Of a stretch of 33,484 nucleotides of DNA, positions 1 through 33,484 are shown piece by piece (the stretch's first letter is position 1; each line of letters opens with the position of its first letter). The notes below the pieces were generated by a model, which saw nothing but the letters and a program-made list of their open reading frames with translations, searched no databases and had not been told where the DNA came from. The stretch spans positions 1 through 33,484 of the forward strand of contig JAHJSR010000024.1 in assembly GCA_018830085.1 (NCBI GenBank). The letters are read 5' to 3'. This DNA comes from Patescibacteria group bacterium (GTDB lineage Bacteria; Patescibacteriota; Patescibacteriia; 2-12-FULL-60-25). Made by a program: the position numbers and the translations under genes.

Positions 1-65
1 TAAGTCAAAGGCATTCCCCTACAACCCACCCTGAGCAAAGTTATTAGGTAGGAATGGCAATATAC

Positions 66-90
66 ACCCATTGACAAAATGGGTTTTTTA
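66..90 (+). terminator. Intrinsic terminator of an off-window upstream gene
   Basis: ACCCATT-gacaa-AATGGGT hairpin followed by TTTTTT. Confidence 0.7.
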
Positions 91-99
91 TTGTATACC
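71..99 (+). promoter_or_regulatory. Sigma70-like promoter for the 202-993 CDS
   Basis: TTGACA (71-76), 17-nt spacer, TATACC (94-99); overlaps the terminator hairpin. Confidence 0.6.
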
Positions 100-201
100 G
101 CATTTATTCGAGATGACCTCGAATGTGACAAAAAGGCGGGCTTTAGGGTTCGATCATATTGATTGGATTAGGGAGCAAGCCGCTCGACAAAGGGTAGAAA
201 A

Positions 202-993
202 ATGTCACGCAAAAAAGCAGAGTTCCTTTCAGCGATGGGTAAAGGTTTTGAACTGGTTAGGGTGATTACCAATGCCGTACTCGAACAAGGTGGACGCGAA
301 GAGCATGTACTCGCGCTCTTGTCCGACAAAAGTATGGCGACCGATATTGCCAGAATCATACTCAAAACGGCTCAGGTGGCGCCATTTAGCCCCAAACAGC
401 AACTGCTCTTCGCAAAACCCGACTCGATCAGACTCAGAGCTCTTGAGTACTTGGAGACAGGCGCGCTGACTGATGAGGAATGGGCGGAAGTTGCCATCAA
501 TGACCCTGTACCGAGTATCAGAGAAAAAGCCGTCCAGATGATAAAGAGCCAAAGACAGCTCTTTTATGTGGCCGGTTGTGATATAACTACCGAGGAAGCA
601 AAACACGCCGCTGTACTGGCAACACTGCGCGTCACAAGCGTGGTCTACCTCAAGCACATGATTTTGGACTCGCGTCATACTGCGGCGCGTCTAACGGCGG
701 CTTACATGCTGGTGACCGACGATGATGACGGCATGTGCCACGAAGTCTTGGATGCGATGCGCTTTGAAGGACGTCCGAATACCGAGACAAGATACGAAGA
801 GGCTATCATCTATGCGGTGATTGTAAGTTCGTTGACCACGGATTCGTCGGATTGCATCAGCGCTGAAGCTTGGACGAAATACGAACAAGCTAAAACAATC
901 ATCGCCGAAGGCAAAAATAGATTTAAGCCAATTGATGGACTTGGGCTCTGCCATCCCAAACTGCAAAACTTGGTATACAGACTTCTTGACTAA
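202..993 (+). CDS. Hypothetical protein, helical-repeat-like, of a type seen in CPR genomes
   Basis: Complete 263-aa ORF, own promoter and terminator; no confident domain. Confidence 0.75.
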   Translation: MSRKKAEFLSAMGKGFELVRVITNAVLEQGGREEHVLALLSDKSMATDIARIILKTAQVAPFSPKQQLLFAKPDSIRLRALEYLETGALTDEEWAEVAINDPVPSIREKAVQMIKSQRQLFYVAGCDITTEEAKHAAVLATLRVTSVVYLKHMILDSRHTAARLTAAYMLVTDDDDGMCHEVLDAMRFEGRPNTETRYEEAIIYAVIVSSLTTDSSDCISAEAWTKYEQAKTIIAEGKNRFKPIDGLGLCHPKLQNLVYRLLD

Positions 994-1011
994 CAGAGGT
1001 CTTTATTTTTT
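979..1011 (+). terminator. Intrinsic terminator with the CDS stop codon in the loop
   Basis: AGACTTC...GAGGTCT stem (one G-U), loop contains TAA 991-993, then TTTATTTTTT. Confidence 0.6.
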
Positions 1012-1062
1012 GTGGGGTGGTAAAACTGTCATTTTTATTTATTTAAATTGTTATGAATAGGT

Positions 1063-1572
1063 ATGTTTATTGCGCATTTACCTGCTGGATTTTGTTTGAC
1101 CAAATACATTCAACAAAAAGCCCGAATCAAAAAATTTTTATTGGTTGGACTTTTTGCTAGCATTTTACCGGACATTGATTTGATTTACTTTTATCTATTC
1201 GATGGTAAACAGCATTTGCATCACGATTATTGGATACATATCCCCTTTTATTGGTTAGTGCTTACTGTTTTAACCTTAGCGGTTATATTTTTTAGCAAAA
1301 AGAAAAAGTCGTACATAATTGCAATAATATTTTTTGCCAATATATTTTTACATTTATTGTTAGATACTGTGGTCGGAAAAATAATGTGGTTATACCCTTT
1401 TACTGCTGATGCTTATAGCTTATTCACCGTACCCAACAACCATAAAAATTGGATTTTAAACTTTACTTTGCATTGGACTTTTTTAATAGAAATCTGTATC
1501 GTTGCTTGTAGCTTACTCACGTTTTTATATTACTATGCAAGAAAATCAAACTCTGACACTTTATCCGAATAA
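1063..1572 (+). CDS. Membrane protein, YdjM/DUF457-like metal-dependent hydrolase family
   Basis: 169-aa ORF with N-terminal H...FAS(I)LPDID motif, HH and HLLLD motifs, several TM segments. Confidence 0.6.
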   Translation: MFIAHLPAGFCLTKYIQQKARIKKFLLVGLFASILPDIDLIYFYLFDGKQHLHHDYWIHIPFYWLVLTVLTLAVIFFSKKKKSYIIAIIFFANIFLHLLLDTVVGKIMWLYPFTADAYSLFTVPNNHKNWILNFTLHWTFLIEICIVACSLLTFLYYYARKSNSDTLSE

Positions 1573-2005
1573 GACAAAGCTTTTTGTTTTATTATTGATA
1601 TCAATAATTTTTGTTATAGTTGGAATTTTTATGATAAGAAGCGGTAATGCAAACGGATGGTATACGACAATATTTTTTGGCATAGGCGCACTGGTATTTA
1701 TAGTCAATGCATTCCCCCAAGCAGCGTATTTAAAATTATCCAAAGAGGGCTTTGAAGTTTGTTCGTTGTTTAGAAAATCTTTTACAAGTTGGAGAGATGT
1801 TAAAGATTTTCAAGCTGGTAAAGTATCAGTAAATACTATGGTTGTTTTTGATTTTACTGAGGAGCACCTGGAGTATCAAGGTATGAAGAAAGTTGCGGAG
1901 ACTTTGACCGGACATCAAGGGTCACTGCCAGATACTTACGGAAAACCAGCCAATGAACTCGCTCAAATCATGACCGATTGGAAACAAAAATCATTATCAA
2001 TATAA
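1535..2005 (+). CDS. STM3941-family-like small membrane protein
   Basis: Two N-terminal TM segments followed by a conserved-looking C-terminal domain; internal ATG at 1535 (MQENQTLTLYPNK) preferred over 1502. Confidence 0.55.
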   Translation: MQENQTLTLYPNKTKLFVLLLISIIFVIVGIFMIRSGNANGWYTTIFFGIGALVFIVNAFPQAAYLKLSKEGFEVCSLFRKSFTSWRDVKDFQAGKVSVNTMVVFDFTEEHLEYQGMKKVAETLTGHQGSLPDTYGKPANELAQIMTDWKQKSLSI

Positions 2006-2010
2006 AAAAT

Positions 2011-2316
2011 ATGTCATACGAAGGACCACAAGAGTTTAAAATTAATAAGATTGGAAGTTACAAAGGTCATGATGTTTATGCAAGTGATTTTGTATCAAAA
2101 GAATCGGTAGGCATGATGCATAATTCTGGTTCCATAATGATTAGAACCGAGGCGTACAAAATTTTGCAAAGTAAACCCGAGTTTTTAAAAAGAATTTTTG
2201 AGCATGAAATTACAATGGGCGCAGGACATGATCCTCATGGTATAGATGAGGAAACTCGTGAAGTTCTACAATATCTAAAGGACAATGGCTATGATTTTGG
2301 AGATTTTATATTTTAA
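2011..2316 (+). CDS. Hypothetical protein
   Basis: ORF following the previous gene; ATG at 2011 (MSYEGPQ) avoids overlap. Confidence 0.5.
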   Translation: MSYEGPQEFKINKIGSYKGHDVYASDFVSKESVGMMHNSGSIMIRTEAYKILQSKPEFLKRIFEHEITMGAGHDPHGIDEETREVLQYLKDNGYDFGDFIF

Positions 2317-2328
2317 TCATCCGTACTC

Positions 2329-2357
2329 TTGAAATTTTGCAAAAAATAAAGTACAAT
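2329..2357 (+). promoter_or_regulatory. Promoter of folD
   Basis: TTGAAA (2329-2334), 17 nt, TACAAT (2352-2357); folD ATG at 2365. Confidence 0.65.
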
Positions 2358-2364
2358 CCAGACC

Positions 2365-3195
2365 ATGCAAAAAATACCAGGCAAGCATCTTGCAAATCAA
2401 ATAACAGCCGAATTAAAAGAAGAAATCAAAAACAAGCAACTAAATCCCAAATTAGCTGCTTTATTGGTTGGAGATGATCAGGCGTCACATATTTACGTAA
2501 ACCTCAAAGAAAAAGCAGCTCATGATATTGGAATAGAAACTGATTTTAGAAGATTGCCGGCAGATACTCCTGATGATGAGTTGGTAAAAATAATTCAAGA
2601 TTGGAATCAGGATGAATCGATTACCGGAATTTTAGTACAAATGCCACTACCACCCGGCCATGATAAGGACAAAGTATTGTCCGCAATGGATCCGGAAAAA
2701 GATGCCGATGGATTTCATTCAGAAAATATTAAGGCTTTGGAGTCTGGCCACGCTAAACTAATATCTCCTTTGCTAGAGGGAATTCTTAGATTGATTGCCG
2801 CAACACCAAAAGAGCCAAATCATGCATTGGTTGTAATTTTAGCAAACTCACACATTTTTGCTGATCCATTAAAATACATATTAGAAAAAGCAGGCGCAAG
2901 TGTTAAAGTAGTATTAGCTGATGAAAAAGAAGATAAGGAACTCAGGGAAGCCGATGTAATTATTGTTGCTGTTGGTAAAGAAAAATTTTTAACCAGCAAT
3001 GGTGTTAAAGACGGCAGCTGTGTAATTGACGTTGGTATCAATAGAAATAAAGAGGGAAAAGTTTGTGGTGATTTTGACTCAGAGGCCTGTGTGGATATCG
3101 AAGGATGGTACTCCCCAGTTCCGGGTGGCGTAGGACCAATGACCGTAGCTTTGTTAATGAAAAATGTTGTCAGATTAGCTGACAAGATTGAATAA
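2365..3195 (+). CDS. folD: Bifunctional methylenetetrahydrofolate dehydrogenase/cyclohydrolase
   Basis: SHIYVNLKEKA, ILVQMPLPPG, PEKDADGFH, VIDVGIN and YSPVPGGVGPMT motifs. Confidence 0.93.
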   Translation: MQKIPGKHLANQITAELKEEIKNKQLNPKLAALLVGDDQASHIYVNLKEKAAHDIGIETDFRRLPADTPDDELVKIIQDWNQDESITGILVQMPLPPGHDKDKVLSAMDPEKDADGFHSENIKALESGHAKLISPLLEGILRLIAATPKEPNHALVVILANSHIFADPLKYILEKAGASVKVVLADEKEDKELREADVIIVAVGKEKFLTSNGVKDGSCVIDVGINRNKEGKVCGDFDSEACVDIEGWYSPVPGGVGPMTVALLMKNVVRLADKIE

Positions 3196-3206
3196 TGTTT
3201 AAAAAT

Positions 3207-3614
3207 CTATAACTCTATACCCTCCAAGACTTGATGCGCTTGGTGTCTTTTGCTTACACGATACATGAGCAAGATGCCTAATATTTCGAATATTGTATTT
3301 ACAAAAAATTCATACCTTACAACCAGGAAAAGTGGATCCGTATAGCCCATAAAACTTATAATACCTTCCATTAATATCTTTATAATCACCCACACCCCAA
3401 TGAACCAACCTAATTGGCGATTACTTAAAATCTTGGTATGAAATGCCCAATAAGAAAAGATCATGGCCAAAATACCAGCAATTATCCAAACTATCGCTAA
3501 ACTGATCCAAGAAGGAAACCAAAGTGGAAAAATATAACGAACCAATAAAATAACAATTGCATAATTAGCAATCCAGTTTAGAAACGGTATCAAGGGATAT
3601 TTGAATTTTTTCAT
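3207..3614 (-). CDS. Small multi-pass membrane protein
   Basis: 135-aa hydrophobic ORF immediately downstream of the permease. Confidence 0.6.
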   Translation of the reverse strand: MKKFKYPLIPFLNWIANYAIVILLVRYIFPLWFPSWISLAIVWIIAGILAMIFSYWAFHTKILSNRQLGWFIGVWVIIKILMEGIISFMGYTDPLFLVVRYEFFVNTIFEILGILLMYRVSKRHQAHQVLEGIEL

Positions 3615-3619
3615 ATTTT

Positions 3620-4798
3620 TTAAAATAAATTAGCCACCAAATACTGTAAAATGATAAATAGCAGAACAAACATCATCGGTATGGCCACAGCTTGCCAAAA
3701 ACTATTTAAAGCCCCGCGAGTTTTAGGTGAGCCCGGTAAAAACTTGTCTATCCAAGATTTGAAACGTTTAGGCTTTTGTAAAACTTTGTATGCACACAAA
3801 CAAACTATAAATCCATTTATTGCAGTCAAAACAGAACCTATAAAACCAATAGTAGCAAGAAAGTTACGTGAAACAAAGAGGTAAAGCAGAATAGGCATGC
3901 CAACCGAAATTAACCATGAGGGCAATTTTGGTACCTTTAGATCAAAATGCATCATGTTTTTAAATGCCTGAGTGAATGTTATAAAAGATGTACCAACAGC
4001 CAAAATACCAATCAATGGTATCAGCCACCAAAAAATCGGAGGAAAAGCAAGCTGTATGCCACGAACATCAGATATACCCGGATATGCCAAAGTTATGGAT
4101 ACTCCAAAAATCCAACTAAAGATACCAGCGAATATAATACCTAAACTTACACCTATCTGCGTCGGCCTACGTTTACGTGACGCAATCTCTACCGTTTCAG
4201 GCAAAACTGTCATGCCAGTTACAGAGAAGAACATGATACCAATAGCCATAGCAAATTTATGAGCGTGAATCTCCGCAACCATATTCCAGTCAAAAAACGG
4301 AAATAAAACAATGGCAGAAAATATCATGAAGCCGATAAGTATGGCTGTTAGATCTGATTCAATATGTGAGACAAAACGCAAACCAAAAAATACAATTATT
4401 GATCCCGTGACCCAAAATAACAAAGACCAAACGAAGGAATTATCCCAAACCCCAATGCCACTAGCAAATATTGAAAGAAATTCGCCACCCAAAATTATAT
4501 AAGCCAAACTAGTACCAGCCATTTTTAAAAAGTTTGAAAACACTGCTATCCAATATGACTTTGGACCAATGAGCTTTAGCGCATAACCCGGTATTCGGTG
4601 AGACCCCCTGACTCCCAATATAACCTCCACGTACAATAAATGTATTATTATTGAAATAGTTATTATACCAATATATAAAAGTGAGCCGCCCAATATACCA
4701 GTTTCCGCAAAAACTGCAGGCAAACCAAAAACTCCCGCCCCCACGATGGTTCCTAACAAGTTTAAAGTAACAGGTGCAATTAAAGCTTTTTGTTTCAT
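3620..4798 (-). CDS. Amino acid permease (HAAAP/APC-type)
   Basis: About 11 TM segments; N-terminal NLLGTIVGAGVFGLPAVFAETG signature. Confidence 0.8.
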   Translation of the reverse strand: MKQKALIAPVTLNLLGTIVGAGVFGLPAVFAETGILGGSLLYIGIITISIIIHLLYVEVILGVRGSHRIPGYALKLIGPKSYWIAVFSNFLKMAGTSLAYIILGGEFLSIFASGIGVWDNSFVWSLLFWVTGSIIVFFGLRFVSHIESDLTAILIGFMIFSAIVLFPFFDWNMVAEIHAHKFAMAIGIMFFSVTGMTVLPETVEIASRKRRPTQIGVSLGIIFAGIFSWIFGVSITLAYPGISDVRGIQLAFPPIFWWLIPLIGILAVGTSFITFTQAFKNMMHFDLKVPKLPSWLISVGMPILLYLFVSRNFLATIGFIGSVLTAINGFIVCLCAYKVLQKPKRFKSWIDKFLPGSPKTRGALNSFWQAVAIPMMFVLLFIILQYLVANLF

Positions 4799-4898
4799 TA
4801 AAGCAAAATTATTATACCATACACAGGCTTGACCAAGGTATCCACAAAAAAATCCCAGCTAATCATCTTCCCTATTAGCTCCCCGTTGTGTAGGTTTC

Positions 4899-6401
4899 AT
4901 GCATATGACGGACTCAGAGCGCCTCGTGCCACAAAACTTAGAAGCAGAGATGTCCATGCTTGGATCTCTCTTGATTGATAAAGAAGCCATGATTAGGATT
5001 GGCGACATCATCAATATTCAAGATTTTTATTTGCAAAAACACCAACAAATCTTTGAAACAATATTGGAATTATTTAGAAAACATGAGCCAATCGACATAC
5101 TTTCTCTGTCAAATCGTTTGAGTGAAAAGAATATATTGGAAGAGATAGGCGGAAGAGCTTATCTAATTCAATTATCAAATGCAGTTCCAACATCTAGCCA
5201 CGTGGTCAATTATGCCAATATAGTCCAAAAGAAAGCGACATTACGCAGGTTGATACAAACCGCACAAGAAATTACTGCTTTTGGATTTGAAGAATCAGAT
5301 GATATTGAACAAACGCTTGATAAAGCGGAACAAAAATTATTTAACGTTTCACAAAAGTTTTTAAAAACAGCTTTTACATCAATTACGGACGTTTTAGATA
5401 CTGCGTTTGAAAGAATTGATGAAATCCATCGTGAAAAAGGCAAATTACGTGGCGTTCCCACTGGATATGGTGATCTAGATTCCATGCTTGGTGGTTTACA
5501 AAAAAGCGATTTAGTTATTTTAGCCGCACGTCCATCTTGCGGTAAAACCTCATTCTCTTTGGATATAATGCGTAGCGCGGCAGTAAAACATAAAGTACCT
5601 GTTGGATATTTTTCACTTGAGATGAGCAAAGAGCAGGTTGTGGATCGCTTAATCTGCGCAGAAGCTAATGTGGATCTTTGGAAAATGAAAACCGGTAGAT
5701 TGTCTGACCAAGGTGATAATGATGATTTTACACGCATCGGCCATGCCATTGGCAGTTTATCAGAAGCTCCAATTTATATTGATGATACGGCATCAGCTAA
5801 TATTATGCAGATCAGAACAAAAGCCAGAAGATTGCAAATGGAACATGGTTTGGGTTTTTTGATTATTGACTACCTGCAACTTATGGAATCTCGCGGTGGC
5901 GGATCTGATAATCGCGTGCAAGAAGTCGCAGAAATTACTCGTGGTCTTAAAGCCATAGGACGTGAGCTAAACGTTCCGGTATTAGCACTTTCACAGCTAT
6001 CTCGCGCTGTTGAACAAACCAAGCCGGCAATCCCCAAACTATCTCATTTACGTGAGTCAGGATCTATTGAGCAGGACGCGGATGTGGTTATGTTTATTTA
6101 TCGTAAAGCCGCAGATAAAAATTATAGATTGGAAGATCTTTCACCAGAAGAGCGACATTTAGCAGAAATTCATGTCTCCAAGCACCGCAATGGTCCAACT
6201 GGTGTTGTTAAGCTTTATTTTGATGATACAAGAGCCAGTTTCCGTAATCTGGCAAAACAGCATGGAGCCGGAGCTCCAGGCTTGCAACCAGTCAATATGA
6301 GGCCATCAATGGCACCCAGTATGTCTCCAGGCCTACCTCCCCCGCCCTCTTTTGATCCAAATGCACCGATTACTCAGACACCTCCGCCGTCAGGAGGATA
6401 A
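4899..6401 (+). CDS. dnaB: Replicative DNA helicase DnaB
   Basis: DnaB N-domain plus ARPSCGKTSFSLD Walker A, FLIIDYLQLM, LSQLSRAVE; Pro-rich C-tail. Start may be 4905. Confidence 0.95.
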   Translation: MHMTDSERLVPQNLEAEMSMLGSLLIDKEAMIRIGDIINIQDFYLQKHQQIFETILELFRKHEPIDILSLSNRLSEKNILEEIGGRAYLIQLSNAVPTSSHVVNYANIVQKKATLRRLIQTAQEITAFGFEESDDIEQTLDKAEQKLFNVSQKFLKTAFTSITDVLDTAFERIDEIHREKGKLRGVPTGYGDLDSMLGGLQKSDLVILAARPSCGKTSFSLDIMRSAAVKHKVPVGYFSLEMSKEQVVDRLICAEANVDLWKMKTGRLSDQGDNDDFTRIGHAIGSLSEAPIYIDDTASANIMQIRTKARRLQMEHGLGFLIIDYLQLMESRGGGSDNRVQEVAEITRGLKAIGRELNVPVLALSQLSRAVEQTKPAIPKLSHLRESGSIEQDADVVMFIYRKAADKNYRLEDLSPEERHLAEIHVSKHRNGPTGVVKLYFDDTRASFRNLAKQHGAGAPGLQPVNMRPSMAPSMSPGLPPPPSFDPNAPITQTPPPSGG

Positions 6402-6403
6402 AC

Positions 6404-6431
6404 TTGCCAAAAAGTGGTGAATTGCTACACT
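6404..6431 (+). promoter_or_regulatory. Putative promoter of the YbaB gene
   Basis: TTGCCA, 16 nt, TACACT. Confidence 0.4.
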
Positions 6432-6463
6432 AGCATCACTTAATTAACCAATTGATAAAAATT

Positions 6464-6778
6464 ATGTTTAATAAACTCAAACAGTTTCAAGATATACGCA
6501 GCAGAGCAAAGCAATTACAGACAGAATTAGAAAAAATTACTGTGGATGGCGAATCTGGTTGGGGTAAGGTTAAAGTAACCGTAAATGGTAATCAACGCAT
6601 TTCCAAAATATCTTATAGTGATGAGATTATTGGTGATAAGGAGAAGCTAGAGTCTTTAACCAAAGAAGCAGTTAATGATGCTATGGAAAAATTACAAAAA
6701 GTAATGGCAACTAAAATGAAAGATATCGGAGGATTGGATTTGGCTCAGGATATTCAGGGAATGATGGGACAAAATTAA
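6464..6778 (+). CDS. YbaB/EbfC family nucleoid-associated protein
   Basis: MFNKLKQFQDIRSRAKQLQTELEKI... typical of the family, located before recR. Confidence 0.85.
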   Translation: MFNKLKQFQDIRSRAKQLQTELEKITVDGESGWGKVKVTVNGNQRISKISYSDEIIGDKEKLESLTKEAVNDAMEKLQKVMATKMKDIGGLDLAQDIQGMMGQN

Positions 6779-6795
6779 ATTTAAAGATTTTTTGT

Positions 6796-6814
6796 AACTG
6801 AGCATCAGTTTTTT
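6796..6814 (+). terminator. Intrinsic terminator after the YbaB gene
   Basis: AACTGA-gca-TCAGTT followed by TTTT. Confidence 0.5.
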
Positions 6815-6829
6815 GGTTTATCTAAATTT

Positions 6830-7432
6830 ATGATGGTTCCACGTAGTATTGATGAAATAGCACATTTATTTGATAAATTGCCGGGTGTTGGACCAAGGGC
6901 AGCTTTACGCTATGCATATTGGTTAGCATCGCAACCAAAAAATTTAATTAGACAATTTGCTGATGCATGCAATTTATTAGCTAATCAAGTAACTGCCTGT
7001 GAAGTTTGTGGAACGTGGACCGATAACTCGCCCTGCAATACATGCAAAGACCCTAGGCGTGACAATGGAATGCTCTGCGTGGTCGCTGTTAGTCAGGACA
7101 TCAGACCCATGGAAGAAGCTTCGGTATTTAGTGGGAAATATCATGTTCTTGGCGGATTGATAGATCCAATAGAAGGCAAGACCGCAGAGCACTTACGAGT
7201 AAATCAATTGATAAAAAGAATCAAAGATGCTGATCCTGTTATAACAGAAGTAATATTGGCGCTCGATCCGGATGTCATGGGTGATACAACCGCACTTTAT
7301 CTTACGAGGCAGTTGCAACCGTTAGGTATTACCATATCAAGATTGGCCCGCGGTATACCAACAGGAGCACAGATCGAATATGCGGACGAGGCAACAATAA
7401 CTGATGCTTATATAAACAGAAGAAATAATTAG
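6830..7432 (+). CDS. recR: Recombination protein RecR
   Basis: LPGVGPRAALR HhH, CEVCGTWTDNSPCNTC zinc finger, Toprim, RLARGIPTGAQIEYADEAT. Confidence 0.93.
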   Translation: MMVPRSIDEIAHLFDKLPGVGPRAALRYAYWLASQPKNLIRQFADACNLLANQVTACEVCGTWTDNSPCNTCKDPRRDNGMLCVVAVSQDIRPMEEASVFSGKYHVLGGLIDPIEGKTAEHLRVNQLIKRIKDADPVITEVILALDPDVMGDTTALYLTRQLQPLGITISRLARGIPTGAQIEYADEATITDAYINRRNN

Positions 7433-7435
7433 AAA

Positions 7436-7462
7436 CAAAAAATCGGGAAATCCCGATTTTTT
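7436..7462. terminator. Bidirectional terminator between recR and rplU
   Basis: AATCGGGA-aa-TCCCGATT flanked by A-rich and T-rich tracts. Confidence 0.7.
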
Positions 7463-7464
7463 AT

Positions 7465-7776
7465 TTAGCTAATTTTTGTAACCTTTACTTTTGTGTACGG
7501 CTGGCGATGACCAACACGTTTTTGATAACGAACCTTGTTTTTATACTTTACAACAGATACTTTGGCAGCGCGGCCTTGAACTTGAATCTCGGCTGTTACG
7601 CTTGTAGATAGAAAAGGCGTTCCAATATCTACCTTGGAGCCATCTTCTTCTGCGATTAAGAGTACTTTATCAAAAGATACGCTATCGCCTTTTTTGCCTT
7701 CGATTTTTTCTATGGTAAGAATTTCGCCAACTTTAGCTAAATATTGCTTACCACCGGTTTGAATTACAGCAAACAT
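7465..7776 (-). CDS. rplU: 50S ribosomal protein L21
   Basis: MFAVIQTGGKQYLAKVGE... VGHRQPYTKVKVTKI; start at the second ATG because the -10 box overlaps the first. Confidence 0.94.
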   Translation of the reverse strand: MFAVIQTGGKQYLAKVGEILTIEKIEGKKGDSVSFDKVLLIAEEDGSKVDIGTPFLSTSVTAEIQVQGRAAKVSVVKYKNKVRYQKRVGHRQPYTKVKVTKIS

Positions 7777-7785
7777 AGTGCGCAT

Positions 7786-7814
7786 ATATTAAACAAAGTT
7801 GAGGAAAATGTCAA
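7786..7814 (-). promoter_or_regulatory. Promoter of rplU
   Basis: Minus strand TTGACA (7814-7809), 17 nt, TAATAT (7791-7786). Confidence 0.75.
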
Positions 7815-7838
7815 ATATAACGCTGTAATAAAGAAAAA

Positions 7839-7858
7839 ACCGCCTTTTATTCGGCGGT
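7839..7858 (-). terminator. Terminator of the GGDEF gene with the stop codon in the loop
   Basis: Minus strand ACCGCC-gaataaaa-GGCGGT then TTTTTT; stop TAA at 7849-7847. Confidence 0.7.
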
Positions 7859-8818
7859 GGGCTGGATAATACAGACTTGGCCACGTCCCTGCTTTTTGGC
7901 AAGGCGCTTGGCATTTTCCGCAAAAACCAGCAGATTTGTGAGATTGGGGCTGTCCCCAGTTAGGACTGACACCCCCAGGGATGCACTAACACGGTACATG
8001 GATCCATCCGGCAACGGCATCACGATTGCGATAACCGCACTCAACAAATCCTCTGCCAGTCCCTTCATCTCATCTGGTCCGACATTCTCAGCAACAACCA
8101 CGAATTCATCACCACCAGCACGAACCAATGCGTAATCTTGAGACAGTACATCGCGCATAGTTTTTGCAACCAGCTGAATCAACTTATCCCCCATAAGGTG
8201 ACCAGCCGCATCGTTGTAGGTCTTGAAGTGATCGAGATCCAAAAAGATCAACCCAACGTTTCTACCTGTTGTTGCAGCCTTTTTAGTGACCAGAGCAAGT
8301 CGTTCGTTAAACCAGCGACGATTACGGCAACCGGTCAGGTCATCCGTCAAAGCTTGAATCTCCAATTGCTTCCTCTGTTCTACCTCAACAGTGATATCGT
8401 GACACGTGCAAAGAATACGCCTTGGAGATCCCTCAACTTCAACAAAAGAAGCACTAAACTCGACTATGACCACACGCCCCTTTGGGGGAGAAATCATAGC
8501 GCGTTGTTGCTGGATAGGAGCTTGAGAGAGCATCTCGATGATGATTTTTCCATCGATTCCCTTGGGAGAAAGCAGGAAGAACTCAAACAAATTCATGCCT
8601 GCAGTTCTGGCAGCATCTCTCTCTATGCCAAACATCTTTTGAGCTGCCGGGTTCATGTACGTGACGACACCATCGGGTTCGGCGGCAAAGACAGCATCTG
8701 CGATGGAATCGAGCGCGCCCCTTAGAAGAACGTTCTGGTCCCTGAGCCAAAGCACTTCATCCTCATCAGCAGCACCGGGCGGGGGAGAAGTTTTGAATCT
8801 ACTATCGTTTTTTGCCAT
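7847..8818 (-). CDS. PAS domain-containing GGDEF diguanylate cyclase
   Basis: PAS-like LDSIADAVFAAEPDGVVTYMNPAAQKMFG; DDLTGCRNRRWF; FLDLDHFKTYND; RAGGDEF. Confidence 0.9.
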   Translation of the reverse strand: MAKNDSRFKTSPPPGAADEDEVLWLRDQNVLLRGALDSIADAVFAAEPDGVVTYMNPAAQKMFGIERDAARTAGMNLFEFFLLSPKGIDGKIIIEMLSQAPIQQQRAMISPPKGRVVIVEFSASFVEVEGSPRRILCTCHDITVEVEQRKQLEIQALTDDLTGCRNRRWFNERLALVTKKAATTGRNVGLIFLDLDHFKTYNDAAGHLMGDKLIQLVAKTMRDVLSQDYALVRAGGDEFVVVAENVGPDEMKGLAEDLLSAVIAIVMPLPDGSMYRVSASLGVSVLTGDSPNLTNLLVFAENAKRLAKKQGRGQVCIIQPTAE

Positions 8819-8865
8819 CGGCCTCAACCCTCATTGGGGTGGTTGGAGTTAATGTACGTAAAAAT

Positions 8866-8894
8866 AAACTACCTGCACTCATGCAAGGTGTCAA
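8866..8894 (-). promoter_or_regulatory. Promoter of the GGDEF gene
   Basis: Minus strand TTGACA (8894-8889), 17 nt, TAGTTT (8871-8866). Confidence 0.65.
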
Positions 8895-8930
8895 CCCTAA
8901 ATTTGGAATTTTTATTTAATAAAAAGGTAG

Positions 8931-9428
8931 TTAAGGAGTTGCAACTACATCCCCTATTTGCCAATTTAAAGATTCGGCCGTACCAGCTGGTATCTCTAAG
9001 ACTCTATCCGCTTTTTCTTTAGATGTATAAGCCGCGGGCATATCCATCTTGGTTGGTACTGGTAAATTGTGGACAATATCTACAATCTTTTTATCATTTA
9101 TAAAAATTATATCAATCGGGAAATTCATATCCTTCATCCAAAAGCGCAAATAATCAGGTTCATTGAATAAAAACAGCATGCCTTCTCCGGCGTTGAGTTG
9201 CTCACGACCCGAAAGACCTTGCTCTCTTTGCGCCTGAGTTTGTGCTAAATCAACAGAAATTGAAATACCATTTATAATAACCAGCGATTTAACCTGACTA
9301 TCAATAGTATTGGAAGCCGAAGGGGCTGGTAAGAACATCAAGACCAAGGAAATGATAACAATGCCTGCTAATAATATAATAAAAGCCGTGATTCTACTTA
9401 TTGGATTACTTATCATTAGACATCGCAT
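8931..9428 (-). CDS. DUF192 family protein
   Basis: QREQGLSGRE...GMLFLF...LRFWMKDMNFPIDIIFI...; N-terminal TM. Confidence 0.88.
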   Translation of the reverse strand: MRCLMISNPISRITAFIILLAGIVIISLVLMFLPAPSASNTIDSQVKSLVIINGISISVDLAQTQAQREQGLSGREQLNAGEGMLFLFNEPDYLRFWMKDMNFPIDIIFINDKKIVDIVHNLPVPTKMDMPAAYTSKEKADRVLEIPAGTAESLNWQIGDVVATP

Positions 9429-9434
9429 AGTAAG

Positions 9435-10544
9435 TTATTTTTTATTTTGATTAAGCGGTAGTTTTTTTTGAATAGCCTTATCTGCAAGCCATGAAGCGAA
9501 AAATGTAAGTAGTACCAAAATCAAAACTAAAAAAATCTTTCCACGAGTTTGCATTAGTAAAGCAGCAACACCGGCAGTGGCGACAATCAACCACAAAAAA
9601 TAAACAATCTGTCGATGACCGATACCCGCATCAAGCAGACGATGATGCAAATGATCCTTATCAGCTTTATACCAAGGCTTGTGATGTTTAATCCGTCTGG
9701 TGATAGCTATGAGAATATCAGCGACAGGTATGGCGAGGACTGCCAGAGCAATGGCAATTTTAGCACTGGACATGATAGCTAAAAAACCTAAACTAAATCC
9801 GGCCATCGTGCTGCCACCTTCGCCAAGAAATTGTTTAGCGGGGTGGATATTACGCGGTAAAAATCCGGCAAATGATCCCGCTACGGCTGCCGATAATATT
9901 GTTGAGATTGGTTGATAATAGGCAGGCATGGCAGATAGAGCACCAACCATAGCTGCTCCTATAACAGTAATACCCGTAACCAAACCATCCAATCCATCAG
10001 CAATTTTTGTGGCATACATAGCAATCATTAACCACACAAAAGTTATTAAGTCCGCAGGAAATACCAAAGACCAAGTTCCACCGAATGGGCTCCAAGTTAG
10101 CCAATCTAGATAAAATGGCATGGAAGTACCCGGATTAGTTACATGTCTAATCGAAGTGCCAGTTAGAATCACAATCAAAGCTGCGACCACTGGAAACAAA
10201 ATACTTTGCCAGGCTTTTAAATCGTATTTATCATCGAGCATGCCTCCAAAATTTAGAATGGCTATACCTGCAACAAAACCGACGACCTGTATCAATTGTA
10301 ATTTGATTGAAAAAACCGATCCCTCAAAACTCAAAATAAATACCAGTATACCTAGCGTAATAGCTATACCCAATCCGCCCCACTGTGGTATGGGGATTTT
10401 ATGGATCTGCCTTTCTGATGTGGGAATATTTAAAGCACCATATAATATAGCCCAGCGCCGACTAGCAAAACTAAATATATATGATAATAAAAAACCTAAT
10501 AAAAAAATAATTAGGCTATAAATAATCATGCTTTGGATTGACAT
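9435..10544 (-). CDS. MraY/WecA-like glycosyl phosphotransferase (glycosyltransferase family 4)
   Basis: PQWGGLGIA, GGMLDDKYDLKAWQ, NIADGLDGL-type ATKIADGLDGLVTG, DKDHLHHRLLDAG. Confidence 0.88.
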   Translation of the reverse strand: MSIQSMIIYSLIIFLLGFLLSYIFSFASRRWAILYGALNIPTSERQIHKIPIPQWGGLGIAITLGILVFILSFEGSVFSIKLQLIQVVGFVAGIAILNFGGMLDDKYDLKAWQSILFPVVAALIVILTGTSIRHVTNPGTSMPFYLDWLTWSPFGGTWSLVFPADLITFVWLMIAMYATKIADGLDGLVTGITVIGAAMVGALSAMPAYYQPISTILSAAVAGSFAGFLPRNIHPAKQFLGEGGSTMAGFSLGFLAIMSSAKIAIALAVLAIPVADILIAITRRIKHHKPWYKADKDHLHHRLLDAGIGHRQIVYFLWLIVATAGVAALLMQTRGKIFLVLILVLLTFFASWLADKAIQKKLPLNQNKK

Positions 10545-10547
10545 ATG

Positions 10548-13262
10548 CTAGGCAAGTGGATTGGCTGCTTTTTCAACATGCAGAGTACCATCGTTATGCA
10601 AAACGATTGTATCATGGCGATCCACCTCTTGTTTTAATAGCAGATCTGCAATATTTGTGTCTACCCTGTCTTGAATCACGCGACGCAATGGACGTGCGCC
10701 AAAAGCCGGATCAAATCCAGCGTCCGCCAAATCTTCCACAGCCGGATCTTCGGCACGGAATCTGATTCCTTTTGCTTCTAAATTCTTAGCTATACGACCC
10801 AACATTAGCCATGCAATTTGAACAACTTGATCGCGGGTAAGTGGTTTAAATACAATAATATTGTCGAAACGGTTTAGAAATTCAGGTCTAAAAATTCCTT
10901 TCAATTCTCTTTCCAGTAAAACTGTTTTAATCTGTTCAGCGCTTTTGCCTTGAGCAATAGCGTTTTGAATATATGATGTACCAGCGTTTGAAGTCATTAT
11001 AATTACAGCGTTTGTAAAATCTATAACACGTCCAACTCCATCAGTTAAACGACCATCATCCATGACCTGTAAAAAAAGTGTTAGTACGTCAGGATGAGCT
11101 TTTTCAATTTCATCAAGAAGAACAATTGTGAAAGGTTTTTTTCGGACAGCTTCTGTTAACAAGCCCCCTCTTTCATCTTGAGGAAAACCAATCATTCGAG
11201 TAACAGACATCTGCTCTTGATACTCTGACATATCTAACCTAATCATTGCGTTTTCATCACCAAAATACTCTTGAGCTAAAGTTTTAGCTGTCTCGGTCTT
11301 ACCAACACCAGTTGGACCTAAGAATAAGAAATTAGCGATAGGACGTTTACCTTCGCGGAGTTCTGCTCTGGCTCTGCGCATTGCTTGCGCTACTGCTTTT
11401 ACAGCATCATCCTGCCCAATTACACGTCCATGCATACGATCTTCTAGATCAAGAAGTCGACGCGACTCTTCTTTGGTAACCATCTCAACAGGAATATCAG
11501 TTTTATCATGTACTATCTTGGCCACATCTTCCGCGGTTACAAATGAACCTTCTCCGCGTGATTTGCGAACCAAAACCGCTGATTCTCTTAGCACGTTGAG
11601 CGCGCTTTGGGGCGCTGCTACATCGTGCAAATATCGTAATGAGAGTGTTGCGGCTTTTTCCAGCGCAGCATAAGAAAGATATACTTGATTTTTGTATTCA
11701 ATTGTTCCTGATTTGGCCATTAAAACTTGGACTGTTTGTTCAGCATCGGCAGGAGGAACGACTACTTTTACAAGTTTTTTACCCAAACTACGGCGCTCTA
11801 AGTATTGCGTCCAGGATTGTTGTGAAGTTGTAGCAACTACCGTGAAATAACCCTTGTCCAATTCACTGGCAAATGTTTCTGCTAAATCCATAGGTCCTGA
11901 TCCACCTCCGACCAGTGCCTCGATTCCATAAAGTGCTAAGACTATATTGCCAGAAACTGCTACTTCATGGAGCATAGCCAAAAGCCTTTCTGCGGCCAAA
12001 CCAGGATCGCCTGCCGCCACAACTTGAGCTAGATTAACAGAAACCAATCGTTTATCAAAAAGTAATTCCGGAACTTCCTCTTCTACCATTTGTCTGGCCA
12101 ATTGTTCGATTACTGCAGCTTTACCACAACCAGTCTCGCCAACCAAAACAACTGATTGCTGACCACTTTCCAAGCCACGTAAAAGATCATCCATTACTTT
12201 TTGATTACCAATCATGGGACTTAAATACCCCCTAAGTGCTAAAAGAGTTAAATCTTCACTATAACGATCTAAAAGAGGTGTTTGCATCGCAGTCATAGCT
12301 CGATTCATTGATGTTTTTGGTTTGAATCTCGCTAGCATTGTAAAACGCTCATGATCTTCACGTAATTTATCATGCAACAACACCCATTTAGCTACATTTA
12401 TAATATACGAAGGTGGGAATTCCAGACGATCTAATACATCTTGTAGTTTTTCACTATCTAAAAAAGCCTGAAGAAATATTTCCATGGGCGAGACGTATTT
12501 ACGATGTGTTTGGTTGGCATAAGCAAAAGCAGCAACCAAAGTGCGTTTAGCCTCGCGTGAAAAAGTTATGGGTGGAGATCCGGCGTTTTCTGTTTGAATC
12601 AATTGAGCCAAGGAATCCTTAACATTTTCAAAACGCATTCCTAAACGCGCCATGAATAATGCCCCGGATCGACTTGCAAGAACTGCGCTAAACAAAATAA
12701 CCGGTGAGATCTCAACCCTGCCCGTATCTTTGGCAATTTTATAAGCCGATTCAATAACTTCCATCGCTGGTTCGGAAAAATACGGGCTTACTTCAAGAGC
12801 GGTTTGCTTTTGAGTCTGTCCTAAATCTTTATGTGGCAACCAGTTTGGTAACTCTTTAGCTGGTTTTGTAAACTCACTTATACGAAAAATAAAAAAAGCC
12901 GTAAAAACAATAGCCAGATAAAACAAAGAAACAAACCAGTACCCAGCCGACCAAAAAGAAATAGTTTGTAAATCTTGAAATGAATAAAATCTAATGACGT
13001 TCCAAAAAAAGATAGCCACAAAAGCAATAATTATTGCTAATACCATAAGGTGAATGGCTGCATTTACTTTAATTCTAAACTTTCTAATAGCTGCGGTAAA
13101 ATCATCAACAATGGTATTCCAAATCAGAAATCCATATTCACTAGGGATACCCACACCTGCGCCACGGCACTGTTTGCAATTTACTGATGCACGCGGATCT
13201 CCATTGCAAGCGTTGCAAACTATTGCCTGTGGACTTGTGGGAAAATTACTTTCTTGTGGCAT
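10548..13262 (-). CDS. ClpC/ClpA-like AAA+ ATPase with N-terminal zinc ribbon and TM helices
   Basis: CNACN...CKQC ribbon, two TM segments, Clp N-domain-like region, degenerate D1, intact D2 (GPTGVGKTETAKTLA, VLLDEIEKAHPDV, TSNAG). Confidence 0.9.
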   Translation of the reverse strand: MPQESNFPTSPQAIVCNACNGDPRASVNCKQCRGAGVGIPSEYGFLIWNTIVDDFTAAIRKFRIKVNAAIHLMVLAIIIAFVAIFFWNVIRFYSFQDLQTISFWSAGYWFVSLFYLAIVFTAFFIFRISEFTKPAKELPNWLPHKDLGQTQKQTALEVSPYFSEPAMEVIESAYKIAKDTGRVEISPVILFSAVLASRSGALFMARLGMRFENVKDSLAQLIQTENAGSPPITFSREAKRTLVAAFAYANQTHRKYVSPMEIFLQAFLDSEKLQDVLDRLEFPPSYIINVAKWVLLHDKLREDHERFTMLARFKPKTSMNRAMTAMQTPLLDRYSEDLTLLALRGYLSPMIGNQKVMDDLLRGLESGQQSVVLVGETGCGKAAVIEQLARQMVEEEVPELLFDKRLVSVNLAQVVAAGDPGLAAERLLAMLHEVAVSGNIVLALYGIEALVGGGSGPMDLAETFASELDKGYFTVVATTSQQSWTQYLERRSLGKKLVKVVVPPADAEQTVQVLMAKSGTIEYKNQVYLSYAALEKAATLSLRYLHDVAAPQSALNVLRESAVLVRKSRGEGSFVTAEDVAKIVHDKTDIPVEMVTKEESRRLLDLEDRMHGRVIGQDDAVKAVAQAMRRARAELREGKRPIANFLFLGPTGVGKTETAKTLAQEYFGDENAMIRLDMSEYQEQMSVTRMIGFPQDERGGLLTEAVRKKPFTIVLLDEIEKAHPDVLTLFLQVMDDGRLTDGVGRVIDFTNAVIIMTSNAGTSYIQNAIAQGKSAEQIKTVLLERELKGIFRPEFLNRFDNIIVFKPLTRDQVVQIAWLMLGRIAKNLEAKGIRFRAEDPAVEDLADAGFDPAFGARPLRRVIQDRVDTNIADLLLKQEVDRHDTIVLHNDGTLHVEKAANPLA

Positions 13263-13265
13263 AAT

Positions 13266-13658
13266 TTAAAAAGGCAGTTGTAAAAAAAACAAACCGGAAA
13301 AAATATTTTGCAATGCTAATAGTAAGGCTATAGGTGGAAGCGCGACCCAAGCCATGGCAAAAAGAAAATAGACGCAAGCTTCTGCGACCAATGCTATTCC
13401 CCTACCCAGGATTACAAAAAAACGCATTCCCACGCTAATTAAACGGCCAACTAAATCATACTGGCCATACATTGGCACAAAGAAATTTTTAAACCAGATC
13501 TTAAAAGCGTATTGCTTTGATCGATATTCTAGACCCTCGATACACCATTTAATAAATTTTTTTAAACCTTTGGTGTACCACCAAATAGGAAACCAAATAA
13601 TACTGCCAAATAAATCGACAAACACGAGCCGAATTAGTGCCTCGGAACGTTGCATCAT
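13266..13658 (-). CDS. Membrane protein, first gene of the ClpC-like operon
   Basis: ORF ends 3 nt before the ClpC-like start; ATG at 13658 or 13655 just downstream of TATAAT. Confidence 0.65.
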   Translation of the reverse strand: MMQRSEALIRLVFVDLFGSIIWFPIWWYTKGLKKFIKWCIEGLEYRSKQYAFKIWFKNFFVPMYGQYDLVGRLISVGMRFFVILGRGIALVAEACVYFLFAMAWVALPPIALLLALQNIFSGLFFLQLPF

Positions 13659-13664
13659 ATAAAT

Positions 13665-13673
13665 ATTATAGCA
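13665..13673 (-). promoter_or_regulatory. Extended -10 promoter of the 13266-10548-9435-8931 operon
   Basis: Minus strand TGCTATAAT; -10 at 13670-13665. Confidence 0.6.
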
Positions 13674-13705
13674 CAATTATGATTGGACTTCGAGTGAGTT
13701 ATTTT

Positions 13706-13737
13706 AAAAACAATAAAGGGCGCATAGTGATGCGCCC
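13706..13737 (-). terminator. Terminator of the candidate ncRNA
   Basis: Minus strand GGGCGCAT-cact-ATGCGCCC followed by TTTATTGTTTTT. Confidence 0.75.
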
Positions 13738-14213
13738 ACGCCAGTGGAGAGAGGTCCCCGGTAGTTCCAAGTGAAGGAACTGACCATACCTTCGTTACGG
13801 TGTCTTGATTTGGCCATTGGCTTGGCACAGCTTTGGCGGTTATAGATATTTGAGTACTTTGCCTGGCTGTGGTTGCCGTGATGCCATGTTACCTGAAGGA
13901 GCTGGGACCGGTTCGGGAGAGTACATTATGCCCGAGGGCGACCAATGGATAGGTCGCAAATTGTGCGGCTTAGTATGCCGCTGCACAAGGATGGCCGCCT
14001 CATGCTATAGCAGTGTCACGATCTTTCCCCGGAACTGGCTTCCAGAGTGCCATGATCGTCGTCCCGTTTATTAGGACTCGTACCCTCATCACCTATATCT
14101 TCACTCCTCTGTGTTTGGGGTCTGGTAAGTTGTTTTTGTTTTTGGCGTTGCCTACTGTCGCTGTCATTTGGTTGGTGCCATTTGGCGATATGTGGCCACA
14201 CAGAGGTGATGAG
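13706..14213 (-). ncRNA. Candidate structured non-coding RNA, about 500 nt, unidentified class
   Basis: No plausible CDS; numerous nested inverted repeats (see findings); TTGACA upstream; strong minus-strand terminator at the 3' end. Confidence 0.6.
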
Positions 14214-14263
14214 GTGATATATAAATGACATATTTTTCGTAATATGTCAAGGTATTTAGTGGG

Positions 14264-14303
14264 TATAAAAAAACTCCTCCAAAAACGCGCAGTCGGAGGA
14301 GTT
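14264..14303 (-). terminator. Terminator after ftsL-like gene
   Basis: Minus strand AACTCCTCC-14 nt-GGAGGAGTT followed by TTTTTTAT. Confidence 0.65.
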
Positions 14304-14403
14304 ACTAACTTTTTATTTTTTTGTTTATTATTTTTGTATTTTTTATTTCTGTCCTATATCTCGCAACTTTTGTGAGGCTTATAAATCAATGGCGGTAGAT
14401 TTT

Positions 14404-14766
14404 TTAGCGGAGCACATAAGAATGCGAGGCTGGATTAATATATTCAGGGTTCCTCATTTCTATAAATCCCAGATCTTCTGCTTTGGAAGTCAAAGCGTAT
14501 AAGGATGAACTGCGTGCGACCGTATCTTCGGAAGCTGTAATATCAGATTGGAGTTGAACGATTTGTCGCTCCAATTTTTGTAATCTATCTCCACGTGGTG
14601 CAGCACGCGTAACCTGCATCACATACATGGCTGTAAACCCTAGCCAAGCAACCATGGCCAACAATCCCCAAGCCAAAGCTCCTTGTGGCAACTGTCGGGC
14701 AATGGGCTGTTTAAAGCCAAAGCGCTGATGCGGTCTTGTCATAGCAATAGCGTAGGTTCGGGACAT
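14404..14766 (-). CDS. FtsL-like/septum formation initiator-type protein
   Basis: Single TM plus coiled-coil (LQKLERQIVQLQSDI); directly downstream of and overlapping rsmH. Confidence 0.6.
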   Translation of the reverse strand: MSRTYAIAMTRPHQRFGFKQPIARQLPQGALAWGLLAMVAWLGFTAMYVMQVTRAAPRGDRLQKLERQIVQLQSDITASEDTVARSSSLYALTSKAEDLGFIEMRNPEYINPASHSYVLR

Positions 14767-15674
14767 AAATTTTGGTTTTGGATTGCGTTTTTATGCGCTA
14801 CTCGCAACTTTGCGCTGCGGGCACGCGGGTTTATTTTGATTTCGTTTTCGGTCGGTAAGATAGGTTTTTTACTGACCGTAAAATCTTTGAATGATTTAAA
14901 TGTTTGTTTTACAATACGATCTTCTAATGAATGAAAACTTATAACCACGATCACACCATTAGGGGCCAGTATTTTTCTGGCTCCTTGTAGTGCAACTTTT
15001 AAAGATTCCAATTCATCATTAACCGCTATTCTGAGGGCTTGAAAGACTTTTGTAGCCGGATGAATTCGTGCTTTTGTTGCCGTTTGTGAACTTTTTTCTG
15101 CTATCAACCCAGCTAAATCAAATGTTGTCTCAAACTTTTTTTGTCGTCTGCGAGCAACAATTGCTTTCGCGATAGATGTAGCGCGCTTTTCTTCGCCATA
15201 AACTCTAAAGAGTCTTGTCAGTTCTTTTTCTGACCAGCGATTTACGATGGTGGCTGCTGTTAGGCCGTCTTGGTTGGCGTTAGGGCCTAATCTCATGTCT
15301 AAAGGACCATCTATTTGGAAAGATATGCCTTTGGATTCATCAGCAAGCTGATCGGATGAGATACCAAGATCAAAGAGAATGCCATCAAATGGACCTAAAC
15401 CGGACTCGTTAGCAACCTGTTCAATATTGCGGAAGTTTGATTCCACGATTTGCCAACGATTACCAAAATCCTTTTGTTTACTACGAGCATTTGTTAATGC
15501 AAGTGGATCAACATCAAAGGAGATCAATCGGCCGTTTGGACCTAAATTTTTTAGCATCTCGATAGAGTGCGTTGCACCTCCCAAGGTCGCATCAATATAG
15601 CGCCCTCCGTTTTTTATTTGGAGCGCGTCTAATACTTCGCTGACCATGACAGCGTTGTGCATACTCTTTGCCAT
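14739..15674 (-). CDS. rsmH: 16S rRNA (cytosine1402-N4)-methyltransferase
   Basis: GGRYIDATLGGATHSIEML, FDGILFDLGISSDQL, FQALRIAVNDEL, ISFHSLEDRIVKQTF. Confidence 0.95.
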   Translation of the reverse strand: MAKSMHNAVMVSEVLDALQIKNGGRYIDATLGGATHSIEMLKNLGPNGRLISFDVDPLALTNARSKQKDFGNRWQIVESNFRNIEQVANESGLGPFDGILFDLGISSDQLADESKGISFQIDGPLDMRLGPNANQDGLTAATIVNRWSEKELTRLFRVYGEEKRATSIAKAIVARRRQKKFETTFDLAGLIAEKSSQTATKARIHPATKVFQALRIAVNDELESLKVALQGARKILAPNGVIVVISFHSLEDRIVKQTFKSFKDFTVSKKPILPTENEIKINPRARSAKLRVAHKNAIQNQNLCPEPTLLL

Positions 15675-15678
15675 AAGA

Positions 15679-16110
15679 TTAAATACTTAGTGGATCGAGT
15701 CTCTCGGCGATTTCATTGCCTTGAGCTTCGGTTTTTTCCACATAAGCTTGCCATGCTTGCTCGTCCCAGATCTCCAGGCGGTCATATAAACCAGACACTA
15801 CCACTCTTTTACTGAGTGTTGCATAAGTACGCAAGTACTCAGGAATAGTGATGCGTCCAGATTTATCCATACTGACCTCCATGGCTCCTGCAAGCATTAA
15901 CCGGGCGAACGCGCGGGTATCCGCTTGAGAAAGCGGCAAGGCAGCAATTTTTGCAGCCAAGGATCTCCACTCTTCTTTTGGGTAAAGAAAAAGTGTGTGA
16001 TCAAGCCCACGCGTAACCACGGCTCCATCAGATAGCGCGGTGCGATAGCCGATGGGAACGGATAGCCGACCCTTGTCATCCAAAGTGTAATGATATTCGC
16101 CAATAAACAT
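15679..16110 (-). CDS. mraZ: Transcriptional regulator MraZ
   Basis: MFIGEYHYTLDDKGRLSVP... DKSGRITIPEYLR; true start at 16110 rather than 16218. Confidence 0.94.
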   Translation of the reverse strand: MFIGEYHYTLDDKGRLSVPIGYRTALSDGAVVTRGLDHTLFLYPKEEWRSLAAKIAALPLSQADTRAFARLMLAGAMEVSMDKSGRITIPEYLRTYATLSKRVVVSGLYDRLEIWDEQAWQAYVEKTEAQGNEIAERLDPLSI

Positions 16111-16192
16111 ATATATAGCCAATCCGTAAGAATATTTTGCTAGATAAAAAATGGCGGGACAGCTAGCCACACCCATGTGCGGCAACTTCTTT

Positions 16193-16217
16193 TCCCACTC
16201 TTCCCCACTTGTACCCA
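16193..16217 (-). promoter_or_regulatory. MraZ operator: three TGGGN boxes at 10-bp spacing
   Basis: Minus strand TGGGTacaagTGGGGaagagTGGGA. Confidence 0.75.
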
Positions 16218-16245
16218 TTTTATGCCACTAATCCCCTCGCGTCAA
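16217..16245 (-). promoter_or_regulatory. mraZ promoter
   Basis: Minus strand TTGACG (16245-16240), 17 nt, TAAAAT (16222-16217). Confidence 0.7.
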
Positions 16246-16358
16246 TCCTTTCGCCCCACTTTGTTTACCTGTTAACCCAGCTAAATTTATGTTCTTTTTT
16301 TGTTCCAATGTGGACACATTAAATACTTAATATATGACTAAATACACAGTTATATGGA

Positions 16359-16387
16359 TTGACTTTTTATAAAAAAAGTGATAACTT
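16359..16387 (+). promoter_or_regulatory. Promoter of the 16431 CDS
   Basis: TTGACT, 17 nt, TAACTT. Confidence 0.55.
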
Positions 16388-16430
16388 AGTTAATCATCTT
16401 TTGACTATAACAAGTAGATGGGAGGATTGC

Positions 16431-16730
16431 ATGCCCTTTACATTTCGCCCTTTCCAGAAAATCGAAGATATGTGGCTGAATTTTTTGGCTAGTCAATTGG
16501 AAGCCGCAATTTACTCACAACCCACGGAACCGACGACAGCATTCCGGATCGCTCAAACCGCCTGCAGGACATACAAAAAAGCATCTGACCTACCTGGGGA
16601 TTTATTGGCATCAGCCTTGCTTTGGAGCATGGACAGAGCTAGTAAAGAAATGCTTCGCAAAAGGCAGCATGCGCAAAAAGAAGATACTTGGGAGGCACAA
16701 GCTCTTTCACCTACCGACCGTTTGGATTGA
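16431..16730 (+). CDS. Small hypothetical protein
   Basis: SD GGGAGG upstream of ATG 16431; the listed 16359 start lies in the -35 box. Confidence 0.6.
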   Translation: MPFTFRPFQKIEDMWLNFLASQLEAAIYSQPTEPTTAFRIAQTACRTYKKASDLPGDLLASALLWSMDRASKEMLRKRQHAQKEDTWEAQALSPTDRLD

Positions 16731-16754
16731 ATTCCATGCGGTTTTATTTTTTTG
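16717..16754 (+). terminator. Terminator with the TGA stop codon in the hairpin loop
   Basis: ACCGTTTGGAT-TGA-ATTCCATGCGGT (one mismatch, one G-U) followed by TTTATTTTTTT. Confidence 0.5.
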
Positions 16755-18030
16755 TAATTCTTAAAGATTCTGACCTAACTTTACGATGATAGTTGATCGC
16801 AAAACGATGGGACTCGTCTCGAACTTGAACTAAGATATCTTTATGCTTATTTAATTGTGGCGTTAATCCGGCAAAGGCTGGTGGAATTACTAACTCATCC
16901 TTTTTACGATCTGGACCCTTGGCTATGCCTATAATTGGGATTACTCGTGAAGTATTTAAGGATTGAATCACATCCATAGCCGCACTGACTTGACCCTTAC
17001 CGCCGTCAATCAAAATTAAATCAGGCCATTCCCAGCCTCGATCTTTATGTTTAAAACGTCTTTTTAAAACTTCTTTTAGACTTTTTGTATCATCGGGACC
17101 CAAAACTGTACGAATACGAAACTTTCGATATTTAGCCTTCTCCGGAGCTCCATGACGAAAAACCACCATAGAACCAACCGATGATGTGCCTGAAATATTA
17201 GAAATATCATAACCTTCTACTCTACCAAAGATCCCACCAGCTCCTCTTTGTTCATCGGTAATTTTTACATCATCTTTTGCCAGAACCGAAACATCGCGTA
17301 CATGCTCAAGGGCATATAAGCGATTACGCAAACTGGCTGCTTTTTCATATTTTTGATTTTTTGCAGCCGCTTTCATCTCTCGATTATAACGACTAATTAA
17401 TTCCGATCGCTTGCCATCAAAAAATGCCATCAAATCACGAATTATCTTATTATATTCAACTTTGGAAATTGCTTCTGTGCATACACCAGGGCATTGACCG
17501 AGGCTGGCATAAAAACATGGACGCTTTTGACCAGGAGCGCAGGTTGACCAAGGTATGGCTTTGCGAATTATGTCGAGCGCATTTCGTACAGCTCTTGATG
17601 AAGTAAAAGGTCCATAAACAGCTTTGTACTTTTTAGACGCCGAATCATCAATATCAGTAGCACGGAGTACATAAGGACGTGGATAATCTTCATTGGTTAT
17701 AACAAGATAGCTATAACTCTTATCATCTTTTTCCTTGATGTTGTAAAAAGGTTTATATTTTTTTATTAAATTAGCCTCCAAAAAAAGCGCTTCGATAGCC
17801 GTTGGCTGCTCTATATAGTCTATTGATTTGATATTTGAAACAAGTTGTTCTGTTTTTCTGTCACCCGGTCGTTGAAAATATGAACCCACCCTACGTTTTA
17901 AGGAAGTAGCTTTGCCAACATAAATAATGTCGCTTTTTGCGTTTTTCATTAAATAAACTCCCGGACAATCAGGTAGCTCATTGTTTTGAATTTTAATTTC
18001 CTTGGGAATCATATACAAAGTATCGCTCAT
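16744..18030 (-). CDS. uvrC: Excinuclease ABC subunit C, short form
   Basis: GIY-YIG (GVYLMKNAKSDIIYVGKATSLKRRVGSYF), UVR motif, RNase H-like EGYDISNISG...DLILIDGGKGQ...RDESHRFA; no HhH tail. Confidence 0.93.
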   Translation of the reverse strand: MSDTLYMIPKEIKIQNNELPDCPGVYLMKNAKSDIIYVGKATSLKRRVGSYFQRPGDRKTEQLVSNIKSIDYIEQPTAIEALFLEANLIKKYKPFYNIKEKDDKSYSYLVITNEDYPRPYVLRATDIDDSASKKYKAVYGPFTSSRAVRNALDIIRKAIPWSTCAPGQKRPCFYASLGQCPGVCTEAISKVEYNKIIRDLMAFFDGKRSELISRYNREMKAAAKNQKYEKAASLRNRLYALEHVRDVSVLAKDDVKITDEQRGAGGIFGRVEGYDISNISGTSSVGSMVVFRHGAPEKAKYRKFRIRTVLGPDDTKSLKEVLKRRFKHKDRGWEWPDLILIDGGKGQVSAAMDVIQSLNTSRVIPIIGIAKGPDRKKDELVIPPAFAGLTPQLNKHKDILVQVRDESHRFAINYHRKVRSESLRITKK

Positions 18031-18109
18031 CCTTGAAAGTACGTCCAGACTTTGACTTTTAAGTAAAATTTTGCTTGTATATAGTCAGTCCTTTGACTCG
18101 GGGGTAATA

Positions 18110-19168
18110 ATGAACAACTCGGCACAAAACAATCTCGCAAAATATACCCCAACTCTACAACAACTATGCCAAGACTATGGCTTTAAGGAAGAGGATGCAA
18201 AAAAATATCTAAAAAAATATATCGCCGGTAGAGTTTCGTCAGAAAGAGCTTGTCAGCGTCTCCGTGTGGTATCTCGTGAATTTAAAAGGGTTACGGCTGC
18301 AAGATTCCTCAAAAAAAATCCATTGGCCATTCAACTGCCGCTAGAGAATCTTCCTAGTGTTTTGAAAGTAATGCAGGAGTCGATGCTGCCTAGTGATGTG
18401 CTATTTTTGATTATGCGTTGCCCGTTTATCCTACTATGCACTCCTGAGTGCTTACAATTGAATTCACAATTGCTACGCGCCAAGCTTTACTCACAAGGGT
18501 TGTATGTGGGATTTATCAAGTACAGGCCGGAAATTTTTATCTTTCCACCCGAAGTACTACAAAAAAGATTGACTCAAACTTTTTGGGTGGGAAGCAAAAA
18601 AGATTTTTGGAGGCAAATCATGGGACTGCCTCGAAAGACGGACGAACCGCGAGTAATGCGAGCCATGGAAGCGAGTAAGATTGCGGAACGCATGGTCGCT
18701 AGAGGTGAATCCAAATACGCAGCAACCAACCTCTCAAGACACCTAGCAAGAATTTTTGGTGAAAGTGCGTTTACGGTTTATGAACTTTTTGAAGTGAATT
18801 GTTGGACGGCAGCCAATATCCAAGAGTTGGATAGAAATGATCGAAAGTGGAGAGAGGATCCAGCTCAATTGATTAGCAATGAGCGAGCCCTATTGCAAAC
18901 TGGACTCATGCCCACGATTGTAAGACAGTTACTACTCAAGAGATCGTTGTTCATGTATGTCCCTAAGGCAAATAGTTGCAGGATCATCAAGTTTTTCAGA
19001 AACAAAGGTTTTGATGACGATATAATATTTGCAATAGCCATGCGCAGACCAGGACTCTTTAATGCACCCATCATTGAAGTTCAGCGAGCTTATGATAAAG
19101 CTCAAAAAGAGAGAAAGGGACTTCTCTGGAATACTTGCAAAAGCGCGATCATCGAGACCGACTCCTAA
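18110..19168 (+). CDS. Helical-repeat protein with mTERF-like motifs
   Basis: Repeated pattern such as FFRNKGFDDDIIFAIAMRRPGLFNAP and MQESMLPSDVLFLIMRCPFILLCTP; start at ATG 18110 after GGGGGT. Confidence 0.6.
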   Translation: MNNSAQNNLAKYTPTLQQLCQDYGFKEEDAKKYLKKYIAGRVSSERACQRLRVVSREFKRVTAARFLKKNPLAIQLPLENLPSVLKVMQESMLPSDVLFLIMRCPFILLCTPECLQLNSQLLRAKLYSQGLYVGFIKYRPEIFIFPPEVLQKRLTQTFWVGSKKDFWRQIMGLPRKTDEPRVMRAMEASKIAERMVARGESKYAATNLSRHLARIFGESAFTVYELFEVNCWTAANIQELDRNDRKWREDPAQLISNERALLQTGLMPTIVRQLLLKRSLFMYVPKANSCRIIKFFRNKGFDDDIIFAIAMRRPGLFNAPIIEVQRAYDKAQKERKGLLWNTCKSAIIETDS

Positions 19169-19193
19169 GACGGAAAAAAATCCGTCTTTTATT
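19167..19193 (+). terminator. Intrinsic terminator overlapping the stop codon
   Basis: AAGACGGA-aaaaaa-TCCGTCTT then TTATTTT; the TAA stop (19166-19168) enters the stem. Confidence 0.65.
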
Positions 19194-21743
19194 TTACCTT
19201 TTTAAAACTCTTTTTAAATATTCTCCGGTGTAACTATCTTTAACTTGAGCCACTTCCTCTGGTGTGCCTTGAGCAACCAAGTTCCCTCCCCTATCACCAC
19301 CCTCGGGTCCGAGGTCGATAATCCAATCAGCTTGTTTAATAACATCCAAATTATGTTCTATGATGATTACAGTATTACCACGATCAGCTAATCGCTGGAG
19401 CACTTCTAAAAGTTGCTTTACATCATCAAAATGTAGACCAGTTGTTGGTTCATCTAAAATATAAATCGTGTGACCGGTATCACGTTTGGATAGCTCTGAA
19501 GATAATTTAACACGCTGCGCTTCTCCGCCTGACAAGGTGTTTGCCGGTTGACCAAGTTCGATATAACCCAAACCAACCTCTGTTAGAACTTTGGTACGAT
19601 CATGAATAGGTGGGATGTCTTTAAAAAAATCATTAGCTTCTTCAACGGTCATTTTTAACACATCATGAATTGTTTTATTACGATATTTAACTTCCAATGT
19701 TTCGCGATTAAAGCGTTTACCCTTACAAATATCACAAGGAACATAGACAGTTGGCAAAAAGTGCATTTCTATGGCAATTTGACCATTGCCTTCACAATGT
19801 TCACATCTACCACCCGGACGATTAAAAGAAAAACGGCCAGGTTTGTAGCCACGCATACGTGCGTCTGGAGTCATGGTAAAAAGCTCGCGAATATGAGTCC
19901 ACATACCAGTATAAGTTGCAGGGTTGGAACGCGGTGTACGACCGATCGGAGATTGATCGACATCAATAATTTTATCGACCCAGTCCATGCCTTTAATGGA
20001 TCCATGGGGTGCTGGCACGGCTTGAGCGGCATAAAGTTTTTGTGCCAAAGCCCTATAAAGAATGTCAATAATCAAAGTAGATTTGCCTGATCCGGAAACA
20101 CCGGTAACACAAACAAAACGTTTGAGTGGAATTTTGACATCAATTTTTTTAAGATTAAAAGCACTAGCTTTTTTAATTTCCAACCAGTTTTTTGCAGTTC
20201 CACGTCGCTTATCTGGCAAAGGTATTTTTTTATCACCACGTAAATATGCACAAGTAGAACTGTTTTTATCTTGCAGGACCTCTGGCATCGGTCCATGAGC
20301 AACAATATTACCACCATGCTTACCGGCCCCCGGACCAAAATCAACCAAATAATCTGATGCAGCAATTGTGTCTTCATCATGTTCCACAACAATAATTGAA
20401 TTTCCCGCATCTCTCAGTTTTTCTAAAGTTTCAACAAGTCGAGCATTATCACGTTGATGTAAACCGATTGTTGGTTCATCAAGTACGTATAAAGCACCAA
20501 CTAACTGAGATCCAATTTGAGAAGCCAAACGAATGCGTTGAGCCTCGCCACCGGAAAGTGAACCAGCAATACGATTAAGATTTAGATAATGAAGTCCTAC
20601 GTCTTGCATAAACTGCAAGCGAGCGTGAATTTCTTTAAGGATTGGTTCTGCAACCAATTCCTCATTGGCAGTAAGTTTTAAAGATGAAAAAAACTCCAAT
20701 GCTTGCTGGATTGTTAATGCAGTTAAATCAACAATATTCTTTTTATTCAATAAAACATGCAAAGCTTCGGGTCTTAAGCGCGCACCCTTACAGGTTGGGC
20801 AAAGCGTTTCAGAAAATAAAAACTCTGTTCCCAAACCATTACAATCAGGACAGGCCCCGTAAGGAGAATTAAAAGAGAATAAACGCGGTTCTATTTCGGG
20901 AAAAGAAAAATCATGTTCCGGACAAGCAAAACGCGCACTCATTAACTTTTCAGTTCCATCATCAAGAACAGCGATTACGGTTTCGTCGGCTCGATCCAAA
21001 GCGATTTCAACTGCCTCTACAAGACGTGTACGAAGGGGTTTGTTGTTTTCTATCGGCCAAGCGATTGGCACATGATCAACAATGAGTTCGATATTGTGAC
21101 GCTTATAACGTGCGAGCGGCACACGTTCACGTAGTGGATAAATTTTACCATTGACACGTACCTCGACAAATCCTGCCTCAAAAGCCTGTTGCAGTAATTG
21201 ATAATACTCACCTTTACGACCGCGTACAATGGGAGCGAGAATTAAAATTTCATTAGTGCTTTTTGATGTCTTGCGAGATTTAATTTTTTCCACATTGGAA
21301 TGAATTTCTATGGTCGATTGCAAAATATTATCCGCAATTTCGTCGATGGTCATTTTTCGAATCGGTTCACCACCAATTGGACAATGCGGCTTACCTACCC
21401 TGGCATAAAGAACGCGCATGTAATCATATAACTCGGTAATTGTAGCGACCGTTGAACGAGGATTGGAGCTATGAGCTTTTTGATCAATAGATATTGCTGG
21501 TGACAATCCCTCGATTTCATCAACATCCGGTTTTTTCATTTGACCTAAAAATTGCCTAGCATAGGCAGAGAGTGACTCAACGTAACGACGCTGGCCCTCG
21601 GCAAAGATGGTATCAAAAGCCAAAGACGATTTACCGGATCCGGATAAGCCCGTAAAAACAACCATTTTATTTCTGGGGATTTCTATGGATACATCTTTTA
21701 GATTGTGTTCGCGAGCACCTTTGATTGATATTGTATTTTTCAT
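19194..21743 (-). CDS. uvrA: Excinuclease ABC subunit A, compact form
   Basis: [35 protein letters not shown], two ABC signatures ([33 protein letters not shown]). Confidence 0.96.
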
Positions 21744-21910
21744 AAGTATATAAATGCAAAATCAGCGTCCAAATACTGACGCAGTGGTACATCAAGAGTG
21801 ATGACCAGAGCTAAATATTAACATAAAAAAAGCTTTTTGTCGAGTGTTAACCCGGCTTTTTGAAATGCAATCATATAATAGAACAAAATTAGAACAGATG
21901 CAATGTTAAT

Positions 21911-21939
21911 AAAAAAACCGCTCAGATTAAACTGAGCGG
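21911..21939 (-). terminator. Terminator of the 21949-22215 CDS
   Basis: Minus strand CCGCTCAG-tttaat-CTGAGCGG followed by TTTTTTT. Confidence 0.7.
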
Positions 21940-21948
21940 AAAAGCAAG

Positions 21949-22215
21949 TTACCAACAAATCTGCGATTGTGCGGCGTCGTCTACAAGACAATCAATCTCA
22001 GCTCTGCCGATTGAGTACCCCAGCTGAAATGCCGGGGAATAGTGGTCACGTAGTAAATACCACGCGATATACTCCTCTGCCCAGCCGACTCGAAATCCCT
22101 TCTCCCACTCTTTGAGAGCGGTGGGATTTGCGCCGGCGACTGCCGGACAGTGTTGGTGATGAACCCGCGGAATACCGCGTCTACAATACTGACATTGAGT
22201 TGCCTCCACGGCCAT
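21949..22215 (-). CDS. Small Cys/His-rich hypothetical protein (88 aa)
   Basis: Perfect SD AGGAGG 6 nt upstream of ATG 22215; CQYCRRG...HHQHC cluster. Confidence 0.7.
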   Translation of the reverse strand: MAVEATQCQYCRRGIPRVHHQHCPAVAGANPTALKEWEKGFRVGWAEEYIAWYLLRDHYSPAFQLGYSIGRAEIDCLVDDAAQSQICW

Positions 22216-22296
22216 GATCCACCTCCTGCGTTTTATCGCAAGAGATGACTCTGACCTATTTAGAGTACAGAACTTGCGATTTCTTAACGCACTTGT

Positions 22297-22325
22297 TGAA
22301 TACAACATTTTTTGGTGTTTGTCAA
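22297..22325 (-). promoter_or_regulatory. Promoter of the 88-aa protein gene
   Basis: Minus strand TTGACA (22325-22320), 17 nt, TATTCA (22302-22297). Confidence 0.6.
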
Positions 22326-22401
22326 TAGTATTATCACTTCCTGTCATGCGTAATATTAAGTTATAGACGTGAATGACTTATGACGTTATAATGTTTTTAC
22401 T

Positions 22402-23427
22402 ATGAGAAAAATACTCTATTTTATTGGTTATTTAATAGCCTTTGCCATTATTTTTTATGCTCCTTCGGTTTTGGCTGCCACACCACAGGAAATTCTTAAT
22501 TCATCATTAGCGAAATTTGATACTGACAATGGAATCAATATTACCGGTGAGCTAAATGTGGATGTGATGGAAAATCGTTGGGTTAAGACTCAAACATCTG
22601 AACCGGAAAAAGCTAGCTTAAAATTCAACTTTACTCAAAGAAGTTTACCTAAAATTGATGGTCGTCAAGATGGCGAGGGCAGCTTAACTCTATTAAAGGC
22701 ATATATCGCAGATCAATTTGAAGAATTTGAAATAAAAGAGCCAATCACAATAAGTTGGAGAACGGTAGCTCCAATGTCTTATGTAAAAGTAGAAAAATTA
22801 CCAGAATCAGTTTCTAAAACTTTTACGGAATTAGGAGTACCTTTGGACGATATGACACAACATTGGATTGAGTTTGAAAGCTCAGGTGACAAATCCCTTG
22901 CACAAGAAGTATTACCCGTATTACCAAAGGCAACCGCCGAACCATCAAATGAGGTACTAAATACATTTACAAATTTAGGTGAAAAACAATTTCTAACCAT
23001 AACTAAGACGGAAAAAACCTATAAAAACAACAAAGGACAGGATATTGTTCGCGTACGCGTTGGAATAAACAAAAATCTTTTATATCAAGAATATCAGAAA
23101 GAGTTGCAAGCCGCATATAAGATTAAGGATTATACGGAAAGAACAACTGCAATTAAAACAGCGCGTGATGAATATCAAGAAAATTTGAAAGACATAATTA
23201 AGTTGCACATGGCAGCAAATATCAATGTAACAACGCAAAAGTTAGAAAGATTTGAATTTGGCTTTGTACAAACCGATCCCAAAGAAGATTGTACATGGAA
23301 TGATGATTATTCCAAACAAACTTGTAAGCAAATTGGAACTACGACGGTAACCATGGGTGGAGGTTTTTGGCTTCATGAGTTAGATCTATCCCCTATTTAC
23401 ATTCCTTACAATGCCATGAAGTTCTAA
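22402..23427 (+). CDS. Secreted hypothetical protein
   Basis: Signal peptide MRKILYFIGYLIAFAIIFYAPSVLAA; TATAAT 9 nt upstream of ATG. Confidence 0.75.
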   Translation: MRKILYFIGYLIAFAIIFYAPSVLAATPQEILNSSLAKFDTDNGINITGELNVDVMENRWVKTQTSEPEKASLKFNFTQRSLPKIDGRQDGEGSLTLLKAYIADQFEEFEIKEPITISWRTVAPMSYVKVEKLPESVSKTFTELGVPLDDMTQHWIEFESSGDKSLAQEVLPVLPKATAEPSNEVLNTFTNLGEKQFLTITKTEKTYKNNKGQDIVRVRVGINKNLLYQEYQKELQAAYKIKDYTERTTAIKTARDEYQENLKDIIKLHMAANINVTTQKLERFEFGFVQTDPKEDCTWNDDYSKQTCKQIGTTTVTMGGGFWLHELDLSPIYIPYNAMKF

Positions 23428-23443
23428 AAGTTAAAGATTATTA

Positions 23444-23470
23444 AAAACGCTCCAATGGAGCGTTTTTTTT
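23444..23470. terminator. Terminator between convergent genes
   Basis: AAACGCTCC-aat-GGAGCGTTT with flanking A/T tracts. Confidence 0.7.
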
Positions 23471-24374
23471 ATTTCTCTATTCCGGAGATTTTAAATGAAT
23501 AATCACGATCAGGGTTTATAATCCATTGTGATTGTCGCCACTGTTGTGAGTCGTCATTAAATACTAACCTCATACCCAAAGAATCATCATCCGTGCCAAA
23601 AGGTGGATTAGAACTAAAATGCCAATTAATATTTCCCAGATCAGACAAAGAAAGAACCAGCCAGTAACGACCAGATCCTAACGACTGATCATAGGCGAAA
23701 TCATACCATTCAAACGAATTAGTAACTTCGGCAGGGATTTTACTTTCTTGTAACACTCTATCTGGTTGACCATTTTTATCACTATAAATTCGGGCAATAA
23801 TATCGATAGATTTATTTTCACCTGTGTATTTGCGGAGATATACTGAAGCATTTTTTAATTTTATAGGATTGCCAACATCAAAGGAGTGAGCTTTCCATAA
23901 TCCAGCATCCACCGGATCTGAACTTAAATATTTTAAATTTTGATAATTACCTATAGGGGCAACATCAATTGTTATTTCTTCTTCATTATTATCTTGTTTA
24001 TCATCCGCCGTTTCAATACGTGCAGTTAATACTCGTTTGCTATCCATCAAAGGAGACCATTGAATTACAGTGTTAATTGTCTCGTGAGAACCATCAAGTT
24101 CCATGCGCGAAACCAAGCGATCAGCATCATACAAAGCGACGTTAAGCGCCTTACTTATACAATCTCCATTGCGAGTAATGCCAATTTCAACCTCATAACT
24201 ATTGGATAATATGGGGTGTGTGGAATTTAATGCCAACTCAGAAATCTCATAATCATTATTTTGACAGGACTGACGCTCTTGCTCTTGCACCACATCAACG
24301 GGCGAAGCGGGGTTATTTTGACAACCGGTAGCAAGTAATGACAGACTCAGCATTGGAATAAAAATATATCTCAT
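23469..24374 (-). CDS. Putative lipoprotein
   Basis: Lipobox LLATGC after a hydrophobic signal; otherwise no confident domain. Confidence 0.75.
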   Translation of the reverse strand: MRYIFIPMLSLSLLATGCQNNPASPVDVVQEQERQSCQNNDYEISELALNSTHPILSNSYEVEIGITRNGDCISKALNVALYDADRLVSRMELDGSHETINTVIQWSPLMDSKRVLTARIETADDKQDNNEEEITIDVAPIGNYQNLKYLSSDPVDAGLWKAHSFDVGNPIKLKNASVYLRKYTGENKSIDIIARIYSDKNGQPDRVLQESKIPAEVTNSFEWYDFAYDQSLGSGRYWLVLSLSDLGNINWHFSSNPPFGTDDDSLGMRLVFNDDSQQWRQSQWIINPDRDYSFKISGIEK

Positions 24375-24404
24375 AGTATGGAAAATTGTTAAATTATATA
24401 AAGC

Positions 24405-25277
24405 TTAGTTTCTTTTCATGAATATGTCACGCGCTAATAAATAGCCATCTTCCTTAATATCAGGATAATTTAAAATGACGGTATGATACCCCTTTTTTTG
24501 GACAAGTAAACGATATGAACCTTTTTTAACAATAAATGCATACCTACCTCTGGGTGAGGTAACTTGGCTCTCTAAAGATTTTCCATATTTACGTTCAAAG
24601 ATTCTGACGACCACATCCTTAAGTGGAGCCTTAGTATCAACGTCACGTACCGTGCCATATGGAGGAGCTGCTGGTTTAAAATCCAAAAAACGGCTGATGA
24701 GTGCTAAAAAATATATAATGATTAGAATCCAGGCAGAAAAAAAGCCACGCAATGGTACAAAAAGTGCAATTGCCAGCAATGGGCAAATGAGTGATAACAA
24801 TTCCTGAGATTTTCTAGATGAAAATACTCGTTTTTTTAATAAAGAAGCATGACCTTTAACGTTAATCGGATCAATGGGGATATTTTTATTGATAGATCCA
24901 TAATCGGTTACGATAATGTGCGCAGCCGTTAAAATATCAGCATATTCGGAATCATTATTTTTTTTATTTAAAATCTTTGATGGAAAAGTGTAGCCAGGCT
25001 TGGGAATTTCCACAATATAATCCCCTTTTGGGGCTACGAGATTATAACGACCCTCACGATTGGTTACCGTTGTCCTTACGGTTCTACCACCCAAATCCAA
25101 AAGCGTGATTGGTGTTAGTGGCACCGGTTTACCTGTTAAGCTGTCAAAAATGACCCCATAGCCGCTTTTTCTGCGTCTAAATGCTATGTATGCAGGTCGA
25201 GTAATTTTTAAAAGTAGAGCCAAAAATAGACCATAGCTTAATCCGCCAATTAATTCATACAGCAATGGCAAATACAT
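24405..25277 (-). CDS. Membrane protein with two carboxypeptidase-regulatory/CnaB-like beta domains
   Basis: SGYGVIFDSLTGKPVPLTPITLLD...EGRYNLVAPKGDYIVEIPKPGY and PYGTVRDVDTKAPLKDVVVRIFE...RGRYAFIVKKGSYRLLVQKKGY. Confidence 0.7.
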   Translation of the reverse strand: MYLPLLYELIGGLSYGLFLALLLKITRPAYIAFRRRKSGYGVIFDSLTGKPVPLTPITLLDLGGRTVRTTVTNREGRYNLVAPKGDYIVEIPKPGYTFPSKILNKKNNDSEYADILTAAHIIVTDYGSINKNIPIDPINVKGHASLLKKRVFSSRKSQELLSLICPLLAIALFVPLRGFFSAWILIIIYFLALISRFLDFKPAAPPYGTVRDVDTKAPLKDVVVRIFERKYGKSLESQVTSPRGRYAFIVKKGSYRLLVQKKGYHTVILNYPDIKEDGYLLARDIFMKRN

Positions 25278-25324
25278 AATAAGTCTATTTTATCCTATTT
25301 GGATAAAAGTATCGAACTTTATGA

Positions 25325-26587
25325 TTATTTAAACGTGGCTGAAAAATTAGGTGAGTTTCTTCTGACTCTCGCAGGTATGAACAATAGATAAATGCCAACC
25401 AAAACAACACCGACTATTCCTACAATGGAAAATGATTGCACGGGACCAAAGAAGTCTATCAATAAACCAACAAATATTGGAGCAATGATATATCCTAGAT
25501 TGGAAATAAAATCACTTAATGCTTGAGTATCTTTTTCCATCTTTCCATTTTGACTTATCGCATCCGCGAACCAACCATCAACAGATGGATAAACCAGTGC
25601 TTGAGCGCAACCACTAATAAACATCATTATAAGTAAAAGAACATTTTCGGATTGTAATAAATAAATAGTTGCTAAAAAACCAAACGAAACCAATAAACTG
25701 TACACGGCAACATTTAATTTTCCATAGTGAAGAGTGAGAGAACCCACAAACCAGCCCATAAAAAGACCCGGCAAATAATTCACTGTTAAGAACAAACCAC
25801 GATAAACCCCCAAGGATTCTAAAGATTCAGAAACGACCGATCCCAAGGACCAAAGACTCCCATCCAAAAGCGCAATCAAAAGTGATGCTATCAAACCCGG
25901 GTATAAAATCTTAGAAAGGTTTAACCAAGAGATACACTTACTACCCTTTGTAATTTTTGGACTGGGCATATATTGCCTACAAACCTTTTTTTGCCTTACT
26001 AAAACATTTACCACAATAAACATGGCCATGGCTGCGAATAATGCCAAATAAGGTGCATACAAAGAAGTTTTCGTTACACCTTCTGCCACAAGGCCACCAA
26101 TTAATAATGGCGCAAGCATTGAACCAGCGGCTTTAAAAATCGAGATGACCCCAAAGCTTGAGGCATGTTCTTTTTCCGGAGTACAACGGCCAACTACATC
26201 CATGGCGCCAAAGTTGCGTAAATCATAATATAATCCCCATAAGACCATGGCCAAGACAAACATCCAAATATGTTTTGATTGCCATAAGACTAACGGAAAA
26301 GCCAAGGCAACAGCAAAAAGCAACAAATACAATCTGCGGAAAGTTGTATCCGTAACGAACTTAATCAACACAAGATCAAAAACAGCACCAAAAACAGAAA
26401 GTGAACCAATTATCAAACCGGTTATGGTGTAATTTAAACCAGATTGGGACATTATCAGAGGCGTGACATAGCTCGATATACCTTCGTAGATTGAAAAAAA
26501 GAAAAATAAAAAAGCCAACGAAAATAATAATCGGTGGTTTGTTCCATAAATACGTAAACGCTCGTTTAGCGTTTTACGGATAGACAT
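25325..26587 (-). CDS. MFS transporter
   Basis: 420 aa, about 12 TM segments, MFS-like repeats. Confidence 0.8.
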   Translation of the reverse strand: MSIRKTLNERLRIYGTNHRLLFSLAFLFFFFSIYEGISSYVTPLIMSQSGLNYTITGLIIGSLSVFGAVFDLVLIKFVTDTTFRRLYLLLFAVALAFPLVLWQSKHIWMFVLAMVLWGLYYDLRNFGAMDVVGRCTPEKEHASSFGVISIFKAAGSMLAPLLIGGLVAEGVTKTSLYAPYLALFAAMAMFIVVNVLVRQKKVCRQYMPSPKITKGSKCISWLNLSKILYPGLIASLLIALLDGSLWSLGSVVSESLESLGVYRGLFLTVNYLPGLFMGWFVGSLTLHYGKLNVAVYSLLVSFGFLATIYLLQSENVLLLIMMFISGCAQALVYPSVDGWFADAISQNGKMEKDTQALSDFISNLGYIIAPIFVGLLIDFFGPVQSFSIVGIVGVVLVGIYLLFIPARVRRNSPNFSATFK

Positions 26588-26674
26588 GTTGTTATTATAC
26601 TAAACTAAATTTGATGTGAACAGAAATTATGACGATGACAATCCTCTCGTTCGAATCCCACCCAGCTTATTATG

Positions 26675-26702
26675 AAAAAGACCCTGACCGATGGTCAAAG
26701 TC
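26675..26702 (-). terminator. Terminator-like hairpin downstream of the duplicated tRNA 3' end
   Basis: Minus strand GACTTTGACC-atc-GGTCAGGGTC (two G-U) followed by TTTTT. Confidence 0.5.
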
Positions 26703-26709
26703 TTCTTCA

Positions 26710-26843
26710 TGGCGGAGAGGGAGGGAATCTCACTCCCCCTCGGCTCTGCTCGGGGTCTCAATAGGGGCTTCCGCCCCTCTTGTCAGCTTTCGACAAGCTC
26801 AAGCCTGTCACCCTCAAGATGTAAGGGGAATCCTTCCCCTTAC
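26710..26843. repeat. Palindrome cluster with a partial tRNA-Ser 3' end copy
   Basis: TGGCGGAGAGGGAGGGAATC (18/20 identical to 26921-26940) followed by AGGGGC-ttcc-GCCCCT, CTTGTC-agctttc-GACAAG and GTAAGGGGAA-tcc-TTCCCCTTAC. Confidence 0.6.
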
Positions 26844-26886
26844 CATCCCCTTGTTCAAATCCCTCTCATTTCTTCAACCGTATAAA

Positions 26887-26918
26887 AAAACGCACCGCCT
26901 TTTAGCGGAACGTTTTTT
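26887..26918 (-). terminator. Terminator downstream of tRNA-Ser
   Basis: Minus strand ACGTTCCGC-taaaa-GCGGTGCGT (internal mismatch) followed by TTTTTT. Confidence 0.55.
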
Positions 26919-26920
26919 TA

Positions 26921-27008
26921 TGGCGGAGAGAGAGGGATTCGAACCCTCGATACCTTTCGGTATGCACGCTTTCCAAGCGTGTGCACTAGGCCTCTATGCG
27001 ACCTCTCC
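26921..27008 (-). tRNA. tRNA-Ser (anticodon GGA), CCA encoded
   Basis: Minus strand GGAGAGG...CTTGGAAAG anticodon loop...long variable arm TACCGAAAGGTA...GAGGGTTCGAATCCCTC...CGCCA. Confidence 0.93.
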
Positions 27009-27124
27009 CAGCTATATACCTCTTTATTTGTGTGCGCATAATAGCTTAAACACAAAAAATCTTCAAGTCATAGCCATAATACGGACTTTGAGTCGCTTTT
27101 AACAACATGATAGGATTAAGAAAT

Positions 27125-27808
27125 ATGAAAATAAAACAATTACTTAAACAATCATGGGAAATTTGCATAAAGCAATGGAAACTTATTGCATTTATAATAT
27201 TTGTAGCTTATTTGCCTTTAAATTTGTTTTTAGAGTTTTCCCCAATGGCACAAATAGATATTTCGGATATGCAGGCATTTATCAAAATTACACAAATTTC
27301 TGGATTTTATGAGCTTTTAATCGGTTCATTTGCTGGTATATTGATCATACTCATGACAAAGCAAGTTATGGAGGGTAAAAAAACCAGTTTTACAGAATTA
27401 TGGTCAAGTAAATTCAATATTCCTACATATGGCCGTTTTGTTTGGACGACTCTGATCAAAAATCTGTTAATTGGACTTTTGATGCTTTTATTATTCATTC
27501 CGGGTTTGTTGTTTGCGATCTACTGGCTATTTGCAGAACAAATTGCGGTTTTGGATAATGAAGGTGGAATTAATGCATTAACAAAATCACAAGCAATGGT
27601 AAAAGGTAAGTGGTTTAGTTTTTTTGCATTTGCTCTAGCGGGATTTTTAGTGCCCATTATTGGCGGTTTAATTATAGTTAATGGTCAGCTATTTTTAGTT
27701 GACCATTGGGCTTTTAATTTATTAACCTCTTTTATAGCAGATCTTTTTCAAGCATTTTTTATTGTTTATTTAACGGTTGGTTATTTAAAAATAAGAAAGA
27801 CTGCATAA
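27125..27808 (+). CDS. Multi-pass membrane protein
   Basis: About 5 TM segments; ATG 27125 (MKIKQLLKQSWEICIKQWKL) 8 nt after TAGGAT. Confidence 0.7.
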   Translation: MKIKQLLKQSWEICIKQWKLIAFIIFVAYLPLNLFLEFSPMAQIDISDMQAFIKITQISGFYELLIGSFAGILIILMTKQVMEGKKTSFTELWSSKFNIPTYGRFVWTTLIKNLLIGLLMLLLFIPGLLFAIYWLFAEQIAVLDNEGGINALTKSQAMVKGKWFSFFAFALAGFLVPIIGGLIIVNGQLFLVDHWAFNLLTSFIADLFQAFFIVYLTVGYLKIRKTA

Positions 27809-27822
27809 TAGACAAAGCAATC

Positions 27823-27848
27823 AAAAAGAGCGGAAAACCGCTCTTTTT
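27823..27848. terminator. Bidirectional terminator
   Basis: AAAAAGAGCGG-aaaa-CCGCTCTTTTT. Confidence 0.75.
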
Positions 27849-27866
27849 TTTTGTAATCAATGTTAC

Positions 27867-28646
27867 TTAGTTGGTAGCACCAGCTTGTTGAATTATACCT
27901 TTAAAGGTTTCGTAAGGGATTGCGCCACTTATCAATTCACCATTAACAAAACTTGCAGGAGTTCCTTCGACGCCTATGTTTTGACCTTCGGATAAATCTT
28001 CGGCTACACGAGAGGCTTTGCTCCCGCCATCCAAACATTTGTTAAATTCATCGGTGTTAAGACCAAGCTCTTTGGCGGCTGCCTTCCAAACGTCAACACC
28101 CATGTTACCAGCTTCGTTGGCTGCAAAAATCTTATCATACATTTCCCAGAATTTTCCTTGATCGGCCGCACACTCAGAAGCTTCGGCTGCTTTTTGAGCT
28201 TCTGGATGAAATGAAAGTGGATAATGACGGAAGACTACACGAACATCATTTGGAAAATCTTTCTTGATCTGTTGAAGAGTTGTGTAATGACGGAGACAAT
28301 AAGGACACTCGAAGTCAGAATATTCTATGATTGTAACCTTGGCATCAGCAGGACCATAAACATGATCACGTGTTTCATCCACAGCGGCTGGAGGTAGGGA
28401 TGGTGCAGCGGCCGTAGGGTCAGTTGTTGGCTGAGCTTGTGTTGGCGCGGCAGTTGGATTTGCTGTTTGTCCGGCCATAGCCTGTGCATTAAAACTTCTA
28501 CCTGACATTAAAAAGTTAAACACCAAGACCAAGCCGATTGTTGAAACAATAGCGACGCCGGCCACGATACCCAAGGCAAACATAACACGAGGATTGCTTT
28601 CCCAGATGCTTGAGCCTTGCTTGTTTGTGTGATTTTGAGAATCCAT
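27867..28646 (-). CDS. DsbA-family thiol oxidoreductase, membrane anchored
   Basis: SDFECPYCLRHY CxxC, GVEGTPASFVNG cis-Pro motif, N-terminal TM; ATG 28646. Confidence 0.9.
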   Translation of the reverse strand: MDSQNHTNKQGSSIWESNPRVMFALGIVAGVAIVSTIGLVLVFNFLMSGRSFNAQAMAGQTANPTAAPTQAQPTTDPTAAAPSLPPAAVDETRDHVYGPADAKVTIIEYSDFECPYCLRHYTTLQQIKKDFPNDVRVVFRHYPLSFHPEAQKAAEASECAADQGKFWEMYDKIFAANEAGNMGVDVWKAAAKELGLNTDEFNKCLDGGSKASRVAEDLSEGQNIGVEGTPASFVNGELISGAIPYETFKGIIQQAGATN

Positions 28647-28749
28647 AAGCAATTATAAATTAGTAGTTAAATTGTTAGTTAATTATTTGGAATGCCTAAT
28701 ATTTTGCGCATTGGGGCGCACAAAGTCAAACCTATGTCAAGACTGTTGT

Positions 28750-29409
28750 TTATTGTAATTCTTGATCCAATATCTCGGACCATTGATCAAGACTCATGGC
28801 GCCGGACTTAATTTTTCTGTTTATGAAGAAGGTAGGGGTTGAGTCGAGCTTCATGTTAACAGCCTCAAGATAATCATTTTGTACTTTTTGCTTGGCCGAT
28901 TCCAAGGTTAAACATTTGCTAAAATTTTCTTTTTGTAATCCAAGTTGCTCCGCCAGATCTGCATAAAAATCAGTTGGTGTTTTTAAGTACTGCCATTTTT
29001 CTTGGCTTTGATACAATAAATCTGCATATTGCCAGAAAGCATTTTGCTCTTGCGCGCATCTTCCGGCGACGGCTGCTGAGGCTGCATTTTGATGTATTGA
29101 GGAAAGAGGAAAATCATTCCAGTAAAAATTGACTCTATCTTGATATTTTTCTATAACTTTTTTAAGTTCAGATTCGGCCATCTTACAAGCAGGACATTGA
29201 AAGTCGCTATAAATACGCACAGTAACTTTTGCATCTTTATTTCCGGCTTGAGGATTACCTTGATCATTAAAGAGAATATTGGGATCAATATTACCGCCAC
29301 CCTCACCCGGCCCAAGCGATATAGCCCAAATTAGACCGGCGATAATCAAAACACCAAGAATGATTGTTCCAATCAAAAAATATTTTTGCGTTTTTTCGGT
29401 TGTATCCAT
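28750..29409 (-). CDS. DsbA-family thiol oxidoreductase, membrane anchored
   Basis: SDFQCPACKMAESEL, LDSTPTFFINR, N-terminal TM. Confidence 0.9.
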   Translation of the reverse strand: MDTTEKTQKYFLIGTIILGVLIIAGLIWAISLGPGEGGGNIDPNILFNDQGNPQAGNKDAKVTVRIYSDFQCPACKMAESELKKVIEKYQDRVNFYWNDFPLSSIHQNAASAAVAGRCAQEQNAFWQYADLLYQSQEKWQYLKTPTDFYADLAEQLGLQKENFSKCLTLESAKQKVQNDYLEAVNMKLDSTPTFFINRKIKSGAMSLDQWSEILDQELQ

Positions 29410-29462
29410 AATTTTTAATTGCTTTAGTTTAATTTGCTAGAGCTTATACGTCAAACATCATT

Positions 29463-30371
29463 TTATGAATTTTGTAAGTATTTTAGTATTTGCAATGCCG
29501 CCTTACTCCCCTCTCCAACAGCAACGGCAATCTGTTTTTCGGTAATATCGGTAACATCTCCGGCCGCCCATATTCCTTTAACAGAAGTTGCATTATTTTT
29601 ATCAACAATAATTTCAGCATGATCATTTTTATCAACCAGATTTATAAAATCCGACACAGGCTTTAAACCGATTTCAATAAATACACCTTGTGTTGATTCG
29701 TGAACTTCTTGCCCATCAGAACCAGAATAATAAATGCCATTGACGAACTTTTCACCAGTTATGCGTATAGTTTTTGCCTGACTAATAAATCTTATTTTTG
29801 GATTTTGTTTAATTTTTTCTATCATGACTTCATCTCCATGGAGCTCCGGATCAATGGACATTATACTTACTGATGATGCATATTTTACTAAAAATAATGT
29901 GGCCTCCATAGCACTATTGCCTCCACCTATAACATGTACTTGTTTATCTTTAAAAAGCGGTGCATCACAAGTTGCACAATAGGTTACGCCTTTACCATAG
30001 AAATCCTTTTCACCCGGAACACCAAGGTCACGATGTTTTGTACCTGTTGCGACTAATAACGTTTTAGATTCATAAACATTGGCGTCTGTTTTTACGGAAA
30101 ATCCTTTATCGCTTTGGCTGATATCAGTTACATATTCTCCGGAAATCATTTTGAAATCTTTTTTATAGTCTTTTAAATGTTCTTGAAATTTAGAGACAAG
30201 CTCTTGTCCATTAATCATATGAAAACCAAGATAATTCTCGACCTCAGAGCTCCAAAGCGTTTGCCCGCCAACCTCGCCAGCAAGCATCAAAAAATTTATT
30301 TTTTGGCGAGCGAGATAAATTGCAGCAGCCATGCCAGCAGGACCACCACCGATTATTATTGAATCGTACAT
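29463..30371 (-). CDS. trxB: Thioredoxin reductase family protein
   Basis: MYDSIIIGGGPAGMAAAIYLARQ, YCATCDAPLF, VIGGGNSAMEATLFL, GIWAAGDVTD. Confidence 0.9.
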   Translation of the reverse strand: MYDSIIIGGGPAGMAAAIYLARQKINFLMLAGEVGGQTLWSSEVENYLGFHMINGQELVSKFQEHLKDYKKDFKMISGEYVTDISQSDKGFSVKTDANVYESKTLLVATGTKHRDLGVPGEKDFYGKGVTYCATCDAPLFKDKQVHVIGGGNSAMEATLFLVKYASSVSIMSIDPELHGDEVMIEKIKQNPKIRFISQAKTIRITGEKFVNGIYYSGSDGQEVHESTQGVFIEIGLKPVSDFINLVDKNDHAEIIVDKNNATSVKGIWAAGDVTDITEKQIAVAVGEGSKAALQILKYLQNS

Positions 30372-30409
30372 AATACACCAATCGTACCATGTATTTGGTC
30401 TGTTAAAAA

Positions 30410-30428
30410 GAAAAACCGCTTTTGCGGT
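30410..30428 (-). terminator. Terminator downstream of lgt and the 30430 membrane protein
   Basis: Minus strand ACCGC-aaaa-GCGGTTTTTC. Confidence 0.6.
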
Positions 30429-30429
30429 G

Positions 30430-30885
30430 TTATGGAGTACTTTGTTTATTGTCCTCAAAATAATGTCGCCACTTATTTACCACTATGGTAGAAAGGATCA
30501 AGGTAAAAATCAACGACAGAAAGCGTCCGGCGAAAATTATGAAACTAATATTCAATGCAAGTAAAATGACACCATCTAAAATAAACTGCATTATCATTGG
30601 TGATTTAGCTCTATTATTACCTTTGATAAGTGGCTTGGGAGCTGCAATAATCCCAATCTGTTGCCACCCCAATCTTTGATGAATGTTCTGTATAATCATC
30701 CACATGCCAATATATCCTGTAAAAGTTATAAATATCAGTAATACATTTCGTTTGAATGGAAGCTCATAAATGAATTGTCCAATCCACACCCAAGACATGA
30801 TTAGACTAGCTAAAAAGAGCAGCCAGGCAGTAAAAATTGCTTTATAGCTCATTAACCACCTCTTTTCCGGAGTTAAACCAAGCAT
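30430..30885 (-). CDS. Multi-pass membrane protein
   Basis: 151-aa hydrophobic ORF starting 9 nt after the lgt stop. Confidence 0.6.
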   Translation of the reverse strand: MLGLTPEKRWLMSYKAIFTAWLLFLASLIMSWVWIGQFIYELPFKRNVLLIFITFTGYIGMWMIIQNIHQRLGWQQIGIIAAPKPLIKGNNRAKSPMIMQFILDGVILLALNISFIIFAGRFLSLIFTLILSTIVVNKWRHYFEDNKQSTP

Positions 30886-30894
30886 TGCAAACTT

Positions 30895-31650
30895 TTACTT
30901 TTTTGTCGATAGCTTAATTGTATTATAAAAAATATATACTCCAAGAAAAAAAGCTGGCAATAACAACCATTGAGTTGGAGTTAGATATAAATAGCGAGCA
31001 TCTATCGCACGATAAAAATCAAGGAAGAAGCGAGAGAATGAATAAATTATTAAATATAAAGATAGAAAAAAACCATCTGGGCGTTGCTTGCGACCAAAGA
31101 TATAAAAGATTACTGCGGTGATTGCACCGAGCATGGCAAGATAAAGACCATGATCATGTCGTGCTATGCCATCAGGATATAAAACACATAAAGGATTTGA
31201 GAGACAAGGAATACCTGGGTGATCGTGGATTACAAAACAACCCAGACGGCCTATCATTAGACCAAATGGCAAACCAAAAATTGCAGCATCTGCGAACTTA
31301 TAAAACGGTAGCTTGTGTTTGCGTATTAGGTATATCACTGTGATTGACGCGCCAATAAAACCCCCGATAACGGAAAAACCTGGGAGTGCTGGGTTAATAG
31401 CATCAAGAGGGTTGGCTAGATAGTGTCCAAAATCATAAAAAAGCACATGAAAAATACGCGCTCCTAAAAAAGCCGCTAAAAATGTCCAAAAAGCAAAATC
31501 CCAAATCAATTTTGGTTCAAAACCCTGAGTCTTGGCCCGTTTGGCTGATACCCATGTACCCAACAGCAAACCCAAAGCAACTAAAGTTCCCCAAGCTTGT
31601 ATATTTAGTGGGCCAATGGGAATTTGTGTGAGTTGGAAGAAAGGAATCAT
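30895..31650 (-). CDS. lgt: Prolipoprotein diacylglyceryl transferase
   Basis: IQAWGTLVALGLLLG, GARIFHVLFYD, GFSVIGGFIGA, GRLGCFVIHDHPG, SRFFLDFYR. Confidence 0.85.
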   Translation of the reverse strand: MIPFFQLTQIPIGPLNIQAWGTLVALGLLLGTWVSAKRAKTQGFEPKLIWDFAFWTFLAAFLGARIFHVLFYDFGHYLANPLDAINPALPGFSVIGGFIGASITVIYLIRKHKLPFYKFADAAIFGLPFGLMIGRLGCFVIHDHPGIPCLSNPLCVLYPDGIARHDHGLYLAMLGAITAVIFYIFGRKQRPDGFFLSLYLIIYSFSRFFLDFYRAIDARYLYLTPTQWLLLPAFFLGVYIFYNTIKLSTKK

Positions 31651-31772
31651 AATTGTCAGAACCTTGATTATCTCGATCAAAGGATTAACGCGATTATTTA
31701 TTTTAAGCTAAAACTGATATTTTAAAATAATCATGCTAATCCCTAAATCCCATAAATCGTGGTTCAAGACAG

Positions 31773-32255
31773 TTAAAGCACTTTAAGTTCCCTGAGTGCT
31801 TTTTCGAACTCGACTAATGCTCTTCTCGCCTCTCCGCCACGCAGATGAAAATCGTGATCATGAACTAAGTTATTTCTTAACTTATGAGCCCACCAGACAT
31901 TTTTTAATTTGGGATATTTGTAACACGCAACTTTTAAACGTTCACCAAGCGTATCCCCGGGCATGATTAATGATTTTAAAGCACCGTCCAACAATTTATC
32001 TGCTTCTATGATGGCTAATTTTTGTCCCATATCACCGCTCTGCTGACTAATATCTTGAATTTTTTGCCATTGTTTTTGAACTTGCTCGCGACTCATGCCA
32101 TAAAGCTCCGGTCGAGATAGACGTCGTTTTAGCCAAGCAAAACCAATAACTGCTAAAATAAACAAGACAATTACAATCACAGCCAAGATAATCTGCCAAT
32201 TAGCAGATAAAAATGATGGCGCCTTATCGGAATAAAATATGGTTTCTTGTGGCAT
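31773..32255 (-). CDS. Membrane-anchored hypothetical protein
   Basis: N-terminal TM, C-terminal helical region with HKLRNNLVHDHDF. Confidence 0.65.
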   Translation of the reverse strand: MPQETIFYSDKAPSFLSANWQIILAVIVIVLFILAVIGFAWLKRRLSRPELYGMSREQVQKQWQKIQDISQQSGDMGQKLAIIEADKLLDGALKSLIMPGDTLGERLKVACYKYPKLKNVWWAHKLRNNLVHDHDFHLRGGEARRALVEFEKALRELKVL

Positions 32256-32257
32256 AA

Positions 32258-33484
32258 TTAATCAAGCTGCTCTTGTAGAATCTTTGAAGCTGATAATAAT
32301 TTCGCCTCCTCAAACCAAGGCGCGATCATTTGCAATCCAACAGGCATACCTCCGTCAAATTCACAAGGAATTGATATGGCAGGAAGTCCAGCGACGTTGA
32401 TACTAACTGTAAAAATATCTTCCAAGTACATTGACAAAGGATCTGACAACTTCTCCCCCAGTTTAAATGCAGTTGTTGGGGCAGTTGGTGTTACTATTAA
32501 ATCAATTGATTCGAAAGCTTTTTTGTACGCATCACGAATTAATGTCTGTACTTTTTTAGCTTGTACATAATATGCATCTATATATCCGGATGATAATGCA
32601 AAAGTACCAATTAATATCCTGCGTTGTACTTCGGACCCTAAATTATCCGCCCTTGATTCGGAATAAGTCTCAAAAAGCGGCAGATTTTGCTTACGTGTTC
32701 CGAAGCGCATCCCATCAAAGCGAGAGAGGTTGGCTGACACTTCACATGGCATGAGGACGTAATAGACGGCCAAGGCTTCATCAATATATGGTAAGTCGAT
32801 ATCAACTAATTCTGCTCCGAGATTTTTTAATACACCTAACGCATGTTCTGTACGTTCACGGACTCGATCTTGAATTCCTTTGGTTTCCCAAGCCTGACGA
32901 GGTAAACCGATTTTTAATCCCTTAATTGATTCTTTCCAATCAGCTGTAAAACTCTCTACTTGGGCGGTTGTTTGATCTGCTTCATCCTTGCCTTGAATAA
33001 TGGATAAAATAAGCGCGGCATCTTCGACGGTTTTTGTTAGTGGGCCAATTTGATCAAATGATGACGCCATGGCGATTAAACCGGAACGGGACACGCGTCC
33101 GTAAGTGGGTTTAAGACCAGTGATACCGCAAAACGCTGCCGGTTGGCGTATGGATCCACCCGTATCAGACCCCAAAGCGGCAAGACACATATTGGCAGCC
33201 ACAGCCACTGTTGAACCTCCCGAAGATCCACCCGGAACACGCTCCGGGTCACGAGGATTTTTAGTGGGACCAAAAGCAGACTGCTCGGTTGAACTGCCCA
33301 TGGCAAATTCATCTAAATTTGTTTTTCCAATAATTACCGCTCCGGCATCTAAAAGTTTTTTGGTAACAGTTGCATCATATGAAGCATTGTATGTTGCCAG
33401 CATTTTAGATCCGGCGGTACAGCGTTTGTTTTGTAACATGATATTGTCTTTGAGCGCGATTGGTATTCCATCTAAAACCCCTAA
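32258..33484 (-). CDS. gatA: Aspartyl/glutamyl-tRNA amidotransferase subunit A, 5' end beyond the window
   Basis: Open frame continues to the window edge (GIPIALKDNIMLQNKRCTAGSKML); VPGGSSGGSTVAVAANMCLAALGSDTGGSIRQPAAFCG. Confidence 0.95.
   Translation of the reverse strand, partial: LGVLDGIPIALKDNIMLQNKRCTAGSKMLATYNASYDATVTKKLLDAGAVIIGKTNLDEFAMGSSTEQSAFGPTKNPRDPERVPGGSSGGSTVAVAANMCLAALGSDTGGSIRQPAAFCGITGLKPTYGRVSRSGLIAMASSFDQIGPLTKTVEDAALILSIIQGKDEADQTTAQVESFTADWKESIKGLKIGLPRQAWETKGIQDRVRERTEHALGVLKNLGAELVDIDLPYIDEALAVYYVLMPCEVSANLSRFDGMRFGTRKQNLPLFETYSESRADNLGSEVQRRILIGTFALSSGYIDAYYVQAKKVQTLIRDAYKKAFESIDLIVTPTAPTTAFKLGEKLSDPLSMYLEDIFTVSINVAGLPAISIPCEFDGGMPVGLQMIAPWFEEAKLLSASKILQEQLD

Follow-up and report, generated by a model that had tools for sequence, protein, structure and literature searches.

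The window, that is, the whole 33,484-nucleotide stretch of DNA analysed here, is contig C10 of a 1.23 Mb genome in 132 contigs, of the Patescibacteria type and from an uncultured bacterium (labelled G000). On its minus strand lie, in this order, mraZ, rsmH, an ftsL-like ORF, a gap, a small membrane-protein ORF and the genes for a ClpC-like AAA protein and a MraY-like glycosyltransferase; the ftsL-like and small ORFs, which match no Pfam family, owe their names to position and conservation. The gap is bordered by the end of the ftsL-like ORF (14404) and by the small membrane-protein ORF (13676); as the initial annotation had stated, it holds no credible coding sequence and is richer in GC than its surroundings, the GC fraction of the RNA described below being 0.52 versus 0.40 for the window, with local values of 0.45–0.57 and flanks near 0.30. 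The upstream mraZ–rsmH–ftsL operon is predicted to end at a terminator (14303–14272, minus strand) that is similar in the same-genus genomes G007 and G008. The next operon would start from an extended −10 promoter, TGCTATAAT (13673–13665), followed by an ATG (13658–13656; the whole element spans 13673–13656 on the minus strand). The same arrangement, with TGnTATAAT immediately 5′ of the ATG of the downstream operon, is found in G006 (Parcubacteria group bacterium ADurb.Bin192; L044, just upstream of position 1087), which suggests that the mRNA of the small membrane-protein gene is near-leaderless. In that case the TTG start listed at 13676 would lie too far upstream. In most of the loci compared, the small ORF (13266–13676) is conserved and precedes the ClpC-like gene.

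Inside the gap, the minus strand carries a candidate gene for a structured non-coding RNA of about 505 nt (14214–13710), the ends of the transcript being placed from the sequence. Its putative promoter (14250–14222, minus strand) comprises TTGACA (14250–14245), a 17-nt spacer ending in TGT (TG at 14230–14229) and a weak −10 element, CATTTA (14227–14222). This block resembles TTGACAAGTTATAAAAAATATGTAAG in G006, and none of 1000 shuffles was as good over TTGACA and the spacer. The TTGACA reported initially is present, although the −10 hexamer proposed with it (TTTATA or CATTTA) is poor and the site at 14250–14245 is missing from the output of the promoter scan; the similarity of the block in G006 speaks for it more strongly than the hexamer does. 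An inverted repeat, TGACATA...TATGTCA (14250–14224), overlaps the putative promoter and is partly kept in G006. At the other end, the strong minus-strand terminator described earlier (13737–13718 plus a T tract) is indeed there: the predicted intrinsic terminator, GGGCGCATCACTATGCGCCC with its T tract, covers 13737–13706, and the G006 copy ends in GGACGCGACTCGCGTCC TGTTTTTTTT.

When 97 relatives were searched at the DNA level with the RNA of the window, short chance matches were all that appeared. Homologues were therefore sought by synteny: loci were anchored on the ClpC-like protein encoded downstream, and their flanks were compared. This gathering of ftsL-downstream regions from related genomes, which the initial annotation had proposed, yielded one homologue. 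It occupies the corresponding slot, with the same orientation, in the same-genus genome G006 (L044, about 2060–1445, minus strand), with 60.8% identity over 217 columns (E-values over the loci compared of 2e-4 with blastn and 2e-5 with nhmmer). The two copies align locally with a score of 35, whereas 500 dinucleotide shuffles gave 12.5 ± 1.3 and at most 19. The most conserved stretch extends from 14064 to 13786 (minus strand), and its first part (14064–13895) forms the core of model R1. Promoter-like block, fold and terminator are common to both copies. The G006 RNA also has matches of 25–45 nt in five other genomes. In one of these, G018, the rpoC antisense strand (L159:1501–1544) shares 85% identity with a segment of the G006 RNA (L044:1693–1737) over about 45 nt; this match, absent from the RNA of the window, is probably due to chance.

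Folding predictions favour a structured product. In the window, the minus strand folds better than 100 of 100 dinucleotide shuffles (z −2.8), versus z −0.9 for the plus strand; in G006, the z-score of the minus strand is −5.7, but the plus strand does equally well relative to shuffles, which counts against the reading preferred below. With RNAalifold, the full-length alignment of the two sequences has an energy below that of 60 of 60 column shuffles (z −5.2), and for the core only, five of 200 column shuffles were as low. The core model predicts 27 pairs, five of which are changed on both sides and none of which is broken between the two sequences. Likewise, among 33 hand-anchored pairs, 24 are unchanged, two changed on one side, seven changed on both sides and none broken, a two-sequence count that is descriptive because the anchored helices were chosen with both sequences in view.

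The predicted architecture (all on the minus strand) begins with a 5′ domain (14214–14084), in which CCTCATCACCT (14214–14204) can pair with 14094–14084 and CTGTGT (14203–14198) with 14114–14109. These pairings would enclose an A/C-rich linker; the minimum-energy fold prefers other pairs, and the alifold consensus pairs part of the domain in both species. Hairpin H1 (14058–14019) consists of an outer helix, CGATC/GATCG, an invariant ATGGCA bulge and an inner helix, CTCTGG/CCGGGG, with three pairs changed on both sides in G006. The alifold consensus then forms a multibranch helix (14005–13930), GC.TGAGG (14005–13998) with CCTCG.GC (13937–13930), for which a local hairpin, TCGGG (13935–13931) with CCCGA (13917–13913), is an alternative, both options being near-invariant. 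Hairpin H2 (13988–13961), made of GCGGC/GCCGC and TTGT/ACAA, is matched in G006 by a hairpin in the corresponding position, while hairpin H3 (13957–13938), the GCGACC/GGTCGC pairing listed initially, is retained there through paired changes, two pairs being changed on both sides. A helix between CCTTC (13899–13895) and GAAGG (13793–13789), spanning 13899–13789, has GAGGG in G006, and the 3′ hairpin AGTTCC/GGAACT (13781–13763) is replaced by a different hairpin at the same place. Other pairings of the initial annotation fared unevenly: for CACAGC/GCTGTG, AGTTCC/GGAACT and TTGTGC..GCACAA, G006 has hairpins at the same places but, as judged by eye, of different sequence; GGTCCC/GGGACC is partly kept; and the GGAGAGAG/CTTTCCCC extension of the long-range pair discussed below is not kept.

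That long-range pair connects GCCAGT (14039–14034), in the loop of H1, with ACTGGC (13745–13740), which lies 2 nt before the terminator stem in both species. In G006 it becomes GTCAGC/GCTGAC, in aligned loop columns and with the same 2-nt spacing to the terminator. By simple arithmetic, an exact complement would be expected by chance at this single position with a probability of about 1/4096, before allowing for the several pairs listed. Because the pair had been named beforehand, we regard it as the best single structural item, and by comparison of the two sequences it is probably a real pseudoknot. When the two copies were scanned without restriction for long-range 5- and 6-mers that had changed but were kept, the result was not above control. 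That scan did not single out this pair, since the sequence alignment is wrong towards the 3′ end, where MAFFT misplaces the 3′ strand of the pseudoknot. The case for the pseudoknot thus rests on its prior naming and on its exact spacing to the terminator.

The RNA has a narrow distribution. Model R1 matched two of the nine same-genus genomes, G000 and G006, also with laxer filters, and none of the other seven; it again found only these two among the 41 genomes of the family and 23 close genomes (laxer filters) and among 389 class and 389 phylum genomes, two non-exhaustive and partly overlapping samples in which distant members could be missed. A pattern scan of genome contigs retrieved G006 and six stretches that R1 does not support. 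In viral contigs, two patterns gave 3 and 18 stretches, in which R1 matched only briefly and weakly, in the immediate surroundings of the pattern; a third gave none and a fourth gave 75, none of them matched by R1; phages, plasmids and E. coli contain no match to the RNA. The RNA is absent next to ftsL in G007 and G008, and a 24-nt match at the terminator in G007 is unrelated. Across G001–G008, the slot (13676–14303 in the window) is variable: it holds the ncRNA in two species, G000 included, and otherwise other ORFs or spacer. G001 has a pentapeptide-repeat protein there, G002 and G003 have ORFs, G004 has a short spacer and G007 an unrelated small ORF.

Such a pattern raises the possibility that the RNA belongs to a mobile or satellite element, or is cargo of one, inserted at a variable slot, and that its role, be it in defence, packaging or maintenance, benefits that element and not the host. 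The patchy occurrence in two of nine same-genus genomes, the presence of other cargo in the slot and a GC content above that of the surroundings are consistent with this idea, as is the ClpC tree, in which G000 and G006 are not sisters, so that either several losses or a transfer into the same slot is needed. However, the gap in the window has no terminal repeats, neither patterns nor model connected the RNA to phages, plasmids or viral contigs, and the shared position in the two species is also compatible with vertical descent followed by losses. We consider a mobile origin unlikely, and note that it overlaps with the explanation preferred below, as it concerns the origin and the beneficiary of the RNA and not its reality.

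An alternative that we find still less probable is that the RNA acts in cis on the small membrane-protein/ClpC-like/MraY-like operon, as a long leader or attenuator whose fold would switch the terminator at 13737–13718 so that read-through expresses the operon. The RNA does lie directly upstream of the operon, in the same orientation, in both species, and a pseudoknot strand sits 2 nt from the terminator. But the operon has its own extended −10 promoter-like sequence at the ATG in both species, about 360 bases containing repeats separate RNA and operon in G006, the operon is retained in same-genus genomes that lack the RNA, and no clear competing anti-terminator was seen. Given the near-leaderless promoter of the downstream operon, the RNA looks like a separate transcript.

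A decayed protein gene, or a plain GC-rich spacer, is highly improbable. Open frames of 71–89 aa exist on both strands, and an antisense frame gives a weak tblastn match (E 1.7e-4), but a protein-coding reading was rejected: the match follows DNA identity, the G006 frame contains stops, and the indels between the two RNA copies, mostly non-multiples of three, break the frame. Moreover, the copies share no reading frame and match no Pfam family, and the changes at codon positions 1, 2 and 3 (0.46, 0.33 and 0.43) reveal no excess at the third. A conserved fold and terminator would also be unexpected under decay.

The comparison with known RNA families proposed initially, using Infernal and Rfam 15 and including RNase P RNA, tmRNA, SRP RNA and the large ornate RNAs, gave no match at the gathering score for the gap RNA or its G006 copy and, at E ≤ 10, chance-level matches only, none of them credible. 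The idea of a diverged housekeeping RNA, for which one may cite a length of about 500 nt, close to the 503 and 514 nt of the RNase P RNAs in this genome, is nearly refuted: neither copy matches RNase P RNA, tmRNA, SRP RNA or 6S RNA at E ≤ 10, seven same-genus genomes have no match to the gap RNA, and it is neither tmRNA nor RNase P RNA, as true copies of these lie elsewhere in the same genome above the cut-off (tmRNA on C30, RNase P RNA on C61 and C127), the gap RNA lacking an RF00023 match, tRNA-like ends and a tag frame on the one hand and an RF00010 match and the CR-I motif GAGGAAAGUCC on the other. The two RNase P RNA genes of G000 (C61:1447–1960, L009, 514 nt; C127:13311–13813, L010, 503 nt) have similar scores; their variable loops differ and their flanks are similar, and they may represent two strains binned together.

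Altogether, the best reading of the sequence data is a new family of large structured RNA that is accessory and patchily distributed. The initial proposal of a novel structured ncRNA of about 500 nt is largely upheld by the absence of an Rfam match and by a homologue that keeps promoter block, fold and terminator, with helices unbroken between the two sequences. That the ftsL terminator and the small membrane-protein/ClpC-like operon flank a stand-alone structured RNA gene appears quite probable from these features, and to the whole explanation, a stand-alone, structured, accessory and trans-acting RNA of about 505 nt, we assign a probability of roughly 0.75. It is also likely, if a little less so, that it represents an undescribed family of large, pseudoknotted, stand-alone Patescibacteria RNAs with a function of their own, as an RNA or RNA–protein particle or a ribozyme, encoded by an accessory gene in a variable slot of the cell-division cluster. 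Full-text literature searches returned no paper describing structured RNAs from this radiation, a negative that carries little weight. The product of the gene would be the fold and not a peptide. In the mode tentatively favoured, the RNA would fold into a rigid particle that the 3′ pseudoknot closes at the end of transcription, and it may serve as a scaffold together with proteins or further copies of the same RNA. There are few large structured bacterial RNAs to which no function has been assigned, and some of them proved to build unexpected particles (PMC12286853); the present gene offers a defined predicted transcript, core motifs and a named pseudoknot for direct in vitro testing, and the covariance model of the core is available for seeking more members.

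Among known large RNAs, bacterial RNase P RNA (RF00010) resembles the gap RNA in length but differs in that its model gives no match and the genome has its own copies. The Rfam 15 covariance models of OLE (Ornate Large Extremophilic), ROOL and GOLLD do not match the RNA of the window or its G006 copy at E ≤ 10, so that, by the tests available, it appears to belong to none of the three, from which it differs in having no Rfam match. OLE RNA, which forms homo-oligomers (PMC12286853), is likewise a large, stand-alone, highly structured bacterial RNA, although no protein-partner gene was identified for the gap RNA. GOLLD RNAs, many of which exceed 800 nt (PMC12286853), recall it by a conserved 3′ part and a more variable 5′ part, but no phage context was seen here. 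ROOL RNA (659 nt in one example; PMC12286853) is also an orphan RNA of similar size with extensive pairing and pseudoknots, and is non-essential in one strain; the gap RNA, in contrast, resides in a chromosomal cell-division cluster and not in a tRNA island or prophage. By analogy with OLE, ROOL and GOLLD, scaffolding or particle formation is tentatively put forward as the likeliest single mode of action, at clearly less than even odds.

Follow-up and report, generated by a model that had tools for sequence, protein, structure and literature searches.

A diverged mTERF-like gene family beside uvrC in a family of Patescibacteria

Results

The window analysed here is a stretch of 33,484 nucleotides, one contig (C10) of a 1.23 Mb Patescibacteria genome that is 96% complete. 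An open reading frame on its plus strand, at 18110-19168, starts with an ATG at 18110 behind a ribosome-binding-like GGGGG stretch (18100-18104) and encodes a protein of 352 aa with a pI of 9.8. The preliminary description had reported an mTERF-like helical-repeat protein here, and the frame exists as it described, with all three peptides that it quoted present in the translation. It had also placed the gene between "divergent uvrC and uvrA"; the frame does sit between uvrC (16744-18030, minus strand; 428 aa with GIY-YIG, UVR and RNase H domains) and uvrA (19194-21743, minus strand; 849 aa), but these two genes point the same way. It is the mTERF-like frame that diverges from uvrC and converges with uvrA, the end of which lies 25 bases to its right. 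The uvrC gene more likely starts at 18012, at a methionine (MIPK) common to its relatives, than at the annotated 18030, and the gap to the mTERF-like ATG is 97 bases (18013-18109) with the former start and 79 with the latter. Among named records, the UvrC genes nearest to that of the window carry the labels Candidatus Uhrbacteria or Patescibacteria group.

Between the converging mTERF-like frame and uvrA lies a stem-loop, AAGACGGA-AAAAAA-TCCGTCTT, with a T tail (19167-19196, plus strand). It is a likely terminator, a reading made plausible by its position between the two genes; the stem-loop search found one such structure against 1.3 expected in shuffles. On the other side of uvrC, between it and mraZ and opposite to both, we observed a small open reading frame of up to 123 aa (16359-16730, plus strand), for which a promoter match of the extended -10 type lies at 16359-16387.

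The region between uvrC and the mTERF-like gene holds a promoter-like signal on the strand of the latter (18052-18080), made up of TTGACT at 18052-18057, TG at 18072-18073 and the hexamer TTGTAT at 18075-18080; the start predicted from it is near 18087. The arrangement TTGAC-N15-TG occurs on the gene strand in 10 of 11 intergenic regions of the family, with shuffles giving a mean of 0.05 and at most 2. Across the family, the TG is followed by a hexamer with T at both ends, which leaves 29-48 bases to the ATG. Promoters of the extended -10 type are common in the window's genome (58 matches in a pattern search versus 13 for the control), and most of these matches have A at the second base of the hexamer and at the sixth base of the -35 box, unlike the family signal, where A is never found at either position. 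For this reason, we infer that the mTERF-like genes have a putative conserved promoter that is weak. A possible uvrC promoter, TGGACG-17-GATACT (18019-18047, minus strand), is present in the same intergenic region as a consensus match only. In four other family genomes (loci L124, L127, L128 and L138), the uvrC and mTERF-like promoters, which point away from each other, have overlapping -35 boxes that form TTGACC-N5-GGTCAA-like inverted repeats.

A plain protein search against 96 relatives gave eight matches, spread over seven other genomes and almost all with proteins of larger size. A profile built from these matches (A3) recovered 13 genes, including that of the window, which are spread over 12 of the 41 genomes sampled from this Patescibacteria (CPR) family; with an enlarged profile (A4), a scan of 381 genomes from the class added one weak match, in G230 (E 9e-5). 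All 13 genes adjoin uvrC and diverge from it, in each of the 12 genomes, so the uvr neighborhood, which had been thought possibly coincidental, is no quirk of one genome. On the far side, uvrA is the next long gene in eight of the 12 genomes, and genus g14 has one extra gene in between; genomes without the mTERF-like gene often have uvrA and uvrC directly adjacent. One genome, G005, carries two family genes in tandem (L173; G005:C52, 180-2648), a short copy of 196 aa comprising the repeat block only and a long copy of 587 aa.

Where other genomes have the mTERF-like gene, G009, G019, G036 and G039 have more diverged frames that contain mTERF-like stretches and are likely kin of the family, with significance not reached for each. 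The sister genomes G002 (L132) and G003 (L134) have a different small frame between uvrA and uvrC, in the same orientation, of ~65 aa with hydrophobic, membrane-like stretches and the same type of promoter signal in front. In a UvrC tree, the mTERF-like gene is present in both deep branches of the Patescibacteria family, because of which one old arrival followed by several losses is a better fit than a series of insertions into a single site. The UvrC proteins of these genomes are 57-75% identical to that of the window, versus 17-25% for the mTERF-like block common to the family, and the protein has therefore evolved fast in a fixed location.

Most members (395-661 aa) comprise a block of ~157 residues, a linker that is long and rich in proline, and a conserved C-terminal domain with the pattern W..F...NPWL ... 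LRYR.NE ... KPYI.MLLEP.R..F..RL, for which no relatives were found in Pfam or the PDB. The window member is without this linker and this domain, and has extra repeats preceding the common block. These make up an N-terminal repeat block found in this member only (18236-18658, plus strand; residues 43-183), with about four 35-aa units and a weak internal match to the family profile. The block common to the whole family follows at the C-terminal end (18659-19138, plus strand; residues 184-343) and scores 174 bits with A4. In several family members the N-terminal region is acidic or neutral, versus the pI of 9.8 of the window protein.

The preliminary description had seen a repeated motif in the window protein, and the repetition exceeds chance. 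Nine pairs of prolines are spaced at 34 or 35 residues (shuffle mean 1.4; p = 0.0003 over all lags), a spacing in keeping with mTERF proteins, which are recognized by units of about 31-38 residues arranged in tandem or nearly so. The mTERF pattern as quoted in PMC11417379, with proline at position 8 and hydrophobic residues at 11, 18 and 25, occurs in four stretches (shuffle mean 0.6; p = 0.0016); other family members show it in its strict form only 0-2 times. The repeats of the window protein are irregular, and a generic BLOSUM lag test on its single sequence peaks at 35 with P = 0.9, which is not significant.

Taken alone, the window protein has PF02536 (mTERF) as its best Pfam match, over residues 86-171, with 13.7 bits and E = 0.029, below the curated mTERF cut-off of 23.1 bits. 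When the family profile A4 was run with hmmsearch against 177,635 PDB sequences, the top 11 matches were all mTERF proteins (mS93, 2.1e-7; MTERF1 entries, 4-6e-6; MTERF3, 3e-5; MTERF4, 0.012), and the next, unrelated match had an E-value of 0.45. The same 11 sequences lead after removal of the window row (E 5.7e-7 to 0.057), and a reversed-profile control gave no mTERF match in the PDB. The mTERF resemblance noted earlier is thus borne out at this level. With a profile made only from seven full-length relatives, the best PDB match is MTERF3 (E 0.0055). The PDB matches of the family profile fall mostly on the final two repeats of the family domain. In Pfam scans of single members, mTERF is the only recurring family, matching 5 of 13 domains with a best E of 0.001; further Pfam mTERF matches came from L005, a short L007 protein, L152 and L156. 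Single-sequence AlphaFold models have low confidence, with pLDDT 38 for the whole window protein and 52 for residues 43-154. PF02536 matches in G565, G612, G644, G682 and G703 were judged false on reading the sequences, as they fall in an ABC transporter, RuvA and a transposase.

Other mTERF-like proteins of Patescibacteria came to light in these searches. One, from a genome of the window's class (L033/L178; G230:C8:16856-17722), has 289 aa and passes the Pfam mTERF cut-off with 40.2 bits; no relatives were found in 285 other genomes. Comparing the family with this protein by hhalign gave a probability of 90.9% and E 1.1e-6, with 0.2% for the reversed control. The other, from a genome of another class (L035/L179; G557:C2, about 21.1-22.7 kb), is a protein of 518 aa with 122 bits for Pfam mTERF, a regular array of 33-residue mTERF units and a best PDB match to 8vd6, named CAP REPEAT. 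A search of 85 further genomes from its class gave no relatives of it, and its profile comparison with the family was weak (15.8%). Unlike the window protein, both pass the Pfam mTERF cut-off, and, unlike the present family, neither is beside uvrC in the stretches read.

Discussion

One of the main features of the family described here is its resemblance to the mTERF proteins (PF02536, SM00733), a class that includes MTERF1-4, the plant mTERFs and Tetrahymena mS93. Both have helical repeats of about 35 residues with proline and hydrophobic residues in the published register, and mTERF proteins are the only ones in the PDB that the family profile matches at significance. From these sequence comparisons, we consider homology between the family and mTERF very probable. 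The present proteins differ in being bacterial, whereas the known mTERF class is nuclear-encoded and organelle-targeted, in the Pro-rich linker and C-terminal domain that most members add, and in the location of their genes beside uvrC.

The preliminary description had held that a bacterial member would be unusual. It still is, but it is no longer unprecedented: papers from 2012 and 2014 stated that mTERF is absent from prokaryotes (PMC3414458, PMC3981765), and bacterial mTERF-like proteins are already known from a 2024 study in Nucleic Acids Research, which described some 40 of them under the name pTERF, with those assigned to a MAG being mostly from Bacillota (PMC11417379). Two of these, pTERF1 and pTERF2, are high-affinity binders of specific DNA, with a Kd of 1.87 nM for pTERF1 (PMC11417379). 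The present family is similar in being bacterial with mTERF-like repeats and differs in coming from Patescibacteria. Compared by the paper's description, pTERF proteins have regular tandem repeats, in contrast to the irregular ones of the window protein, which does have the P8/11/18/25 pattern that pTERF1 is without (PMC11417379). Our literature search found no paper joining the mTERF domain with Patescibacteria. What is new here is the Patescibacteria lineage, the family's own architecture and its fixed place beside uvrC.

As a whole, the best explanation, and in our judgment a probable one, is that the gene product is a bacterial protein of the mTERF superfamily that has diverged strongly, with its fold, binding and role read from its sequence and setting. 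Such a protein would be all-helical, with roughly eight 35-residue repeats that probably stack into a curved superhelix, and its basic surface would bind double-stranded or structured nucleic acid. In organelles, known mTERF proteins, which bind DNA or RNA, have roles in transcription, termination, replication or ribosome assembly (PMC3981765, PMC6085346). Nucleic-acid binding in general is predicted for the window protein, and we rate it as fairly likely, on the grounds of DNA binding by pTERF1 and pTERF2, the divergent arrangement with uvrC and the pI of 9.8, which is compatible with such an activity. A conserved nucleic-acid surface is less certain, given the ~17-25% identity of members to the block of the window protein and the acidic or neutral N-terminal regions of several. 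As for its role, the protein may be a weakly expressed DNA-binding factor that acts on the short divergent region common to its gene and uvrC, either as a local regulator or as a transcription roadblock. Local control of uvrC through this putative target is the likeliest single role, and is put forward tentatively; the head-to-head placement can instead reflect history.

Several other explanations bear on this reading, beginning with the gene itself. Close homologues of the window protein were absent from direct searches of named genome, viral, phage and plasmid collections, as might be expected of a spurious frame or antisense artefact, and neither PADLOC nor NCBIfam gave a match. Weak PHROG and Pfam matches of the window protein to phrog_664 and DUF2119 were dropped, being absent from the results of other family members. 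The open frames of 12 other family members in the corresponding position, together with the gene's own promoter-like signal and ribosome-binding site, leave the chance of such an artefact negligible; the existence of the family refutes it in practice, and since 13 members, the window's included, share this place and the promoter-like signal is conserved, the frame is a real gene. That the mTERF resemblance is convergent, in a helical-repeat protein of other origin (such as TALE-like, HEAT or PPR-like), is quite unlikely. The similarity does lie in short helical repeats, which can converge, with the single sequence under the Pfam cut-off and its fold a prediction. Against this, the reversed-profile control was empty, and no other repeat family, a confident match to which would have spoken against the mTERF assignment, reached a useful E-value in the Pfam or PDB searches.

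Alternatively, an mTERF-like protein could bind ribosomal or other structured RNA, serving ribosome assembly or stability, with the place beside uvrC being a mere settling site. MTERF3, MTERF4 and mS93 bind RNA of this kind, mS93 being a mitoribosomal protein and MTERF4 a mitoribosome assembly factor. This main rival is somewhat unlikely; it accords with mS93 as the best PDB match, with the match to MTERF4, and with the simplified ribosomes of CPR bacteria (PMC10582724), whereas a core ribosome factor would be expected to evolve more slowly and to be kept more evenly than a gene detected in 12 of 41 genomes across both deep UvrC branches, a distribution that implies several losses or undetected divergence. 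An accessory role in excision repair, in which the protein would supply DNA binding missing from a short UvrC without a helix-hairpin-helix, is less probable by far. A C-terminal helix-hairpin-helix was sought in the window UvrC and not found, the UvrC of the group stopping after the RNase H domain, and the mTERF-like gene keeps its place beside uvrC. However, it diverges from uvrC with no common operon, and UvrC is just as short in genomes of the group without the gene (L043 and L044, ~430 aa; L132 and L134). Replacement of a missing UvrC domain is for this reason unlikely, and we rejected the idea of compensation for it. Only slightly more credible, and still very improbable, is a bacterial mTERF-type roadblock that would link transcription to nucleotide excision repair by stopping or sensing RNA polymerase at chosen sites, with its dosage tied to that of UvrC through the shared divergent promoter region. 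If this link were true, it would be an mTERF function that predates organelles or is independent of them.

Under the preferred reading of a diverged bacterial mTERF member, the Patescibacteria lineage backs up the pTERF report of 2024, which came from a different bacterial group, and the family presents a case of mTERF-like genes that have kept a single position next to uvrC even as the protein diverged almost beyond recognition. This raises the question of whether the organellar family has bacterial roots or whether the repeat has spread more than once. The family also offers small natural proteins for testing what mTERF repeats bind, and its conserved place beside uvrC provides a concrete first target for binding assays.
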